Below are positions 1 to 64,000 of a stretch of DNA of 64,000 nt, one piece after another (positions within the stretch are counted from its first letter, which is position 1; the number at the start of each line of letters is the position of its first letter). Origin of the DNA: a virus; IMG/VR virus record IMGVR_UViG_3300025009_000051, positions 119,717-183,716 of that record, one strand, 5' to 3'. Both the position numbers and the translations under genes were made by a program. A model generated the notes under the pieces. That model ran no database searches and was not told the origin of the DNA. It saw nothing but the letters and a program-made list of their open reading frames with translations.

Positions 1-81
1 ATTTGATTTATTTAACACTTGAAATTGAGTGAGAGCAATATCATTTTTAGTTATCTTATTTTTTGTTTTAGTTCGTTTCAT
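1..81 (-). CDS. N-terminal part of an unidentified gene leaving the window
   Basis: An ATG at 81 opens a frame that stays open to the window edge (27 codons, starting MKRTKTKNKI, lysine-rich). It begins three bases after the stop of the M16 peptidase gene, so the two are probably co-transcribed from the late-type promoter near 1200-1217. Too little is visible to assign a function. Confidence 0.55.
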   Translation of the reverse strand, partial: MKRTKTKNKITKNDIALTQFQVLNKSN

Positions 82-84
82 ATC

Positions 85-1191
85 TTAAACAAATTCAATT
101 TTATCAATACTAAAATGAAAGTTATTAAAATATTTCTTATACACTCTAAACACATCTTCAAGAGTCATAGTATCTAAATAATTTTCTACGTACCATTCTT
201 TATCCATAAAATATTTTCCAACATTTGAAAATCTATTAATATTATCTTTAGCAAATTCAATTCTATTCAATTGTTTAAATATTCTAAATCTTTCTTCAGT
301 CAAATATTTTTCTGGATTATCTAAAACATAGTTCAATATCTTTTCTATTTTATTAGCTGATTTAATATCATCTGTAAGAGTTTGAAAATACAATACTCCT
401 TCTTTATTTGTAATTGGTTCTATCAGCATTGATAAATTATAAACCAATCCATATTTTTCTCGAATTAACTTATATAATGGACTATTCAATCCTTCACTTA
501 ACATTCCAGATATAAAATCTACAATTGCATAATCATCTTTAATAATATTCTTACTTATAGAAATAATAGATACTTTATTAAAATGATTCTTATCTTGTGG
601 TTTATAGGTTGGATTATCTTTAAATTCTATTTCTTTATAATCTTTCCTTGGTAAATATTTTATTTGTTCTTTAAATGGATATGATTGAGAAACATTTATA
701 ATAGCAGTAGGAGCAGAAAAATATTTAGAATAAAATTCATTTGCTTTTTCATATGTCAAACTTTTTAAATCTTTTATACACCCGATTGGTCCATAAAAAT
801 TTAAATACTTTCTGAATAAATGTTCATGATGGAAAAACGGTTGTTGATCAAAATAATCGGAATATTCTTGTAGAATTATGCTTTTTTCATTTAAGAATGT
901 TTTTTTATCTACATTAAATGAAGAAATATTTTCTAGAAATTTATATTTAAATCTATCTATTAATTTATCTAATCCTGTAATATGAAATGCTATTTCAGTG
1001 TTGGTCGTAAAAGCATTATTGGAAATTGCGAATTCATCAAATTTATTATATAAATGCTTATTTTGACCGTGCAGCAAATGCTCCATTAAATGACTAACTC
1101 CTCTAAATCCTATTTCTTCATTTTGAGTGGCACCATTATAAAGTATATAGAATCCAGCTAATTGAGTTTGTGACGAAATATTATATATCAT
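85..1191 (-). CDS. M16 (insulinase/pitrilysin-like) zinc peptidase
   Basis: A 368-residue single-unit M16 peptidase. The inverted zinc motif HxxEH is seen as H34-L-M-E37-H38, followed about 70 residues later by the expected acidic ligand near E109 (ILQEYSD). The C-terminal half carries the family-typical segment LIREKYGLVYN that helps close the active-site chamber. M16 enzymes usually act as two such halves or as dimers on peptides or unfolded segments. No signal peptide is seen, so it acts in the cytoplasm or on the virion. The gene has its own late-type promoter immediately upstream, which points to a late role such as processing a virion or host protein; that role is inference. M16 peptidases are unusual in phages. 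Confidence 0.85.
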   Translation of the reverse strand: MIYNISSQTQLAGFYILYNGATQNEEIGFRGVSHLMEHLLHGQNKHLYNKFDEFAISNNAFTTNTEIAFHITGLDKLIDRFKYKFLENISSFNVDKKTFLNEKSIILQEYSDYFDQQPFFHHEHLFRKYLNFYGPIGCIKDLKSLTYEKANEFYSKYFSAPTAIINVSQSYPFKEQIKYLPRKDYKEIEFKDNPTYKPQDKNHFNKVSIISISKNIIKDDYAIVDFISGMLSEGLNSPLYKLIREKYGLVYNLSMLIEPITNKEGVLYFQTLTDDIKSANKIEKILNYVLDNPEKYLTEERFRIFKQLNRIEFAKDNINRFSNVGKYFMDKEWYVENYLDTMTLEDVFRVYKKYFNNFHFSIDKIEFV

Positions 1192-1199
1192 TTTATTTT

Positions 1200-1217
1200 T
1201 ATTAATAAATATAAAAT
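1200..1217 (-). promoter_or_regulatory. Late-type promoter for the M16 peptidase gene
   Basis: On the minus strand the gap reads TTTTATATTTATTAATAAA, matching the motif found before the plus-strand virion genes, and ends about 10 bases before the ATG at 1191. Confidence 0.6.
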
Positions 1218-1513
1218 TAATTTAAAATTTTAATTCTTTTAGCTAAATACCAAATTCCACCTTGCTTCTCAGGTCTATTCATTACAATTGGATTATCTTC
1301 AATTTCTACTTTCATCCAAACTCTATTTTTCATAGATAAATGCGGAGCATTCGGTGAACCAGTACAATGCCAATAAGGTCTTATTTTAAAATTTTTAGTT
1401 GGAATATTTTCTGCTTCTAACCATTCATTTACAGGTAATCTTCTTGTATTATTGATGAATAAAGAAGTGATGTTTCCATCTTTTAATTTTCTAAATAATT
1501 TATATGCAATCAT
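1217..1513 (-). CDS. Conserved phage protein of unknown function
   Basis: 98 residues. The pattern of an N-terminal AYKLFR, a central LPVNEWLEAE, PYWHCTGSPNAPHLS and a C-terminal basic AKRIKIL is one I recognise as recurring in phage and prophage hypothetical proteins, but no function is known to me. The conserved WHC/PHLS centre could be a small catalytic or binding site. It overlaps the upstream gene by ATGA, indicating translational coupling. Confidence 0.75.
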   Translation of the reverse strand: MIAYKLFRKLKDGNITSLFINNTRRLPVNEWLEAENIPTKNFKIRPYWHCTGSPNAPHLSMKNRVWMKVEIEDNPIVMNRPEKQGGIWYLAKRIKILN

Positions 1514-1797
1514 CTTCTCATCATTTTTTTAATTGCCTCTTTAGATTGTATAGATGTTTTGACATCTATAAATTTTTGTTTTTCTTTTTTAGTTAATATT
1601 TTTTTAAAATTTTTAGAGATTGGATTAATACCAATTATTGATCTTTGCCCCGTTTCAATATTCGTCCAATTTATTGGATTAGAATCAGTCGGAAAATTTT
1701 CATAAAGAAATTGTTCCAATTTGCATGCTTCATCAAAAGAATATAACCCTCCGATATGTTTGTTTAAAAATTGTAATTTTGATTCTATGATTACCAT
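1510..1797 (-). CDS. Hypothetical protein, 95 aa
   Basis: The ATG at 1797 shares bases with the stop of the upstream gene (TAATG), so it is preferred over a start three codons earlier. The product has a lysine-rich C-terminal third (KKILTKKEKQKF...). Not recognised. Confidence 0.65.
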   Translation of the reverse strand: MVIIESKLQFLNKHIGGLYSFDEACKLEQFLYENFPTDSNPINWTNIETGQRSIIGINPISKNFKKILTKKEKQKFIDVKTSIQSKEAIKKMMRR

Positions 1798-1994
1798 TAC
1801 AAACAAATTTTAAATAACTCAATATATTTAATTGTTTTATCTAGACATTCGGCTATTTTCAAAGTATCTTCTTGTTCTTTAGGTTTATGCCACATTAATT
1901 GACCCGTATTTTGTAATATATTCCTTTCATCATTTAACCATTTCAATAGGTCTATTGCGAGCATATTAGAATTGTTTTCTTGTTTTGTTGACAT
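1797..1994 (-). CDS. Hypothetical protein, 65 aa
   Basis: Small soluble protein, probably helical (LAIDLLKWLNDERNIL; TIKYIELFKICL). It sits in a tightly packed minus-strand run with its neighbours. Not recognised. Confidence 0.6.
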   Translation of the reverse strand: MSTKQENNSNMLAIDLLKWLNDERNILQNTGQLMWHKPKEQEDTLKIAECLDKTIKYIELFKICL

Positions 1995-2005
1995 AATTTT
2001 ATTAT

Positions 2006-2224
2006 TTATTCTAAAAGATGATTTGTCAATAATAAATAAGTATTTTTAAGATCCTCTAATGAAGTCAATCTTTTAATTGGAAAAGTTTCTCCTGTCACTT
2101 CATCATACTCTGAAAATACCCATCCTTTTCCATCGTGTTCTATACAATAGTCATTATCATAAAATAAGACATCTGATTCTTTATTAAAATAGTTTAATGA
2201 TTCTATTTCTTTTTTAGTTAGCAT
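2006..2224 (-). CDS. Hypothetical protein, 72 aa
   Basis: Acidic small protein with aromatic clusters (VLFYDNDYCIEHDGKGWVF). It starts directly after the helicase stop (TAAATG), so it is the distal cistron of the helicase/protease operon. Not recognised. Confidence 0.65.
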   Translation of the reverse strand: MLTKKEIESLNYFNKESDVLFYDNDYCIEHDGKGWVFSEYDEVTGETFPIKRLTSLEDLKNTYLLLTNHLLE

Positions 2225-3973
2225 TTATTTGATTAATTGATTGATTATGTCTTTAAAAATTGATTGTTTTTTATTTCCAATATATTTTGCTTCATATTTT
2301 ATTCCAGCATTTATTGCATTTGTTATTACCATTTTATCTTCTAATACATCATACATATTAATATCAAATGTATCTGCTCCGAGAAGGTAATATATGTTTG
2401 CAACATTTTCTTGGCCCATCCTATGAATTCTATCCTCCAGCTGCAAAAGATCGTCTGGCATCCAGCTTAATTCTACAACTGCTAAATTTGAAGCGGCTGT
2501 TAGATTAAATCCAACTTTACCACTATCTATATTTAAAACGATTAATTTTTCATTTGGATCATCTTGAAATTTTTGTACATATTCTTGTCTTTGTTCAACA
2601 GGTGTACCACCATAAATTCTATTACATTTAAAATGATCTGCTATTGAATCCAAGATCGCCACATGATAAGCGAAACAAACCAGCTTTTGCCCACTTTGCA
2701 AAAAAGTATATATCCATTCAATAACATTGTTTAATTTTCCATGGGCGGTTAATTGTCTTAAATAATTTGCTCGAATTAATGCTTCATATTTTGATACTTT
2801 ATTAATTGCTTCTATCTTCTCTAATTTAGAATTTAAAGCATTTAGAACTGTAGGTATTTCATCATCATTTATATCTTCATTTACTACTTTATTTTTTAAA
2901 ATAAAATTAACCAAATCTCTTTTAGCTAATTCATATTCTTTTCTATTATCAATGTCTAAATATACAATAGAACGAACTTTATCAGGTAATTCTTTTAATA
3001 CATCTTTTTTATTTCTTCTGATATAACAAACTTGTCGTAATTTTTCGTGTAATTCTTCAAGATTACTTGCTCCATATTCCCACCCATAATATCCTTCTTT
3101 AGCATCGCAGTATCTTAATTTAAAATTTTGAGAACCTCCAAAATCTTGTAATCTATCTAATATTTTTAATTGATGTACCAAATCTAAAGGAGCATCTCCC
3201 GTAGGAGTTCCTGTCAATAACATTTTATATTCTACTTTTCTGGATAGTGTGAATACAGCTTTAGATCTTTGTGATTTATGTGATTTGACGAAATGTGATT
3301 CATCTACTATCAATAATTTTATTTTTTTCTTTTCTAATATTTTTAAATACTTTGTCAAAGCTTGATAATGAATGATGATTATATCTGCTTCAAAATTATC
3401 TTTTTTATTATTTCGTATAACAGATATTCTTTCTTTATCAATATCAATCCATTTTAATATTTCATAATACCAATTTAATTTTAAACTATTTGGACATATA
3501 ATGGTAATAGGATATTTACCTAATGTAAAAAAAGAAGCAATTGCTTGAGGAGTTTTACCTAATCCTTGTTCATCGCCTAATAATACTCTTTTATTTTTAA
3601 GAATGTATTGAACCCCAGCAGCTTGAAAAGGTCTTAAGGTTAGTTTTAAATTTGGTATTATAAAATCAGTAGATTCGGCAGCACTTAAAATTTTATTTTC
3701 TTTGTTCAGTTCTTTTAATTGTTCTACAAATACCTTAAATTCTAAAGGAGTTTCAAAATTATAATAAGAACAAAAAGCATCTAGATATTCAAGAGTAGTT
3801 TTATTTAAAGGAACTTCCCAAAAATATTCATTCCAATTAAATTTTCTACCGGGTATTTTTTTAATATTTTCTTTTAATTCAGCAGACATTTCATCATTAA
3901 AGAAATGAGGATAATGAATGGTAACATAATGTTTTTTTCTTCTTTCAATTAATTTTATATGATAATCGCTCAT
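2225..3973 (-). CDS. SNF2-family (SMARCAL1/UvsW-like) DNA helicase
   Basis: 582-residue superfamily 2 translocase. Motif I is GDEQGLGKT (133-141), motif II is DESH (224-227), motif III is TGTP (254-257). The C-terminal RecA lobe holds DSGKVGFNLTAAS and motif VI DRIHRMGQ. The N-terminal ~75 residues with IPGRKFNWNEYFWEVPL resemble the HARP-type fork-binding segment of SMARCAL1-like enzymes. Such proteins anneal single strands and remodel forks; T4 UvsW plays this part in recombination-dependent replication. It overlaps the upstream protease gene by ATGA, so the two are translationally coupled. Confidence 0.9.
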   Translation of the reverse strand: MSDYHIKLIERRKKHYVTIHYPHFFNDEMSAELKENIKKIPGRKFNWNEYFWEVPLNKTTLEYLDAFCSYYNFETPLEFKVFVEQLKELNKENKILSAAESTDFIIPNLKLTLRPFQAAGVQYILKNKRVLLGDEQGLGKTPQAIASFFTLGKYPITIICPNSLKLNWYYEILKWIDIDKERISVIRNNKKDNFEADIIIIHYQALTKYLKILEKKKIKLLIVDESHFVKSHKSQRSKAVFTLSRKVEYKMLLTGTPTGDAPLDLVHQLKILDRLQDFGGSQNFKLRYCDAKEGYYGWEYGASNLEELHEKLRQVCYIRRNKKDVLKELPDKVRSIVYLDIDNRKEYELAKRDLVNFILKNKVVNEDINDDEIPTVLNALNSKLEKIEAINKVSKYEALIRANYLRQLTAHGKLNNVIEWIYTFLQSGQKLVCFAYHVAILDSIADHFKCNRIYGGTPVEQRQEYVQKFQDDPNEKLIVLNIDSGKVGFNLTAASNLAVVELSWMPDDLLQLEDRIHRMGQENVANIYYLLGADTFDINMYDVLEDKMVITNAINAGIKYEAKYIGNKKQSIFKDIINQLIK

Positions 3974-5886
3974 TTAATCTTTTTCTTAAATTTTTCTGGT
4001 AAGTAATCAAAATATGCGTCTTTAGATTTTACTTCTGATAATTCTGTTTCATATCCATTTTCTTGTAAAATATTAATCACATCTTCAGATAAAAGTAGAG
4101 TATTTTCAAATAATTTTTCTGCTATTAATTCTACTAACTGTTTATAATCTTTAATGAGTTTTTCAGTTTCTTTGGAACATTCTTTTATTATTTTTCTTAT
4201 CTCTTTATTCTGTTCTTTGATAGAAGAATAAGCATATTCAGATTCTTGTTTATTTTGAACATAAATTAAATCATCATTTAATCCGTGCTTATAAATTAAT
4301 GCAGCCAAATTTGTAGCAGAAGAAATATCGGACGCAGTTCCAGTTGAAATGTTTTCACTCCCAAAAAATATTTTCTCTGATATTGGTCCAGCTAAATAAC
4401 ATTTTATTTTTGATAATATTAATTTTTTGTTTGATTCATGATCCGGATATTCAGTAAAAGTTAATCCAAGACTATCTGCATCTTTATCTTGTAATGCGAT
4501 ATATTTTGGAATTAATTTGGTATCAATAATATTTACTACCGCGTGCGCGGCCTCATGTATAGAAGTAATGTATTTAATATTTTTATCAATTGAAATCGAA
4601 TCAGAAATATATGGTTTTATAATCCATTGATCATTTTTAAACAAAAGAATATTATTATTCTCTTTGTCATAATCTAAGCTTGAAGAAGTTGTATTTTCTT
4701 CTAATAATTCACTGATAATTAATTCTTCAACATACTGTTTTATATTTTTCTTTATTCTCATTCCTTGAGTAGGAAATACAAATTTGTCATATAAAAAATC
4801 TACAAAATTATCACTATATTTAAATTCAATTAATTTTATTTCTGATAAGAGTTTTTTAATTACTTTGATATAATCTTCTCTTTTAAATGAATAATAAATA
4901 ATATGATTGTGACCTAATCTCGCAATGTGTTCTGGATTAAAATATGTTAATAACGCATCTTTAATATTTTTAATAGTGATTTTAGAAGTAATATCATACA
5001 ACATATCCGCGGGTATCTTTTCAAATTCAAAACTCATGGTATATAATTGATCCAAATTACCAATCACAAATATCAAACTTTTTCTTAAATCATATACTTT
5101 TGGTTTTAAATCTAGAATAGCATGTTTAGTTAAAATATCAATTATTTCTTTGATAGAGTATTCTTTTTTTCTATTTTCTAATAACTTTCTATATTCTAAT
5201 CTATGATGAATTTTTATTTGCCTTAAAAATTCATCATATATAAAAGATTTTCTTTTTTCTTTTAGTGAAATTGTTTTTCGTTTAGTAATATTAATGTTAG
5301 ATCCATAATCATATTCAAGTAATAAATCAAAATATTCAGAATAATTTTCTTCAGGTATTATATTTTTATTTAATTCAATTCCTCTATTTTGTATTTCTTC
5401 TAAAAATTTAATAAATTCTTTAATGCTCGAATGTGAACTATTATACATTGAAACAGTTTCTCCGGTATCTATAAACTTCCAAATAAAACTTTTATTTGAA
5501 TTGCTTTCGATATTATATTGATTTCTTATTGCCGCATATTGAATGTCATCAAATACTATTATTGGAGTATTTGTGTCATACATATAACTCATCTTATCAA
5601 ACTTATAATATAAAGTACCATCGTCTTCATGATAAGAAGGAGCCATATCAAAAGAAGAATATAAATGAGATAAATCCAATTTTTTAACTAAAGAAGATAT
5701 CAACTCACTTTTACCTACCCCTGTCATTCCCCATAAATTTATAATGGTAGGAAATGTTTGCTTATCTCGATATAGAAACCAAGGTTTAATGAAATTAATT
5801 AATTGATCAATTTGATAATCAATTCCGACAAATTCTTCTTTTAATTCTTTTTTGACTGTTTCTAATAAAATTATTTTTTCTTGCAT
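3970..5886 (-). CDS. FtsH-like protein: AAA+ ATPase fused to an M41 metalloprotease domain
   Basis: 638 residues. The N-terminal AAA+ module has Walker A GMTGVGKS (53-60) and a Walker B-like IIVFDD near 110. The C-terminal M41 peptidase has H444-E-A-A-H448, and its third zinc ligand lies in STGTASDISSATNLA (D520), nearly identical in pattern to FtsH. Unlike bacterial FtsH there are no transmembrane segments, and the long region between ATPase and peptidase does not look like the usual second-region-of-homology block. It is therefore a soluble, diverged FtsH-type protease. It is coupled to a SNF2 helicase downstream and preceded by another AAA+ ATPase. Target proteins are unknown; host-factor or defence-protein degradation is inference. 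Confidence 0.85.
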   Translation of the reverse strand: MQEKIILLETVKKELKEEFVGIDYQIDQLINFIKPWFLYRDKQTFPTIINLWGMTGVGKSELISSLVKKLDLSHLYSSFDMAPSYHEDDGTLYYKFDKMSYMYDTNTPIIVFDDIQYAAIRNQYNIESNSNKSFIWKFIDTGETVSMYNSSHSSIKEFIKFLEEIQNRGIELNKNIIPEENYSEYFDLLLEYDYGSNINITKRKTISLKEKRKSFIYDEFLRQIKIHHRLEYRKLLENRKKEYSIKEIIDILTKHAILDLKPKVYDLRKSLIFVIGNLDQLYTMSFEFEKIPADMLYDITSKITIKNIKDALLTYFNPEHIARLGHNHIIYYSFKREDYIKVIKKLLSEIKLIEFKYSDNFVDFLYDKFVFPTQGMRIKKNIKQYVEELIISELLEENTTSSSLDYDKENNNILLFKNDQWIIKPYISDSISIDKNIKYITSIHEAAHAVVNIIDTKLIPKYIALQDKDADSLGLTFTEYPDHESNKKLILSKIKCYLAGPISEKIFFGSENISTGTASDISSATNLAALIYKHGLNDDLIYVQNKQESEYAYSSIKEQNKEIRKIIKECSKETEKLIKDYKQLVELIAEKLFENTLLLSEDVINILQENGYETELSEVKSKDAYFDYLPEKFKKKIK

Positions 5887-5899
5887 TGTTTAAATTTAA

Positions 5900-7192
5900 T
5901 TAAAAATGTGTTGGTATATCATCAATCGTAATTATTTCTGCAGCTTTAAGAAATCCAATATCAGTTTTTACCTTGCCTACCATCTTGCTATTTTGTTTAG
6001 AATACTCAGGAAGTTTATCAAAAATTTCTGTCATTATTTTTACTGTTTCGGCTAAAATTTCGAGAGTTATATCTTTTTGATTTGCCACTGCATATGAAAG
6101 AGAAGCGTTTACTAATTCTCGAATTTGTGCTCCTGTCAAATTATTAACTATACTTATAATTAATTTTTCTTTCTGTAAATCTTCATTTGAATATATTCCT
6201 TTAGCATACAATTTAAAACAATTATAAGCATACTCGCCTGTCAACGACCCCATGTGTATTATTTTATCAATTCTTCCAGGACGCTTTAAAATTCTATTTT
6301 CTATTACTTCTGGATAATTTGTTGACATTAATATATATGCTCCTTCTACCATTCTTGGTTGGTCCATACCATCTAATACATTTAATAAGGTAGATCCTCC
6401 TTCATTTAATATATATTCCGCATCTTCAAAAATAAGTAGAGTGGATACTTTATACTTCTTGCACAGTTGTAAATGACCAACAACCACTCGCATATTATTT
6501 GCATAAATTACACATTTTTCTTTGGCATATTTTTGAGCTAATTTTATTCCTGTAATTGTTTTACCTGTTCCGGGTTCTCCAATAATTAATCCTTTTCTAA
6601 TTCCGGGCATATTAAATCTTGTAAATAATTCAACATTGTTGAAATAAAAATCAATATCCTTTTCTATTATACTAAAATTTTGATGAATTACTTCGTTGCT
6701 AAACAGTTTATCTTTTTTGGTATATATCAATTGGCCGGTTCCTGTCATTTGAAGATCATATATTCCTACTTTTGGTTTTTGCGAAAGTCGAAACACTTGT
6801 TCAGACATTTTTAAATATTTCATCCAAGTTTCTTTTTCTCCAACCACAAGTGATTCAACTCCTCCTGTTTTCTTTAGTCCTGACCACCAGTATGAAAACA
6901 ATAAAAATGAATCATCAGAAAAAACAACTTTAAAAATTCCAGTCTTATCTGTGGCTGAAATTGCTTTCTTTTTATTTAATTTTACATTAATCGAAAAACA
7001 TGGAATCACTTGAGAAGAAATTGGAATTATGTCTTTAACATATAATTTTTTCCGTTTAGAAAATATTTTAAGATTTTCTAATTCTGAATACCCCATTCTA
7101 TAAGAATAATCCGCAATCAGAAAATCTTTAGTTGGTTTAATACTTCTATACAATTCCATTAATTCTTTATTTACACTCTGCAACTTTGTCAT
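5900..7192 (-). CDS. AAA+ ATPase of the FtsH/Cdc48-like clade, no protease domain
   Basis: 430 residues. Walker A GEPGTGKT (205-212), Walker B LLIFEDAE (252-259), sensor-1 STN (about 290-292) and the arginine-finger loop RPGR (304-307) are all present, so it should be an active hexameric unfoldase or remodeller. The first 200 residues form an unrecognised substrate or adaptor domain. It lies 14 bases upstream of the M41 protease gene in the same direction, suggesting the two work together, for example as unfoldase and protease or as separate assembly factors. Confidence 0.85.
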   Translation of the reverse strand: MTKLQSVNKELMELYRSIKPTKDFLIADYSYRMGYSELENLKIFSKRKKLYVKDIIPISSQVIPCFSINVKLNKKKAISATDKTGIFKVVFSDDSFLLFSYWWSGLKKTGGVESLVVGEKETWMKYLKMSEQVFRLSQKPKVGIYDLQMTGTGQLIYTKKDKLFSNEVIHQNFSIIEKDIDFYFNNVELFTRFNMPGIRKGLIIGEPGTGKTITGIKLAQKYAKEKCVIYANNMRVVVGHLQLCKKYKVSTLLIFEDAEYILNEGGSTLLNVLDGMDQPRMVEGAYILMSTNYPEVIENRILKRPGRIDKIIHMGSLTGEYAYNCFKLYAKGIYSNEDLQKEKLIISIVNNLTGAQIRELVNASLSYAVANQKDITLEILAETVKIMTEIFDKLPEYSKQNSKMVGKVKTDIGFLKAAEIITIDDIPTHF

Positions 7193-7556
7193 AATTTCTT
7201 ATTATTTCAGTTTTTAATTTTAATTCTCCTAATTCAGTTAAATTATATATAATTTCATCCTTTATTTTATTACAGGTATATTTTCCTCCAAATGATCCGA
7301 CAGAGTTAGTAATGGTAAGAAAAAATCTATGATACACAATGTGTTCTGACTTCATAAGAATATACAATCCTAATTCAAAAATACCGTTACAAATTAAAGA
7401 ATTTAAAAGAAGAGTATCTTTAGAATTAGAAGTGTATATTTCTACATATGGAGATCTTTCAGAATAACTTATTTTCTTTATTGATAGAATTTGAAAAGGT
7501 ATTTTATTCTTTTCTATTTTTACAATAAAGACAGATGGAATTTCATTTATTGTCAT
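7167..7556 (-). CDS. Hypothetical protein, 129 aa
   Basis: The gene overlaps the start of the AAA+ ATPase gene by 26 bases, so translation is probably coupled and it may be a partner of the ATPase. The product is rich in beta-type residues. No motif recognised. Confidence 0.7.
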   Translation of the reverse strand: MTINEIPSVFIVKIEKNKIPFQILSIKKISYSERSPYVEIYTSNSKDTLLLNSLICNGIFELGLYILMKSEHIVYHRFFLTITNSVGSFGGKYTCNKIKDEIIYNLTELGELKLKTEIIRNYDKVAECK

Positions 7557-7565
7557 ATGATTCTT

Positions 7566-7817
7566 CTACCATCTTTTATTTTTGAGTGGCATGGTACGAT
7601 ATGCTTCCCAAACTCGACTTCTTAAATTCTTATCAGAAGTGTAAAGTTGCAATGCTCTTGATAAAGATATTTTTCTTCCTTTATCTTTTACTCGAGTGTC
7701 ATCTACACTACATTGAGCGGAAGCGGCTACGATTAATTCATTGGCTTCATAAATTCTACAATAAGTGATTCGGTCTTCATATGACCACTTAATTTTTAAA
7801 TTTTCGATTTTTAACAT
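7566..7817 (-). CDS. Hypothetical protein, 83 aa
   Basis: Basic, Trp- and Arg-containing small protein ending KNKRW, with the conserved-looking segment SLSRALQLYTSDKNLRSRVWEAYRTM. The leader immediately before the ATG is nearly identical to that of the next gene upstream (see repeat at 7818-7844 and 8056-8082). Not recognised. Confidence 0.65.
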   Translation of the reverse strand: MLKIENLKIKWSYEDRITYCRIYEANELIVAASAQCSVDDTRVKDKGRKISLSRALQLYTSDKNLRSRVWEAYRTMPLKNKRW

Positions 7818-7844
7818 AACAGTATATTTTTAAATTGTGAATTT
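7818..7844 (-). repeat. Duplicated translation-leader sequence, copy 1
   Basis: The bases just before the ATG at 7817 (minus strand CAATTTAAAAATATACTGT) recur before the ATG at 8055. Both genes also begin ATGTTA. Either the leader was duplicated with its gene start or it is a shared translation or regulatory signal. Confidence 0.5.
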
Positions 7845-8055
7845 AATATTCGGAATTTATAAGAAATTCTTCAACATCCTTTACACTAAAACATCTTGCG
7901 AATTTACCTGTATTTTCATTTAATACTATCACAAAATCAAGTGCACCGTAATTAAACGCCAATTTAGCTGCTTCAATATCAAATACACATAAAGCATTAT
8001 ATTTTGGCATTACTGGCTGGCAATCTGAATATTTTTCATCTAGAATTCTTAACAT
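7843..8055 (-). CDS. Hypothetical protein, 70 aa
   Basis: Small protein with a hydrophobic core (NALCVFDIEAAKLAFNYGALDFVIVL) that could be one compact alpha/beta domain. It is the first gene downstream of a good host-type promoter at 8102-8133. Not recognised. Confidence 0.65.
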   Translation of the reverse strand: MLRILDEKYSDCQPVMPKYNALCVFDIEAAKLAFNYGALDFVIVLNENTGKFARCFSVKDVEEFLINSEY

Positions 8056-8096
8056 GACAGTATATTTTTAAATTGCGAATTGCGAATTGTGAATTC
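8056..8096 (-). repeat. Duplicated translation-leader, copy 2, with tandem AATTGCG units
   Basis: Same leader as at 7818-7844, followed away from the gene by three tandem near-copies of the 7-mer AATTGCG (AATTGCG, AATTGCG, AATTGTG) on the plus strand. It lies between the ATG and the promoter at 8102-8133, so it is part of the 5' untranslated region. Confidence 0.5.
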
Positions 8097-8101
8097 TTTT
8101 A

Positions 8102-8133
8102 CAAATGTAAATAATTTTTTTGATATTAACAAA
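8102..8133 (-). promoter_or_regulatory. Bacteroidota-type promoter (TTTG-N20-TACATTTG)
   Basis: On the minus strand TTTG is followed by 20 bases and TACATTTG, matching the -33/-7 consensus of Bacteroidota primary sigma promoters. It should drive the genes at 7843-8055 and below. Confidence 0.75.
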
Positions 8134-8410
8134 TTGAATTTGCGATTGCACTATCGTTTGCATAGAAATTCTTTGCTAATTGTATTTCTTGTAATTTTAT
8201 TTTATAAGATTCTTTTATTTGATCAATAACTTCATCAAAATGTTTGCTTGCATTTGCATCAAAGGTAGCCTCTGTAGGATGATCATAATTTCCTTTAAAT
8301 TCCACTTCAAACCCATTTTCTCGTAAAAAATTCTTTAATAATAATATCATTCTAGATTTGCCAGAATTATATTGGCCAGATACTGTAATAATTAAATCTT
8401 TCTTTTCCAT
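8126..8410 (-). CDS. Small P-loop protein, kinase-like fragment
   Basis: 94 residues. The N-terminus reads LIITVSGQYNSGKSRM, a Walker A-like GxxxxGKS loop after a beta strand, followed by a second strand (FEVEFKG). No Walker B or lid is seen, so this is either a minimal P-loop NTPase or a nucleotide-binding regulator. It is short relative to phage NMP kinases (about 150-240 aa). Confidence 0.6.
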   Translation of the reverse strand: MEKKDLIITVSGQYNSGKSRMILLLKNFLRENGFEVEFKGNYDHPTEATFDANASKHFDEVIDQIKESYKIKLQEIQLAKNFYANDSAIANSIC

Positions 8411-8428
8411 TTCTTAATTTTTTATTAT

Positions 8429-8794
8429 TTATAATATACGATTTCCATGCAGAATAACAAAATATAATTTATCTGGTTCTGCTCCCCATTCTGGATTTCC
8501 CGTTCTTATTTCAATTCCCCTATGTTCATATTTTAAAATTCTTTCTAAATCAGTTGATTTTGGGTAGCCTAACGTCATTGTGTTACAATCAAATGTTTTT
8601 GGATTTATGCTACCTTTATTCAAAACTTCTTTGAGTTCGTTTAGTTGTAATGGGTATTTGTTCATATCCCAAGAAAAATCTTTTGTAAGTCGTTTAATCC
8701 AGTATGTATTTATCTCTCTATAATCTTCAGTTTTAATTCCTGATTTTGTCAATTCAAACCATTTAGTTTTTAATGCTAATTGTAGATTTTTCAT
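8429..8794 (-). CDS. ASCH-domain (PUA-like) protein
   Basis: 121 residues. The signature LALKTKWFELTKSGIKTEDYREIN near the N-terminus and the C-terminal GNPEWGAEPDKLYFVI strand fit the ASCH fold, which binds or hydrolyses modified nucleosides or RNA. Its exact ligand cannot be read. It overlaps the upstream gene by ATGA. Confidence 0.75.
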   Translation of the reverse strand: MKNLQLALKTKWFELTKSGIKTEDYREINTYWIKRLTKDFSWDMNKYPLQLNELKEVLNKGSINPKTFDCNTMTLGYPKSTDLERILKYEHRGIEIRTGNPEWGAEPDKLYFVILHGNRIL

Positions 8795-9084
8795 AATTTA
8801 TTTATTACTTTCCTGCAAGTTTCTATTTCAGTTAAAACCACATATGCCATATTATCGTTTCCCAATATAACTTCTGATCTGTAATGCTGGTTTGCATATG
8901 ATCTTGTTTCAACAATTATTTTTTCAATATTATTCAATTCAGCAGTTACTTTGTCGATTGCATATTTTTCCATAGCTTTTAATACATCAGAATATTGGAA
9001 ATAAAAATTTTCAACATTATCAAGATCCGCATCCTCACTTATCGTGCAACAAGTAATTCCATCTAAAATTTCTTCTTTAGTCAT
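8791..9084 (-). CDS. Hypothetical protein, 97 aa
   Basis: Acidic, mostly helical protein (VLKAMEKYAIDKVTAELNNIEKIIVE) translationally coupled (ATGA) to the ASCH gene. Not recognised. Confidence 0.65.
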   Translation of the reverse strand: MTKEEILDGITCCTISEDADLDNVENFYFQYSDVLKAMEKYAIDKVTAELNNIEKIIVETRSYANQHYRSEVILGNDNMAYVVLTEIETCRKVINKL

Positions 9085-9090
9085 ATAATT

Positions 9091-9441
9091 TTATTTTTTC
9101 TTAATTTTAAAATCTTCCCAATTTAAAGGAGTATTTTTTTCTGCAATAAATTTTAAATGTGATATAACTTCATCTTCAAGAGGATATATCAATTTAAATT
9201 CTCCTTCTGCAAAAGTACCATACAATAATTCATACTCCGGATTTAATTCAAGAAATTCATCTAAACTTTTAGAATATAACAATCCAGTAGATTTAAGAGT
9301 TAAGATAGAATATCTAATTGCCATAAACCAATCTCGAACAACATCATTAGAAGAAAATGATTTGTCAGTATGGCAATTATCTGTTAAAACATCTACTCCT
9401 GTATAAATCTTTTCTTCAAAATTTACTCTTATTATAATCAT
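9091..9441 (-). CDS. Hypothetical protein, 116 aa
   Basis: Soluble acidic protein that begins with a likely beta strand (MIIIRVNFEEKIYTGVDVL). It shares the minus-strand run with short spacers on both sides. Not recognised. Confidence 0.65.
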   Translation of the reverse strand: MIIIRVNFEEKIYTGVDVLTDNCHTDKSFSSNDVVRDWFMAIRYSILTLKSTGLLYSKSLDEFLELNPEYELLYGTFAEGEFKLIYPLEDEVISHLKFIAEKNTPLNWEDFKIKKK

Positions 9442-9456
9442 AACCGTTATTAATTT

Positions 9457-9666
9457 TCACACAAATATTCCAGAAGTTAAATCAACCTGCATTTTAAATA
9501 GTGGAGCTCTACCAGATAACTTACAAATAATATCTATTGCTTTTTTTAATTCAGTAGAAATACTTTTTTTATTATTCATCATATCTTGAAATGTTTTAAA
9601 TCCAAACTCTCTCGCCAAATCACTATAAAATACATTTAATTTAATGGTATTGTCGTATTCTTTCAT
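9457..9666 (-). CDS. Hypothetical protein, 69 aa, with its own late-type promoter
   Basis: The ATG at 9666 (MKEYDNTIKL) is chosen because longer in-frame starts run through a late-type promoter motif at 9688-9711. The body (SDLAREFGFKTFQDMMNNKKSI) looks like a small helical DNA-binding or assembly protein. Not recognised. Confidence 0.6.
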   Translation of the reverse strand: MKEYDNTIKLNVFYSDLAREFGFKTFQDMMNNKKSISTELKKAIDIICKLSGRAPLFKMQVDLTSGIFV

Positions 9667-9687
9667 CGTTGTATTTTTTATATGTTT

Positions 9688-9711
9688 TATGTTTATAAAT
9701 ATAAAAAATAT
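9688..9711 (-). promoter_or_regulatory. Late-type promoter on the minus strand
   Basis: The minus strand reads TTTTTTATATTTATAAACAT, matching the motif before plus-strand virion genes, 22 bases before the ATG at 9666. Confidence 0.6.
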
Positions 9712-9757
9712 TTTTTTAAAATAATGAATTATAAACAATTTTATTGATATTTCAAAA

Positions 9758-10015
9758 TTATCTTATAGATAATGACCATCTCTTTGCAGTTGGAAATTTC
9801 TTTTTGTACATTGCTTTTACTCTAAGTCTAACGAGTTCTTGAATTTGTCTATCATTCATCCATTTGTATTTTTCTTCGGCTCTGGTATTACAAATAATGT
9901 CTACTTCTTCATCTAATAGAAATTCATGTCCGTGTTTAAAATAATAAAACCATTCTTTTAATCGTTTAGTTTTAATGGCAAATAATAAATTATTCCGATC
10001 TCTTTGCTTTCTCAT
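9758..10015 (-). CDS. Basic hypothetical protein, 85 aa
   Basis: Arg/Lys-rich throughout (MRKQRDRNN...; KMYKKKFPTAKRWSLSIR), suggesting nucleic-acid binding. It ends just short of the late promoter at 9688-9711. Not recognised. Confidence 0.65.
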   Translation of the reverse strand: MRKQRDRNNLLFAIKTKRLKEWFYYFKHGHEFLLDEEVDIICNTRAEEKYKWMNDRQIQELVRLRVKAMYKKKFPTAKRWSLSIR

Positions 10016-10019
10016 AATA

Positions 10020-10331
10020 CTATTTATTAATTTTTGTTTTCCATTTTTTAAATTCTTTCACTGACATATTTTTAACAGCACGAAGAGTTGAAACAAGATA
10101 CTCAGATTTTTTATTTAATTCATCTAAATTCGCTCTAACTTTTTCTGATGTGCGTTTATATAGCAAAAATTCATCTTCTATTTTGTGTAGCATTTCATCT
10201 CTGGTAATATACTTGATATTTGTTCCAATAATATTCTTTTCAATGCAAATAGAATTATTTTTTTCGATTTCTTCTTTGAATTTTCTTAATTCGTCATATT
10301 CTGTAAGACTGATTGTGACTTGTGGTTCCAT
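10020..10331 (-). CDS. Coiled-coil hypothetical protein, 103 aa
   Basis: Starts MEPQVTISLTEYDELRKFKEEIE, the phage pattern of a short strand followed by a long charged helix. Further helix heptads lie at residues ~48-85. Likely a small oligomeric coiled-coil protein of unknown role. Confidence 0.65.
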   Translation of the reverse strand: MEPQVTISLTEYDELRKFKEEIEKNNSICIEKNIIGTNIKYITRDEMLHKIEDEFLLYKRTSEKVRANLDELNKKSEYLVSTLRAVKNMSVKEFKKWKTKINK

Positions 10332-10340
10332 ATTGTTTTT

Positions 10341-10724
10341 TTATTTTTTAATTAATTTATTTTTTTCCCATTTAAATTCTCCAAGTATCGTACCATTTTC
10401 AATAGTATTTTCTTGAACAATATCTAGAAATTGATCTAAATATATTTCGACGGTAAATCCTTCAGGATGGATTAATATCGCCCAATTTTGACTCATTCCA
10501 AATCTCCAAGAAAATAATTTCCAACCACTTCTATAAATTTCTTTAAATATATAAATTTTAAGATGATCTACCTCTCTCCAAGAAACAAAATTCTTTGGAA
10601 GTTCTCCTTTCAAGGTTAATTTTGTTAGAAACCCAGTTGGGGGATATTTTTTAGTTATTTTACCATCGATTTTTAGAAGATATTCATCTTCTTGTAACAT
10701 ATAACCTTCTTTATATTTTTCCAT
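10341..10724 (-). CDS. Hypothetical protein, 127 aa
   Basis: Contains several Trp residues and a YIFKEIYRSGWKLFSWRFG segment. It overlaps the upstream gene by 14 bases. Not recognised. Confidence 0.65.
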   Translation of the reverse strand: MEKYKEGYMLQEDEYLLKIDGKITKKYPPTGFLTKLTLKGELPKNFVSWREVDHLKIYIFKEIYRSGWKLFSWRFGMSQNWAILIHPEGFTVEIYLDQFLDIVQENTIENGTILGEFKWEKNKLIKK

Positions 10725-11160
10725 TTTCTATTTCCTTTATTATTTGTTCCTTTGTAAATTTATAATTATATGGTACATTTCCATGACTTGAATAAGAAGT
10801 ACCAATTAACCATTCTTTAAAACTACTTCCTTTTATATTGCCATTTTTTGCCATAAATACAATTTCTTCTAATTCTAATTTATCACCGTAATTTTGAAAA
10901 TAATCAATAAAAATTCCAGTATAAATTCTTCCATCATTGTAAGTATCTTTATCACGATGCACAATTTCAAAATATTCTGCAATCTTTGGCAAATATTCAA
11001 TGTCAACTTTGGTCAAAAATTCACCGTACATATTATTATATCGATCTATTTCAAAAAGTCTAAATCGGTATTTTTTGTCAAATGTAAATATATTTTTATT
11101 TATATCCAAAGATTCAAATTTAAATAACTTCACAATTGCGTCTCTGGTTTGTTGATCCAT
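10711..11160 (-). CDS. Hypothetical protein, 149 aa
   Basis: Soluble acidic protein beginning MDQQTRDAIVKLFKFE. It overlaps the downstream gene by 14 bases and ends with a charged helix (KFTKEQIIKEIENGKI). Not recognised. Confidence 0.65.
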   Translation of the reverse strand: MDQQTRDAIVKLFKFESLDINKNIFTFDKKYRFRLFEIDRYNNMYGEFLTKVDIEYLPKIAEYFEIVHRDKDTYNDGRIYTGIFIDYFQNYGDKLELEEIVFMAKNGNIKGSSFKEWLIGTSYSSHGNVPYNYKFTKEQIIKEIENGKI

Positions 11161-11248
11161 TTGTTTTTTTTACTTCTTCAATTTTCTTATCTAATTCTTT
11201 TTCTTTTTTAATAAAAGATTTTTCAAGTTCTAATAGTTTTGTTTCCAT
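11120..11248 (-). CDS. Possible 42-aa coiled-coil peptide
   Basis: An ATG at 11248 opens a frame whose first 28 residues are a charged helix (METKLLELEKSFIKKEKELD). It would overlap the next gene by 41 bases in another frame. Good helical character but an unusually long overlap, so it is only a candidate. Confidence 0.35.
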   Translation of the reverse strand: METKLLELEKSFIKKEKELDKKIEEVKKTNGSTNQRRNCEVI

Positions 11249-11280
11249 GATATGTTTTTTTATTTATTATTTAAATTTTA

Positions 11281-11411
11281 AAAAATTGAAGATTCACACA
11301 TATTGCCTGATATTGCTCTTGGGTACTCTCACGCCCTCAGGAGTATCAATTACGATTTCGGACATCTATTATGAATATATGTGTAACCGCTATTTTTCAT
11401 CTTCAATTTTT
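11281..11411 (-). other. 131-bp inverted-repeat element: structured RNA or MITE-like insertion with a mini-ORF
   Basis: A perfect 13-bp terminal inverted repeat (11281-11293 with 11399-11411) encloses a second 8-bp stem ACACATAT/ATATGTGT (11296-11303 with 11377-11384) and a third 7-bp stem (11322-11328 with 11341-11347, one G-T pair). The interior is visibly richer in G+C than the surroundings. On the minus strand it also holds a 23-codon frame at 11294-11365 (starts MSEIVIDTPEG, ends RQYV). The strand of the functional product is uncertain. Nested stems favour a folded RNA; terminal repeats with foreign composition favour a miniature inverted-repeat element. The right repeat overlaps the stop codon of the gene at 11410-11565. 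Confidence 0.5.
11294..11365 (-). CDS. Possible 23-aa mini-ORF inside the inverted-repeat element
   Basis: ATG at 11365 to TGA at 11294, using noticeably G+C-richer codons than neighbouring genes. It may be a leader-type peptide or chance. No homologue recognised. Confidence 0.25.
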   Translation of the reverse strand: MSEIVIDTPEGVRVPKSNIRQYV

Positions 11412-11565
11412 ATTTAGTTTTGTTATTAAAATAAAATCCCCAAAATAACCATCTATAAATCTTTTTATCATTGCTACCTAATTTATAAGAAATAGAATTC
11501 AAACAAGTTGGTTTCCAATATTTATACCATGCTCTTGGGGCGTGCTTATATATCCAAATTTTCAT
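11410..11565 (-). CDS. Hypothetical protein, 51 aa, basic and aromatic
   Basis: ATG at 11565 follows the stop of the HAD-like gene by one base. The product begins MKIWIYKHAPRAWYKYWKP and is rich in Trp, Tyr and Lys. Tight spacing and biased composition support it as real. It resembles small phage proteins of unknown function. Confidence 0.6.
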   Translation of the reverse strand: MKIWIYKHAPRAWYKYWKPTCLNSISYKLGSNDKKIYRWLFWGFYFNNKTK

Positions 11566-11566
11566 A

Positions 11567-12211
11567 TTATTTAGTTTTTAAGGTAAAATATTTTATCGTA
11601 TTATTTTCATAGATGTAAGTTTGTAATCCGAATAACCAAGCAAATTCAAGATATTCTTTTTCATTGTCTGCATAAAACACATAATCATATTTTTTATTTA
11701 ATTCAATTAATTGTCTTATCTTCTTTATCTTACCTTTATTCGCATAAATTTTATTTGGCAAAGAATATTCTCTTTTGGTAAACCAATCTTCAGTTATGGT
11801 TGGATTAGCTGAACATATTATTGTCTTATTTCTTAAAAGACATAATTCATATAATGGTTTAAATGATTTTTCTGTAACAACCCCATCAAAATCTAAAGCA
11901 ATCACGACGTTTAATCCTCTATATAATTTTAAATTAGGAAAAAATCTATCTCTACATTTTACAATTGCATCTGGTTTATTAATATATTCTCTCGAAAAAT
12001 GATGAACTAATCTTAATCTATTAGTCATATATTCCATATAATCAAATAAAGACATTTCTAATAAATTAAGATATTTTTCAATATCAATTTTTCTTCGAAT
12101 AAATATTTCAGTGAATATATGTTTTATGTGAATTACTTCTCTTCTAACTAAAAGAGTTTTACATAAACCATATTCAGAAATTGATTGGGGTATGTTTGTT
12201 AGATATTCCAC
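11567..12211 (-). CDS. HAD-superfamily phosphatase/nucleotidase-like protein
   Basis: 214 residues. The C-terminal half has HAD motif I ALDFDGVVT, motif II IICSANP (Ser), a Lys in the NKGKIKKIR region and the acidic motif IV YADNEKEY, as in phage 5'-nucleotidase or polynucleotide phosphatase-type HAD proteins. The N-terminal ~95 residues form a helical region with no motif I recognise. The substrate cannot be read from sequence. Confidence 0.75.
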   Translation of the reverse strand: MEYLTNIPQSISEYGLCKTLLVRREVIHIKHIFTEIFIRRKIDIEKYLNLLEMSLFDYMEYMTNRLRLVHHFSREYINKPDAIVKCRDRFFPNLKLYRGLNVVIALDFDGVVTEKSFKPLYELCLLRNKTIICSANPTITEDWFTKREYSLPNKIYANKGKIKKIRQLIELNKKYDYVFYADNEKEYLEFAWLFGLQTYIYENNTIKYFTLKTK

Positions 12212-12214
12212 AAT

Positions 12215-12496
12215 CTAACCTTTTATTTTAGGTATGTTTTTATTGAACTCTTTACAGATATTAGCCATTGCTTCAAATATATCTGATAAAGGTTGATTAG
12301 TTGAACTAATTGGAGAATCATCTTTATATTCATTTTCTTTATCTCTTCCAGGTACTTCTTCAATAAATTCATAAGTAAAATCATTGTGCTTGCACCAATC
12401 TATAATTTGATCTTTTGTAGCATTACTAAAAAAGCAATCTTCAAATTGTTCTTGATTTCCTTCAAACACATCTCCGTTGTCAATTAATATTTTCAT
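12215..12496 (-). CDS. Acidic hypothetical protein, 93 aa
   Basis: Begins MKILIDNGDVFEGNQEQFEDCFF; strongly acidic. First gene after the host-type promoter at 12518-12549, three bases upstream of the HAD gene. Not recognised. Confidence 0.65.
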   Translation of the reverse strand: MKILIDNGDVFEGNQEQFEDCFFSNATKDQIIDWCKHNDFTYEFIEEVPGRDKENEYKDDSPISSTNQPLSDIFEAMANICKEFNKNIPKIKG

Positions 12497-12517
12497 GTTC
12501 TTTTGTTTTTATTACTA

Positions 12518-12549
12518 CAAATTTACAAATAAAATTTGATATAAAAAAA
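12518..12549 (-). promoter_or_regulatory. Bacteroidota-type promoter, good -7, weak -33
   Basis: TAAATTTG on the minus strand followed by the leader TAGTAATAAAAACAAAAG before the ATG. The -33 position is T-rich rather than TTTG. The leader resembles those at 12904-12923, 18265-18284 and 20826-20844. Confidence 0.5.
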
Positions 12550-12567
12550 TATTATTTAAAATAAATT

Positions 12568-12903
12568 TTAAGTTTGATAATCAGGATCTTTTGGTGGAGC
12601 AAAGTCCATCATAATTGCGGTTAGAGTTTTAAATAAATGTTTTGTGCTCCACATCGCTAATATGTGTTTTTCACTCCAAATCATATATTCTGCGTCTACT
12701 TTATAATATCCGCCGTCGTCTGTTACAATAATCCAATTTTTGGTTGTTTGTGGATCATTACCTTTATAATACGCAAAACAATGTTTCCAATTTCGATTGT
12801 TATGTGGTAATAACTTTGATTTAATAAACTCTTGAGCAGAATCTGGTAATGTGTCTCCTTCAAATTCTTTCCAACCATTACAATTAAAATTTATCTTTTT
12901 CAT
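12568..12903 (-). CDS. Hypothetical protein, 111 aa
   Basis: Soluble protein with many Trp residues and the segment GNDPQTTKNWIIVTDDGGYY. It has its own promoter-like leader. Not recognised. Confidence 0.65.
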   Translation of the reverse strand: MKKINFNCNGWKEFEGDTLPDSAQEFIKSKLLPHNNRNWKHCFAYYKGNDPQTTKNWIIVTDDGGYYKVDAEYMIWSEKHILAMWSTKHLFKTLTAIMMDFAPPKDPDYQT

Positions 12904-12923
12904 GTTATTTGTTTTTTATACTA

Positions 12924-12955
12924 CAAATATAAACTAAAAAAATGATTTAAAAAAA
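12924..12955 (-). promoter_or_regulatory. Bacteroidota-type -7 element for the gene at 12568-12903
   Basis: TATATTTG on the minus strand, then the recurring leader TAGTATAAAAAACAAAT before the ATG at 12903. No clear -33. Confidence 0.4.
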
Positions 12956-12958
12956 TAA

Positions 12959-12978
12959 TTTTATATTTATTTTAAAAA
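12959..12978 (+). promoter_or_regulatory. Late-type promoter for the PD-(D/E)XK nuclease gene
   Basis: TTTTATATTTATTTTAAAAA, 12 bases before the ATG at 12990; member of the conserved late motif. Confidence 0.6.
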
Positions 12979-12989
12979 TATTTTACGTC

Positions 12990-13436
12990 ATGCCAATAAA
13001 ACCGAGATCCGCGAAGAACAAGGGCTACTCCTTCCAAAAACAGATTGCCTCCGAATTATTAGAATTATTCCCAGAATTAAAACCTGAGGAGATTGTATCT
13101 GCGCCAAGTAGTATTGCGGGTGAAGATATAATGCTTTCTGAGAATGCTCGGAAAAAATTATCAAATACTAATTTTGAATTGAAGAGACAAGAAACCGCCA
13201 GCATATGGGCGTGGTTAGAACAGGCCGAAGCGGAGAGTAGAAAATTAAAAACAAATCCAATTCTAATATTCAAACGAAATCATTCTAAGGCGTATGCTAC
13301 TATAGAATTTGATTTCTTAAAAGAACTTTTATATAACAATATGAGATATCAGGAGATATTAGAACTGCAAACAGTAGATTTAACCAAGCTAAAGAAAATA
13401 TTCACTGAAAAGTTTCTTGAAGAAAATTTATTATGA
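12990..13436 (+). CDS. PD-(D/E)XK-type nuclease (putative Holliday-junction resolvase)
   Basis: 148 residues. A Lys-rich start and a helix KGYSFQKQIASELLELFP are followed by GED (44-46), the ExK motif in FELKRQE (E63, K65) and a helix IWAWLEQAEAESRK, then the core strand NPILIFKRN. This matches small phage PD-(D/E)XK proteins often annotated as resolvase-like. It is one of few plus-strand genes in this half and has a late promoter, fitting a role in DNA processing before packaging (inference). Confidence 0.75.
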   Translation: MPIKPRSAKNKGYSFQKQIASELLELFPELKPEEIVSAPSSIAGEDIMLSENARKKLSNTNFELKRQETASIWAWLEQAEAESRKLKTNPILIFKRNHSKAYATIEFDFLKELLYNNMRYQEILELQTVDLTKLKKIFTEKFLEENLL

Positions 13437-13444
13437 AATATTTT

Positions 13445-13636
13445 TTAATGTTCATCATTGAAAGAAGCAAAAAAAGTTGATATTAATAATCCAATTGCTA
13501 ACACTCTGCCCCACCAAGTTGTAAATAATAACCAGTGCAAAGGATTATAATCAAATGCAATAAATGCACCTAATAAATACCATAAAGCTAAAGTAGCAAC
13601 AAAAATAAAAAGTTTAGTTGGTATTGAATTTCTCAT
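13445..13636 (-). CDS. Small membrane protein, 63 aa
   Basis: Start at 13636 overlaps the stop of the upstream gene (ATGA). Two hydrophobic segments (KLFIFVATLALWYLLGAFIA and WWGRVLAIGLLISTFF) suggest two membrane passes. It converges with the nuclease gene at 13436. Function unknown. Confidence 0.65.
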   Translation of the reverse strand: MRNSIPTKLFIFVATLALWYLLGAFIAFDYNPLHWLLFTTWWGRVLAIGLLISTFFASFNDEH

Positions 13637-13899
13637 ATTATTTTTTTTAATTTTGTTCCGCAATAGCCACATTCTATATATCCATCTTTTTCAATATTTT
13701 CTCTTGCTCCACAAACATCACATTTTATAATGTCTACAATTTCTTTTTTTACTAAAGAACCCGATAAATAATTCTCATCTTTTTTTGATAAAGAACCTGA
13801 TAAATAATTTTCAGTTGGTTCTGAATAACACATATTTCCCATATTTTTATTTTGTAAATAATTATTATTTTGTCTTATTGTAGGAATTGTTCTTCCCAT
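13633..13899 (-). CDS. Zinc-ribbon protein with a duplicated NYLSGSL segment
   Basis: 88 residues. The C-terminus has a four-cysteine ribbon CDVCG ... CGYCG. In the middle the segment ENYLSGSLSKKD is followed at once by a second copy ENYLSGSLVKKE, a recent tandem duplication. Function unknown. Confidence 0.7.
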   Translation of the reverse strand: MGRTIPTIRQNNNYLQNKNMGNMCYSEPTENYLSGSLSKKDENYLSGSLVKKEIVDIIKCDVCGARENIEKDGYIECGYCGTKLKKII

Positions 13900-13904
13900 T
13901 GTTT

Positions 13905-15398
13905 TTATTTTAAATTATCTAATAATTTTGTTCTAATTTCTGATAATGTAAAGTCTTGAATTAATTCACCATTTTCAAAAACAGTTTCTAATAATCCTTG
14001 ATTTTCTTCTTCATGAGTACATTGATCTTTTAATTTTAATTTTCCTTCTTCTTCATATACTTGTAATAAACCTTTAGCAGATTTTTTAAATCCAGAATCA
14101 GTTTTAGGATTTTTATAAATATCTCTTTCTTCTCCATTTACCATTCCCCAAGTTGCTTTCATTGCAAATCCAAAAGTATCTCGAGTAACATATTCATATG
14201 TAAATGAACCAATACCTAATACAAGATTACTTGCTGAAAAACCTTTTTGTTCTAATAAAGTTAAAATTTCATCTTGTCTTCTTAAAGTAATAGAATCTCC
14301 ATATATCAATCCGATTTTTGGATTTAATTCTTTATAACCTTTTTCATTAACAGTTCCTCCAAATACATCCCATAAAATTTCATAGGCTCCTTTTCTTTGA
14401 CTTTCGGTAATCATTGAATAAGGTGATTCATTATCTCCACAAATAATTTTTACTGGATCTCCACTATCTGGACGAATAACTAATCTACCATCTCTATTTA
14501 AAATTTCTTCTTTTAAGGTAGGTAAATATTCATTTAATACTTTCCAGAAATCAAAAGTATCTGATACGATACTCACAATTCCATTTGGATATAATTCAGT
14601 AATTAATCTTTTAAATGTGCTAATTTCATCAATATCATCATTAATATATTTTGCCGATAAACTCATTACGCTATGCTCCGTTGCAGGAACCGATCCACCA
14701 ACTAATTTTTTTGTAGCGTCTGCATTATAAAACATTTCTAAAAAATCTATGGCAGGTATTGAATCTGTACCAGTAAAAGAAATAAGATGTCCAGCAGCAC
14801 TTTGTAATGCATCTTCTATTCCACTCATTCCTCTAAAACTAAAATCGTGTCCTTGCCATTGAATAAATGCCCTATCATATCCAGTTTTTGCTGCATGTTC
14901 TTCAAATCTTTTTCTATAAAGAAATGCTGTTGTTGCTGAAGTTATTGGTTTCCATAAAATATTACTCATTAAAGTTTCCAAATAATTTGTTAACCAAAAG
15001 AATTTTGGAATTGTATTTATAATGGTTAGTACAGGAATTCCAATTGGAACCAATGTTCCTTCTTTAATAGCTTTTATTTTTATGGGTAAATATCCAAGAT
15101 CATATAAATCAGAAATGTGTTCCACTGATATTGCATCTTTACCTAAATAATTATCCATTCTTTCTTTATACTTTCTAAGTAATTCTTCTTTTGGTCGATT
15201 GAAGAAATCTTCATTCCATTTGTTAATTAAATATTCTTTAATGAAATATTGTAAGCCAAAAAATACAATTTCATTTACACCTTCTATTCTACTCATTCTT
15301 GGAGTAAAATTTGAATATACATATTCTGTTCCTTCAGGGTACTGGCGCCTGTGATCTGCTTTATACCCATCAATTAAATGCATTGGATTAATTTTCAT
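13905..15398 (-). CDS. Nicotinamide phosphoribosyltransferase-like enzyme (NAMPT/Namat family)
   Basis: 497 residues, full family length. The NAMPT active-site residues are all visible: Y12, the FSFRG loop (F186, R189), D212, the phosphorylatable H242 in VPATEHS, and VIRPDSGDP (R309, D311). NAMPT joins nicotinamide to PRPP to make NMN. Phage homologues paired with a PRPP-synthetase-like gene can instead join nicotinamide to ADP-ribose pyrophosphate and rebuild NAD+ directly (NARP1 pathway, Namat). The partner gene lies 25 bases upstream and no NMN adenylyltransferase is seen in the window, which favours the NARP1 reading. Sequence alone cannot prove the substrate. Confidence 0.9.
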   Translation of the reverse strand: MKINPMHLIDGYKADHRRQYPEGTEYVYSNFTPRMSRIEGVNEIVFFGLQYFIKEYLINKWNEDFFNRPKEELLRKYKERMDNYLGKDAISVEHISDLYDLGYLPIKIKAIKEGTLVPIGIPVLTIINTIPKFFWLTNYLETLMSNILWKPITSATTAFLYRKRFEEHAAKTGYDRAFIQWQGHDFSFRGMSGIEDALQSAAGHLISFTGTDSIPAIDFLEMFYNADATKKLVGGSVPATEHSVMSLSAKYINDDIDEISTFKRLITELYPNGIVSIVSDTFDFWKVLNEYLPTLKEEILNRDGRLVIRPDSGDPVKIICGDNESPYSMITESQRKGAYEILWDVFGGTVNEKGYKELNPKIGLIYGDSITLRRQDEILTLLEQKGFSASNLVLGIGSFTYEYVTRDTFGFAMKATWGMVNGEERDIYKNPKTDSGFKKSAKGLLQVYEEEGKLKLKDQCTHEEENQGLLETVFENGELIQDFTLSEIRTKLLDNLK

Positions 15399-15423
15399 AA
15401 CTTGTTTTTTTTAATTTATTCTA

Positions 15424-16296
15424 TTAAATTTGTATGTCAAATTGAGTTATATTTTTATCTTTTATTGTCGAAAAAGAATTAGTACAATAAATTCCTTTAA
15501 AATATTTTTTTAATTCTTTGGTTCCTTTAGAAAAAATTCCATGAGTAACAAACAAATATAAATTACCAGCATTTTTCTTTTTTAATTCTTCTGCTATTCC
15601 TATAAATGTTCCTCCCCCATCACAAATATCATCTACAATTAAACAAGGTGAGTTTTTTAAATTTTGAGTCAATACCATAAAATTTGATAGTTTACCTGTA
15701 TTCACATCTCTTGTTTTAGTACATTGAATGACACCTTTAAAATAATGTATAGAACTCAAAATTTTATCAATTTTTTTACTTGAACCTACATCCGGTGCAA
15801 CCAATAAAAGTTCTTGTTCTTCATCTAATCTCTTTTTTTCTATATCATTAATTTTTTGAAATGTTTTTAAGATATAAGAATGATTAGATAAATTAATACA
15901 GTTATTTAATAATGCTGGAGTTACATCTGAATGAGCGTCTAGAATATAAACAGCATTAAAATTTTGTGAATTAATTAAATTAGTAAATACTTTCAATGTA
16001 AATGATTCACCGTCTACACAATATCTATCTTGCCTCGCATATGGAAGGTAAGGAATAACTAAATCAAAATTCTTTACTCCTTTTAATTCTAACGCATTTT
16101 TTGCAATTAAAATTTTCATTATATCATTTCCATTTCTTATCCTATGTGTGATAACTACAGAATCAATAATAGAATAATCTATGTTGGTATTTAATTTAAT
16201 GTGCAATTCTCCACCATTGAATTCAATAAAATTAAATTCTATTTCGGGAGCCGGTAGAGAAATAAACATTCCATCTAAATTTAAACTTCGTAACAT
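15424..16296 (-). CDS. Ribose-phosphate pyrophosphokinase-like enzyme (Prs/Adps family)
   Basis: 290 residues, slightly shorter than bacterial Prs (about 310). The family motifs PYARQDR (85-91), DAHSD (D120, H122), the catalytic-loop KTRD (194-197) and the PRPP loop VDDICDGGGT (221-230) are present, the last with Gly replacing the usual Thr after CD. It would pyrophosphorylate ribose-5-phosphate or, in a NARP1-type pair, ADP-ribose. It is directly upstream of the NAMPT-like gene and almost certainly supplies its substrate. Confidence 0.88.
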   Translation of the reverse strand: MLRSLNLDGMFISLPAPEIEFNFIEFNGGELHIKLNTNIDYSIIDSVVITHRIRNGNDIMKILIAKNALELKGVKNFDLVIPYLPYARQDRYCVDGESFTLKVFTNLINSQNFNAVYILDAHSDVTPALLNNCINLSNHSYILKTFQKINDIEKKRLDEEQELLLVAPDVGSSKKIDKILSSIHYFKGVIQCTKTRDVNTGKLSNFMVLTQNLKNSPCLIVDDICDGGGTFIGIAEELKKKNAGNLYLFVTHGIFSKGTKELKKYFKGIYCTNSFSTIKDKNITQFDIQI

Positions 16297-16319
16297 ATTT
16301 ATATTTTAAATTTGATTAT

Positions 16320-16496
16320 TCATCTTGTTAAAATTATTAGCCCACCAAAAATAATAAAATATCCTATTAATCCGGCTATACCGGTTATCATTTCATTTTC
16401 TACATTTGTAGAAAATAATACGGAAATAATAATTAATGGTATCCCAATTAAAAACATAATTAAAATGATAATATCATCGTTCGTATTTTTTTTCAT
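16320..16496 (-). CDS. Small membrane protein, 58 aa
   Basis: ATG at 16496 to TGA at 16320. Two hydrophobic segments (IIILIMFLIGIPLIIISVLF and ITGIAGLIGYFIIFGGLIIL) joined by a short polar loop. It lies 23 bases upstream of the Prs-like gene. A 22-codon frame with a TTG start ends on its ATG (ATGA) but is too short to assert. Confidence 0.6.
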   Translation of the reverse strand: MKKNTNDDIIILIMFLIGIPLIIISVLFSTNVENEMITGIAGLIGYFIIFGGLIILTR

Positions 16497-16545
16497 AAAA
16501 TTTCTTTTAATTCTTTGATGTCATCTATTAAAAATTTAAAATGAT

Positions 16546-16743
16546 TTATCCATTTTTCCAAATAAAAAAAGTTGTTTGATAGTCCACATATATTAATCTT
16601 TCTCCTACATCTAAAATTGTTTTTGAATCAAAATAAGGTGCAACAACAATTCCAACGATATTTTCAGAATTTTCATACTGTGAATTTAATTTTACCATTA
16701 CAACCTCATTTAATTCTACTGAATGTTCTTTTTCTACCCACAT
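16546..16743 (-). CDS. Hypothetical protein, 65 aa
   Basis: Mostly beta-type residues (VVMVKLNSQYENSENIVGIVV; GERLIYVDYQTTFF), consistent with a small barrel. Not recognised. Confidence 0.6.
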   Translation of the reverse strand: MWVEKEHSVELNEVVMVKLNSQYENSENIVGIVVAPYFDSKTILDVGERLIYVDYQTTFFIWKNG

Positions 16744-16747
16744 AAGT

Positions 16748-17059
16748 CTAAAATGGATTAATATTTCCTGCTTTCATAAGTTTTACATCAATTTCTCTAT
16801 ACCATAATTCACACGAAATTACAGTTATCGGTTTTGATATCCGGTCTCCTAAAATATTCATCGTTTCTGTTTTTTCTTTCCAGGTGATCCCCACCACCTC
16901 TAACTCAATTGGTAATTTCTTTTCTCTAAAATAAGAAACAAAAGATTCTTTTACTTGGACCATGTCTCCTTTTCTTGGAGGTTCAACAAAATATTCTGGA
17001 AATTTAGATCCTTGATATTGATCTAAATTAGTTCTAAAAATTACTTTAACATCGTTCAT
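16748..17059 (-). CDS. Hypothetical protein, 103 aa
   Basis: Beta-rich; the segment EPPRKGDMVQVKESFVSYFREK resembles small phage barrel proteins. It is four bases from its downstream neighbour, with which it shares this general character. Not recognised. Confidence 0.6.
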   Translation of the reverse strand: MNDVKVIFRTNLDQYQGSKFPEYFVEPPRKGDMVQVKESFVSYFREKKLPIELEVVGITWKEKTETMNILGDRISKPITVISCELWYREIDVKLMKAGNINPF

Positions 17060-17072
17060 AATTATTTATTTT

Positions 17073-17255
17073 TTATTCATGTACAATTTCAAAATTTGAA
17101 GTAATATCTTCGACTTCAACTACATTGTCAAAAACATAAAAGAATTTAACACTACCAAGATCTACACAAATGTATCCATAAATACCGTTTCTTTTTGTAT
17201 AGAATGCACCGTTGTATTCTATAGTTTTTCCGTTCAGCTTATCAATTAATTTCAT
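17073..17255 (-). CDS. Hypothetical protein, 60 aa
   Basis: Small beta-rich protein (KTIEYNGAFYTKRNGIYGYICV). Part of the 16.5-18.3 kb minus-strand run. Not recognised. Confidence 0.6.
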   Translation of the reverse strand: MKLIDKLNGKTIEYNGAFYTKRNGIYGYICVDLGSVKFFYVFDNVVEVEDITSNFEIVHE

Positions 17256-17259
17256 AGCT

Positions 17260-17763
17260 TTATTCTCTAAAATTATCCCATTTATTTAAACAACATTTTT
17301 TATATTTCTTACCTGAACCACATCCACATAAATCATTTCTTCCAAGCTTCTTAAATTTTTGAAATTCTTTAACCTTGATTTCGTGCTCTTCTTGACGTTT
17401 ATTTTCTTTTTCTGTTCTTATTCGTTTTTCTTCTTCATCTATTGCTGCTTGACCAGCATCATCTTCTTTAATATTCACAAAATCATTTTCATCATATTCT
17501 TTAAACATTTCAAGTAAAGGATTTGGAGGAGTAAGAAGATAACTAAACATAGTTTCCCAATCTTTCTTTTGTTTTTCTTTATATCGTAATCGTTGTTCGA
17601 ATATTTTTTCTTCTGGTATTTCATTCAATGGAGTTGGAGAATAAATCGTTCCACAGATTCTACAAGTTTTTTCTCCAGAAGCATCAAAATGCTTTTCATC
17701 ATGTAAGGTATAATCTTCACAAGTTTTACAATATTTTCTATATCTAAAAATTGTCGGCGCCAT
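17260..17763 (-). CDS. SEC-C zinc-motif protein with N-terminal CxxC ribbon
   Basis: 167 residues. An N-terminal four-cysteine ribbon (YCKTCED ... CRICG) is followed by a charged helical middle and a C-terminal SEC-C motif [22 protein letters not shown] motifs bind zinc and dock onto SecB or ribosome-associated targets. A second SEC-C protein is encoded at 36849-37211. It starts four bases after the HD hydrolase stop. Confidence 0.8.
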
Positions 17764-17766
17764 AAA

Positions 17767-18264
17767 TTATAGATTATTGAATTGAATAAATAAATTTTCC
17801 ATTTTAATATCTTTAACGATATATTCAATATTGTATAATTCATCGAAAAATTCTTTCTTTTCTTTTTGATACATCTTATATTTTTCTGAACTGAATATTG
17901 CAGAGTGTTCCATGTTTGCAATTCTATCACAAAGTTTTACAATGATTGCATCTGGATTAGATTTTATTTTTGGATACGTCTTTGCTTTTCTTTCCTTTCT
18001 ATTTCTTCCATATTCATCTGTAACTGCAAAAACAATTTCTGCTATTTCTTCTCCAAATATTTCTTTAATGTTACCATATGAAATATGTCCATCTTCTATA
18101 CTATCGTGCAAAATGCAACCAACAATAATTTTTTCTGGAAATTCGTATTTTGCTGCTATATTTGCAACACTTTTGATATGATACATATAAGGAAATATAT
18201 CATAACTTTGATTGGAGTGAACTCGTTCTGCGATTAAATACGCCATTTCTATTTTACTTAACAT
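17767..18264 (-). CDS. SpoT/MESH1-like HD-domain (p)ppGpp hydrolase
   Basis: 165 residues. The HD-domain metal ligands are H29, H53-D54 and the distal D113 (KLCDRIANMEH), with the ED pair (E57-D58) typical of SpoT-type alarmone hydrolases. There is no synthetase domain, so it resembles a small alarmone hydrolase. It could lower (p)ppGpp or pyrophosphorylated tRNA or nucleotides made by host toxins such as toxSAS enzymes; that is inference. It has its own host-type promoter leader. Confidence 0.8.
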   Translation of the reverse strand: MLSKIEMAYLIAERVHSNQSYDIFPYMYHIKSVANIAAKYEFPEKIIVGCILHDSIEDGHISYGNIKEIFGEEIAEIVFAVTDEYGRNRKERKAKTYPKIKSNPDAIIVKLCDRIANMEHSAIFSSEKYKMYQKEKKEFFDELYNIEYIVKDIKMENLFIQFNNL

Positions 18265-18284
18265 CTTCTTTTGTTTTTATATTA

Positions 18285-18316
18285 CAAATATACAACGAAT
18301 AAATGACAATAAAAAA
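18285..18316 (-). promoter_or_regulatory. Bacteroidota-type -7 element for the HD hydrolase gene
   Basis: TATATTTG on the minus strand followed by the recurring leader TAATATAAAAACAAAAG before the ATG. No clear TTTG at the expected -33 distance. Confidence 0.45.
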
Positions 18317-18322
18317 TTATTT

Positions 18323-18616
18323 TTAATTTATTTTTTTAAAACAATCACAAGATTTACAATATTCTTCTGATATTTTTGTTCTTAAATTTGTTTCTCCTAA
18401 ATCCGTCAATGTCCAGCATCCCATTCGACCGTTCAATGCTTCCGGGTAATCGCACCATTTAGGTTGTTTAAAATTTTCCAAAATATAACCGATAGTTCGT
18501 TTTTCTTCAATTAATTGATCTATCTCTTCTTGAGTCAATTCGTGAAAATATTTCTTGTTGGGATTTGTGATATTAATCGGTGTTTCTGATTCAATTATTA
18601 TTTTCATTTTCTTCAT
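18323..18616 (-). CDS. Cysteine-containing hypothetical protein, 97 aa
   Basis: The C-terminal half has WCDYPEALNGRMGCWTL and EEYCKSCDCF, five cysteines that could hold zinc or an Fe-S centre. It overlaps the upstream gene by 26 bases. Not recognised. Confidence 0.65.
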   Translation of the reverse strand: MKKMKIIIESETPINITNPNKKYFHELTQEEIDQLIEEKRTIGYILENFKQPKWCDYPEALNGRMGCWTLTDLGETNLRTKISEEYCKSCDCFKKIN

Positions 18617-18926
18617 TTATTTTTGTAATTTTAAATCCTGCATTCTTTAATTGATTTTCAAAATCTACACAAATATTTCTATATTTTTGAATTCCCCCGT
18701 CACATCTGGATAGGAATAAAAACAAGTCTACACCTTCATCATTTAATACCCAATCAAATCCTTTTGTAAAAACTTGTATAGTTGCATTTACAACATACAA
18801 TCTTTTCTTTTTTGTCATTGTTTCGACATTTCGAATACAAAATAAATTTGAATGTCTACCAATTAGTAGGTTATCCAGATTATTGTTAATCTCATCAAGT
18901 GTTTCTTGATTAATTCTTATTTTCAT
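18591..18926 (-). CDS. Hypothetical protein, 111 aa
   Basis: Alpha/beta soluble protein (TKKKRLYVVNATIQVFTKGF); acidic, asparagine-rich C-terminus within the overlap with its neighbour. Not recognised. Confidence 0.65.
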   Translation of the reverse strand: MKIRINQETLDEINNNLDNLLIGRHSNLFCIRNVETMTKKKRLYVVNATIQVFTKGFDWVLNDEGVDLFLFLSRCDGGIQKYRNICVDFENQLKNAGFKITKINEENENNN

Positions 18927-18980
18927 ATTTTTTTATTTAATTAAAAGAAAACTGCATCGTTTAGGTTGTAGAAGTCCAAT

Positions 18981-19082
18981 TTACAAAGATAAAATTCCTA
19001 CTGCACAAACAATAAGGATTAAAACAAAAATTGTTTTTTGACTTAAAGTCATTTGATCAAAATCTTTTTCTAATAAAAACAT
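18981..19082 (-). CDS. Single-pass membrane peptide, 33 aa
   Basis: ATG at 19082 to TAA at 18981. After 14 polar residues comes one hydrophobic helix (TIFVLILIVCAVGILSL). A strong promoter (19109-19139) sits just upstream, supporting expression. Possible inner-membrane regulator; function unknown. Confidence 0.5.
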   Translation of the reverse strand: MFLLEKDFDQMTLSQKTIFVLILIVCAVGILSL

Positions 19083-19108
19083 ATCTTTTTAATTTTAAAT
19101 TTATATTA

Positions 19109-19139
19109 CAAAGTTAAACGAATTTATTGAATAATCAAA
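19109..19139 (-). promoter_or_regulatory. Bacteroidota-type promoter (TTTG-N19-TAACTTTG)
   Basis: Both elements are present with 19-base spacing on the minus strand, directly upstream of the 33-aa membrane peptide gene. Confidence 0.7.
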
Positions 19140-19340
19140 TTATTTTATATGTTTTTTTATTTCAATAAATATCTTGCAAGATATATAAATTCCTGTGAAA
19201 ATATAAAATATAAAAAAAATAATATTTTCATCTTTAGTTGAAGTAGGAACATAATGTTCTGCAATGGTGCATAAGAAAACAAAACCTAGAGTAAGTAATA
19301 TACCCAATGCAGCATTTTTAAAAATAATTATTGGTATCAT
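19140..19340 (-). CDS. Two-pass membrane protein, 66 aa
   Basis: Hydrophobic segments at residues ~3-25 and ~40-58 flank a polar loop (EHYVPTSTKDEN). Positive C-terminus. Function unknown. Confidence 0.65.
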   Translation of the reverse strand: MIPIIIFKNAALGILLTLGFVFLCTIAEHYVPTSTKDENIIFFIFYIFTGIYISCKIFIEIKKHIK

Positions 19341-19351
19341 AGCTTTTATTT

Positions 19352-19609
19352 TTATAGTAATTCTGAATGATAAAATTTAACGAACGGATCAACTTTAAAT
19401 AACCATACAAATTTATATTGGTCTTCTTTTGGAATAGAATCTAAAATTTTTCTGATTTGAGGTGTGTTTGTAATGAGGAATCCTCCTGTCATGTGTTCTT
19501 CTCCATTTCGTGTAATTACAGCGAATTCATTTGTCTTACTAAAGTTATTAGCAACCAATTCAACTTCTTCATATCCGTTTGTTTCGGAAGTAATGTGTAA
19601 GATTTTCAT
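19352..19609 (-). CDS. Hypothetical protein, 85 aa
   Basis: Starts with a beta strand (MKILHITSE) and ends FVWLFKVDPFVKFYH; likely a small alpha/beta domain. Not recognised. Confidence 0.65.
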   Translation of the reverse strand: MKILHITSETNGYEEVELVANNFSKTNEFAVITRNGEEHMTGGFLITNTPQIRKILDSIPKEDQYKFVWLFKVDPFVKFYHSELL

Positions 19610-19621
19610 AATTGTTTAGTT

Positions 19622-20260
19622 TTAATTAAAAATAAAAAATATAATATATAAGAGTAAACCTATTGACATAAATAATAAATATGCCCCAGACAATTGAAAT
19701 TTTTCATCTATTTTATTTTTTGTCTTTTCTTTATTATATGCTAAATTTCCAAAAATAGCAAATAAGAAATACAACAAAGAAATTATTTTTAATACAAAGA
19801 ATAAAAAAGAACTTTCAGCATACATTTCAGCAGTAAAACACGCTGCTCCAATAAGAACAACCATCATACTACACACAAACGATATCCAACTAATAGTAAA
19901 ATAAAATTTTGATTCATATTTTAAAAATTGAATTGTATCTTCTATTCCGGTTCTATATTTATTAAAAATTCTATTCTTTTCAGATTTCTTCTTTTTATTT
20001 TCTTTTAAATTTCTTTCTTGCCGTAATATTTGTAGACAAAAGGAGAAATCTTCTTCTGATACATCTGTTCCCATTGTTTCCATTTCAATTAAATATCCTA
20101 ATTGAATTTTTGCATCTTGAATATCTTTTTTAATTAATGAAAAAGTATCATGATATTCTCGATATGATTTTTCAGTTATCATAAAAGATTTTTTTCCACA
20201 TACCAATTCTTTTGTATTGTAATATGGATCGATTTCTTTAGGTCGTTTTGGTAATTCCAT
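19622..20260 (-). CDS. Membrane protein with cytoplasmic helical N-terminus, 212 aa
   Basis: The first ~110 residues are charged and helical (KKKKSEKNR basic stretch). The last ~100 hold about four membrane segments (FTISWISFVCSMMVVLIGAA; FLFFVLKIISLLYFLFAIFG; a C-terminal LLFMSIGLLLYIIFFIF). The layout is similar to small membrane effectors but no family is recognised. Confidence 0.7.
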   Translation of the reverse strand: MELPKRPKEIDPYYNTKELVCGKKSFMITEKSYREYHDTFSLIKKDIQDAKIQLGYLIEMETMGTDVSEEDFSFCLQILRQERNLKENKKKKSEKNRIFNKYRTGIEDTIQFLKYESKFYFTISWISFVCSMMVVLIGAACFTAEMYAESSFLFFVLKIISLLYFLFAIFGNLAYNKEKTKNKIDEKFQLSGAYLLFMSIGLLLYIIFFIFN

Positions 20261-20266
20261 AATATT

Positions 20267-20524
20267 TTAGTGAAGGTATAAATAAACATTTACAAATAAT
20301 CTTAATGCATTAATTGCAGTCGAATCTGCTCTTTGAATTGCTCCTTGTAAATCATTATTACAAATTGCTTGAACAAAACTTCCTCCTCTCATTACATTAT
20401 CTCGAGTATTAACAATGCTCATACAAAGATTAGTTATGTGATCAAGTTCAACTAAACTTGTACAATTATTTGAAATTAAACTAATATTTTTTTCAACATA
20501 TTGTTGAACAGCTTCTCGTTCCAT
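20267..20524 (-). CDS. Hypothetical helical protein, 85 aa
   Basis: Predominantly helical (LVELDHITNLCMSIVNTRDNV), no motif. Six bases upstream of the membrane-protein gene. Not recognised. Confidence 0.65.
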   Translation of the reverse strand: MEREAVQQYVEKNISLISNNCTSLVELDHITNLCMSIVNTRDNVMRGGSFVQAICNNDLQGAIQRADSTAINALRLFVNVYLYLH

Positions 20525-20534
20525 ATTAATTATT

Positions 20535-20825
20535 TTAAATTACTTCGTTTATTAAACACCTCATATCTTCTTCAAATCTTTCAAAATATGCAAACAAGTC
20601 GTCTACATTCTCCAAAGGAATTGTATATAACAATTCATCTTTAAACCAGTGCGGATAATTTTTAACATCTTCTTGAAAAGAATCTGGATATGTATTTTCA
20701 TATTCTTTTTTATCCGTTCCCTTCAAATATATCTTAATGAATTTTCCATCTTTAACTGCCTTATGAGTATCATTTTGTTTAATAATACTGTTGACTTTCT
20801 TTGTTTTTAATGCTTCTAATTCCAT
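20535..20825 (-). CDS. Hypothetical protein, 96 aa
   Basis: ATG at 20825 (MELEALKTKK) is preferred over an upstream in-frame codon because the latter lies in the promoter leader at 20826-20852. Acidic C-terminal helix (VDDLFAYFERFEEDMR). Not recognised. Confidence 0.6.
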   Translation of the reverse strand: MELEALKTKKVNSIIKQNDTHKAVKDGKFIKIYLKGTDKKEYENTYPDSFQEDVKNYPHWFKDELLYTIPLENVDDLFAYFERFEEDMRCLINEVI

Positions 20826-20844
20826 TTCGTTTGTTTTTATACTA

Positions 20845-20872
20845 CAAATATACAACGAATAAATGAAACAAA
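20845..20872 (-). promoter_or_regulatory. Bacteroidota-type promoter with recurring leader
   Basis: TATATTTG on the minus strand, then TAGTATAAAAACAAACG before the ATG at 20825. A TTTG lies 16 bases upstream, slightly close. Confidence 0.5.
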
Positions 20873-20890
20873 AAAATAATTTTGAATAAT

Positions 20891-20910
20891 TTTTTATATT
20901 TATTGTAAAT
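20891..20910 (+). promoter_or_regulatory. Late-type promoter
   Basis: TTTTTATATTTATTGTAAAT, 10 bases before the ATG at 20920. Confidence 0.6.
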
Positions 20911-20919
20911 GAATTTAGT

Positions 20920-21705
20920 ATGTCTGAAAAAATTAATTTACAAACTCTAATACAATCTGAATTATCATTATTATCAAATAATTCTTATACTCATTCTATT
21001 ATTGATATCGATTTAGTAGAACAAGAATGTAAAGAATTCAAATCATTTATAAATAAAAATTACAATTCAATTCTTACAGAACAATTTCAAATAAATGAAT
21101 TGACTGGTTGGTTAAAAGATAGAATGGCATTTATAAAAGGTATTGCAGAATCATTAAAATTAAAAATAGCCGATTTAATTAAATTATTTACAAATTCAAA
21201 AGTCTATAAATTCTTTGCACACATAGGATGGAATTTAACTAAATTATTTGATTTAATAAAAACAGGATTTAAATATTATAGATTATTATTAGATAAGATT
21301 GCTGAATTTATGTCTAAAAATAAAGTAGCTAAATGGACCGAAGAAAAATTAAAACAATTAGATCAATTCTTAAGTGAAAATCCAATGTTAAGAAAAATAG
21401 CAGGAGTGGGTGTAGCTGCATTATTAGTCTATATTTGGTTCAATATGGCATTCACAGGAGATGTTTCTTATGATTTTGATATGTCAACTGTTTTAGGAGC
21501 ATTGGCAGGTAAATTTACTCTTCATACTTTATTTGCAGGAAAAGAAGGAACTAAATTATTACTTCTATTGACTACTGGATTATTAGGATTATCATTTCCG
21601 TGGCCGGGGCCTTCTTCAATTAAATTTATAAGTTCAATGATCATTGCATTGGCTAAAGCAGTTAAAAATAAAATACAAGGAGCAAAAATTCAGAAACATG
21701 ATTAA
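20920..21705 (+). CDS. Phage membrane protein, possibly virion-associated
   Basis: 261 residues. An amphipathic helical N-terminal ~155 residues is followed by hydrophobic helices near 160-178 (AGVGVAALLVYIWFNMAF), 188-200 and 213-245, ending in a basic tail (KAVKNKIQGAKIQKH). Late promoter and plus-strand orientation suggest a late or virion role. It shares eight bases with the next gene. Not recognised. Confidence 0.7.
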   Translation: MSEKINLQTLIQSELSLLSNNSYTHSIIDIDLVEQECKEFKSFINKNYNSILTEQFQINELTGWLKDRMAFIKGIAESLKLKIADLIKLFTNSKVYKFFAHIGWNLTKLFDLIKTGFKYYRLLLDKIAEFMSKNKVAKWTEEKLKQLDQFLSENPMLRKIAGVGVAALLVYIWFNMAFTGDVSYDFDMSTVLGALAGKFTLHTLFAGKEGTKLLLLLTTGLLGLSFPWPGPSSIKFISSMIIALAKAVKNKIQGAKIQKHD

Positions 21706-22456
21706 ATTAAAATCTCTTATCTTTGAAGAAGACTTCAAACTATCTATTCCATATATATCTCATCAATATGATTATTGGAATAAAAAATTATTTAATAATG
21801 AATTACCAACTCTTCCATTTAAAATAGAACATAATAAAAGTCGAGGAGGAGCAGTTTTATATTCTGTGCTGTTAAAAACAAAAGGAAATAGAAGAAAAGC
21901 AATATTTAAGGAATTTGACCATCTTGCAATTTCAGATTTCTTTATCCACACTCAAGAAAGATTCCTTGGTATTTTAGTTCATGAAATGATTCATGTATTT
22001 CTTCTAAAGAATAATATTGTTTATACCACAGGAGGAGATAGAATGCACGGTAGAGAATTTATGGAAAAATTAAAAGAGTTACAACCAAAAGTAGATTTTA
22101 AAATACCTGTTTCAGAAAATACTGAAGATTTACAATTGAACGCAGATAAACTAAAAGAAAAAATAATTAATGTTTTATTGATGAAACAAAAAGACAAAAA
22201 TTATATTGCATTAATATCAAATACTAAACCTTTAAATAAAGAACAAATCGCAATTAGATTTAATACTTATCTAACAATTTCAAAAGACGAATTATTGTGG
22301 TTTAAGAGTAAAGATAAAAATTTACAAGTATTTTCAATGATTCGCGATTTAGGAGCAAAAGCTAAATTTTATGAAATAAAAGATGAGTTCAAACAGGAGT
22401 TATTGAAAACAGCAGCTGATATTCAAAAAATAGAACCATTTAAATGGAAACAATAA
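21698..22456 (+). CDS. SprT-like zinc metallopeptidase
   Basis: 252 residues from the ATG at 21698, which overlaps the previous stop. Residues ~10-30 (ISHQYDYWNKKLFNNELP) match the SprT family opening. The active site is LVHEMIHVF with a third His in MHGREFMEKL. SprT/Spartan proteins cut DNA-bound proteins. The C-terminal ~120 residues are outside the SprT domain and unassigned. It is co-expressed with the preceding membrane protein. Confidence 0.85.
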   Translation: MIKLKSLIFEEDFKLSIPYISHQYDYWNKKLFNNELPTLPFKIEHNKSRGGAVLYSVLLKTKGNRRKAIFKEFDHLAISDFFIHTQERFLGILVHEMIHVFLLKNNIVYTTGGDRMHGREFMEKLKELQPKVDFKIPVSENTEDLQLNADKLKEKIINVLLMKQKDKNYIALISNTKPLNKEQIAIRFNTYLTISKDELLWFKSKDKNLQVFSMIRDLGAKAKFYEIKDEFKQELLKTAADIQKIEPFKWKQ

Positions 22457-22457
22457 A

Positions 22458-22637
22458 TCAATAAATTTCTTCATCTGGTAATTTATCTAACTTATATCCC
22501 ATAGCATTTATTAAATCCAAAAATTCTTCTATTCTTTCCCTTTCTAATAATGCTCCAGAATAATTTATAAATTTTATTCTGGTTATTAAAACTCCCAATT
22601 GTTCTAATTCATAATCTGAATATTGATCTATTTTCAT
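22458..22637 (-). CDS. Hypothetical acidic protein, 59 aa
   Basis: ATG at 22637 to TGA at 22458, converging with the SprT gene two bases away. Helical, acidic (MKIDQYSDYELEQLGVLITR). It continues the minus-strand run after 22647. Not recognised. Confidence 0.6.
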   Translation of the reverse strand: MKIDQYSDYELEQLGVLITRIKFINYSGALLERERIEEFLDLINAMGYKLDKLPDEEIY

Positions 22638-22646
22638 TTGTATTTT

Positions 22647-22970
22647 TTAGGTTTGATTCAACATTTTATTAATTATACTATCTGTAATTTTATGAGGACT
22701 AAATCTTTTATCATTTACATGAAGAATTTTATTCACTGATAAATATTCAAGAGTATTCTTCCAAGCTCCAAATACAGAATCATTATTTTTTATATTTCCT
22801 TCATCTGGAATAATTTTATAACCTTCTTTAGTTACTACATAATACCGATTAAATATATCCATTTTAGTCTGAGCGTCGGGGTATAGTTTTGTAACCTTCC
22901 TTTTAATTTCAGCAAAAATTTCCTTTTTAGTTTTTTCTTTCTTTTGTTTTTGATTACTAAAATTTATCAT
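22647..22970 (-). CDS. Hypothetical basic protein, 107 aa
   Basis: Lys-rich N-terminus (QKQKKEKTKKEIFAEIKRKV). Seven bases downstream of the ligase gene. Not recognised. Confidence 0.6.
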   Translation of the reverse strand: MINFSNQKQKKEKTKKEIFAEIKRKVTKLYPDAQTKMDIFNRYYVVTKEGYKIIPDEGNIKNNDSVFGAWKNTLEYLSVNKILHVNDKRFSPHKITDSIINKMLNQT

Positions 22971-22977
22971 ATTATCT

Positions 22978-24246
22978 TCATTTTAAAGTTATTAAATTAA
23001 GAACGTCTCGCATTTTATTTTTATTTACTATTATTTCAAAGATATCAAATATTGATTTGACATCAAAATTAAATTCTACAGATTGTTTATTAATTTGAGA
23101 TTGAATAACTGTTTGAATATTTTCAGATAAATCTTCTTTATTCATTTCTCGCCATTCCAATACAATATTATAAAATTCTTCTGAATATTTTACTTTTATT
23201 AATCGATAATTTTCTATTATTTCTAATTGGTTATGATAAACTAAATTATTTTCTGATACTAATTCATTAAATATAAGTTGAGGTAATACAATTTCAAAGA
23301 TTCTTTTTTCTTCTAATAATTCTTTAGATTTTATTTGAGATAAGTTTTCTAATAATTTTTGTATTAATTTTGTTGAATTTAATAATATATCAGCATTTCG
23401 AAATAGTTTTTTAATGACTTCTTTTTTAAAGGAAAGTTTATTGTGTTTTAATTTTGTACTGATAGAATGATTTTCTGAATTTTCTGAAGTGAATTTGAAT
23501 TTGTCAACTATTTTTGTGGTAATGTTAGAATCTTTAAAAATGAATCCTTCTGGAGTGTATGAAGTATAATGGCTAAAATAACTGGAGTGGAAATTTTGTA
23601 ATATAATTTCTTTAATCTCATCTTTTAAATTGTTCAATTGATCTCTTATTAATTGTTTTAATTCTTTATCTTTATTTTTTCTACTTTTTAAAATTGGTAA
23701 ATTATCAGAGTAAAGTAATTTAAAATATTCTAATTTATCTTGAATGTCAGGTTTAATTTTTTCTTTGTAAATATGTTTATTTAAAATTACAAAATTTGGT
23801 AATAGGTTTGAAATAAATACATGCATTGGATGATCTAATGTATATTGCTCAACTTCATCTATAAAAAAAGAAATCGGCATTAGAGCCGGCACATTAATTT
23901 TATTATAATCGATATTATTGACTTGATTGGTATAAAGTAATTCACAAAAGAATTGAACATTATGATTTGAATATATATCCAATAATACTTCTTGATCAAT
24001 ATCATAATGTGCTACTTTAAATTGCTTCATATATTCTATATTGTTATAGAACGAAGAATCAAATACCATTGGAGAAGTTTTTGATTTAGTGAAAAATCTT
24101 CCATCTTGAATTCCAAAAGAAAAATTTTCTCCATCTAATTTTTCAGATAACTCATATCCTTCACCTTTGTGAATCTTATCACAAACATATATAAATTTAT
24201 CATACGGTAACTCATCTAAATGAGTTATTTTCTCCATGTGTCTCAT
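22978..24246 (-). CDS. Nucleotidyltransferase-type RNA (or DNA) ligase
   Basis: 422 residues. The covalent ligase motif I is EKLDGENFSFG (nucleophile K36 in KxDG). Motif III-like FFCELLY, motif IV EGFIFK and motif V KIVDKFKF follow in order. The long helical C-terminal half is not a known OB-fold or BRCT. I favour RNA ligase because a separate full LigA is present. It is driven by the promoter at 24271-24301. With RtcB at 42191-43375 the phage has two RNA-joining candidates. Confidence 0.75.
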   Translation of the reverse strand: MRHMEKITHLDELPYDKFIYVCDKIHKGEGYELSEKLDGENFSFGIQDGRFFTKSKTSPMVFDSSFYNNIEYMKQFKVAHYDIDQEVLLDIYSNHNVQFFCELLYTNQVNNIDYNKINVPALMPISFFIDEVEQYTLDHPMHVFISNLLPNFVILNKHIYKEKIKPDIQDKLEYFKLLYSDNLPILKSRKNKDKELKQLIRDQLNNLKDEIKEIILQNFHSSYFSHYTSYTPEGFIFKDSNITTKIVDKFKFTSENSENHSISTKLKHNKLSFKKEVIKKLFRNADILLNSTKLIQKLLENLSQIKSKELLEEKRIFEIVLPQLIFNELVSENNLVYHNQLEIIENYRLIKVKYSEEFYNIVLEWREMNKEDLSENIQTVIQSQINKQSVEFNFDVKSIFDIFEIIVNKNKMRDVLNLITLK

Positions 24247-24270
24247 ATTCTTTTTTCTTTAATATTTTTA

Positions 24271-24301
24271 GAATTATAAACTATTTTTTGATATAAACAA
24301 A
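24271..24301 (-). promoter_or_regulatory. Host-type promoter (TTTG-N19-TATAATTC)
   Basis: The minus strand reads TTTGTTTATATCAAAAAATA then TATAATTC. The same TTTATATCAAA spacer recurs in the promoters at 27844 and 42142. Confidence 0.6.
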
Positions 24302-24333
24302 GAAAATATTAAGTTTTTTCATCTAAACACCAA

Positions 24334-25197
24334 TTAAATATCGGTTGCCTCTAAATCTAAATTCAAAAGTTCAACAAGCTTCTGTTCTTCGTGTTTGGTA
24401 GTTGGTATTAATTCTATTTCATCCCATTTTTCATACAGTGTTTTTTCTGGAAGAGTTGTGGGCGAAAAGAATTTGTGTTCTACTCCAATTTTATCGATCA
24501 CATCAATAATAGTAGTTCCACCGTCTCTGTATCTTGTAACATTTTTAATATCAAATTGTGTTGCAATTTCATCTTCAATTACAAAAAAACGAAAATTATC
24601 ATATTTGAAATTATAAGCGGGATAATCTACCAAAAAATATTTAGGTGTTTTATCTTTGGTTTTATAGCAATATTCAATTTTTCTTACGCTTTCAGGTATT
24701 TTCAAATATTTCATTGAAAGTGCTTTTTCAATTTCTTTAAAATTTACAAAAGTTTCATTTGGATAAGGATTGTTGAATGGATTTCCTTTATCATACTTTG
24801 CAACTCTTGTCATAAAATTAAACTCGGGAGTCCAATCAATTCGTCCAATTAATAATATCAAGTTGTTATTATGAGAATAAATTGTAAATGGAGATTTATG
24901 TGTATCTTCCCATACATTTTTACCTCTTGCAGTTTGCATATCTCCTCTACCCGAACCAAACCCTCCATTAACCATTTCTACAAAATAATCAGTATTTGGA
25001 AATCTAACATATAATTGATGATCTCCGCCGTCTGATCCGAATCGCAATATTTCAAAGAATGCTTTTGCCGCTTTTCTATCATTATATTCTACATTTGTAA
25101 AATAAATTGCTGTTTCGTTTTGGTCTGAACTTCTAAAAAGTTCTACATTTCTTTTTTTAAATTTGGATAATTCACAAAATTGTTTTTCTGATTTCAT
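24334..25197 (-). CDS. Hypothetical protein, 287 aa
   Basis: ATG at 25197 (MKSEKQFCELS) avoids overlap with the upstream gene. Glycine-rich centre FVEMVNGGFGSGRGDMQTARG and many aromatic residues; no recognised domain. It lies in a block with the ATP-grasp and nucleotidyltransferase genes and may belong to the same pathway. Confidence 0.65.
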   Translation of the reverse strand: MKSEKQFCELSKFKKRNVELFRSSDQNETAIYFTNVEYNDRKAAKAFFEILRFGSDGGDHQLYVRFPNTDYFVEMVNGGFGSGRGDMQTARGKNVWEDTHKSPFTIYSHNNNLILLIGRIDWTPEFNFMTRVAKYDKGNPFNNPYPNETFVNFKEIEKALSMKYLKIPESVRKIEYCYKTKDKTPKYFLVDYPAYNFKYDNFRFFVIEDEIATQFDIKNVTRYRDGGTTIIDVIDKIGVEHKFFSPTTLPEKTLYEKWDEIELIPTTKHEEQKLVELLNLDLEATDI

Positions 25198-25214
25198 TTT
25201 ATTATTTTTATAAT

Positions 25215-25424
25215 TTAATTTTCGTGACTGCATAAACAAGTATAATGAGATCTCCAGCATATAGCACAAATAAATCCTTCATGAACGCGCATTAAAGTTT
25301 CATCTGGCTCATTCCATTCAAAACCATTATGTTTATTTATTTTTCGTTCTTGTGGAATTGCATTTATAATTTCCTCATCTACTTTCAATTTTTCGACTTC
25401 TGATAATGTTCTATAATCTGTCAT
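25215..25424 (-). CDS. Small Cys/His protein, 69 aa
   Basis: The C-terminus CAICWRSHYTCLCSHEN holds four Cys and two His, consistent with a small zinc site. One base downstream of the ATP-grasp gene. Function unknown. Confidence 0.65.
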   Translation of the reverse strand: MTDYRTLSEVEKLKVDEEIINAIPQERKINKHNGFEWNEPDETLMRVHEGFICAICWRSHYTCLCSHEN

Positions 25425-25425
25425 A

Positions 25426-26190
25426 TTAAATTTTATTAAAATAATTTTCTAAATCTATTATTAATTTTTGTAAATCTGCATCATAAAATCCTGCACAATT
25501 AATACATCCACATTCTATTATTTTATAACCATTATTTGTGTTGGCTATATCCATTACAAAAGCATCTGCTAATTGGAAAATATTTATCATTTTTTCACAA
25601 AATTTAATAGCATTTTCATCTACCAAATTATTCTTATAATTTACAAATCCACCTATTCTATATGTAGAATATGTTGATATTTTTCCACCCACTATCCAAA
25701 ATCTGCTTTCATTATATATTTGTTTTACTTTGGATACTTGGATTTTTACATTTTTGTTCACAAACTTATTCTTAAGACACGATTGCCTCTTTTCATCCCA
25801 CTCATATTTATCAAATACAGCACCAGTAAATGTTTTTGTATCCAATGTAGGTCGGATGAACTTTCTTTTTGTAAAATCAATTTCATCATTAATGCCACAA
25901 ATAATCGAATCATAATTTAATAAATTGTCTTTATAATAGTCTTTATAAATTTCATAATTATGATTTTCATTTGCTAAACTACCAGGATAAAAATTAAAAT
26001 TTTTACCTATTCTGGCTAATTTAAGGCTACCAAATAAAAATACATTTGTTTCTTTTGTTTTAAATTTTAAATTTTCTGTAAAAGGTAGAACTTTAACTAT
26101 TTCATAATTAAGATTCAATCTTTCCAATGAATTTATGATATTATCATAATTCTGTTCTCTGAATGTATTTTCTTGAATTATATAATGCAT
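25426..26190 (-). CDS. ATP-grasp enzyme (R2K-clade-like)
   Basis: 254 residues from the ATG at 26190; an earlier in-frame start would overlap the nucleotidyltransferase gene. The R2K-type signature is visible: FIRPTLDTKTFTG (R113, K119), ESRFWIVGGK (E161, R163), D214 in MDIA, and IIECGCINCAGFYDADL (E226, N231). ATP-grasp enzymes ligate carboxylates to amines through acyl phosphates; R2K members are linked to peptide or amino-acid conjugation. Substrate unknown. It is flanked by a nucleotidyltransferase, a Cys/His protein and an unknown 287-aa protein. Confidence 0.75.
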   Translation of the reverse strand: MHYIIQENTFREQNYDNIINSLERLNLNYEIVKVLPFTENLKFKTKETNVFLFGSLKLARIGKNFNFYPGSLANENHNYEIYKDYYKDNLLNYDSIICGINDEIDFTKRKFIRPTLDTKTFTGAVFDKYEWDEKRQSCLKNKFVNKNVKIQVSKVKQIYNESRFWIVGGKISTYSTYRIGGFVNYKNNLVDENAIKFCEKMINIFQLADAFVMDIANTNNGYKIIECGCINCAGFYDADLQKLIIDLENYFNKI

Positions 26191-26207
26191 GATATTTAAA
26201 TTTATAT

Positions 26208-27695
26208 TTATGAGTTTCTTATATCGCAAGCCGGTCTCCAGAATGAATTGTTATACCATCTAAGTCTTAAATTAGTCAACAATTCATTTAAATGAGTTTT
26301 ATCTATTGATTCTGGTAAATCACAGTTATCATAAATCTCATCAATAATTTTAATTTCATTTTTAGCTTGATCAATAATAGTTTGTAAATCTACTTTACCT
26401 TTTCTAATATCAATTAATTTATCTGCATCTGGACGTTTTAAAATCATTCCTTTCCCTTCAGCAATTTCACGACTCATACTTAATAATCTAACACAATGCA
26501 TTAAATTTTTTCCGTCTATTTGTTGCTTATGTGATTCAACATCTACCCATCTATTTAAATTTCTTTCCTTTAACCAAGTTTGATAATTTTGATATTCTTT
26601 ACAATGAGTAGAATAAGAATTTAAATCATATAAAATAAAAGCTTTTATTCTTTCATTTTTTGGTATTGAAGACAATCTAATTTCATTACTAACTATTTCA
26701 TCTTCTTGATTCATTTTTATAATACCATTGTATTTTATTTCCGGTTTATCTTCATAAAACAATCCAAATACCATAATATATTTGTAAGCATCTTTAGGTT
26801 GAAGTTTACTTGATTTATATAAAGGTTCTAATAAATGTTTATAAGCGTTTGATAAATCTAATACATCTTGGTATTGAATGTTTGAATTGTGTTTCATGAC
26901 ATCCAATTTAGCATTCAGATTATTAATTTTTACAAGTAGACTATCTGAAAAACCATTTACGTCTAATACTCCATATTTAGATAAGATTTGAAGTTGTTTA
27001 GATAAATGAAATGATAATAATTGCCAATCATTTATATCAGCATGATGTTTAATAAATTCAATTAATTTATCATAGGTGTGAGGAATAGGAACCAATCCAC
27101 ATTTAGCTTGATCTAAATCATTTTGTTTTAACCAATCTATAATTGGAATTGTTTCTTTTTCTTGAATGACCGAAATAAAATCAAGTGGAGTTTTTCTTTT
27201 TGTTTTTGCTTTATTCCAATTCTGAAATTTATTTTGTCCTTGACTTTTTTGTATTTGTGCCGAAGCATATCCACCTACTGAATATTTGCATTGCTTTGTT
27301 AGAAATTTTGTTCTCTCGCATATTAATTCATGTAGAATTGGATGACGGTAAATTAAATTTTCATCATCTAAAAATAGCAATTCCAGAACCCCCGGATTTG
27401 AACTTAACAACAATTCAATATATCTTCCAATTTCAAAAAATACATTGTCGCCTTTAGGATTACCTTTTGAATCAAGTTCTCCGAATGCTAATTGAGGATA
27501 ATAAGTAGAGCCCAATCCAAATAGATATTTTTCCGGTATGATATAAATGCCTTTAAAATCTTCATCACTTCCTTCTGAATTAGTACCATATAAATGACTA
27601 CCAACTCTTGCAAGCAATAAAATCTCAAATTCTAAAATATCATCAGAATAAGTAGAGTCTAAATTTCTCTCTTTTAAAAAATCCTTTATTAACAT
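26208..27695 (-). CDS. YcgL-like nucleotidyltransferase (DNA polymerase beta superfamily)
   Basis: 495 residues. The N-terminal catalytic motif GSHLYGTNSEGSDEDFKG (GSxxYG at 32-37, acidic pair D44, D46) matches COG3541/YcgL nucleotidyltransferases, which occur in many phages. The rest is helical and family-typical. It would transfer a nucleotide to an unknown acceptor. Its transcript starts near 27837 and carries a GC-richer leader of about 140 bases. Confidence 0.85.
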   Translation of the reverse strand: MLIKDFLKERNLDSTYSDDILEFEILLLARVGSHLYGTNSEGSDEDFKGIYIIPEKYLFGLGSTYYPQLAFGELDSKGNPKGDNVFFEIGRYIELLLSSNPGVLELLFLDDENLIYRHPILHELICERTKFLTKQCKYSVGGYASAQIQKSQGQNKFQNWNKAKTKRKTPLDFISVIQEKETIPIIDWLKQNDLDQAKCGLVPIPHTYDKLIEFIKHHADINDWQLLSFHLSKQLQILSKYGVLDVNGFSDSLLVKINNLNAKLDVMKHNSNIQYQDVLDLSNAYKHLLEPLYKSSKLQPKDAYKYIMVFGLFYEDKPEIKYNGIIKMNQEDEIVSNEIRLSSIPKNERIKAFILYDLNSYSTHCKEYQNYQTWLKERNLNRWVDVESHKQQIDGKNLMHCVRLLSMSREIAEGKGMILKRPDADKLIDIRKGKVDLQTIIDQAKNEIKIIDEIYDNCDLPESIDKTHLNELLTNLRLRWYNNSFWRPACDIRNS

Positions 27696-27774
27696 AACTT
27701 CAATTTATTTTTGTATTTCGTTATAGTATTAAATTTCATATAAATTTCTTTATATTCATTTTTCCTAATTCAAT

Positions 27775-27832
27775 GAGTCTCCAATGAGTTACTCTCCAAA
27801 GGCGTTAATTCGGACCTACTCGGCCCTATTTT
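27775..27832 (-). promoter_or_regulatory. GC-richer 5' leader with hairpin before the nucleotidyltransferase gene
   Basis: About 58 bases stand out from the AT-rich background. The minus-strand RNA would begin near 27837 with the hairpin GGGCC-GAGTA-GGTCC (27812-27826), followed by two copies of ACTCATTG. Possible regulatory or stabilising leader; no known riboswitch recognised. Confidence 0.4.
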
Positions 27833-27843
27833 CTTTTATAATA

Positions 27844-27874
27844 CAAATTTAAATATTTTTTTGATATAAACAAA
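27844..27874 (-). promoter_or_regulatory. Bacteroidota-type promoter (TTTG-N19-TAAATTTG)
   Basis: Consensus -33 and -7 elements on the minus strand with 19-base spacing, upstream of the nucleotidyltransferase leader. Confidence 0.8.
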
Positions 27875-27882
27875 ATTTATTT

Positions 27883-28089
27883 TTAAGGTTCTAATTTTAA
27901 TCCCCGTTTATAGAGCCAATTCAGAACTTCCACTAAATCTGTGCTTTTGATTAAATCATCATTTTCGATTTTATAAACAATCTTTAACTCTTCTCCTGAA
28001 TCTGAATGGTAGGCGTATTCAACCTTTTTCTCTTCTTTAAACTTATCTGTAGCAAATTCTGACATCATTTGATTGTTGTATCTCTTCAT
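27883..28089 (-). CDS. Hypothetical protein, 68 aa
   Basis: Acidic/basic mixed small protein (MKRYNNQMMSEFATDKFKEE). It has its own late-type motif at 28111-28128, separating it from the topoisomerase transcript. Not recognised. Confidence 0.6.
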   Translation of the reverse strand: MKRYNNQMMSEFATDKFKEEKKVEYAYHSDSGEELKIVYKIENDDLIKSTDLVEVLNWLYKRGLKLEP

Positions 28090-28110
28090 CTATTTGAAAT
28101 AAGTTAGTAA

Positions 28111-28128
28111 TATAAAAATAAATATAAC
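28111..28128 (-). promoter_or_regulatory. Late-type promoter on the minus strand
   Basis: The minus strand reads GTTATATTTATTTTTATA, 22 bases before the ATG at 28089; one of the weaker matches. Confidence 0.45.
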
Positions 28129-28129
28129 T

Positions 28130-31100
28130 TTATTTTAAATTTTTAAGAAGTTCATGTAGATCTTCAATATAAATATCGACTGGTTCTTTCTTATTTATTT
28201 CTTCATAATTATCTTCTAATTGTTTTTTCTTTTTCTTATACTCTTCAGTAGTTTCTTTTGATAATGTATGAACAGGTAAATTTAATAAATAATTGTATGA
28301 GTCATCTATCTTATCAAATTTAAACTTTTCTAATTGAGTTATGATTTCAGTTTTAGGTGTATCATTTATTTTAAGTTTGTTCTCGAAAATTTTTATAGAG
28401 AACAAGATCTTGTTAGATAATATTTTTATGTCCTTAGATATACTATCGAGTAAGAACGTCTTTCTTTTCGTTATATAAGGTAGTCTAAAATGTAAAAAAT
28501 GAGTGATGATATCATAAATATTTTCAAACTGTTTTAATTTTCCAAATTCATCTAATACATTCAAATTTTCAGATTCATATGAAGTCAATTTTAATAATTT
28601 CATAATATCCTCTTTGGTAAAATCGGCTAAATCAGATCTTGAAAATTTAATTATGTATTCAATATTTTCTTTACTGTTATTTTCATAATCTACAATTTTT
28701 CTTTTATCTATTAATTCATTCAAATATATTTCATAATCTTCAAACTCCCAATTTGGAGGAAGTTCTGTAATCTTAATTGTATTGGTATTTATCCTTTCAT
28801 ATGTTCCACTGAATATCCATCTTTTATTTGTTTCATCGAAAAAAGTATTTTCATTATTTGTAAAATCTGGATAATAGGGTTTAATTATTTTATTTTTTAT
28901 TTTCTTACCTTTTAAAATATCAATACAAATATTAATAATTTCTTGAGGATTTCTATTTAAAATATTTGTGGCAAATCCAACAGCAATACCAGAAGAACCA
29001 TTTATTAATACCATTGGAATAATAGGTAGAAAATATTTTGGTTCTATTTCTACTCCCTCATCGAATGTAGGAGTTAATAAATTATTATCTTTATAAAGAT
29101 ATTCGAAATTTGGTGAAATTTTTGTACTTACATATCTTGCAGCACCTGCTTCTCTATCTCTAAAAGAACCATATTGTCCAATATCCAATAATAAAGGTAA
29201 ATTATTTTTAAAGGTTTGTGCCATATTAATAATGGCTCCTTCTAAGCTTACATTTCCATGATGATAGTGTTGAGTGTCTGCAATTCTACCTGCACATTGA
29301 AATACTTTAGTTTCTTTGGTTATTTTTCTTGCTTCATTTATAATTTTCCTTTGTGTTGGTTTAAATCCATCTATTGCACTTGGTATTGCTCTTTGTTCAA
29401 TCACATGATAAGCATATGACAAATATTCTTCATTTAAATATTGTGAAATAGTTTTTACATCTTTTGTATATAATATCTCTTCAACTAAATTTTCTACAAT
29501 TATTTTCTTTCTTAAATCTGTTTCTCTACCAAACCATATTTCCAATAATTCTTTTGAATTTTCGTCTAATTTAAATTGAATTAATTTTGGAGATTGAATA
29601 ATCTTTTTATACTCTTCATTTTCTAAAGCAGCTAACCCCTTTTTATAACTTATGTCCCATTTCTTTAATTCTGTTTCTTTTAATTTATGTAACCAATGAT
29701 TATATTCTGTTTCTGAATAAAATTCTAAAACTTCTTTATTGTGCTTTGCTACAACAACCGGAGTTAATATTCTAAATACTTTTCCTTGCTCATATAATTC
29801 TGGCCAAAAAGTGTAAAAGAAATTAATTAATAAACCTGCAATTGCGTCTCCGTCAGTATCAGAGTCACTCATGATTCGAATTTCATTATATCTTAAATCT
29901 GTAGCTTTTTCTCCAATTTTTAATCCTACAGCCGCCATCAAATCTTTTAACTCTTTATTTTTATATACATCAAGAGATTCAATTTTCGAAACATTCTTAA
30001 CCTTGCCTCTCAATGGAAATAAACCATGAATTTTATTATCCATATATTTTCTGGCGCCGCTTTTGGCCGAATCCCCTTCAGTAATTAAAAGTATGCAACC
30101 AGATCTATCTGTATTTTTAGCATCTATTAATTTATCTACAATGACTTTATGAATTTTTCTATTTTCTATTCTTAAATCTCTTTCCTTTGCTTCTTCTTCT
30201 TTCTTTTTTGCCCAATCAATTATACTTGCACATATTTCACTATTAAATAATTTATTTAGAAATTTTTCACTTACAATATGTTCTGTTCCAAAATCAACTG
30301 GTTTAGTAGACAATTTTTGTTTTGTTTGACTTCCAAAAGCAGGATTGATAATTGTAGAATTAATAAATAAAAATAAATGTTGCTTAATACCATATGGAGT
30401 GATATTAACCTTATATTTCTTTTTTATTTTTTCTCTTAACCAATCTGTAATTTGATTTGCTATGTATTCTACATGCTCTCCGCCTTCTGGAACAGATAAA
30501 CTATTTACAAAACTAATATGATTAAATCCTTTTGTTGACAATTTAATTGCTATCGACCAATCTTTACTTTCTTCAAATATTATATCTTCGGCCGCACTTT
30601 CAAATAAATCACTAAATTCTTTAAATGATTTATATTGATATTTTTCTTTTACTCCGTCTACATCTAATACAATTTTTAATCCAGAATTACAGGCCGCGAC
30701 ATTAATAATTTTAAATCTTATCCAGTCAATTAAATCTTTATCTATAATTGTATAATCAAATCTTTTGTAATCGGGTGTGAACTTTATTTCTGTATAATGT
30801 TCTTTTGAATTTTCTATTTTAAAATCTTCAAATACAGATAAATTATCTCGATAGGTTCTTTGAAATTGTTTTTTTCCATCTGCACTTTTTATTGTGAATT
30901 TTTTGGAGAAAATATTAGTTATACTACTACCTACTCCATTTCTACCTGCCACAATTCTATTTTCTGTATCATCAAAATTGCTACCCGACCTTAATTTACT
31001 CACGATTAAATCTGGAATATATAGATTATATTCTGAGTGCATAATTATTGGAATTCCACCGTTGTCCCAAACTGATATTTCACCTGTCTTGGTGTTTAGC

Positions 31101-31351
31101 TTAACTTTAATAGCATCTATAACATTATTTCTTAAATGCTCGTCTACACTATTAGAAATAATTTCGTTGAATATTTGAAATAATCCGGGAGAAGCATTAA
31201 TTTGCGTTGAAACCAATTTATTATTTTTTAAGCTATAAATTTCAACTGCTTGCCTTGATGTAGATCCGATCATAATTTCGGGTCTTTTTAAAATATACTC
31301 TACTTCATCTTGAATCCATTGATATTTTTGTTCTAAAGTTTTTTGTTGCAT
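28130..31351 (-). CDS. Type II DNA topoisomerase, GyrB/ParE and GyrA/ParC halves fused
   Basis: 1073 residues. The ATPase half has NEIISNSVDEHL, DNGGIPI and GRNGVGSS. The Toprim domain has LLITEGDSAKSG and the metal triad DSDTDGD. The cleavage half begins YLSYAYHVIEQRAIPSAIDGFKP and has the catalytic tyrosine Y740 in AARYVSTK, after YHHGNVSLEG. One continuous frame spans all parts, as in eukaryotic and large-virus topoisomerase II, whereas T4 uses three genes. The end stops soon after the coiled-coil gate with no long GyrA beta-pinwheel, so relaxation or decatenation rather than gyrase activity is expected. Confidence 0.93.
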   Translation of the reverse strand: MQQKTLEQKYQWIQDEVEYILKRPEIMIGSTSRQAVEIYSLKNNKLVSTQINASPGLFQIFNEIISNSVDEHLRNNVIDAIKVKLNTKTGEISVWDNGGIPIIMHSEYNLYIPDLIVSKLRSGSNFDDTENRIVAGRNGVGSSITNIFSKKFTIKSADGKKQFQRTYRDNLSVFEDFKIENSKEHYTEIKFTPDYKRFDYTIIDKDLIDWIRFKIINVAACNSGLKIVLDVDGVKEKYQYKSFKEFSDLFESAAEDIIFEESKDWSIAIKLSTKGFNHISFVNSLSVPEGGEHVEYIANQITDWLREKIKKKYKVNITPYGIKQHLFLFINSTIINPAFGSQTKQKLSTKPVDFGTEHIVSEKFLNKLFNSEICASIIDWAKKKEEEAKERDLRIENRKIHKVIVDKLIDAKNTDRSGCILLITEGDSAKSGARKYMDNKIHGLFPLRGKVKNVSKIESLDVYKNKELKDLMAAVGLKIGEKATDLRYNEIRIMSDSDTDGDAIAGLLINFFYTFWPELYEQGKVFRILTPVVVAKHNKEVLEFYSETEYNHWLHKLKETELKKWDISYKKGLAALENEEYKKIIQSPKLIQFKLDENSKELLEIWFGRETDLRKKIIVENLVEEILYTKDVKTISQYLNEEYLSYAYHVIEQRAIPSAIDGFKPTQRKIINEARKITKETKVFQCAGRIADTQHYHHGNVSLEGAIINMAQTFKNNLPLLLDIGQYGSFRDREAGAARYVSTKISPNFEYLYKDNNLLTPTFDEGVEIEPKYFLPIIPMVLINGSSGIAVGFATNILNRNPQEIINICIDILKGKKIKNKIIKPYYPDFTNNENTFFDETNKRWIFSGTYERINTNTIKITELPPNWEFEDYEIYLNELIDKRKIVDYENNSKENIEYIIKFSRSDLADFTKEDIMKLLKLTSYESENLNVLDEFGKLKQFENIYDIITHFLHFRLPYITKRKTFLLDSISKDIKILSNKILFSIKIFENKLKINDTPKTEIITQLEKFKFDKIDDSYNYLLNLPVHTLSKETTEEYKKKKKQLEDNYEEINKKEPVDIYIEDLHELLKNLK

Positions 31352-31366
31352 AAAAATTTATTTTAA

Positions 31367-31397
31367 GAATTATAATAATAATAACTATAATAACAAA
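31367..31397 (-). promoter_or_regulatory. Host-type promoter (TTTG-N19-TATAATTC) for the topoisomerase
   Basis: Same -7 variant as at 24271. Minus strand, 15 bases before the ATG at 31351. Confidence 0.55.
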
Positions 31398-31422
31398 ATT
31401 TTTCTATTTTTATTTTTGTTTG

Positions 31423-31437
31423 TTATATTTATAAATA
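31423..31437 (+). promoter_or_regulatory. Late-type promoter
   Basis: TTATATTTATAAATA, 17 bases before the ATG at 31455; matches the late motif. Confidence 0.55.
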
Positions 31438-31454
31438 CACATTAAAAACAAAAT

Positions 31455-31595
31455 ATGAAAACAAAACAAAATATTCAATTAACATTAGATATTGAATTAA
31501 TAGATTGGTTAAAACAAAATTGCATAAAAAAATCAGAATTAGTAAATAAATTATTATTAGAATATAAAAAAAATAAAGAGCATGCTAAAATTTAA
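31455..31595 (+). CDS. Ribbon-helix-helix-like small protein, 46 aa
   Basis: ATG at 31455. A short strand (NIQLTLDIELIDWLKQ) precedes two helices (KKSELVNKLLLEYKK), the pattern of Arc/MetJ-type repressors, and resembles the protein at 33287. It overlaps the start of the endonuclease gene by 14 bases, so it may regulate that gene. Confidence 0.6.
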   Translation: MKTKQNIQLTLDIELIDWLKQNCIKKSELVNKLLLEYKKNKEHAKI

Positions 31596-32703
31596 TACTA
31601 AATATTATTGTGTATGTGGATTTTCACATAAAAGTAAATTATCTTTAGGTCAACACAGAAGCAGATGTGAAATATTTAAAAATTATCTTTTATCAATATC
31701 AAATGAAATTGTTTTTGAAAAATATCTAAAACAAGGAATAGCAATCTCCAGGTTGGCACAAGAATATCAAATTGATAGAAGTATAATAGAAAAAATAATT
31801 AAACAACATAAAATTCCAATTAGAACAGGAAAAGAATCTCAAAATTTGAATTCTGTAAAACAAAAAAGAATAAATACTCAATTAGCAAAGTTCGGTGTAG
31901 AAAATTGCATGCAAAATAAAGACATTTATAAAAAATTTAAAGAAACATGCATTAAAAAATATGGTGTAGAATATCCAATGCAATCAAACGAAATAAAAGA
32001 AAAATTAAAAAAAATAATATTATAAAAATATGGTGTAGAAAATACATTTCAAAATGAATTAATAAAAGAAAAATCGAAAAAAACAATGTTAGAAAAATAT
32101 GGAGTAGACCATAATACAAAATTTTTAAATTGGGAAGAAAACACAAAAAAAAGAAATTTAAAAAAATATGGTTGTGAATGGCCAATGCAATCACAAATAA
32201 TAAAAAATAAAGCTAAACAAACAAAAAAAGAAATATATGGAAATGAATATTATACCAATCCTACTAAAGCATTAAAAACAAAAATAAAAAATAATATAAC
32301 TCAAAATAAATCATACATTCCATCAATATATTCTCAAAATTTATTTTGGAAAATTTATGAGCAATTAGAAAATAAAGAACACATTTATTTTGCCAAATTA
32401 AATAAAGAATTTGGAAAATATAATTCAATAAATAATAAATATTATTTTTATGATTTTGTAGATACAAAAAATAAAAAGATAATTGAATTTAATGGAGATT
32501 ATTGGCATATGAATCCAAATAAATTTAAATCTGCAGATATACATCCAACTTCAAAATTATTAGCAGAAGAAATATGGTATAAAGATCAACAAAAAATAAA
32601 TTTTATTACATCAATTGGTTTTAAAGTTTTAATTATTTGGGAGGCAGAAGCTAAACAAAATGAAAGTATAATTATTAATAAGTGCATTAATTTTTTAAAA
32701 TAA
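31582..32703 (+). pseudogene. Homing-endonuclease-like gene interrupted by one in-frame TAA
   Basis: A single frame runs 31582-32703 with one stop at 32023-32025. The protein has an N-terminal Cys/His finger, a helix-turn-helix-like segment (GIAISRLAQEYQIDRSIIEKI), several KYGVE-type repeats that occur in phage mobile endonucleases, and a C-terminal VSR/EDxHD-like nuclease core IIEFNGDYWHMNP. The stop falls exactly where a Lys or Glu is expected at the start of a KYGVEN repeat, so one base change from AAA or GAA explains it. The downstream part has an ATG at 32086 and could be made as a separate nuclease. Confidence 0.8.
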
Positions 32704-32706
32704 AAT

Positions 32707-32737
32707 AGGGATTACACCCATATTTGATATAATCCCT
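32707..32737 (-). terminator. Terminator downstream of the Hsp20 gene
   Basis: An 8-bp stem AGGGATTA/TAATCCCT with a 15-base loop, followed on the minus strand by ATTTTATTTT. It lies 45 bases beyond the hsp20 stop. Confidence 0.6.
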
Positions 32738-32781
32738 CTAAAAAACCTACACATATGTAATATATAATTAATAATTATTTT

Positions 32782-33168
32782 TTAATTTATATTAATCTCT
32801 ATTTCTTTAAACTCTTCTTTTTTAATTAAATTAACATATAAAATTCCATTATCATATTTGGAGTTTATTCTTGTAGAGTCTATGTCGTCTGGTAGTTTAA
32901 ATGATATATCTATTTCTTCAGGACTAAATTGTTTTCTTATAAAATTAATTTTACTTTTTTCTTCTTTTTTATTTTTAGTTTTTATTGACAATATATCCTT
33001 ATTTACTTTTAATGATATATCTGTTTCATCTCTACTTATTCCAGGCAATGCAACTTGTAATTGATATTCATCTTCTTTTTCAATTACATTATATTTTGTA
33101 GAATTAACTTTTGATTCCCATAATGAATCAAATAAATTTGTGTTAAAAAAATAACTGCTGTTATACAT
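32782..33168 (-). CDS. Small heat-shock protein (Hsp20/alpha-crystallin)
   Basis: 128 residues. The alpha-crystallin domain spans about 28-125 with the family strands (YQLQVALPGISRDETDISL; ISFKLPDDID) and the C-terminal NGILYVNLIKK signature. Hsp20 holds unfolding proteins; phage versions, as in cyanophages, are thought to support virion protein folding. It is flanked by mobile or RHH genes and has its own terminator. Confidence 0.9.
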   Translation of the reverse strand: MYNSSYFFNTNLFDSLWESKVNSTKYNVIEKEDEYQLQVALPGISRDETDISLKVNKDILSIKTKNKKEEKSKINFIRKQFSPEEIDISFKLPDDIDSTRINSKYDNGILYVNLIKKEEFKEIEININ

Positions 33169-33286
33169 AATTTTTAGATTTAAAGGTTAATAATTTATTC
33201 TATCAATTATGTATATAACAAAAAAAATACAATTTGTTATTTTGAATAAAATTTTATATACTTTCTATATATTCTAATTAAATTTT

Positions 33287-33598
33287 ATGAAACGATTATA
33301 TACCTTTAAATTTGATACAGAAATAAATGATTGGTTAGAGTCACAGTCTAAATCTAATCATATGTCTAAAACTCAATATCTTGTCAATTTAATTTTAGAA
33401 GATAAAGAATTACAAGAAAAAACACCTAAGACAAATCTAAATTGGGATAATAATATTTCCGATCATATTCTTTATGTTCTGAATAATAGTAGGAATTTAA
33501 TTGATTGTGCAAATAAATTAAGAATATCAAATTATGAATTATCAAAATATATTGAACAATACAATATTAAAAAGAAAGAAGGAATTTATCTAATATAA
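33287..33598 (+). CDS. Ribbon-helix-helix-like DNA-binding protein, 103 aa
   Basis: The N-terminal YTFKFDTEINDWLESQSKSN-type strand and helices up to LVNLILEDKE fit an RHH domain. The C-terminal part (ISNYELSKYIEQYNIKK) looks like a helix-turn-helix. The N-terminus is similar to the 46-aa protein at 31455. It overlaps the convergent gene at 33590 by nine bases. Upstream is AT-rich with only a loose late-motif match. Confidence 0.65.
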   Translation: MKRLYTFKFDTEINDWLESQSKSNHMSKTQYLVNLILEDKELQEKTPKTNLNWDNNISDHILYVLNNSRNLIDCANKLRISNYELSKYIEQYNIKKKEGIYLI

Positions 33599-33802
33599 TT
33601 TATTTAGCTCAATTAAAATCTCTTCCATTTCTAAATCATTTAATTTTCTACCTGGTTGAAATCCTATTACTTTTATTATAATATTTATATTTTCAGAAAT
33701 AGAGACAGCATTTAAAATTTTAAAAACAAAATTTTCTTTTAATTTATTTAAATATCCTTCTACTTCTACCGGAGTCATTGTTTTACAAATATATTTTTCC
33801 AT
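33590..33802 (-). CDS. Hypothetical protein, 70 aa
   Basis: Small protein with a hydrophobic strand (VSISENINIIIKVIGF) and an acidic C-terminal helix. Last gene of the 33.6-36.6 kb minus run. Not recognised. Confidence 0.6.
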   Translation of the reverse strand: MEKYICKTMTPVEVEGYLNKLKENFVFKILNAVSISENINIIIKVIGFQPGRKLNDLEMEEILIELNKLY

Positions 33803-33813
33803 TTTTTTATTTT

Positions 33814-34212
33814 TTATAGCAGCTCTGCCGCCTCGTTAATTAATTGTTCAAAATATTTTTGAAATTTTTCTTTTTCTTCAATTGTCTTAAAACATAAAAA
33901 TTCGACCGCTCTGCTACTGTTAGGTTGTTTAATACAATAACCTTTTCTACTTTGAGTGTAATGATAACCATCATAATGATCTCTTAATAGTTCAAGTTTT
34001 CTAAGAGCTTTATATTTATCTGGGATTATTCGATACAGCCAATCTTGTTGAAGATTACATCTCTTCTCTAATTCTTCCCAAGATTTACATTTTTGATTTT
34101 CAAAGTCTATGTCAGAAAATAACTCTATTAAAATTTTTTTAGTTTCTTCATGTCTTGCAGAAAGGTATAGATCCACAATTCTTTCTTCATTAATTTTTTG
34201 TGATAACTTCAT
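33814..34212 (-). CDS. Hypothetical protein, 132 aa
   Basis: Helical, with YRIIPDKYKALRKLELLRDHYDG and a basic centre that could bind nucleic acid. Not recognised. Confidence 0.6.
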   Translation of the reverse strand: MKLSQKINEERIVDLYLSARHEETKKILIELFSDIDFENQKCKSWEELEKRCNLQQDWLYRIIPDKYKALRKLELLRDHYDGYHYTQSRKGYCIKQPNSSRAVEFLCFKTIEEKEKFQKYFEQLINEAAELL

Positions 34213-34235
34213 ATTTTTTAAATTAAAATTTATTA

Positions 34236-34595
34236 TTATGTTTTATTTGATAACATTGAAATTCCAGTAAGCAGTCCAATAAACAATAAAGGAAATCCCC
34301 AATTTAGAAAATGAATATCATTTCCTACAAACCCACCTAAAATCATACATGCCCCAGCAATACCCGAAACAATTTGAAAAAATCCCATTAGATTTAAAAA
34401 CTTTATATATTCTTCTGCATCATCCGCCCAATACAATATTAATGAAAGCAATGTTAAACCATAAAAGATTAGTGGTAATAAAGAATAACCAATTTGTGGT
34501 ACATCTTGTTTTACAAATCCATCGACGACAAATAGAAGTGAAGTCACAACGATTAATAAATTAATTCCTGCCATTATGCCCAATAGTGTTTTCAT
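34236..34595 (-). CDS. Four-pass membrane protein, 119 aa
   Basis: Hydrophobic segments at ~5-25, ~38-58, ~70-90 and ~97-115 with short loops. Function unknown; could be a superinfection or holin-like membrane protein, but nothing specific shows this. Confidence 0.7.
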   Translation of the reverse strand: MKTLLGIMAGINLLIVVTSLLFVVDGFVKQDVPQIGYSLLPLIFYGLTLLSLILYWADDAEEYIKFLNLMGFFQIVSGIAGACMILGGFVGNDIHFLNWGFPLLFIGLLTGISMLSNKT

Positions 34596-34598
34596 ACT

Positions 34599-35054
34599 TT
34601 AATTTTTTAAGTTTTTAATAAAATAATATAAATCATTTAAAATGTTTTCTAATTTGTGTGCTTCTTCTTGTGATATTTCATTAAAAGTTACTAAATTACT
34701 TATGATTTCTGAAATATCACAAGTATGAGTCGGACTATTAATATCATTTGTAGTCTGCCAAAAATTAGCTTGAGATTCAATTAATTTAGCTATTGCAATT
34801 TGTTTTCTATTTGGTTTATGTGTATCAGCTAAAATATCGGAAATAATAAATTCTATTGCTTTTTCTGATAAATTTGTAATAGATATAATTTTTGATATTG
34901 TAGAAAATATCTCTTTACTGTCGACCGTGGTATGTAAAGTTGCTAAATAATTTGCGGCTATTTCAAATGCTTTTGCAATTTCTAATTTTCTATATTCTGG
35001 AATATCTTCTAATAATCCAGTTTGACTCCATTTTTTAATTAATTTTTCATTCAT
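34599..35054 (-). CDS. Hypothetical helical protein, 151 aa
   Basis: The N-terminus KKWSQTGLLEDIPEYRKLEIAK is a pattern I have seen in T4-like phage proteins, without a firm function. Entirely helical. ATGA overlap with the upstream gene. Confidence 0.65.
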   Translation of the reverse strand: MNEKLIKKWSQTGLLEDIPEYRKLEIAKAFEIAANYLATLHTTVDSKEIFSTISKIISITNLSEKAIEFIISDILADTHKPNRKQIAIAKLIESQANFWQTTNDINSPTHTCDISEIISNLVTFNEISQEEAHKLENILNDLYYFIKNLKN

Positions 35055-35503
35055 TGGTTTTGTCTTAATAAATTAATAGCTATATCAGAGTTAATAATTT
35101 CTTTTTTATATCTACTAGATTTTTTTTGTGTTTGTAATCTAGAAGATATTCTTTCAAATAAAATATTTCTAATTCTTTCAATTTCAATATTTGTTGGATT
35201 CCAATCTTTAAAATGATACTCTTTCCAGACAGTAGAATTAAATGTAGATATCACATTAAATCCTCTTTTCAATGCTTCATATTTTAATTGTTCAAATCTA
35301 TTAGAAAGATATTTTCCTCTTTTATAAAAGAATTTTACATGACCAGAATTAAGAGTAAATTGTTCTGGAATGTTATTTATTCCATTCTTACTGGTTAAAG
35401 ATTTTCTGTAAGATCCGCATAGCTGATTTATTTCTTTTATCTCAGCTATCAAATGTGCATCTGTTAAATTTTCAGGTGGAATAAACGCATTTATTCGAGT
35501 CAT
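35051..35503 (-). CDS. Pyrimidine-dimer DNA glycosylase (T4 DenV-like)
   Basis: 150 residues, close to T4 endonuclease V (138 aa). It begins MTRINAFIPPENLTDAHLIAEIKEI, which matches the T4 DenV opening [25 protein letters not shown]. In DenV Thr2 is the Schiff-base nucleophile and Arg3 and Glu23 are essential; here T2, R3 and E22 or E24 are present. The following basic segment is also comparable. It would excise UV dimers. It has a host-type promoter at 35529. Confidence 0.75.
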   Translation of the reverse strand: MTRINAFIPPENLTDAHLIAEIKEINQLCGSYRKSLTSKNGINNIPEQFTLNSGHVKFFYKRGKYLSNRFEQLKYEALKRGFNVISTFNSTVWKEYHFKDWNPTNIEIERIRNILFERISSRLQTQKKSSRYKKEIINSDIAINLLRQNQ

Positions 35504-35528
35504 AACTTATTTTTTTTTAAATCTACTA

Positions 35529-35559
35529 CAAAGTTAAATAAATAAAATGAAATAAACAA
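35529..35559 (-). promoter_or_regulatory. Bacteroidota-type promoter (TTG-N20-TAACTTTG)
   Basis: Minus-strand -7 TAACTTTG with TTG 20 bases upstream, just after the stop of the 51-aa membrane protein and 25 bases before the glycosylase ATG. Confidence 0.65.
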
Positions 35560-35715
35560 TTATTTTTTCTTATTTACTATATCTTTTCTTGAGTATAGCA
35601 TAGATAAAAACAAAGCGATTATAGCAACTAATATCCTCATCCAAATTTCAAAATCTTTATCATTTTCAATATCCCACGCAACGACAAGAAAAACTAAAAA
35701 CCAAAAGTATTTCAT
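35560..35715 (-). CDS. Small membrane protein, 51 aa
   Basis: ATG at 35715 to TAA at 35560. Two hydrophobic stretches (MKYFWFLVFLVVAW; MRILVAIIALFLSMLY). Seven bases downstream of the next membrane-protein gene, suggesting joint expression. Confidence 0.6.
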   Translation of the reverse strand: MKYFWFLVFLVVAWDIENDKDFEIWMRILVAIIALFLSMLYSRKDIVNKKK

Positions 35716-35722
35716 AACAATT

Positions 35723-36136
35723 TTATTTTAAGATGTGTGAATACATCAATTCAAAAACAGTAAAATAGACAGTCAAATAAATTGAGAAATTCCAATACCA
35801 TTCGATATTTAAAATCATTAAATTCATATCAACATAAAATGGTAATATAAAAATTAATCCCATACTCATAATTATTAACATCTTACAAAAATGATAAATG
35901 TCAGTTAAGAATACCAAAAAAGTTGTACTTCCAATAAATTTTGGACCTTGAATAGGATCTCCATTTTTATATTTATTTTTCCAACTATCTGGATAGAACC
36001 ATTTATACCATTTAGATTCTTTTGGTAGGGTAGAAAAAATTGATATTGAGAAATGAAATTGTTTTGTTTCCATGACTGCAAAAGAAACGGAAATTAATAT
36101 TGTCAGAAAAAGTATTATCATATTTTTGATCTCCAA
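35723..36136 (-). CDS. Three-pass membrane protein, 137 aa
   Basis: Hydrophobic segments at ~5-21, ~80-100 and ~112-132 with a Trp/Tyr-rich loop (KWYKWFYPDSWKNKYKNGDP). It overlaps the upstream gene by 19 bases. Function unknown. Confidence 0.65.
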   Translation of the reverse strand: MEIKNMIILFLTILISVSFAVMETKQFHFSISIFSTLPKESKWYKWFYPDSWKNKYKNGDPIQGPKFIGSTTFLVFLTDIYHFCKMLIIMSMGLIFILPFYVDMNLMILNIEWYWNFSIYLTVYFTVFELMYSHILK

Positions 36137-36309
36137 TTAGTTGAATTTGTTTTAAGTTTTCTAATGTTATTTAAATCGTATGGTTTTCTTTCTTCATACT
36201 GATGCATCTTTAGTCGGTTAATTTTTAATTCTTCTTTTACTCTCTGAAGTTCTTGCTTAAATTCTTCAAATCGCTTATCTAATTCTTTCGTTAAATCTTT
36301 ATAATCCAT
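36118..36309 (-). CDS. Coiled-coil protein, 63 aa
   Basis: ATG at 36309 (MDYKDLTKELDKRFEEFKQE) is chosen to clear the upstream gene. Charged heptads through residue ~45, then a basic tail. Function unknown. Confidence 0.55.
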   Translation of the reverse strand: MDYKDLTKELDKRFEEFKQELQRVKEELKINRLKMHQYEERKPYDLNNIRKLKTNSTNWRSKI

Positions 36310-36316
36310 AAAATTT

Positions 36317-36559
36317 TTATTTAATGTATAAATTTTCAATAATATCTTTAGCTTCTTCTAAAGCCACATCTACATCAATACCTAAATTTTTATAAAAGTT
36401 TTTACTTCTTTCAGAAACTAACCCTTCATATGCTATTTGTAATATTCTTTGATCTTCTTTATCTATATGTAACTTAAATCCTTTAAATATTTTTAAAGCT
36501 TCTTTTATCTTTCCTGAATTATATAGATTGATTGCTTGTTGAGTCTTTGTATCTGGCAT
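36317..36559 (-). CDS. TPR-like small protein, 80 aa
   Basis: QQAINLYNSGKIKEALKIFKGF resembles one TPR helix pair; the rest is helical. Similar small proteins recur in phages. It has a late-type promoter immediately upstream. Confidence 0.65.
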   Translation of the reverse strand: MPDTKTQQAINLYNSGKIKEALKIFKGFKLHIDKEDQRILQIAYEGLVSERSKNFYKNLGIDVDVALEEAKDIIENLYIK

Positions 36560-36563
36560 ATTT

Positions 36564-36583
36564 TTTTAAAATAAATATAAATA
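36564..36583 (-). promoter_or_regulatory. Late-type promoter on the minus strand
   Basis: The minus strand reads TTTATATTTATTTTAAAA, ending a few bases before the ATG at 36559. Confidence 0.55.
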
Positions 36584-36594
36584 AAGTACAAAAT

Positions 36595-36837
36595 TTACTT
36601 TTCTAATTCTTCAACCAATAATTCATGTATCGTTGTACCATTACTTAAAGTATAATTTTCATCAAAAATTGAATAATCAATGATTATTGAAGTATCCTTT
36701 AATATGATCACTGTATCTCCAAGATGTTGCCGCATAGCTAAATCTGCAGAATCAATTATTTTATCCAATTTGTTTAAATCGCCAATACATCCAGAAAATA
36801 ATATGACAGCAAGAATTACTAAGATTATTTTTTTCAT
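36595..36837 (-). CDS. Predicted lipoprotein, 80 aa
   Basis: A signal peptide (KKIILVILAVILF) ends in the lipobox FSGC, so Cys17 would be lipidated after cleavage. The mature part is short and acidic. Candidates are an outer-membrane superinfection-exclusion protein or an o-spanin; no proline-rich linker or adjacent i-spanin is seen, so the former is slightly favoured. Confidence 0.7.
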   Translation of the reverse strand: MKKIILVILAVILFSGCIGDLNKLDKIIDSADLAMRQHLGDTVIILKDTSIIIDYSIFDENYTLSNGTTIHELLVEELEK

Positions 36838-36848
36838 ATTTTTATTTT

Positions 36849-37211
36849 TTATTTACCACAACAATTTTTATATTTTTTACCGCTACCACAAGGGCAACTC
36901 ATATTTCTACCTATTTTAGGATCTTTTTTTGAATTTCTTATAGGTAATATCTCAGCATTTTTTTCTTTATTGGTTAATTCCATATATTGTATATCTTCTA
37001 TATGAGCCATTACTTCCGGTGAAATTGGATTTTTATAAAGATAAGTCAAATCATCTTTAGGAAATAAATAAGTTAGTTCATCTGTATTTTCTTTATTGAT
37101 AAAAACTACATTTTCATGATCGTGTAAGATCTCAATAGCTTTTTTAGATATTTCTTCTTTCATATTATTATTTCCAATGACAATTATTTTTTTCTTGTTT
37201 TTATCTTCCAT
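36849..37211 (-). CDS. SEC-C zinc-motif protein, 120 aa
   Basis: The C-terminal motif [17 protein letters not shown] is a SEC-C zinc site. The N-terminal ~80 residues ([20 protein letters not shown]) look like an alpha/beta domain. It is eight bases from LigA. Second SEC-C protein of the window. Confidence 0.75.
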
Positions 37212-37218
37212 AATTTTT

Positions 37219-39240
37219 TTATTTGTAATTAATTAATTTTTTAAAATCATTTATTTCAATACAAATAATTCCCATTTTAGTAGCTTTAACTTCTTTTGAA
37301 CTTCCACTACCAATTTGTTTCATTATTAAATGTGTTACATTTTTATTTATTCCATCAGAAACAATTCCACCGTTTTCTACAATGAAATTTTCTAATCCTT
37401 TATCTCGAATTCCTGTAAAAACGGTATTATATGATTTTAATGAATCTGATAATATTTCTTGTTTCTTTTCTTCTTCTTTAAATTTTATATGTTTTAAAAT
37501 TGATTGTTCAAATTCGTCATATAATTTAATATTATCATAATAATCAAATGCTAATTCTGCACCTATTCCAGGAATTAATAAAAAATTATGATGAAATTGT
37601 GGATTATCTAAAATCAATTTTAATTGTTTACTTCCCAATTTTTTAAAACAAGAACTCGCGTGCATTAATTTAGCTTTATCACAATTTTGTAATTTAGAAT
37701 GAATGTTGGTATAAACAATTTCGGCTTTTCTTTCTCCAAATCTTTCTAACTTTAATAAATCCTCTTTAGTCAAATCTAATATTTTTTGAATTGAATTATA
37801 TCCATTTTCAATAAATAATTTTATTGTGGGTTCACCTAATTCATCTACAGATAAAATATTAAAGAATGCAAATATTTTTTGTATTACTTGTTCAAAACAA
37901 TTTGGATTTTTACAAACCAGATTTACATAATTATCATCCCAATCTAGATCTCCTCCACAAGCTGGACAATACATATTTAAAGATTTATCTTGACTCTCCA
38001 TTTCTCGAATTTCCATTAAATCTTCTTTGGCTTTTTGATACTCTTTTGAATTATTGAACATATACACAAATGGAATTGGATGATTATTAACTGCAATTAT
38101 TTTTGGAATAACTCCTCCACTTCTTATAATTGTGATTTTTTCTCCTTCGAATAATTTAAATTTATCAATATAACTTGCATTGTTTAATGTTACACTTGAA
38201 ATATTTACTCCTTCAATATTGACCGGTTTAATTTTTGCGACATAACTCATATCACCAAATTTACCTATTGATTCAAGTATTGATTTAATTTCTGTTTCTG
38301 CTCTTACTTCAAAATTACCTTTATATGCTCTTGCATAATTTGGATTCTGTGAGGATTTATTTCTTCCAATTTTAGCTCTTAATTCTTTATCATTTACTTC
38401 AATGACTAATCCATCAATTTCATAATCTGTCTTCCAATTATTATAAAGATTCAATAAAAATTCTTCATTAAGATCTTTAAAATAACTTAAACCATACGGT
38501 ACTTTATAAATATTAAGTGTATTACAATATTCAATTTGGACCGCTTTGTCTTCTTCTATTCCATTTATCACTGCTCCAAACATTATATAATCTGCATATT
38601 TTAATTCTTCTAGAATGTCATCTGCATTTATTAACCCAGAAACAGAATTTCGTGCATTTGAAGGTTCTTCTTTTCCTTTTTTGATTTGTTCTTGTTTAAA
38701 TATCTCAAAATTCTTTCTTGATATTATGCATTCTCCAATGAGATATACATCTTCTGTTTCTGATTTATTTAAGTTATGATTAATCAATTTAAAATGTTCC
38801 TTAGAATTTCTTCCATAATCTTTATCTCCTCTTGTCCATACATTCAGTATTTTCTTTTCGTTTAACAATGCAAGGCCATCTAATTTTGGAGAAATACAAA
38901 GTAAAGTATTTTCAGGAATGCCTTGAAGTCTCATCCAATTTTTTATTTCAATTAAAGATTTAACTTTAGTCATTGAAGCCATTACAATCGGAAGCTTTTC
39001 TTTTCTTGGATCATTATCATCCATTTCAAAACCAACTTTGTTTAATAAACTTGATTCAGGATAATTTTCTTCTAAATATTCCACGATTGTATCATAAACA
39101 AAATCAGAAACAATAGCGTTTGATAATCTATATTCCTGATTCATTTTTGATATTAACTCTTCCAATTCTTTTTGTGATAAAGAAGAAATAATATTTACTA
39201 TTTCGTCTTTTGTAGTGGTAATTTTTAATTTATTTATCAT
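37219..39240 (-). CDS. ligA: NAD-dependent DNA ligase
   Basis: 673 residues from the ATG at 39240, full LigA length. The adenylation domain has the nucleophile K119 in SPKLDGLAL and LIGECIIS. The OB fold, a four-cysteine zinc finger (CPACGG ... CKNPNC), helix-hairpin-helix repeats and a C-terminal BRCT domain (~600-673) follow. Phages more often carry ATP ligases; this one consumes NAD+, which makes the NAD-related pair at 13905-16296 relevant. It is driven by the promoter at 39262-39293. Confidence 0.93.
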
Positions 39241-39261
39241 ATTCTTTTTATTTTCTATATA

Positions 39262-39293
39262 CAAATATACAGTTATTAAATGAAGTAAACAAA
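39262..39293 (-). promoter_or_regulatory. Bacteroidota-type promoter (TTTG-N20-TATATTTG)
   Basis: Both elements present on the minus strand, 21 bases before the LigA ATG; also argues against a longer LigA start. Confidence 0.75.
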
Positions 39294-39330
39294 TTTATTT
39301 TAATTCAAATTTTTCTTTTTTAATACTTAA

Positions 39331-39501
39331 ATTCCAAGTGAAGAAGGATATATTTTAGATGGACATCATAGAATGGGGCAAGCTATTTTAGCTAATCCAA
39401 AATTAAAAATAAATTCTTTATGGATTCCTTTAGATATAGAAACTTTAATACTTATTGGAAGAACATATGGAAACGCAATTGGAAATGAACAAAGAAAATA
39501 A
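39331..39501 (+). pseudogene. C-terminal remnant of a ParB/sulfiredoxin-like gene
   Basis: An open plus-strand frame without a usable start begins right after a TAA and reads IPSEEGYILDGHHRMGQAIL, the core DGHHR motif of ParB-like nuclease domains, for 56 codons to a stop at 39499. The upstream N-terminal strand and start are missing. It lies between two minus-strand genes, so it is most likely the tail of a deleted gene. Confidence 0.65.
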
Positions 39502-39502
39502 A

Positions 39503-39952
39503 TTAAAAATTGAATAATCTTAAAGTTCCTTCATTTGCTTGTCTACAATGATTAATTACCTGTTTACATTGTTCAACATTAAAGAAACCTATATGACATT
39601 CTTCTATAGGAATATTCATTTTTTCTGATAACCATTTATAAGTTTCATTTCTAATAGTATTCTTTTTTTCTAAAGGATTTTTATCTAACTTTTTCTGCCA
39701 AATAGGATCAAAATAAAAATGAGCTCTTTTCTTCCAATATCTTAAATTTTTATTTGCCATTCTACCTAAAGGATAATTTGTTCCTTTATGCACTCCAACA
39801 GAAGCATCACATAATGGATAATTATTGCATAGATACATCATCCCATAAGATTTTCTGAATATCTTGATACTATCTATATAAATTACAGAAGAACCACAAT
39901 ATGGACAAGATTCTACAAATTTTAAATTATTTTTGTGAACTTCTAAATTCAT
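39503..39952 (-). CDS. DUF3268-like zinc-finger protein
   Basis: 149 residues. The CPYCG ... YLCNNYPLCDASVGVH pattern followed by PLGRMANKNLRYWKKRAH and FDPIWQ is characteristic of the DUF3268 family, common in phages and plasmids, function unknown. It overlaps the upstream gene by ATGA. Confidence 0.8.
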   Translation of the reverse strand: MNLEVHKNNLKFVESCPYCGSSVIYIDSIKIFRKSYGMMYLCNNYPLCDASVGVHKGTNYPLGRMANKNLRYWKKRAHFYFDPIWQKKLDKNPLEKKNTIRNETYKWLSEKMNIPIEECHIGFFNVEQCKQVINHCRQANEGTLRLFNF

Positions 39953-40134
39953 CCCCCTTCAGAGTTAATAAACTTGTATAATTCAATTAATAATAAAGCT
40001 GCTTCTGGTTTGTTAAGAACCATTTTACCTTTTAAATTAATTAAATTATGAATAATTAATTTTTCTTCTCCATTTGGACAATAATTACTTATACTGACAA
40101 TGGGGGCTTCTATATATTTTATTTGCTGACTCAT
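39949..40134 (-). CDS. Hypothetical protein, 61 aa
   Basis: Small alpha/beta protein (KPEAALLLIELYKFI at the end). Coupled by ATGA to the DUF3268 gene. Not recognised. Confidence 0.6.
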   Translation of the reverse strand: MSQQIKYIEAPIVSISNYCPNGEEKLIIHNLINLKGKMVLNKPEAALLLIELYKFINSEGG

Positions 40135-40144
40135 ATTTAATATT

Positions 40145-40324
40145 TTATCGGGTTACTATTTTATCTATATCTTTATTTAAAACATTTTTGATAAATTCCC
40201 AAGCCTGCATGACATCTCTATCAAAGCAAGTTTCTTTATCTTTAGATTTTAAATATTTTACTGCATTCCTTAAAGCATCCTCAATATGCTTTGCTTGAAA
40301 TTCATAAATTTTTAATTCTTCCAT
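40145..40324 (-). CDS. Hypothetical helical protein, 59 aa
   Basis: ATG at 40324 to TAA at 40145. Charged and helical (MEELKIYEFQAKHIEDALRN). Spacing fits the run of small genes. Not recognised. Confidence 0.6.
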   Translation of the reverse strand: MEELKIYEFQAKHIEDALRNAVKYLKSKDKETCFDRDVMQAWEFIKNVLNKDIDKIVTR

Positions 40325-40336
40325 TATTTTATTGTT

Positions 40337-40543
40337 TTATGGTAGGCGATTATAATATTCTAATGCTGGATAAGGTTGAACTCCTCTCCAAACAATTTCT
40401 AATTCATCTGCTTCAATATCTTTTGTTAAAACTTCTAGATTACCATTTAAGCAAACTTGCAATATTTTAGTATCTGTTTGCGCAAAAATTACTCTATGAT
40501 TTCCTAAGAAATTTTGTAAACTTTGAATATCGATCTTGTTCAT
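40337..40543 (-). CDS. Hypothetical protein, 68 aa
   Basis: Contains a beta-rich core (RVIFAQTDTKILQVCLNGNL). Member of the 39.5-42.1 kb small-gene run. Not recognised. Confidence 0.6.
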   Translation of the reverse strand: MNKIDIQSLQNFLGNHRVIFAQTDTKILQVCLNGNLEVLTKDIEADELEIVWRGVQPYPALEYYNRLP

Positions 40544-40555
40544 ATGTTTTAAATT

Positions 40556-40753
40556 TTATAATACAAAAAATTGATTCTTATTGTCGTTATTCTTTTCTTT
40601 TTCTTTGGCTAATTCTTTATTTGCTAAGAATAATTCTTCTTGAGAAGTAGCTAAGGTAAACACACTATTTTGTCTGTCTTCTTCTGATTTGTAGATATAA
40701 AAGGATCTTTGTTCTACAAATATTAATCCATTTATTTTTTCTTTTATTATCAT
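40556..40753 (-). CDS. Hypothetical protein, 65 aa
   Basis: A beta-rich start followed by a charged helix (EELFLANKELAKEKEKNN). Not recognised. Confidence 0.6.
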   Translation of the reverse strand: MIIKEKINGLIFVEQRSFYIYKSEEDRQNSVFTLATSQEELFLANKELAKEKEKNNDNKNQFFVL

Positions 40754-40758
40754 TTCTT

Positions 40759-40899
40759 TTATTTTGAATGTTTGCGTTCATATGCTTTCAATCTGTTCTC
40801 TCTCTTAATCTCATACATCCATTGTAGCACCTGAGTAACAGTTACAAATTCATAATTTTGAGATTGCAATTCTTTTAATCTTTTTTCAAGTTCTTTCAT
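40759..40899 (-). CDS. Hypothetical basic protein, 46 aa
   Basis: ATG at 40899 overlaps the stop of the upstream gene (ATGA). Charged helical ends (MKELEKRLKELQSQ; EIKRENRLKAYERKHSK). Possible small nucleic-acid-binding protein. Confidence 0.6.
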   Translation of the reverse strand: MKELEKRLKELQSQNYEFVTVTQVLQWMYEIKRENRLKAYERKHSK

Positions 40900-41180
40900 G
40901 ATTCAATAATTTTTTGTATTTTTTTAACTTCTTTATTTCCATGAATTTGTTTTACCAATTCTAACATTTCGTCATAAGACATAGTAAATTGATAATATGG
41001 TTTTGTATTATTATTTAACGCAGAAATAACTTTTTTAACTTGTTCTTCTATTTCTTTTCTTGATTCGGCTACCAACTCTTCAATAATATCATTTTCATTC
41101 ATGTTATAATGAGTAATTGAATCGACCACACTGCTGAATATACAAAACTTACCATTAGGTTGTTTAATAATTTGTCTCAT
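40896..41180 (-). CDS. Hypothetical protein, 94 aa
   Basis: The opening RQIIKQPNGKFCIFSSVVDSI is a pattern repeated in small phage proteins; the rest is helical. Not assigned. Confidence 0.65.
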   Translation of the reverse strand: MRQIIKQPNGKFCIFSSVVDSITHYNMNENDIIEELVAESRKEIEEQVKKVISALNNNTKPYYQFTMSYDEMLELVKQIHGNKEVKKIQKIIES

Positions 41181-41185
41181 AAAAT

Positions 41186-41428
41186 CTATATTTTAGTTTC
41201 TTCTTCATATTCGCTCCAATCTTCGCAGTCTTGGCACTTTTTACCTGAGCCAAACCAAACGCAAGTGTTGCAATGTTTTGGATTAATACAATTCAAGTAT
41301 TTGTCTGAACATAAATACTTGTCTACATATTCATCCAATGCTAAACTTTTTGTATTATAATTTTCATCCCAAAAATGTTGAAGAAAATTGATTAAGGTTT
41401 GTCTTACATTTATATTTTCTGATTCCAT
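41186..41428 (-). CDS. Cysteine-rich hypothetical protein, 80 aa
   Basis: CINPKHCNTCVWFGSGKKCQDCEDW holds five clustered cysteines plus C51, a likely zinc site. Acidic C-terminus. Not recognised. Confidence 0.65.
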   Translation of the reverse strand: MESENINVRQTLINFLQHFWDENYNTKSLALDEYVDKYLCSDKYLNCINPKHCNTCVWFGSGKKCQDCEDWSEYEEETKI

Positions 41429-41439
41429 AATCTTTTATT

Positions 41440-41769
41440 TTAAATTTTCCAATTAATATTTCTTTTTTCCAATAATCTTCTTGCGGCTTGAACACTTTCA
41501 TTATCATTGTGTCCATTTGCTATGTTAATTAATGTTTCTATTCTTGTAGGAGGTCTTATTTCTCCTTTTTCTACCTTCTGTTGATATTCTTCTCTTAATT
41601 TTTGTCTTAATTCGCATAACTTTTGATCTTTTTTTAATTGTGCATTTACTAATTTTGACCATTGTTTGTCTGAATTATTTCCTTTATTTTTATGTAATGC
41701 ACTATCTCCTATGTCTTGTCGACTTGCTCCATTGATAGAAAGATATGTTTCTTCATCTATAACCAACAT
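41440..41769 (-). CDS. Hypothetical protein, 109 aa
   Basis: Charged helical protein (KLCELRQKLREEYQQKVEKGE) with an Arg-rich C-terminus. Not recognised. Confidence 0.6.
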   Translation of the reverse strand: MLVIDEETYLSINGASRQDIGDSALHKNKGNNSDKQWSKLVNAQLKKDQKLCELRQKLREEYQQKVEKGEIRPPTRIETLINIANGHNDNESVQAARRLLEKRNINWKI

Positions 41770-41784
41770 ACTCAGTGTCTACTT

Positions 41785-42102
41785 TTAAATATGATATTTA
41801 TTCAAACCTAACTCAGCATTTAATCCCCATTGTATTTCTGTATTTGGATCCATAATTTGATCAAACACCTTATTAATAAACAATTGAGAAAATACTTTTC
41901 TTGAAAACACTCGCGATCCAGAACCAACCTTTACTGCATCTAAACAAACTTGTTCACCTTTAATATCAACAATTCTGTAAACTACTGCATTTGAAGTTCT
42001 AAAATATTGACCTATTTGTAGTTGACTCATTATCCGTTCAACTTTTGGCAATTCCAAATTCTTCATTAAACTAATCTTGTTTTCGTAATCAATTGTTTTC
42101 AT
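41785..42102 (-). CDS. Hypothetical protein, 105 aa
   Basis: Central beta-rich part (GQYFRTSNAVVYRIVDIKGE) suggests a small barrel. First gene after the promoter at 42142-42173. Not recognised. Confidence 0.65.
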   Translation of the reverse strand: MKTIDYENKISLMKNLELPKVERIMSQLQIGQYFRTSNAVVYRIVDIKGEQVCLDAVKVGSGSRVFSRKVFSQLFINKVFDQIMDPNTEIQWGLNAELGLNKYHI

Positions 42103-42141
42103 ATTTTGAATTTTTTATGTTTATATTTAATAACTATAAAA

Positions 42142-42173
42142 CAAATATAAAGATTTTTTTTGATATAAACAAA
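42142..42173 (-). promoter_or_regulatory. Bacteroidota-type promoter (TTTG-N20-TATATTTG)
   Basis: Consensus -33/-7 on the minus strand with the spacer TTTATATCAAAAAAA also found at 24271 and 27844. Drives the 39.5-42.1 kb gene run. Confidence 0.8.
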
Positions 42174-42190
42174 TCTTTTATATTATATTT

Positions 42191-43375
42191 TTAATGAGAT
42201 TTAAAATTAAATACTGGTTTCAAAGTATCGATTATTTCTACCGTATCCACAATTGCATTTTTTATTTCTTCAATTGATTTATATGCTTGAGGAGCTTCAT
42301 CTAAGGTTGATCTGACTACTGAAGTAGAATACACATTTTTCATTAATTTTTTGAATTCATTCATATCAATTAATTCTTTAGCTTTACTTCTGCTCATCAA
42401 TCTACCGGCACCGTGAGGAGCAGAATAATTCCAATTTTCATTTCCTTTACCTTTACATATTAAAGATCCGTCACTCATATTAATTGGTATCAATAATTGT
42501 TCACCTAATTCAGCACTAACTGCTCCCTTTCTTAATATCATTCTGCTGAAATCAATATAATTGTGAATTGTTTCAAATTTATGCTTAAAATTAAAATTCA
42601 TTTCTCTTTCAATTATCTTGGCCATTGTTAATCTATTTAACATTGCATATTCTTGGACAATTTTCATATCATTTAAATAATCATTGAAATCTGTACCAAT
42701 TAAAAATGCTAATTCTTTATCTGCTGAAGGTTTTTGAATTTTCTTTAATTCTGAATCTATATCTTTTGATCTTCCTTCTGCTTTTAATTTTTTTATTAAA
42801 TTTTCTTTTATCTTTCCCATTTCATTTAAATTCTGAAATGCTTTATCTTGATAATATTTGCATACATCTTGACCTAACTTTCTACTTCCAGAATGGATAA
42901 TTAAATAATTATCTCCTGTTAATTCTGATCTACCTATCTCGATGAAATGATTGCCGCCCCCCAAGCTTCCAATGGATAACATTGCTCTTCCTATATCAAC
43001 ATGCTTAGCACATTTTAATTTAGAAAAATCAAATTTTACTTGAGAGTCATGATGAATGTTAAATCCATGTGGAACTTTTTCTTTAATTACTCTATCAAGA
43101 TTTTCAAAATTAATATCTTTATTTTTTAATTGAATTGTTAAAAGACCACACCCAATATCCACTCCAACTAAATTAGGAGTAATTTTATCTGCTACTGGCA
43201 TTGTAGTTCCAACAGTGCAACCTTTACCCGCATGCCCATCTGGCATTATTCTTATTTTAGAATTTTGATAAGGTGCATAATTGCATAACTTTTTTATTTG
43301 CTCGAAAGCTTCATTTTCAAAAGTTTCAGCAAAAATTATTGTTTCAACTCCAAGATTATTCTTAATTATTTTCAT
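42191..43375 (-). CDS. rtcB: RNA-splicing ligase RtcB
   Basis: 394 residues, close to bacterial RtcB (~400). MPDGHAGKG, the metal-site DIGCG (D73, C76), GGGNHFIEI (H143), IIHSGSR (H161) and the nucleotide-binding SAPHGAGR are all visible. RtcB joins 2',3'-cyclic-phosphate or 3'-phosphate ends to 5'-OH ends using GTP and Mn2+, the type of ends left by anticodon nucleases. It has its own promoter. Confidence 0.93.
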   Translation of the reverse strand: MKIIKNNLGVETIIFAETFENEAFEQIKKLCNYAPYQNSKIRIMPDGHAGKGCTVGTTMPVADKITPNLVGVDIGCGLLTIQLKNKDINFENLDRVIKEKVPHGFNIHHDSQVKFDFSKLKCAKHVDIGRAMLSIGSLGGGNHFIEIGRSELTGDNYLIIHSGSRKLGQDVCKYYQDKAFQNLNEMGKIKENLIKKLKAEGRSKDIDSELKKIQKPSADKELAFLIGTDFNDYLNDMKIVQEYAMLNRLTMAKIIEREMNFNFKHKFETIHNYIDFSRMILRKGAVSAELGEQLLIPINMSDGSLICKGKGNENWNYSAPHGAGRLMSRSKAKELIDMNEFKKLMKNVYSTSVVRSTLDEAPQAYKSIEEIKNAIVDTVEIIDTLKPVFNFKSH

Positions 43376-43406
43376 TTTCCTATATTTAATAATATATATC
43401 TAACTA

Positions 43407-43438
43407 CAAATGTAAAAAATTAAAAGAAATAAAACAAA
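43407..43438 (-). promoter_or_regulatory. Bacteroidota-type promoter (TTTG-N20-TACATTTG) for rtcB
   Basis: Both elements present on the minus strand, 31 bases before the rtcB ATG. It is divergent from the late promoter of the tail tube gene. Confidence 0.75.
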
Positions 43439-43464
43439 TAAAATTCACATATTTTTTTTATTTT

Positions 43465-43483
43465 TTTATATTTATTATAAAAA
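43465..43483 (+). promoter_or_regulatory. Late-type promoter for the tail tube gene
   Basis: TTTTATATTTATTATAAAA, 22 bases before the ATG at 43506; a near-consensus copy in front of a high-expression virion gene. Confidence 0.75.
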
Positions 43484-43505
43484 ATAACTTTTAAAAAATA
43501 CAAAC

Positions 43506-44000
43506 ATGGCAGAATTCATAGATCCTCAAGAATTAATGTACACCAGCTTCGAACCTATGTTGAAACATAGATTTAGAATGGAAATCGATGGGATACCAAC
43601 ATATATGATAAAAAAAGTAGATAAACCTCAAGCTACTTCTACTGAAGTTGAGATTCCTCATATAAATGTTTCAAGTTTTGTTAAAGGCAAGACTAAATGG
43701 TCAAGCGAAACAACTTTAGAGCTATACAATCCAATTTCACCCAGTGGAACTGCAATAGTAATGGAATGGTTTAGAATGCATCATGAATCTGTAACAGGTA
43801 GAGATGGTTACTTTGACATGTACGCTAAAGATGTGACAGTAGAAGTACTCGGACCAGTTGGAGATATTGTTGAAAGTTGGACATATAAAGGTGCTTGGAT
43901 AAAATCTATGGAATTTGGTGATTTAGATTGGGGCACAGAAGCAGACCAAACTATGATTACTTTAACCTTGCAATATAATTTCCCCGTGTTTAATTATTAA
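43506..44000 (+). CDS. Tail tube protein (T4 gp19-like)
   Basis: 164 residues, matching T4 gp19 (163 aa). Features are the opening HRFRMEIDGIPTYMIKKVDKP, central beta strands around VKGKTKWSSETTLELYNPI, and the C-terminal MEFGDLDWGTEADQTMITLTL typical of contractile tail tubes. It forms the inner tube of the tail. Monocistronic, with late promoter and a strong terminator. Confidence 0.9.
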   Translation: MAEFIDPQELMYTSFEPMLKHRFRMEIDGIPTYMIKKVDKPQATSTEVEIPHINVSSFVKGKTKWSSETTLELYNPISPSGTAIVMEWFRMHHESVTGRDGYFDMYAKDVTVEVLGPVGDIVESWTYKGAWIKSMEFGDLDWGTEADQTMITLTLQYNFPVFNY

Positions 44001-44026
44001 AATTCAATTACTTAAATAACATAATG

Positions 44027-44052
44027 AACTCACAATAAAATGTGAGTTTTTT
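44027..44052 (+). terminator. Rho-independent terminator of the tail tube gene
   Basis: AACTCACA-ATAAAA-TGTGAGTT followed by four more T residues: an 8-bp perfect stem, 6-base loop and T tract. Confidence 0.85.
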
Positions 44053-46130
44053 CATATCTTACAAATTACTTCATATTTTTGATTCGATTTTTTATTGAAG
44101 TGTGAAGTATTGTTTAAGATTTTAAATTCTTCTTTCAACTCTAATTTGTTCATTAAATCAGAACTCATATTTAGGTAGACATTATTGAAAGAATAAAACT
44201 TCTTAATAAATGTTTCTTGCCATTCTTCAAAAGATTCATATTTGATATTATCTGAATAAATTTCTGTTTCAAAGAATGGGATTGAAGTGAACACCAAATT
44301 ATACTCCTTTTCATATCGAAAATCTTCAAATTTACAATTATAAAGTTGAATTTGATTTTCATTTAATTTTAATTCTTCAATCAAATTTAATCTTAATTCT
44401 AATAATTCTTGAAAGGTGTCTTTATTGGGTTCAATTCCAATATATGTTCCTTCAGGATATTTTGACATAAAACCAAGCAATCTGCCACCAAATCCTGCAC
44501 ATGGATCAATAACAATTGGATTTATTTTATCTTTCAATAATTCTTGATAAATACTCGCTGCAAGCAAAGGTTTGAAGAATGAAATGGTAATTCTTCGAGC
44601 TGATAGGCCTCGAATTAATTGATGCAAGCTAAAATCAAATATCTCATTCGAATCATTGCAACCAATTCTATATTTTATCACATCTTGTAGAAGAGTATTT
44701 TCATACCAAGCTTGAACTGGAGTTAAATTTCCAGAATAAGAAGAATTCCAATAAGATTTAAAATTTGATTTTAGATAATTATTTCCAATTGGAGAGATAT
44801 TATTTCTAAAAATTTTATCTTTATAGATTCTGTTTAAGTCATAATTTTGAATTGTGGCAATAACTTCAGATAATTTTTCAGTCTGCTCAAGATAAGGAAA
44901 TTCTGGTTGAAAGGTTCTAATAAATTTGAATAGAAGAGGAATATATCTTATTAATTTATCTTTTCCTTTTTTATCAATATATCGTTTAAAGTATTCTTTA
45001 GAAATTATTTTCTGATAATAAGAAATTGAATAATCAGGCCGATAAGAATTTAATTGTAATGTTTCTTCATTTATTTCGGCTTTTAATTGTTCTGCTCTTA
45101 TTCTATATAAACTATAATTTGATTGTTCTATTATTTTAGTTTTTTCAAAATCATTTATAGCAGAATTAATTTGAATTATTGATAAATTTTCAAGTTTATT
45201 TGGATGATAAAATATGCCATCTATTTCATATATGTTGTCATTTATTTTTATATCAAATTCTTTATTTTCATATATAAAACTTCCAGTTGCATGCTCTAAA
45301 TTATTTAATATATTCATTTCATCTTTAGAAGGTATTATTCGAAAAGATTGTTTTTTCTTTTTTTGAGTAGTTTCTTTAATTTTTTTTACCAATAAAGATT
45401 TTCTTTTAAACCAATCATTTGAATGTAAATAATTTTCTGCATCATATCTTTCTAAACAAGTTTCTTTATATTTTAACCTATTGTTAAAATCTTTGTTACC
45501 GTATTTTTCTTTTTTTGTGTTTTTACTTTTTTCTTTAACATCTGTTCTTTGAAAACTATACTCTACATCATATAATTCTAAATTTTTTCTTTTTTGCTCT
45601 TCTTTAAATAGTTTTGTTTTAAATATATTATCTTCTCCATATTTTTCTTCAATTGTTTCTTTCATTTTATTCCACATATTCACATCTAATCTAGAACATT
45701 CCTTAGAACAATATTTCTTTGGACTATTTATTTTAACTTTAAATTCTGACTTACAATTTGGACAAATTCTAATTTCTGTTTTTATTTCTTTTGTTCTATA
45801 TTCATATTGGCATTTAGGAGAACAAAATTTAATTTTAGAATTTATTTTAACTTCTAATTCTTTATTGCAATTTTTGCAATTGATTGTTTTTCTTGGTATT
45901 TTTGTTTGTAATTTATTTGAATGAAATTGAACATATTCAGAAAATCCTTTATTTAAATTTATCCAAGAAGTTTGTTGACCACATCCACATTTACATAAAG
46001 GAATGATTCCGTTATAATCATATTTTAGGCTATAATCATAAGAAGGCATTTTATGAATAAATCTTATATGAGAAGACAATTTTCCAGAAGTGGAAAAAGA
46101 TTCATTACATATTTTACAAGTATGATTCAT
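44052..46130 (-). CDS. Fusion of zinc-finger/VSR-like nuclease and DNA methyltransferase
   Basis: 692 residues from the ATG at 46130. In order: a C2H2 finger (C5, C8, H21, H26), three further Cys-rich ribbons (~46-50, 85-107, 123-145), repeats like those of phage homing endonucleases (~160-240), a nuclease core EIDGIFYHPNK (~303-311) equivalent to the EFNGDYWHMNP core of the broken gene at 31582, and a C-terminal methyltransferase with SAM motif IDPCAGFGGRLLG (541-553) and motif IV TSIPFF (615-620). Motif IV departs from the usual S/N/D-PPY, so base specificity is unclear. Nuclease plus methylase in one chain recalls type IIG restriction or a self-protecting mobile endonuclease. Own promoter at 46135. 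Confidence 0.8.
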   Translation of the reverse strand: MNHTCKICNESFSTSGKLSSHIRFIHKMPSYDYSLKYDYNGIIPLCKCGCGQQTSWINLNKGFSEYVQFHSNKLQTKIPRKTINCKNCNKELEVKINSKIKFCSPKCQYEYRTKEIKTEIRICPNCKSEFKVKINSPKKYCSKECSRLDVNMWNKMKETIEEKYGEDNIFKTKLFKEEQKRKNLELYDVEYSFQRTDVKEKSKNTKKEKYGNKDFNNRLKYKETCLERYDAENYLHSNDWFKRKSLLVKKIKETTQKKKKQSFRIIPSKDEMNILNNLEHATGSFIYENKEFDIKINDNIYEIDGIFYHPNKLENLSIIQINSAINDFEKTKIIEQSNYSLYRIRAEQLKAEINEETLQLNSYRPDYSISYYQKIISKEYFKRYIDKKGKDKLIRYIPLLFKFIRTFQPEFPYLEQTEKLSEVIATIQNYDLNRIYKDKIFRNNISPIGNNYLKSNFKSYWNSSYSGNLTPVQAWYENTLLQDVIKYRIGCNDSNEIFDFSLHQLIRGLSARRITISFFKPLLAASIYQELLKDKINPIVIDPCAGFGGRLLGFMSKYPEGTYIGIEPNKDTFQELLELRLNLIEELKLNENQIQLYNCKFEDFRYEKEYNLVFTSIPFFETEIYSDNIKYESFEEWQETFIKKFYSFNNVYLNMSSDLMNKLELKEEFKILNNTSHFNKKSNQKYEVICKI

Positions 46131-46134
46131 ATAG

Positions 46135-46166
46135 AAAATATACAAAAATTAATTTCTAAAAACAAA
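46135..46166 (-). promoter_or_regulatory. Host-type promoter (TTTG-N20-TATATTTT)
   Basis: Minus strand, immediately before the ATG at 46130; the last base of the -7 box deviates. The transcript would be nearly leaderless. Confidence 0.5.
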
Positions 46167-46168
46167 AA

Positions 46169-46319
46169 TCATTTTATATCTTCGTATTCAATTATTATTT
46201 TTGGAATATAATCTTTTGGTAATTTATTAATTATTCCTCTGATAAGAAAAAGATTTAGTTCTCATCATAGATAAAATAATATCATCTGATTTTATTTGTT
46301 CTAAAAATAAAAAAATCAT
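46169..46319 (-). pseudogene. Frameshifted small gene downstream of the TnpB-like gene
   Basis: The ATG at 46319 overlaps the TnpB-like stop (ATGA). The frame reads MIFLFLEQIKSDDIILSMMR and then stops at 46227. Removing one T from the run near 46245 joins it to a second frame ending LPKDYIPKIIIEYEDIK at 46169, giving a sensible 49-aa protein. Either a real frameshift, a homopolymer error in the sequence, or a non-coding region that could include a guide-RNA scaffold. Confidence 0.45.
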
Positions 46320-47650
46320 ATAAAAGAGTATAAATCTATATAACTCTTTCTGCTATGATTTAATCTGAAAACACTCGCTTCATGCATTTTAATTGCATCT
46401 TCGAGTGAAACTCGATATTTAAATTTCAAGTTTTTTACAAACAAAAATAATTTTTTCCAATCTTCAATCCATTTAATCCCCATTTCCTTCCATTGGTGTT
46501 GAATTGAACTTTTTAGATTAAAGACTGGATAGAAACCATTTTTGTTTTTCTTTACCTTCCATTCATAGCCCCTTCGGGCTATCTCTATGCTTGCATTTAC
46601 TGAATCTGTGAAATCATGTTGAAGATTTCCAATGAAAGATGAATATGCAGGATTGACTGAATGAAGGTTGATTTGATATATATTTAATCTCTTTTTAAGA
46701 TTTCGAGTGAATAATTCTCTCTTCCACAAATTTCTATTCTTCCTATTTCCAAGATGATTATATTTTTGATCTGAACTTAATTTCATCTTGAATTTCAGGT
46801 CTTCTATAAAGACATTCTTGCATTGAAAATGCTTCGCAAGAATTGAAATTGATTTTGAGATTTGAATTGTTTCGAATTTTAATTTATTTTGGAAATATTT
46901 CATCTTTGATGAATTTGAACTCGAGGCTGAATCTAAAATTTTATTAAAGATAGGTCGAAGAGAATATTCTTGAGTATGAATAACTCTTCCATCTTCAAGG
47001 ATTGAAATTCCGATGTTATCGGGATTCAGATCGATTCCAATATATCTTTCATTCTTCAAATCTAAATTCTCTTCATCTTTAAATTCTTCGAAGGAAATAT
47101 AAATTTCTTTCTCTGTCAATCTGACAGAATAAGTATAACCTTCATTTTCATTTAACATTTCTAATCTTTCCAACACCTTCTTATAATTATTTCTTAGATT
47201 TGGAAGATTCAGTTCAAATCTATATTTTAGATTTAATTTGAAAATTATTTGATTATTTTCAATAATATCTAAAATGAATTGGCGGTTCCCGCCTTTTAAT
47301 TTTTCACCTTGAATATTCAAAGGAAGCAATCTCTTTTCTTTCAATTCTTCTTTTGTCATCTTTCCTTTCATTCTTTCAATAAAATTCTTCTTACCACCAA
47401 AAACAATTTTCTTCTCTTTAAATCTTAAATGAAGCTGATTAGCTTCCATAATTGCACATTGTTGCAACCAACTATTTGAATTTTCAATTCCTTTCAATTC
47501 TTTCAGACTATGCCTGATATTTGTCTGCTTCATCTTCTCTTGATATCTATTAAAAGCATATCTTACAATCAATGAATATTCACGACGAAGCTCTTTCAGC
47601 TTCTCATAAAATCTTTCATTTGCTGTGTATGGAATTTTAATAGTTATCAT
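46316..47650 (-). CDS. TnpB-like RuvC nuclease lacking the zinc finger
   Basis: 444 residues. RuvC-I is YIGIDLNPDNIGISI (D207), RuvC-II is NVFIEDLKFK (E283), RuvC-III is FTDSVNASIEIARRG (D349), so the catalytic triad is intact. Between II and III the canonical VDPAYTS-like NPAYSS is present, but the CxxC...CxxC zinc knuckle of TnpB is replaced by about ten residues without cysteine. The N-terminal half matches the wedge/REC layout of TnpB/Cas12. No TnpA gene is nearby. TnpB proteins cut DNA guided by an RNA encoded at their 3' end. Confidence 0.8.
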   Translation of the reverse strand: MITIKIPYTANERFYEKLKELRREYSLIVRYAFNRYQEKMKQTNIRHSLKELKGIENSNSWLQQCAIMEANQLHLRFKEKKIVFGGKKNFIERMKGKMTKEELKEKRLLPLNIQGEKLKGGNRQFILDIIENNQIIFKLNLKYRFELNLPNLRNNYKKVLERLEMLNENEGYTYSVRLTEKEIYISFEEFKDEENLDLKNERYIGIDLNPDNIGISILEDGRVIHTQEYSLRPIFNKILDSASSSNSSKMKYFQNKLKFETIQISKSISILAKHFQCKNVFIEDLKFKMKLSSDQKYNHLGNRKNRNLWKRELFTRNLKKRLNIYQINLHSVNPAYSSFIGNLQHDFTDSVNASIEIARRGYEWKVKKNKNGFYPVFNLKSSIQHQWKEMGIKWIEDWKKLFLFVKNLKFKYRVSLEDAIKMHEASVFRLNHSRKSYIDLYSFI

Positions 47651-47730
47651 TCTTTTTAATATTCTTTATTAATAAGTATAAAAAATAAAAAAAGAACCTA
47701 ATTTTTTCAAAATCCCAAATTGGTATAAAT

Positions 47731-48117
47731 TTATATCTTTTTATATTTTTTGTAAGAACATATAATATTAAAAGATGTAGAATTTAAAATTTCTTTAAAA
47801 TCTTCTCCCATTTCTTTTATTTCTTCATCGTCTTCGTCATACTTCCAATTAATAGTTATATTTGTATAATCTTGAAGAATCAATAAAATTTGAAATATAT
47901 ATTTGTGTGATGTACTATTAATCAAATTAAAATGAAAATTTACATTTATATCCGTCTTTATTTCAGATAAATTTTCCTCTAACCAAAGTATGCAATTCTC
48001 ATACATATTATCCGGAACTTGTTTAACTGAGTTTCCTGTGAAGCTATATTCTCCTGTTTCATTATTTAAAATGATTAAAGGAGTTTCTTTAGTTTTTTTT
48101 ATATATAAGTCTTCCAT
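47731..48117 (-). CDS. SiaC-family (DUF1987) protein
   Basis: 128 residues, full family length. It matches DUF1987 in pattern: LYIKKTKETPLIILNNETGEYSFTG, then WLEENL, the NSTSHKYIF segment (67-74) that corresponds to the phosphorylated loop of SiaC, and WKYDEDDEEIKEMGEDFKEIL. In Pseudomonas SiaC controls a diguanylate cyclase and is switched by a kinase/phosphatase pair. No such partners are visible here. This is a rare find in a phage. Confidence 0.8.
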   Translation of the reverse strand: MEDLYIKKTKETPLIILNNETGEYSFTGNSVKQVPDNMYENCILWLEENLSEIKTDINVNFHFNLINSTSHKYIFQILLILQDYTNITINWKYDEDDEEIKEMGEDFKEILNSTSFNIICSYKKYKKI

Positions 48118-48122
48118 ATTGA

Positions 48123-48605
48123 TTATAAATTAAATTTCTTGATAAATGTTTCAGAAATAGATTGATATTTTTTTATTAAATTCACATCTACTAAATCTAA
48201 ATGTTCTTCTATAAATTTTTCAGATAATACTTGATATATAGAAATAAATTCCCAATTTAAATGAAATTTATATTTATCAATAAATGCTTCTGATAATGGT
48301 TGCCATCTAGAAACTAAAAACCAATAAATGTGATCTTTATATTTTTCTATAAATTCTTCAGATAATATTTGATGTTTTGATATACAATACCAAGAAACTA
48401 AATTAAAATTTTTTTCTATAAATTCTTCAGATAATATTTGATGTTTTGATAATAAATACCAATTTAATTTGTTACTATATTTTTCTATAAATTCTTCAGA
48501 TAAGAATAAATATTTTGATATCCAATCCCAATCAATTTTAGATTCGTCTAACACATCTAAAACTCTGGTTTCCTTATCATATGTTAAATAATCTAATTTT
48601 TTCAT
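48123..48605 (-). CDS. Tandem 22-residue repeat protein (LSEEFIEKY repeats)
   Basis: 160 residues made of about six copies of W-x2-(I/L)S-x2-Q-x-LSEEFIEKY-x4 after a 20-residue lead-in. The repeats form a probable helical solenoid. Two neighbouring copies are almost identical at DNA level (see 48344-48450), so the array changes by recombination. Such repeats occur in large phages and giant viruses; ligand unknown. It is five bases upstream of the SiaC-like gene. Confidence 0.7.
   Translation of the reverse strand: MKKLDYLTYDKETRVLDVLDESKIDWDWISKYLFLSEEFIEKYSNKLNWYLLSKHQILSEEFIEKNFNLVSWYCISKHQILSEEFIEKYKDHIYWFLVSRWQPLSEAFIDKYKFHLNWEFISIYQVLSEKFIEEHLDLVDVNLIKKYQSISETFIKKFNL
48344..48450 (-). 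repeat. Near-identical DNA repeats, 66-bp period
   Basis: About 40 bases including AAATTCTTCAGATAATATTT are repeated with a 66-base period (22 codons) inside the repeat-protein gene. Confidence 0.7.
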
Positions 48606-48634
48606 TGGATTTGTTTTTAAATAAGTATATTAAA

Positions 48635-48901
48635 TCAAATTAAAAATAAAATTCTTTTTTTATCAATATATTCAAGTAATTGTACAATCTGTTCAAATTG
48701 TAGATATGTCGTTACTTCATCACTTCTTAAAAAATTAAATACTTTTTTTCTTTCTATTGTTTTTTCTTTAAATTTGTCTGTGATCAAATCAATGTAATAT
48801 TCATAATCTAATTTTGTTTCAAATGATTCTTTTCCATATTTCACTTGCAAATCTTTTTCTATTTCTGTTTGATAGGTTTTTTTGATATTGTGTTGTTGCA
48901 T
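48635..48901 (-). CDS. Hypothetical protein, 88 aa
   Basis: Helical acidic/basic protein (MQQHNIKKTYQTEIEKDLQV). A TATATTTC -7-like box lies at 48924-48931 without a clear -33. Not recognised. Confidence 0.6.
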   Translation of the reverse strand: MQQHNIKKTYQTEIEKDLQVKYGKESFETKLDYEYYIDLITDKFKEKTIERKKVFNFLRSDEVTTYLQFEQIVQLLEYIDKKRILFLI

Positions 48902-48949
48902 AATTTAAAAAATTAAAGTTTATGAAATATACAAAAAAAATTTTTAATT

Positions 48950-48968
48950 CTTATATTTATTATAAATA
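48950..48968 (+). promoter_or_regulatory. Late-type promoter
   Basis: CTTATATTTATTATAAATA, 23 bases before the ATG at 48992. Confidence 0.7.
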
Positions 48969-48991
48969 TAAAATAATAAATAAATCGTTAT

Positions 48992-49834
48992 ATGGAAAAA
49001 GAAGAAAACAAAACTATCGTTCAAACCAAAACCAAAGAAGCTCCTAAATTTCTATTTCAAACTCAAGTAGAAACAGTATTATTGCCAAGTAAAGGATTAA
49101 CATATCCAGAAGATAACCAATTAAGTTCTGGAGAAGTGGATTTATATTATCCTGATACAAGTCATGAAGAAATTTTAATGAGTCAAAAATTAATTAAAAA
49201 TAATACGGTCGTAGATAAATTTTTAAAATCTGTAATAGCTTCAGATATCAATTACAATGATTTAATACCTGGAGATAAATCGGCTTTAATGATTGCTGCA
49301 AGAATTTTATTGTATGGAAAAAATTATGAAACAGAAGTTAAATGTAGGCATTGTGGTGAAACTCAACCGGCTATAATTGATTTAACTACATTTAAAGATG
49401 CAGAAATAGATTATAATTTATTGAATAGAGAGAACAGATATACGTTTGAATGTCCAAATAGAAAAGAAGTTATTACATTCAAATTATTAACTACTCTGGA
49501 TGAAGCAGAAGTAGAAAAAGAAATAAAATTTAGAAAAGATTTTGATAAAAAAAGTAATAGAGAAGCAGATACAGACTATGAATATTCTACAAGATTAAAA
49601 CATATGATTGTTTCAGTAGAATATAATCATAATGGTAACAAAGGTGTAATATCAGATCCTAAAGAATTAAATGCTTATAAAATGTTAAGCTTGGATTCAA
49701 AAGAATTTAAAAAATATTTAAAATTGGTTAATCCCACTATTGACACTTCAACATCATTCGTTTGTAAAGAATGTGGAGAGACAAACGAGATTAAGATGCC
49801 AATGCAAGCAAGCTTTTTTTGGCCTACCACCTGA
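48992..49834 (+). CDS. T4-baseplate family protein (gp26-like)
   Basis: 280 residues. ETVLLPSKGLTYPE near residue 30, EEILMSQKLI, LIPGDKSALMIAARILLYG and two CxxC pairs (CRHCGE, CKECGE) are the signature of the T4 baseplate/hub family; the end MPMQASFFWP is also typical. The zinc pairs probably form one site. The reading frame ends just after a 7-T run (49814-49820) where it can pass into the next frame. Confidence 0.8.
   Translation: MEKEENKTIVQTKTKEAPKFLFQTQVETVLLPSKGLTYPEDNQLSSGEVDLYYPDTSHEEILMSQKLIKNNTVVDKFLKSVIASDINYNDLIPGDKSALMIAARILLYGKNYETEVKCRHCGETQPAIIDLTTFKDAEIDYNLLNRENRYTFECPNRKEVITFKLLTTLDEAEVEKEIKFRKDFDKKSNREADTDYEYSTRLKHMIVSVEYNHNGNKGVISDPKELNAYKMLSLDSKEFKKYLKLVNPTIDTSTSFVCKECGETNEIKMPMQASFFWPTT
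49811..49820 (+). promoter_or_regulatory. Candidate +1 (or -2) translational frameshift site
   Basis: AGC TTT TTT TGG in the upstream frame. Skipping one base after TTT TTT continues into GGC CTA CCA CCT GAT, a long open frame that has no good start of its own. The upstream stop is 12 bases further on. Confidence 0.5.
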
Positions 49835-50120
49835 TTATAGGAAGCAGGTGTTCCGTCGTATTTTTGAAATTACATATTACAGCGAAGGAGGAATTAATTA
49901 TGCGGAAGCATATGCATTTCCGGTGTGGCAGCGCAATTTCGTATATCAACAATTGAAAGAAACTAAAGAAAAAGAAAAAGCAGAAACAGATAAAATTACG
50001 AACAATCCTAAATCAGTTGCACCGACAAAACCACAAATTCCAAGTTTTGCTATGTCTAAAAATAAATCAAGTAATTTGTCTAAATATAAAGATGCGGTAA
50101 AAAATCCAAGAACTAAATAA
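49821..50120 (+). CDS. Tail/baseplate assembly chaperone-like frame (gp51-like)
   Basis: About 100 codons: GLPPDYRKQVFRRIFEITYY, SEGGINYAEAYAFPVWQRNF and a charged helix, the pattern of phage hub or tape-measure chaperones. No ATG precedes the conserved part; only GTG at 49848 or TTG codons are available. It is therefore probably made as a frameshift extension of the gp26-like protein (about 375 residues in all), in the manner of G/GT tail chaperones, or the sequence has one extra T. Confidence 0.65.
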   Translation, partial: GLPPDYRKQVFRRIFEITYYSEGGINYAEAYAFPVWQRNFVYQQLKETKEKEKAETDKITNNPKSVAPTKPQIPSFAMSKNKSSNLSKYKDAVKNPRTK

Positions 50121-50122
50121 AT

Positions 50123-50350
50123 TTATTCTTTATTCATTAGTCCAAGAATGGTAGAGCAAATATGATGAGAAAATAATAATTTTAATTCAGTAGGATCTTC
50201 AATGTAGTTTAATAATTCAGATATTTTTTGATGTAATATTTCTATTTGCTGCTCATATGATATTTCCAAATCAAATTCAAATCTTAAAATTTGATCTAAA
50301 ACTTTATCATTGATTTCTTGTATTTTTAGACTCCTATTAGAATAATCCAT
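50123..50350 (-). CDS. Hypothetical helical protein, 75 aa
   Basis: Acidic helices (NDKVLDQILRFEFDLEISYE). A TATGTTTG -7 box lies at 50355-50362, five bases before the ATG. Not recognised. Confidence 0.6.
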   Translation of the reverse strand: MDYSNRSLKIQEINDKVLDQILRFEFDLEISYEQQIEILHQKISELLNYIEDPTELKLLFSHHICSTILGLMNKE

Positions 50351-50389
50351 ATTTCAAACATAACCATAAAAATATAAATATAAAAAAAA

Positions 50390-50408
50390 TTTTATATTTA
50401 TTTAAAAA
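50390..50408 (+). promoter_or_regulatory. Late-type promoter
   Basis: TTTTATATTTATTTAAAAA, 7 bases before the GTG start at 50416. Confidence 0.65.
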
Positions 50409-50415
50409 CGACAAA

Positions 50416-50943
50416 GTGGCAAAACTAATTGATTTATTAGAAGCAAGAATTAAAGAATTAATAGATTTAAATATTCGTTTCAATAATTTTGAAAAGAAAC
50501 GAGTTAGATATCTTGGATTCTCTTTCAGAAAAAAACTCACCTATTGGAACGTAGGAAAATATATTCAAAAGGTTGAGATTCCTGGATTAAAGATAATTAG
50601 TAAGATGAAAGGAACTCTTAATGAAAAAATTAAGTTAGCATTGGAAGATGACGTACGCGTTTTCTGTAATTGCCCAGATTTTTTATATGGGGGTTTTAAA
50701 TATATTGGCACTCAATTAAAATACGGAACGGATAAGGAGCATAGACCACCCGTAATCCGCAATCCCCAAGAAGAAGGAACCGTTTGCAAACATATAAACT
50801 ATCTTTTATTAAATATAGATAATTATGTTGATAAGATAGAAGAGGATTATAAGAAAGGAAGTAAAGATAGGAAGACTGTCCTACATGATAAATCATTAGA
50901 ACAGAAAATTAAATTAATGGGATTGAAGAAAGTTAAGAAATAA
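50416..50943 (+). CDS. SWIM-like zinc-site virion-cluster protein
   Basis: 175 residues with a GTG start, preferred because the late promoter ends just before it. VFCNCPDFLYGG and GTVCKHINYLL give a CxC...CxH SWIM-like zinc site. The N-terminus is basic and helical (LEARIKELIDLNIRFNNFEKK). Similar SWIM proteins occur in structural clusters of large myoviruses; exact role unknown. Confidence 0.7.
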   Translation: MAKLIDLLEARIKELIDLNIRFNNFEKKRVRYLGFSFRKKLTYWNVGKYIQKVEIPGLKIISKMKGTLNEKIKLALEDDVRVFCNCPDFLYGGFKYIGTQLKYGTDKEHRPPVIRNPQEEGTVCKHINYLLLNIDNYVDKIEEDYKKGSKDRKTVLHDKSLEQKIKLMGLKKVKK

Positions 50944-50945
50944 AG

Positions 50946-51245
50946 CTATTGTAAATCTATTATTTTTCCCCAATCCGTCCTATATTTAAAGGTAAACTGT
51001 TCTGAAATATTATCTAATAAATATTCATCAGAAAACACTTGTTTATTTTTAATTGCATCTCGAATATCTTCTATTGAGGCTCTTCCAAATTCATAACTTT
51101 CTCCAAATAAAGTAAATATTTTATCTTCATATTGAAATCCTCCTCCGCCTTTAACCTTGCTTTTATCTGAAACAAGATTGTTATGGTATGTGACATGTGA
51201 TAATATCAACTTACCATCTTCGATTATAAATTTTGGTTGTAGCAT
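50946..51245 (-). CDS. Hypothetical protein, 99 aa
   Basis: FIIEDGKLILSHVTYHNNLV and GGGGFQYEDKIFTLFGES form a recurring small phage protein pattern, beta-rich start then helix. Converges with the SWIM gene three bases away. Function unknown. Confidence 0.65.
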   Translation of the reverse strand: MLQPKFIIEDGKLILSHVTYHNNLVSDKSKVKGGGGFQYEDKIFTLFGESYEFGRASIEDIRDAIKNKQVFSDEYLLDNISEQFTFKYRTDWGKIIDLQ

Positions 51246-51256
51246 GATTAATTATT

Positions 51257-51508
51257 TTATATCCAATCAAGTAAAAATTCGGTTCTTGCTTTGTCTTCTT
51301 CTTTTGTTGCAGTGAAAATAATATCGAGAGACACAACTTCATCTGATTTTCTATCTAATAATATTTCTTCTATTTTTGTTAAATCTGTGTCTGTAGAATA
51401 AATATTAAAGATAAATTTATCTTTAACAGTTCTAATTTCTACCTGTACTCTAATTTTATAATCTTCAAATTCATTTTTTGAATATTTGAATCCATTTAAT
51501 TCTAACAT
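51257..51508 (-). CDS. Hypothetical protein, 83 aa
   Basis: Beta-rich (YKIRVQVEIRTVKDKFIFNI) followed by an acidic end. Not recognised. Confidence 0.6.
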   Translation of the reverse strand: MLELNGFKYSKNEFEDYKIRVQVEIRTVKDKFIFNIYSTDTDLTKIEEILLDRKSDEVVSLDIIFTATKEEDKARTEFLLDWI

Positions 51509-51530
51509 GATTTTTTTTTAATTTTAAGGT

Positions 51531-51698
51531 TTATAATAAATCAAATATATAATCCGGTTCTAAACCAAATTCTTCCAGTAAAATTTCTTCTGGATCTTCT
51601 CCTTCATATACTCTTTCTTTGGCTTCTGTTATAGCTTTGTCAGCTTCTTCAGGTGACATTTCATCTCTACTGATTAATACTTCTTTTAATGTTTTCAT
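51531..51698 (-). CDS. Acidic hypothetical protein, 55 aa
   Basis: ATG at 51698 overlaps the upstream stop (ATGA). Strongly acidic: MSPEEADKAITEAKERVYEG and EDPEEILLEEFGLEPDYIFD. I recognise the pattern from small bacterial/phage hypothetical proteins. Function unknown. Confidence 0.65.
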   Translation of the reverse strand: MKTLKEVLISRDEMSPEEADKAITEAKERVYEGEDPEEILLEEFGLEPDYIFDLL

Positions 51699-52039
51699 AT
51701 ATCGGTGTGTTTCTTAATAATTATTAAATTTTTAGGAATGAACCCGTTACTAAAATCAAGTATCCTTGAATACTTAAAAAACAATGCTTTAATTATATTA
51801 TATTCCAAATATGGATATAATTCATCGTCTGAAACATCTATATTTAATAATTGACCGAAAAGTCCTCGATCATTTAAATCTTGATTTAGTTTACTTAATG
51901 CATATCTTCTTATCGCTTTCCAATCTTCTCGCATTTGTTCTAAATCCAATGATGACGTGTGTCGAAATTCATCAAAATAAATTAAATCTTTCTCATCCAT
52001 TAAATTTTTCCAAACATCTAAAGTGGTTATTTTTGCCAT
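51695..52039 (-). CDS. Hypothetical protein, 114 aa
   Basis: ATG at 52039 (MAKITTLDVWKNL) is preferred over an earlier in-frame codon. Helical with acidic clusters. Not recognised. Confidence 0.65.
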   Translation of the reverse strand: MAKITTLDVWKNLMDEKDLIYFDEFRHTSSLDLEQMREDWKAIRRYALSKLNQDLNDRGLFGQLLNIDVSDDELYPYLEYNIIKALFFKYSRILDFSNGFIPKNLIIIKKHTDI

Positions 52040-52084
52040 GTTATAAATTTTATTTCTTATCAAGAATTATTATTTTATTGTGGT

Positions 52085-52333
52085 TTATTTCAACTCATCC
52101 CTTTCATATAAATCGACAAATTCATCAAATGAACATTTTCTACTTCTATAATTTATACCTCCAAAATACCATTCCTCCCAATTAAAAATCACTATATCGT
52201 CTTCAATTGTAAGGTCATCCCAAATATATTCTGCATAGTTCATTAATTCTCTCCATTCGTCGTCGGAGTCGTCGTTTCTTCTACTTAAACCAGTTTTATT
52301 TTCTAACCAACTTATAAATTCTATTTTTGTCAT
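52085..52333 (-). CDS. Hypothetical protein, 82 aa
   Basis: Acidic, Trp-rich (DDSDDEWRELMNYAEYIWDD). First gene after the promoter at 52357. Not recognised. Confidence 0.65.
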   Translation of the reverse strand: MTKIEFISWLENKTGLSRRNDDSDDEWRELMNYAEYIWDDLTIEDDIVIFNWEEWYFGGINYRSRKCSFDEFVDLYERDELK

Positions 52334-52356
52334 GTCATAAATTTTATTTCTTAAAA

Positions 52357-52387
52357 CAAAGTTACAATAAAAAACGATATAAACAAA
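52357..52387 (-). promoter_or_regulatory. Bacteroidota-type promoter (TTTG-N19-TAACTTTG)
   Basis: Both elements present on the minus strand; drives the 50.9-52.3 kb minus run. Confidence 0.7.
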
Positions 52388-52404
52388 TAAAAATTAAATA
52401 TTTT

Positions 52405-52423
52405 TTTATATTTATAATAAAAA
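52405..52423 (+). promoter_or_regulatory. Late-type promoter for the baseplate wedge gene
   Basis: TTTATATTTATAATAAAAA ending 6 bases before the ATG at 52430. Back-to-back with the host-type promoter at 52357-52387. Confidence 0.7.
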
Positions 52424-52429
52424 TAATAG

Positions 52430-54313
52430 ATGTTATCAAATCAGACAACAAAAAGAGAAATAAGATATCTTGGTAAAGATTTCAACCAATTCAGACAAAA
52501 TTTAATTAATTTTGTTAAAACATATTTTCAAAATACATTTAATGATTTTGATCCAAATGATCCTGGAATAATGTTTATTGAATTAGCTTCTTCTGTTGGA
52601 GATACCTTATCATTTTATCTTGATACACAAATAAAAGAAACAATGCTTTTATATGCTGAAGAAAGACAAAACATATTATCTTTAGCACAAAGTTTAGGAT
52701 ATAAACCAAGAGTAACTTCTCCAGCAATTACGGATATAAATGTTTATCAAGTCATTCCCGCAATTGGCTCAGGAGAAAGTAATATTCCTGATTATAGGTA
52801 TGCATTAAAACTTAATCCAGGAATGATTGTTTCTTCTATAAGTGAAGATATAGATTTTATTACTCAAGCAGAAGTAGATTTTAGTATTTCTACCTATTAT
52901 AATCCTACATCAGTTGAAGTTTATCAAACAGATGGAAATGGAGAACCTACATTTTATTTATTAAAAAAATCAGTTAGAGTAGAATCTGGAACTCAAAAAA
53001 CCACAACATTTAATTTAGGAGATCCTGAAAGATATTTAGAATTAGATTTAACAGATACAAATGTAATTAAAATAGATTCTATTTTAGACAGTGATAGCAA
53101 CGAATGGTTAGAAGTTGATTATTTATCTCAAGATACCGTATTTGAACAGGTAAATAATAATGTATATAATGATGCTGAATTATCTGTTTATTCTTCTGAA
53201 GTACCTTATTTATTAAAAATGAAGGCAGTTCCTAAAAGATTTGTTACAAGGTACAATGATGATTTTAGTCTTAAATTAATGTTCGGAGCAGGTATATCGG
53301 ATATAGCAGATGAAGAAATGACCCCAAATCCAGACAATGTAGGTATTACAATTCCAACAGGAGTGACCAAATTAAATTATGATTGGAATGTAGCTAATTT
53401 TTTATATACTACTTCATATGGTGAAGCTCCACATAATACAACCTTGACAGTGAAATATACAGTTGGAGGAGGAGTAAATACAAATGTAATTCCAAATATC
53501 ATAAGAAAAGTTAAAGAAGTAGCATATAGTAATTCAACAACCGGATTAGATCAATCTTTACTGACATTGGTGAAACAAAGTTTATCAGTAAATAATCCAG
53601 AAGCTGCAACAGGTGGAAAGAGCGAACAATCGGTAGAAGAAATAAAATTAAATGCATTGGCTTATTTTGCTTCTCAAGGTAGAACAGTAAGTAAAGATGA
53701 TTATATTATTCGTTCTTATAGCATGCCTCAACAATTTGGTAGCATAGCGAAAGCATATATTACTCAAGATGAACAAATATCATTTGATGAATTAAAACAA
53801 AAAATAAAAAATCCTTTAGCACTTAACCTTTATATTTTAAGCTATAATGCAGATAAACAATTGGTAAATGCTAACACCGCAATAAAAGAAAATTTAAAAG
53901 TTTATTTAGATAGATATAGAATGATTACAGATGGTATTAATATTAAAAATGCTTATGTGGTTAATTTTAGAATATTATATGAAATAACAGTTTTACCAGA
54001 TTATTCGGCGAAAGAAGTGCTGCTCTATTGTACTGATGAATTGACTTCATTCTTTGATATAGAAAAATGGCAGATTAACCAACCAATTGTTAAAGCAGAT
54101 ATCATTCGGACGTTAGCAAATGTAAAGGGAGTCCAAAGTGTTCTTAATGTTAATTTTGAAAATGTATTCGATGAAGATGCTGGGTATTGGCCAAATGTGT
54201 ACGATTTAAATGTTGCTACAAATAATGGAGTAATTTATCCTTCTAAAGATCCTATGATTTTTGAAATTAAATATCCAGAGAACGATATTTTAGGTCGAGC
54301 AAAAAATTGGTAA
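52430..54313 (+). CDS. Baseplate wedge protein (T4 gp6-like, gpJ family)
   Basis: 627 residues. The N-terminus REIRYLGKDFNQFRQNLINF and FDPNDPGIMFIELASSVGDTLSFYLD is the gp6 signature. The centre has beta domains, and the C-terminal ~200 residues hold the gpJ-type SKDDYIIRSYSMPQQFGSIAKA. In T4 two gp6 copies per wedge form the baseplate ring. Late promoter upstream. Confidence 0.9.
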   Translation: MLSNQTTKREIRYLGKDFNQFRQNLINFVKTYFQNTFNDFDPNDPGIMFIELASSVGDTLSFYLDTQIKETMLLYAEERQNILSLAQSLGYKPRVTSPAITDINVYQVIPAIGSGESNIPDYRYALKLNPGMIVSSISEDIDFITQAEVDFSISTYYNPTSVEVYQTDGNGEPTFYLLKKSVRVESGTQKTTTFNLGDPERYLELDLTDTNVIKIDSILDSDSNEWLEVDYLSQDTVFEQVNNNVYNDAELSVYSSEVPYLLKMKAVPKRFVTRYNDDFSLKLMFGAGISDIADEEMTPNPDNVGITIPTGVTKLNYDWNVANFLYTTSYGEAPHNTTLTVKYTVGGGVNTNVIPNIIRKVKEVAYSNSTTGLDQSLLTLVKQSLSVNNPEAATGGKSEQSVEEIKLNALAYFASQGRTVSKDDYIIRSYSMPQQFGSIAKAYITQDEQISFDELKQKIKNPLALNLYILSYNADKQLVNANTAIKENLKVYLDRYRMITDGINIKNAYVVNFRILYEITVLPDYSAKEVLLYCTDELTSFFDIEKWQINQPIVKADIIRTLANVKGVQSVLNVNFENVFDEDAGYWPNVYDLNVATNNGVIYPSKDPMIFEIKYPENDILGRAKNW

Positions 54314-54323
54314 CTTGCCGCGC

Positions 54324-54361
54324 AAAATAAAATTTAATTTTTAAATAAATCATTTTATTTT
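54324..54361. terminator. Weak AT-only terminator-like stem between convergent genes
   Basis: AAAATAAAAT pairs with ATTTTATTTT across an 18-base loop, followed by T residues on the plus strand. The stem overlaps the stop of the gene at 54350. Confidence 0.35.
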
Positions 54362-54631
54362 TTTATATAATACCTCTGAATTATTTGAATAACTTTCATA
54401 CTCTTTTTCAAATATTGAAATAATATTATTATAATTATTAGCATCCCTAATACGTAATTCATCATCTAATTGAAATGCAATGTGATATAAACGTATTATA
54501 AAATATTCAAGACCATTTAATTTATATATATGATCGCATTTAAATTTCTGATTTGTTGTGCAAATAAAATTAAAATCTAAGTATGTATAAGATTCTTTTA
54601 ATTCTGTTGTTAGTCCATAATAATATTTCAT
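54350..54631 (-). CDS. Hypothetical protein, 93 aa
   Basis: Tyr-rich start (MKYYYGLTTELKESYTYLDF) and a central FIIRLYHIAFQLDDELRIRD. Not recognised. Confidence 0.6.
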   Translation of the reverse strand: MKYYYGLTTELKESYTYLDFNFICTTNQKFKCDHIYKLNGLEYFIIRLYHIAFQLDDELRIRDANNYNNIISIFEKEYESYSNNSEVLYKKIK

Positions 54632-54697
54632 AATATTTATTTTAAGTAATGTTTATATATTAATAATGTTAAATAATAAAAATTGTTTAATAAAAAA

Positions 54698-54985
54698 TTA
54701 TTTTAAATCTTTTGGATTCCATTCTGCCCAAATTGCATTACAAGCATTTAACCAATATCCAAACTTAGAATTATCTTCACATGGATATATAAAAACAGTT
54801 TCTTTTGGAAGAAAATCTCTTACTTTTTCTAAATCATTTTTATCGAACATTAAATGTGCTTTATGTCTATCGTCTCCATGACAACATTGTATAGTTCGAA
54901 TGTTTTGATTCCACAATGATTTTATTAATGGTACCAATTCACAATCTATTCTTATTCCATTTAATATTTCAAATTTGTGTATCAT
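54698..54985 (-). CDS. Hypothetical protein with CCHGD centre, 95 aa
   Basis: IRTIQCCHGDDRHKAHLMF resembles a small phage protein family with a conserved Cys-Cys-x-Gly/His centre; function unknown. It overlaps the primase gene by ATGA. Confidence 0.65.
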   Translation of the reverse strand: MIHKFEILNGIRIDCELVPLIKSLWNQNIRTIQCCHGDDRHKAHLMFDKNDLEKVRDFLPKETVFIYPCEDNSKFGYWLNACNAIWAEWNPKDLK

Positions 54986-55947
54986 TTCAATTTATTTTTA
55001 ATCAAGAATCTATCATTATATTCCACAGCATTATCATTTATATAATGCCATATTTTTTCAAACCCTAATTTATTAGCATCCTTTTCATCTGGCAAAAATA
55101 TCATATAAATTTTAGTATGCAACAATTTAAAAGAAAGATATTCAGCAATTTCAATCATTCTTTTCTTTGCATCATTATCTAATATGATATAAATAATAGG
55201 TGGTTGATACTTTATTAATTTATACAATAATTTTTCAGATATAAATTTTCCGTATAAAGGAATAGAATTAAATCTAATTGATATCGCATCAAAATTTCCT
55301 TCTGTAAGAGTTATAGGTAAATTAAAGTTAATTAAATTTTCAAATCCAATTATTTTATTTTTCTCTACATCTGGTCCAAGATAATTAGGTGTATATTTAT
55401 TATCTCCTATATATCTACCAATAAAAAAATTAAGTTCATTGTTTTCATTATAGTTTGGAATAATTATTCTATCTTTATATTTTCCTTCTTTACAATACCC
55501 AATATTATATCTAATAATGTCAATAGAAGAAATATTTCTATTTGATAAAATATTTAAAATGTTTGCAGAATATTCATCTATTTGTTTTAATTGAGATAAA
55601 GAAACAAACTCTTTCGGAAGTTGAAGAATATCTGTTTTATAATCTTCTGATGGTTTGTTAATTATAGAATGATTATATTTTTCTAAAATTACTTTTTCAA
55701 TATTCCAAATATAATCAGTAAGGTATTCAGATTTATTTAATCGTTTAAATAGAGAAGTAATGGTATATCCAGTTTCATCTGAAATCCAACAATGCCATAT
55801 TCCATAATGATTGGAATCAGAAAAATTGATTTCTAACTTCTTTTTTCTATGATGCATGAATGGAGAAAAGAAAGCATAATTTCCTTTGCTTTTTAAAGTT
55901 CCTTGACCAAGTTCCTTTTCAACTATATTTAATAATTCAGTATTCAT
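54982..55947 (-). CDS. DNA primase (DnaG/T4 gp61-like) with degenerate zinc ribbon
   Basis: 321 residues, close to T4 gp61 (342). The Toprim catalytic residues are E217-G218 (LTEGNFDAISI) and D258-N-D260. The N-terminal template-recognition ribbon, normally CPFC...WHCWxC, here reads SPFMHH ... WHCWIS: three of four cysteines are replaced (S28, M31, S56) and only C53 remains, so zinc binding is probably lost. It would prime lagging-strand synthesis. No helicase gene is adjacent. Confidence 0.85.
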   Translation of the reverse strand: MNTELLNIVEKELGQGTLKSKGNYAFFSPFMHHRKKKLEINFSDSNHYGIWHCWISDETGYTITSLFKRLNKSEYLTDYIWNIEKVILEKYNHSIINKPSEDYKTDILQLPKEFVSLSQLKQIDEYSANILNILSNRNISSIDIIRYNIGYCKEGKYKDRIIIPNYNENNELNFFIGRYIGDNKYTPNYLGPDVEKNKIIGFENLINFNLPITLTEGNFDAISIRFNSIPLYGKFISEKLLYKLIKYQPPIIYIILDNDAKKRMIEIAEYLSFKLLHTKIYMIFLPDEKDANKLGFEKIWHYINDNAVEYNDRFLIKNKLK

Positions 55948-55990
55948 TGTAGAAGAAATATAATAAATTTTGGTAATAATAAAAAATTAT

Positions 55991-56010
55991 TTTTTATATT
56001 TATTTATAAA
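55991..56010 (+). promoter_or_regulatory. Late-type promoter
   Basis: TTTTTATATTTATTTATAAA; 62 bases before the ATG at 56073, longer than usual. Confidence 0.55.
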
Positions 56011-56072
56011 ATAGTTTGTTTATTAGAATTTTTATACTTATATTTGTTAAACAAACAACAAAAATAAAGAAT

Positions 56073-56303
56073 ATGAGACATAAAGATTTTAATAAGCCAT
56101 TAAAAAAAGAATTAATAGGATTCTTAAAAAAAGAAAAGATAGAAACGATAAAAGATGTATGGGACAGAACAAAATCTTATTTTTCAAATAAAAATATTCC
56201 GGTTGGAGGAACTGTTTCAACAATTGGTAATTATATATTAGTGAAAGGAATTTATATGGGAACTCGATTAAACTTTACTTTGAACATAAATGAAATTAAA
56301 TAA
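56073..56303 (+). CDS. Hypothetical protein, 76 aa
   Basis: ATG at 56073 (MRHKDFNKPLKKEL); an earlier alternative start would lie in the leader. A basic helix then a beta-rich end (GTVSTIGNYILVKGIYMGTR). Three bases before the next gene. Not recognised. Confidence 0.65.
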   Translation: MRHKDFNKPLKKELIGFLKKEKIETIKDVWDRTKSYFSNKNIPVGGTVSTIGNYILVKGIYMGTRLNFTLNINEIK

Positions 56304-56306
56304 AAT

Positions 56307-56939
56307 ATGAACATAAAAGAAATTATCACAGAAGAAGTTTCTTCTTTCTTAAAAGAAACACAAAAGAAAAAATTAAACGAATCCAGTCATTTCAATACTG
56401 TTACTATTGGTAAGGTAGAAACAGTAGATATTCATTCTGGAGATTATAAAAATGGAACTCTTGAAAATGAAAAAGTTCTTTTATTAAAATCTGGAAATCG
56501 TCATGTATTATTACTTCCTGTTAAAGATGATGCTTCAATGAAAAAAGGAACAATATTATCATTAGACGGAGGAAATGATCCAAAATTAAATAATGGTACA
56601 TGGGAGGTGATTGCAGTATTAAATGATATTAGTCAATTATATCAATTTGTAAAAGTTCCAGAAATTAAAATAATATTTCCGGATGAAGATGCTTCTTTAC
56701 CGAACGATATGATTCTTGATATATATGAATTGGTCAATACAGAAATGAGAAAATATATCAGAGATAGAATGAAGGATGAATTTGAAAAAGATTTTAAAGA
56801 AGCATTTGGTACAGAATACGAAATTGTAAAACAAGAACCTTCCAAAGAAAGAGATAAAAAAATTGGAGAATTTATAAAGAAATATTATAGACAAGCTACA
56901 AAATCTTTAAGAGATTATTATGACGAATATTTAAAATAA
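56307..56939 (+). CDS. Hypothetical late protein, 210 aa
   Basis: The N-terminus MNIKEIITEEVSSFLKE is an amphipathic segment seen at the start of several proteins of large phages. The middle is beta-rich, the C-terminal 80 residues are a charged helix. Transcript ends at a strong terminator. Possible virion component; not recognised. Confidence 0.65.
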   Translation: MNIKEIITEEVSSFLKETQKKKLNESSHFNTVTIGKVETVDIHSGDYKNGTLENEKVLLLKSGNRHVLLLPVKDDASMKKGTILSLDGGNDPKLNNGTWEVIAVLNDISQLYQFVKVPEIKIIFPDEDASLPNDMILDIYELVNTEMRKYIRDRMKDEFEKDFKEAFGTEYEIVKQEPSKERDKKIGEFIKKYYRQATKSLRDYYDEYLK

Positions 56940-56961
56940 ACAATTAAATTCAAAAATAAAA

Positions 56962-56993
56962 AAATCCTGTTAATTAAATTTTTAACAGGATTT
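56962..56993. terminator. Bidirectional terminator
   Basis: 12-bp perfect stem AAATCCTGTTAA/TTAACAGGATTT with an 8-base loop. On the minus strand it runs into a long T tract and ends the gene at 57002; on the plus strand it is followed by CGTTTTG and ends the gene at 56939. Confidence 0.85.
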
Positions 56994-57001
56994 CGTTTTG
57001 T

Positions 57002-57220
57002 CTACTCTTTCTCTTCTTTCTTATGCACATCATAAATATTAGTCTCAGAAACTGAAACTACTCTATATTCATTAACTCCGTCTGCATATCTTTCGATAGC
57101 AATAACTTCTGCATCCGTTGGAGATTCCGCTTGTAAAATATATCGTTCTCTTGTCTTGATTACTTTACCTTTTTCGTCTTCTGTCTCATATCGAGCTCTG
57201 ACATCATAAAATTTAGCCAT
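57002..57220 (-). CDS. DUF4494-like protein, 72 aa
   Basis: FYDVRARYETEDEKGKVIKT, a YILQAESPTDAEVIAIERY middle and a VVSVSETNIYDV end follow the DUF4494 layout known mainly from Bacteroidota. Function unknown. Own promoter and terminator. Confidence 0.65.
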   Translation of the reverse strand: MAKFYDVRARYETEDEKGKVIKTRERYILQAESPTDAEVIAIERYADGVNEYRVVSVSETNIYDVHKKEEKE

Positions 57221-57259
57221 GATTAATTTGATTTAAATTTATAAAATATTTTATAGTTA

Positions 57260-57291
57260 GAAGTATAAACAATTTTCTTAAAATAAACAAA
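57260..57291 (-). promoter_or_regulatory. Host-type promoter (TTTG-N20-TATACTTC)
   Basis: Minus strand, upstream of the DUF4494-like gene; the -7 box deviates at two positions. Confidence 0.45.
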
Positions 57292-57295
57292 TAAT

Positions 57296-57315
57296 TTTTA
57301 TATTTATTATAAAAA
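57296..57315 (+). promoter_or_regulatory. Late-type promoter for the 57.3-62.8 kb tail operon
   Basis: TTTTATATTTATTATAAAAA, seven bases before the ATG at 57323; near-consensus. Confidence 0.75.
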
Positions 57316-57322
57316 GTTTATT

Positions 57323-58363
57323 ATGGTAGTTTCAATCAATCCAATAAAGGACGCAACAATTTATGAATATTATCCAACCAAAAATACTGGTACAGATCAA
57401 ATCATAGAATTATTATATGATGTAGATTATACGTCTGCAAGTAGAATATTAATGAAGTTTAATACTGCTGATATTAGTACCATAGTTTCGGGAGTAAGTA
57501 ATCCTCAATATATTTTAAGATTATATGCCTCTGAACAATATGAAATACCTGAAGATTATACAATAAAAGCTTTTCCATTATCGCAAGACTGGTCTATGGG
57601 AATAGGAAAATTTTATAATAATCCAGAAACTGAAGACGGAGTAATTTGGAATTCAACAGGAACGGTAGATTGGATAGATTCTGGATCTGCTTATACAATG
57701 GTTTATAATTATGAAACAGGCGGGGGAAGTTGGAATTCAAATTATTCTGCAAGTCTAGATTTAAATTATGAAACAAGAGATTTAGATATTGATATATCTA
57801 CAATAGTAACTGCTTGGTTATCTGGGTCAATATCAAATTATGGATTAATTGTAAAAGTAGACGATGAATATAATTTAAATCAAGATTTAGAATTAAAATA
57901 TTTTAGTAAAGATACTCATACAGTATATGAACCAAAATTATTTATAAATTATGATACTTCACAATTTACAACTGGTTCATTAGAAGCATTAGAAGATGGA
58001 GATATTTCAATAAGTATAAAGAATTTAAGGAGTTCATATTACACTGCAGACACTGTCAGATTATATGTTCATGCAAGAGAAAAATATATTCAAAGAACAT
58101 ACAGTTTAACAAATCCATATTTGACATCTAAATATTTACCAGAAACAACTTATTATTCTATAATAGATGGAAGTTCTAAAACAACAATAATTCCATTTAG
58201 TGATTATACGAAAGTAAATTTAAATGCAGACGACGCAAATTATTTTGATTTGTATATGAATAATTTTTATCCTGAAAGACATTATAAAATAATTTTTAAA
58301 GTGGTATGGAGCGATAGACAACAAATATATGATAATAATTTATATTTCAAAGTTATAGAATAA
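57323..58363 (+). CDS. DNRLRE-domain tail/baseplate protein
   Basis: 346 residues. INPIKDATIYEYYPTKNTGT at the start and the PKLFINYD strand near 215-225 fit a DNRLRE-type beta sandwich, usually found in extracellular and tail proteins. The C-terminal ~120 residues form a further beta domain. Its stop overlaps the next start (TAATG), so it is co-translated with the PKD protein. Probably part of the tail periphery. Confidence 0.7.
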   Translation: MVVSINPIKDATIYEYYPTKNTGTDQIIELLYDVDYTSASRILMKFNTADISTIVSGVSNPQYILRLYASEQYEIPEDYTIKAFPLSQDWSMGIGKFYNNPETEDGVIWNSTGTVDWIDSGSAYTMVYNYETGGGSWNSNYSASLDLNYETRDLDIDISTIVTAWLSGSISNYGLIVKVDDEYNLNQDLELKYFSKDTHTVYEPKLFINYDTSQFTTGSLEALEDGDISISIKNLRSSYYTADTVRLYVHAREKYIQRTYSLTNPYLTSKYLPETTYYSIIDGSSKTTIIPFSDYTKVNLNADDANYFDLYMNNFYPERHYKIIFKVVWSDRQQIYDNNLYFKVIE

Positions 58364-59466
58364 TGAAAAAACAAATTATAAGAAAAAATGCAATATCAAA
58401 TGAGTGGGAGCATTATGTAGAAAAAACAAATCTAAATGAAGGATATTGGTCGCCCGGTTTATCTGGAGGAGATAATCAAGAGAATTTATATAATGCATCT
58501 CAACTTCCGAGAGTAAATAAGAATGGAATGTTAATGAGTTATAATTTTTTTAATTATCATACTGAATATTTTGATATAATTAATATAGAAAAAGAAGACG
58601 AAACAGAATTTGAAGAATTAGAAGTGATATCTATGGAAAGTATGTATGGAACTCCAATTGCAAATATAAATGGACCATATGGTTCAATTATAAATATACC
58701 AATATTATTTTCAAGTGAAGGGTCCACAGGGGGCGCAACAAGCATTGCAGAATATATTTGGGATTTCGGAGACGGTGATAAAAGCAATGAAGCAAATCCA
58801 ACTCATACATATACAAAGGAAGGAATATATACTATATCGTTGCAAGTTTCAAATGAATTCGGACAATCGGATATAAATGTAACCCTCGCAGAAATATTGA
58901 TAGAAGCACCAGAAAATTATTATCCGATTGTAAATATAAATGGACCATATACAGGTAAGCACGGAGAAGTATTGTCATTTAGCAGCGAAGATTCAGAAGC
59001 AGGAACAGGATTAATTGTCAAATATAATTGGAATTTTGGTGACGGCAATACAAGTAATTTAGCAAATCCCACTCATGAATATTTATTAGATGCTTATGAG
59101 CAACAAAGAATATTTAATGTATCATTAACAATTGAAAATAATCTTGGATATTCATCTACAGAAACGACAACCACAACTATAAAATCAACTGAACTTATTC
59201 CTGTAATTACTGTCAGTACTACCGGGCCATATTCCGGTATTGTGGGCCAATCAATTAGATTTGTTGCATCTGCAGTTTCCACAGACGGAAAAATTGTGAA
59301 TACCAAATGGGAATTTGGTGACGGCAATATTGAAACAAGATATTTAATTACAAATCATGCATATACTGAACCGGGGATTTATTTGGTAAAACTCACGGTA
59401 GAAGATATTTTAGGAAATAGCGATTCTGCAAATACAACTGCAATGATAACTATTAAGAACATTTAA
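58363..59466 (+). CDS. Tail protein with three PKD (Ig-like) domains
   Basis: 367 residues. After ~95 N-terminal residues that likely anchor it to the baseplate come three PKD domains, each with the hallmark FGDG: WDFGDGDKSNEANPTHTY (~140), WNFGDGNTSNLANPTHEY (~225) and WEFGDGN (~320). PKD domains in phage tails are thought to touch carbohydrate or surface protein on the host. Co-translated with its upstream neighbour. Confidence 0.85.
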   Translation: MKKQIIRKNAISNEWEHYVEKTNLNEGYWSPGLSGGDNQENLYNASQLPRVNKNGMLMSYNFFNYHTEYFDIINIEKEDETEFEELEVISMESMYGTPIANINGPYGSIINIPILFSSEGSTGGATSIAEYIWDFGDGDKSNEANPTHTYTKEGIYTISLQVSNEFGQSDINVTLAEILIEAPENYYPIVNINGPYTGKHGEVLSFSSEDSEAGTGLIVKYNWNFGDGNTSNLANPTHEYLLDAYEQQRIFNVSLTIENNLGYSSTETTTTTIKSTELIPVITVSTTGPYSGIVGQSIRFVASAVSTDGKIVNTKWEFGDGNIETRYLITNHAYTEPGIYLVKLTVEDILGNSDSANTTAMITIKNI

Positions 59467-59476
59467 AAAAACATAG

Positions 59477-62400
59477 ATGCAATATTTAGAATTACACATA
59501 TATGACAAAAAAGATACTTTAATATTAAGTAATCAGAATCTATCAAATTGGTATCTTAAAGATAATATAGATGAGATTACTGGAGCTGCATCTAAAAGAA
59601 TAATTTTTAATATTCATAATTATCTAAGAAATCAAAAAATAAATTCTGGTCAATATAATTTATGCTTATTTGTTAAAGAGTCTTTGTATGAAGATACATT
59701 GAATGACACTTTTAAAATTTCTTCAATAGCAAATAATAGAAATGAGTTGATTATAGAAACAAAAAACTATGATATATTTCTTTCTATATTAAATTTGCTT
59801 CAAGCTAATACAGATCAATTAATTCTGAATTTTAATAATAATGATACATTTGAAATCAATAATTGGAGCTTAACATCCGATTCAAATTTAAAAAGAATTT
59901 CAATTTCTTCAAAGGGAACAAAATATAAAATTGCAATAAAATTAAATGAAGAATTGCCGGCAAAAATATCTTTAAATTCTTTAGTTTCTATTGAAAAAAT
60001 AATATATGATAAAGTATGGCAAGATATTGGGTTTGTTCAAAAAAATAAGGAGTATGATGTAAATGTTTTAACTCGACCAAATTTTGACATTAAAATTAAT
60101 AAAAATTCTAAAGAAGAAACAACATATTTGAGTTGGGAGGATTTGGTGTCAACAAATACCGAAATTAAAAATTTATTAGAAAATAATTATTTTAGTTTTT
60201 ATGAGCAAACTGCTACATTAAATGTAGATTTTGAAGATTTTTCTAATTTTGTTTTTTATTCGAGTGCAGAACATAGATTAATTAACTTTAAATATAAAGT
60301 ACAACAAATCGAAGATTTAAATGAAAACATTTCAAATGTTTCAATATCTTCTTATCAAGAAACATATCAAAATGATATACAAGAACTATTATTAAGTTTA
60401 GATGCTTATGAAAAATTCTTATATTATGATAGTAGCAGTTTATATTCTTGGCCCAAAGACTCGAGCGGATCATTAGAACCAATAGAAGATGTAACAACCT
60501 GGTATGAAGGCATGATAGATTCAGCTATTACTTATGACGACGATAACATAGCTGCATTAAGAAAAAATATACCTGAATTCATAATGAATGATGAATATAG
60601 CAGTCAATTTTTTATTTTTATAGATTTAATTGCTCAACATTTTGATGTATTATGGTTATACATAAAACACATTGGATATTTACACAATAAGAGTGAAGGA
60701 ATAACTTCTGGATTGAGTAAAGATTTAATTTATCATATGTTAATATCTTATGGTTGGGAACCATCTCAGAACAATCAATTTGAAGATTTGTGGAAATATA
60801 TTCTTGGAACTCAAGATGAAACAGAATTAGAATTAATAGATGAAACTGATCAAGTGTTTACTGCCGAAATGTTAGATAAAGAAATTTGGAAAAGAATATT
60901 AAATAATTTGCCTTATTTATTAAAAACTAAAGGAACTAAAGAAGGAATAAGAGCTTTAATCAATTGTTACGGAATTCCAAAAACTGAGTTAGCAATTCGA
61001 GAATATGGCGGGCCAAATAAAATTAATGTTAAATCATTAAACATAATTGATAAATTTGCTTATGCAATCAAATTAACTTCAGATTCTAATATTATTGTTC
61101 CTTATTATGCTCCCGGTTCAATTGAATTTAGATTTAAATTAACAGATAAAGAAGACCAAACTTTGTTTATTCGTGAAGACGGTGGAATTGCATTGAATAC
61201 AATTAATGTAGATGATATGTATGGATATATTGAATTTGAAATTGATGCATATACTTTTACATCAGATCAAATTCCAATATATGATGAAAATTGGTGGTCG
61301 TTTTTATTGCGTTCTACCACAAATGTAGGTGAATATGAAATATTTCTTAAGAGTGCTAAATACAATAAAATAAATTATGAATATAGTGGTTCATTTGATA
61401 TTAGTGGTTCATTAGCATATTCAGAATTTATTGATACCACTCAAGATTATTATATTGGATTTGAAGGTAGAATGCAAGAATTTAGATATTGGAACACTTC
61501 GTTAAATGAAGAAGCATTTGATAACCATGTTTTATCTCCGACTTCATATAATGGAAATGCTTCAATTGCTCCTTGGGAAGAATTAATATATAGATTAACA
61601 TTAGGAACAGATACAATAAAATATAATCATTTTGAAACTACCTATATCACTTCTCAACACCCACAAGCAGGAATGACATTTGCAGATTGTATTATAGATG
61701 GAGGAGAATCTACATCTGGAAGTTATGATATTGTCGACGGTGGAGATGCAACTTCTGGAAGTTATGATGAAATAGATGGCGGAGATTCAGACGATATAAC
61801 TTGTGGAGATATAGCTAATGCATATTTTGAAAATTTTCCAAATGAATATAATTATGAAATTGTTGTTGAACAGTATGCGCATGAATGGCCAGATACCGGC
61901 GGCAATAGAAACATATCAAATAAAATAAGAATTGAAGATAATGAATTAATTACTAATTTAGATTTAAATCTTTCTGCAGAACAATCGAGTTATGATTTAG
62001 CACCAATTGACAATGCTAAAATTGGAGTATATTTTGGTCCAAATTTAGAGGTGACGCAAGATATTGCTGAATATATGGCCGGGATTAATATTGATAATTA
62101 TATTGGTACTTCCGATAATGAATATGCAACATATTATAATAGCTTAAGATTATTGAAAGAATATTATTTGCAACAATATTTTGCAAAATACAATGTGGTA
62201 GATTATTTTAGATTGATGCCATATTTTAATAATAGTTTATTTCATCATTTAGATGATATTACTCCTGCAAGATCTGTTGTATTAAGTGGATTGGTTATTG
62301 AGCCGCATATTTTAAATAGAAGTAAAATAAGACTTTTGCGTTCAAAACCTTCGGCGGACAGTTTGACATATGATATAGAATATGATTTAAAACCTACTTC

Positions 62401-62845
62401 TACTTTTGCTGGAAATGAATATTTATATAATGAAGGAACTCTTACGGCAGATGTAAATTCAAAATTATCTGGAGAGTCAATAGGGTACGATGCAGAAATA
62501 ATTTATAATCATTATTTACCATCACAATATATTAGATATAACACATATTTTGATACTTCTGGAAATCAGCAATTAATTCAAAATCCTTATTGGTATTCTG
62601 AAGGAGTTATAACAATAATTGAAAATGCAGTAGAAAGCATACATACAAAAATAGAAAATCCTTTATATGGATATATTTCTGGATCGTTAGAATTTTTGAA
62701 TGCCAGAGTACAAGATTATAAAGGAATTGGCTTCGAAAGATTGTATTATAAAGGATGCAAAATGGTAAGTTCTAATTGGAATGAGCCTTCCGATGATATG
62801 TTTGATAAATCACCAATTGTAGAATATTGGGAAAGCCAAACATAA
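59477..62845 (+). CDS. Large baseplate/tail protein with LamG-like domain
   Basis: 1122 residues. The middle section LPYLLKTKGTKEGIRALINCYGIP is typical of gpI/gp7-type tail proteins. It is followed at ~540-700 by a LamG/concanavalin-like sandwich (SIEFRFKLTDKEDQTLF ... DYYIGFEGRMQEFRYWNTSL). A short DGG-SGSY repeat lies near 745-775 and the C-terminal ~300 residues are unassigned. Size and position match a baseplate wedge component such as T4 gp7. Confidence 0.75.
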   Translation: MQYLELHIYDKKDTLILSNQNLSNWYLKDNIDEITGAASKRIIFNIHNYLRNQKINSGQYNLCLFVKESLYEDTLNDTFKISSIANNRNELIIETKNYDIFLSILNLLQANTDQLILNFNNNDTFEINNWSLTSDSNLKRISISSKGTKYKIAIKLNEELPAKISLNSLVSIEKIIYDKVWQDIGFVQKNKEYDVNVLTRPNFDIKINKNSKEETTYLSWEDLVSTNTEIKNLLENNYFSFYEQTATLNVDFEDFSNFVFYSSAEHRLINFKYKVQQIEDLNENISNVSISSYQETYQNDIQELLLSLDAYEKFLYYDSSSLYSWPKDSSGSLEPIEDVTTWYEGMIDSAITYDDDNIAALRKNIPEFIMNDEYSSQFFIFIDLIAQHFDVLWLYIKHIGYLHNKSEGITSGLSKDLIYHMLISYGWEPSQNNQFEDLWKYILGTQDETELELIDETDQVFTAEMLDKEIWKRILNNLPYLLKTKGTKEGIRALINCYGIPKTELAIREYGGPNKINVKSLNIIDKFAYAIKLTSDSNIIVPYYAPGSIEFRFKLTDKEDQTLFIREDGGIALNTINVDDMYGYIEFEIDAYTFTSDQIPIYDENWWSFLLRSTTNVGEYEIFLKSAKYNKINYEYSGSFDISGSLAYSEFIDTTQDYYIGFEGRMQEFRYWNTSLNEEAFDNHVLSPTSYNGNASIAPWEELIYRLTLGTDTIKYNHFETTYITSQHPQAGMTFADCIIDGGESTSGSYDIVDGGDATSGSYDEIDGGDSDDITCGDIANAYFENFPNEYNYEIVVEQYAHEWPDTGGNRNISNKIRIEDNELITNLDLNLSAEQSSYDLAPIDNAKIGVYFGPNLEVTQDIAEYMAGINIDNYIGTSDNEYATYYNSLRLLKEYYLQQYFAKYNVVDYFRLMPYFNNSLFHHLDDITPARSVVLSGLVIEPHILNRSKIRLLRSKPSADSLTYDIEYDLKPTSTFAGNEYLYNEGTLTADVNSKLSGESIGYDAEIIYNHYLPSQYIRYNTYFDTSGNQQLIQNPYWYSEGVITIIENAVESIHTKIENPLYGYISGSLEFLNARVQDYKGIGFERLYYKGCKMVSSNWNEPSDDMFDKSPIVEYWESQT
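61699..61790 (+). repeat. Short tandem DGG-(x)n-SGSYD repeat within the tail gene
   Basis: Codes DGGESTSGSYDIVDGGDATS and then GSYDEIDGGDSDD: a ~12-residue unit repeated about twice and a half, Gly/Asp/Ser-rich linker. Confidence 0.65.
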
Positions 62846-62855
62846 AAAAATATTT

Positions 62856-62875
62856 TTTTTATATTTATAATAAAA
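62856..62875 (+). promoter_or_regulatory. Late-type promoter
   Basis: TTTTTATATTTATAATAAAA, 15 bases before the ATG at 62891. Confidence 0.7.
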
Positions 62876-62890
62876 TTAAAATAATTAAAA

Positions 62891-63526
62891 ATGGGATACC
62901 TTCAAAATACCACAATTGAAATAGATTGTATTTTAACAAATAGAGGAAAAGAATTATTATCAAAAGGTTCTGATTCTTTTAAAATTACTCAATTTGCATT
63001 AGCAGATGATGAAATAGATTATAGATTATGGAACCCAGATCATAACTTGGGAAGTGCTTATTACGGAGAAATGATAGAAAATATGCCACTTTTAGAAGCA
63101 ACTCCAAATGAAACACAAATAATGAAATATAAATTAGTTACATTATCTTCACTTTCTACTGGTACTACTTTGGTTCCGAGAGTCGATGCAGGATACACAG
63201 AAATTATTTTGTCGTCTGGACAAGAGATTGTAATTACTCCGACCACTGTAAATTCTACAGAAACTGCAAATAATGATACTGCTGGCTATACTGCTATATT
63301 AGATAATTCTGCAATCGCTACTTTAACTGCAACCGCACTAAACTCAGAAGAGACTGCTACATCTGTTACATCTGTAGGCGCAACTTCAGTTACAATGATA
63401 GGAAGTAGTTTTAAATTAACTGCAAAAAAATTATCGGAAACAGCATATGGTACTCTTACAATAGAGGGCAATGAAACAGGTGGAAGCGTTACTATTAATA
63501 TTACAGTAAATGCATATACCTCATAA
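62891..63526 (+). CDS. Conserved virion protein of unknown function, 211 aa
   Basis: IDCILTNRGKELLSKGSDSF and ITQFALADDEIDYRLWNPDH form an N-terminal domain I have seen in tail/baseplate clusters of large phages. The C-terminal ~110 residues are Thr/Ser/Ala-rich and end in a beta sandwich like a bacterial Ig domain (SFKLTAKKLSETAYGTLTI). Probably exposed on the tail. Confidence 0.7.
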   Translation: MGYLQNTTIEIDCILTNRGKELLSKGSDSFKITQFALADDEIDYRLWNPDHNLGSAYYGEMIENMPLLEATPNETQIMKYKLVTLSSLSTGTTLVPRVDAGYTEIILSSGQEIVITPTTVNSTETANNDTAGYTAILDNSAIATLTATALNSEETATSVTSVGATSVTMIGSSFKLTAKKLSETAYGTLTIEGNETGGSVTINITVNAYTS

Positions 63527-63554
63527 ATATTAAAAATTAATTAAGATAAATTAT

Positions 63555-64000
63555 ATGGCAACATCTACAATATATACTCAATTTGATACTCTTGAAGATA
63601 TAGTATCAAATATAACTCAGACTGTCACAGAAGCAATGTGGACCGGAGATGAAGGAACTTTAACAGCATTTTATACTTCTTCAACTCAAGCAACTTCTGA
63701 TTATTATATTAATGTGTATGATCAAAATCCACAAATAGAAAGTGGTGCTGCAGTTCAATTTGCAGTTGCTTTTGGAGATGTAAGTGGTAGAGGTGCGGCA
63801 GAAATAAATGAAGAAGGAAACAATGTTACCTTGACAGAATCAAAGGCAGTTTATTCACAATATCGAAATTTATTATTGACTGCAACTGAAACTAATTTTT
63901 CAATAGGTGGAGAAACATATGAAAGTATTTATGTGATCAATTTTCAAAGAGAAAGATTAAAAGAACAATTAGACCCAGGAAATTGGGAATTAACAATTAC
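63555..64000 (+). CDS. Start of a further virion protein, truncated by the window
   Basis: ATG at 63555 opens a frame of at least 148 codons (MATSTIYTQFDTLEDIVSNI) to the window end. Contains AVQFAVAFGDVSGRGAAEIN and YESIYVINFQRERLKEQLDP. Same orientation and style as the preceding tail gene, 28 bases after it. Not recognised. Confidence 0.7.
   Translation, partial: MATSTIYTQFDTLEDIVSNITQTVTEAMWTGDEGTLTAFYTSSTQATSDYYINVYDQNPQIESGAAVQFAVAFGDVSGRGAAEINEEGNNVTLTESKAVYSQYRNLLLTATETNFSIGGETYESIYVINFQRERLKEQLDPGNWELTI

Follow-up and report, generated by a model that had tools for sequence, protein, structure and literature searches.

Homing endonucleases are thought to avoid cleaving their own genome by interrupting or recoding the site that they recognize. 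The EDxHD homing endonucleases are typified by I-Bth0305I, and Mom of phage Mu is a known anti-restriction modifier. Free-standing homing endonuclease genes located near essential phage genes, and the shuffling of their domains, have already been described (PMC10448857). We analyzed a stretch of 64,000 nucleotides, hereafter the window, belonging to a virus record of 183.7 kb (G000). With moderate confidence, we consider that one of its genes encodes an EDxHD homing endonuclease with its own fused methyltransferase (MTase), which would probably shield an essential target.

Domain organization and conservation of the protein

The following features were assigned to the locus:

44052..46130, minus strand: whole gene of the EDxHD homing endonuclease-methyltransferase, 692 aa, ATG at 46130
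45432..46130, minus strand: targeting module, aa 1-233, by likeness to the N-terminus of L174, the endonuclease at the tail-tube site of the nearest relative
46053..46124, minus strand: C2H2 zinc finger, aa 3-26 (Pfam, 8e-4)
45642..45893, minus strand: two Cys4-type zinc ribbons, aa ~80-163, the second YacG-like (3e-5), from the sequence
45396..45671, minus strand: DUF7487 stretch with NUMOD-like repeats, aa 154-245 (2e-9, over its cut-off)
45081..45338, minus strand: EDxHD/VSR-like nuclease domain, aa ~265-350, from conserved catalytic residues and a PDB profile match
44052..45023, minus strand: methyltransferase unit including its N-terminal helical part, aa ~370-692, from fold matches
44481..44507, minus strand: SAM motif I, DPCAGFGGR, aa 542-550, from the family alignment
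44271..44288, minus strand: catalytic motif IV, TSIPFF, aa 615-620, from the family alignment
43506..44000, plus strand: tail tube gene (gp19-like), a conserved neighbour with the insertion in its 3' flank
44027..44048, no strand assigned: hairpin AACTCACA TTTTAT TGTGAGTT, between the convergent tail-tube and endonuclease-MTase genes

The gene is an intact, real reading frame, for which a mechanical ORF finder placed the start five codons earlier, at a TTG at 46145. The hairpin is a possible shared terminator of the two convergent genes. The original prediction had placed a C2H2 finger, Cys ribbons, homing-endonuclease repeats, a nuclease with the core EIDGIFYH, and a methyltransferase in one frame, and this was confirmed by Pfam, by profile comparison, and by an AF2 model with a pLDDT mostly >90 across residues ~270-692. 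When the window protein was searched alone, only chance zinc-finger matches were obtained among PDB sequences, and Pfam left the nuclease uncalled and matched the MTase weakly. The NUMOD-like repeats of the DUF7487 stretch are common to phage homing endonucleases, and NUMOD3 and ROS_MUCR matches were found in the targeting region of relatives.

Scanning of viral contigs yielded about 25 distinct EDxHD-MTase proteins, and since these diverse phage proteins share the same domain order, the combination cannot be due to chance. The scan patterns covered motif I and one further MTase motif and excluded the nuclease residues and motif IV; the conservation of motif I is thus partly an artefact of the search. 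Residues E271, D293, H309, and D327 were kept in all 24 full-length members, and the nuclease is thus not degenerate; degeneration would have spoken against the original prediction. More broadly, the nuclease core (E271, D293, E302-I-D304-G, H309, and D327) is invariant or nearly so across the family, and all catalytic residues were retained at pairwise identities down to 34%. The top PDB match of the family profile (A6) was I-Bth0305I (PDB 3r3p, E 1.3e-4), and Pfam Vsr was matched in 11 of the 25 members. Neither of the two enzymes looks degenerate at the sequence level. The nuclease and MTase trees of the family disagree, the nuclease alignment being short, and the two halves may therefore not always be inherited together.

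A search of one genome per species in bacteria and archaea found no EDxHD-MTase protein and only two distant MTases, and no matches were obtained when the 10-kb neighbourhood was compared with phage records by megablast. One member, L017 4023-5981 (plus strand), is legible only if TGA is read as tryptophan, and thus belongs to a recoded phage.

The C-terminal half is predicted to be an amino-type DNA methyltransferase and is not obviously an RNA enzyme. A plain PDB fold search with the whole AF2 model returned generic SAM MTases only. Among viral proteins, some of the best fold matches are the N4-cytosine DNA MTases of pithovirus, aligned over ~380 columns and covering the whole MTase unit. 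An RNA methyltransferase, the other outcome that had been foreseen as damaging to the prediction, was disfavoured: Methyltransf_15 was matched weakly in nine of the 25 members, whereas sister families match DNA methylase profiles instead (N6_N4_Mtase, E as low as 7e-10), and annotated DNA MTases are among the top fold matches of the whole unit. This assignment to DNA carries the caveat that weak Pfam matches to an RNA-cap MTase profile also exist.

Motif IV reads TSIP(Y/F) in nearly the whole EDxHD-MTase clade, the first proline of the canonical (D/N/S)PP(Y/F/W) being replaced, and TSPPY or SPPY in the sister families. This deviation, together with the weak Pfam scores for the MTase, would fit a catalytically dead MTase fold serving as a DNA-binding or base-flipping module in target binding or specificity. 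We regard such a role as very unlikely, because SAM motif I is invariant over the ~25 sequences, as are other residues, S616 and P618 of motif IV are present in 25 of 25 members, and active N6-adenine RNA methyltransferases, for instance Erm/KsgA, work with a motif IV of the (N/S)-I-P-Y type. In the reading that we favour, the MTase is predicted to be active.

Genomic sites and mobility of the gene

In all 22 relatives with complete, readable upstream DNA, the EDxHD-MTase gene lies immediately 3' of a gp23-like major capsid gene and on the same strand; in two of the 22 (L009 and L017), another endonuclease is located between the two genes. The capsid gene at this site encodes the phrog_138 major head protein and is preceded by a constant scaffold-like gene. 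We fetched 80 relatives of the capsid gene, roughly 60 of which had >1 kb of downstream sequence, and found the EDxHD-MTase gene behind the capsid gene in three of these ~60 (L122, L134, and L157). In L113 and L150, an EDxHD enzyme without MTase (Mom-type, see below) occupies the identical spot. Clean pairs of occupied and empty sites with an intact capsid gene were recovered (L019/L115, L025/L121, L032/L112, and L004/L092), and the inserts in close pairs are barely longer than the reading frame and directly follow the stop codon or the terminator of the capsid gene. The capsid and element trees conflict strongly, a result obtained with few AU replicates; the clearest case is that the L020 and L025 elements are close sisters, while the L025 capsid is sister to the L019 capsid. 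At the 3' end of the capsid gene, no consistent extra divergence, which would hint at a recoded target, was found between occupied and empty phages, in a mixed comparison made without an empty-empty control.

The sporadic occurrence, the clean insertions, and the conflicting trees indicate that the EDxHD-MTase gene is a mobile, free-standing element of the homing endonuclease type, and both this mobility and the architecture are well supported by the comparative sequence data. The original proposal was thus supported in part: a mobile endonuclease and DNA methyltransferase in one polypeptide was sustained, the motifs being intact, the neighbour an essential gene, and the gene polymorphic between phages, and methylation of its own target and harm to competing phages are putative. 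The comparison with relatives lacking the gene, which had been suggested as a way to find the insertion point, revealed clean empty sites right behind the capsid gene. A fixed, vertically inherited, domesticated phage gene with a role in defence or linked to the capsid would account for the invariable location of the gene next to the capsid gene in the 22 relatives. However, most capsid relatives do not carry the gene, the trees conflict, the window copy is at a different locus, and the occupied/empty pairs already contradict fixation, so that this explanation is barely credible in comparison with a mobile homing endonuclease.

The window copy lies antisense just past the tail-tube gene and not at the capsid site. 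In most other tail-tube relatives with downstream sequence, a gp26-like gene is found within a few hundred bases. The nearest relative of the window phage, contig 3300033146_002002, whose tail tube is 60% identical, carries a 567-aa endonuclease (L174) at the same spot and in the same orientation. The first 234 aa of L174 share ~45% identity with the window protein, and what follows is another type of EDxHD half, which lacks an MTase. At the capsid site of this relative, we found an EDxHD-MTase gene (L011) that is the best match to the nuclease-MTase half of the window protein, and the capsid site of the window phage is occupied by an enzyme with zinc fingers, an EDxHD nuclease, and a Mom-like domain (L171 4570-6258, minus strand, G000:C1). 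The targeting modules of the four enzymes pair by site (46% identity, z 55, and 42%, z 60), the remaining pairs giving z<5. The MTases of the window protein and L011 are 61% identical (z 122), and the nucleases of the other pair, the enzymes lacking an MTase, 46% (z 28). These alignments indicate that the nuclease/modification halves have been reciprocally swapped between the window phage and its nearest relative and that the window copy is chimeric. Targeting is thus separable from the half that would cut and modify.

Other genes were also noted in the window. The gene adjoining the endonuclease-MTase gene, between the tail tube gene and the gp26-like gene, encodes a 444-aa protein (46316-47650, minus strand) with RuvC-like motifs, a weak TnpB match (TIGR01766, 3e-4), and no Pfam match. 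A broken EDxHD/VSR-type endonuclease (DUF7487 and DUF559) with no MTase is split over two ORFs at 31582-32703 (plus strand). The window phage also encodes an RtcB-like RNA ligase (42191-43375, minus strand), a SiaC-family protein (47731-48117, minus strand), and a NAD-dependent DNA ligase (37219-39264, minus strand).

Alternative modification domains and other nuclease partners

In the EDxHD enzymes without MTase, the C-terminal domain has a GNAT fold. When this domain was modelled alone (mean pLDDT 78) and compared with 350,542 PDB chains, the top two fold matches were phage Mu Mom (8bv8, E 2e-7 and 1e-6), above all acetyltransferases. Pfam Mom was matched in one member (3e-5, slightly below the curated cut-off). 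PDB sequence searches with the domain alone did not find Mu Mom, and the Mom identity is thus a structural inference. The GNAT-fold C-terminal domain with Mu Mom as its top PDB fold match is that of phrog_3339 homing endonucleases (L122 1561-2223, plus strand). The Mom-like domain of L174 is divergent and may be degenerate. Mom-type EDxHD enzymes were present in 411 of 50,697 phage records, including the cultured Klebsiella phages RaK2 and Muenster, in which they are annotated as homing endonucleases; the modification half of our proposal can thus already be tested. With a Mom-like domain at the end of the alternative half, two unrelated DNA-modification folds share one position, and the picture is broader than that of the original prediction, namely a modular family in which a Mom-like domain is an alternative to the MTase.

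In many contigs, the same MTase family, with TSPPY as motif IV, also forms the C-terminal part of proteins that start with a LAGLIDADG endonuclease. At 27 loci of this outer group, the gene immediately follows that of an unrelated head protein, phrog_2522. In a survey of 59 phages whose phrog_2522 capsid proteins share at least 91% identity with the query, a LAGLIDADG-type endonuclease was found behind the capsid gene in 28 and none in 31. MTase motifs were borne by eight of these 28 endonucleases, and others are ~310-aa LAGLIDADG enzymes without a modification domain. Inspection by eye disfavoured an intein origin of the fusions, as the endonuclease, with its HTH repeats, is N-terminal and outside the MTase. 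A third group combines zinc fingers, a probable PD-(D/E)XK nuclease, and the MTase, and its members L051, L054, L074, L077, L080, L085, and L088 are all directly 3' of a gene for a ~1,000-aa protein without assigned function. Free-standing members of the MTase family were found in the phages Vibrio 2.058.O, Bacteroides DAC19, Staphylococcus Alsa_1, and Mammaliicoccus PMS2. At the site behind the phrog_2522 capsid gene, we also observed two differing zinc-ribbon proteins with an unfamiliar C-terminal domain (L304 2348-3931 and L330 4998-6932).

Taken together, these fusions tentatively suggest that homing endonucleases on essential genes repeatedly gained a fused DNA-modification enzyme, forming portable restriction-modification homing elements whose target is kept intact and chemically shielded and whose cassettes recombine freely. 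The amino-MTase would have been joined to EDxHD, to LAGLIDADG, and probably to a third nuclease, and the Mom-like domain to Hef-type enzymes. Modification is not obligatory, since homing endonucleases without a modification domain hold comparable sites.

The modification enzyme might instead be a general-purpose MTase that modifies many sites in the genome as an anti-restriction measure, so that the phage benefits and retains the selfish gene while the homing site itself is unprotected. The free-standing phage members of the family and the anti-restriction role of the alternative partner, Mom, in Mu are consistent with this explanation. We nevertheless find it rather unlikely, as it leaves unexplained both the repeated fusion to homing nucleases of different classes behind capsid genes and the joint travel of the modification and nuclease halves onto new targeting modules. 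Alternatively, the MTase or Mom-like domain could block rival homing endonucleases aimed at the capsid or tail-tube region. Several homing endonucleases indeed compete for one post-capsid site, as in the L009 tandem and the Mom-type enzymes of L113 and L150, and LAGLIDADG types lie behind the other, phrog_2522, capsid gene. Such guarding would require that modification by one enzyme stops another from cutting, and it overlaps largely with self-protection; we judge it improbable as a separate explanation and retain protection of the enzyme's own target as the preferred reading. In L009, the endonucleases behind the capsid gene (3494-7245, plus strand) are in tandem, with the Mom-type first and the MTase-type second.

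Proposed mechanism and comparison with known systems

In the mechanism that we propose, the N-terminal zinc-finger/NUMOD-like module would pick the site, which lies 3' of the tail-tube gene here and 3' of the major capsid gene in relatives. The EDxHD nuclease would cut the corresponding locus in any co-infecting phage that has no copy of the gene, and repair of the break would then copy the gene into the cut locus. As the insertion is beside and not inside the essential gene, the recognized sequence may persist in the phage's own genome, where the fused methyltransferase would methylate it and spare the resident phage from cutting. We infer each of these activities, namely cleavage, methylation, and the guarding of the own target by methylation. 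If this is true, a fused modification enzyme would be a third route to avoiding self-cleavage, by which a selfish gene could target those sequences, capsid genes for example, that are most conserved and cannot be disrupted. Such an enzyme would also link the worlds of homing and restriction-modification enzymes, supply modular long-site methyltransferases, and provide a concrete mechanism of competition between co-infecting phages.

Searches of the window protein with PADLOC and NCBIfam gave no restriction-modification match. In the papers that our literature search covered, we found no fusion of a homing endonuclease to a methyltransferase or to Mom; the original prediction, too, knew of no described family with this order.

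The protein resembles EDxHD/VSR-like homing endonucleases (I-Bth0305I, Hef-type, and phrog_3339) in its nuclease fold and catalytic residues, its NUMOD/zinc-finger targeting, its free-standing position beside an essential phage gene, and its empty-site alleles. It differs from them in its C-terminus, an amino-DNA methyltransferase, in the place of which the MTase-less EDxHD enzymes that we examined have the GNAT-fold (Mom-like) domain. With type IIG/IIB enzymes (MmeI, BcgI, and TstI), it shares a nuclease and an amino-MTase in one chain and a targeting element presumably common to both activities. In contrast to these enzymes, an EDxHD homing nuclease replaces the usual type II nuclease domain, the zinc-finger/NUMOD-like targeting module is N-terminal with no TRD after the MTase, and the gene is a mobile phage gene beside structural genes, for which a long single-site target is expected.

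The MTase unit, its helical N-terminal part included, is the same as in the N4-cytosine DNA MTases of pithovirus, Vibrio phage 2.058.O, and Staphylococcus phage Alsa_1, which are free-standing whereas the MTase is fused here; sister sequences have SPPY where the clade has TSIPY. Finally, the LAGLIDADG-MTase fusions behind the phrog_2522 capsid gene carry the same MTase family at the C-terminus and occupy the same type of location, but have another nuclease class, helix-turn-helix modules, and the canonical TSPPY.
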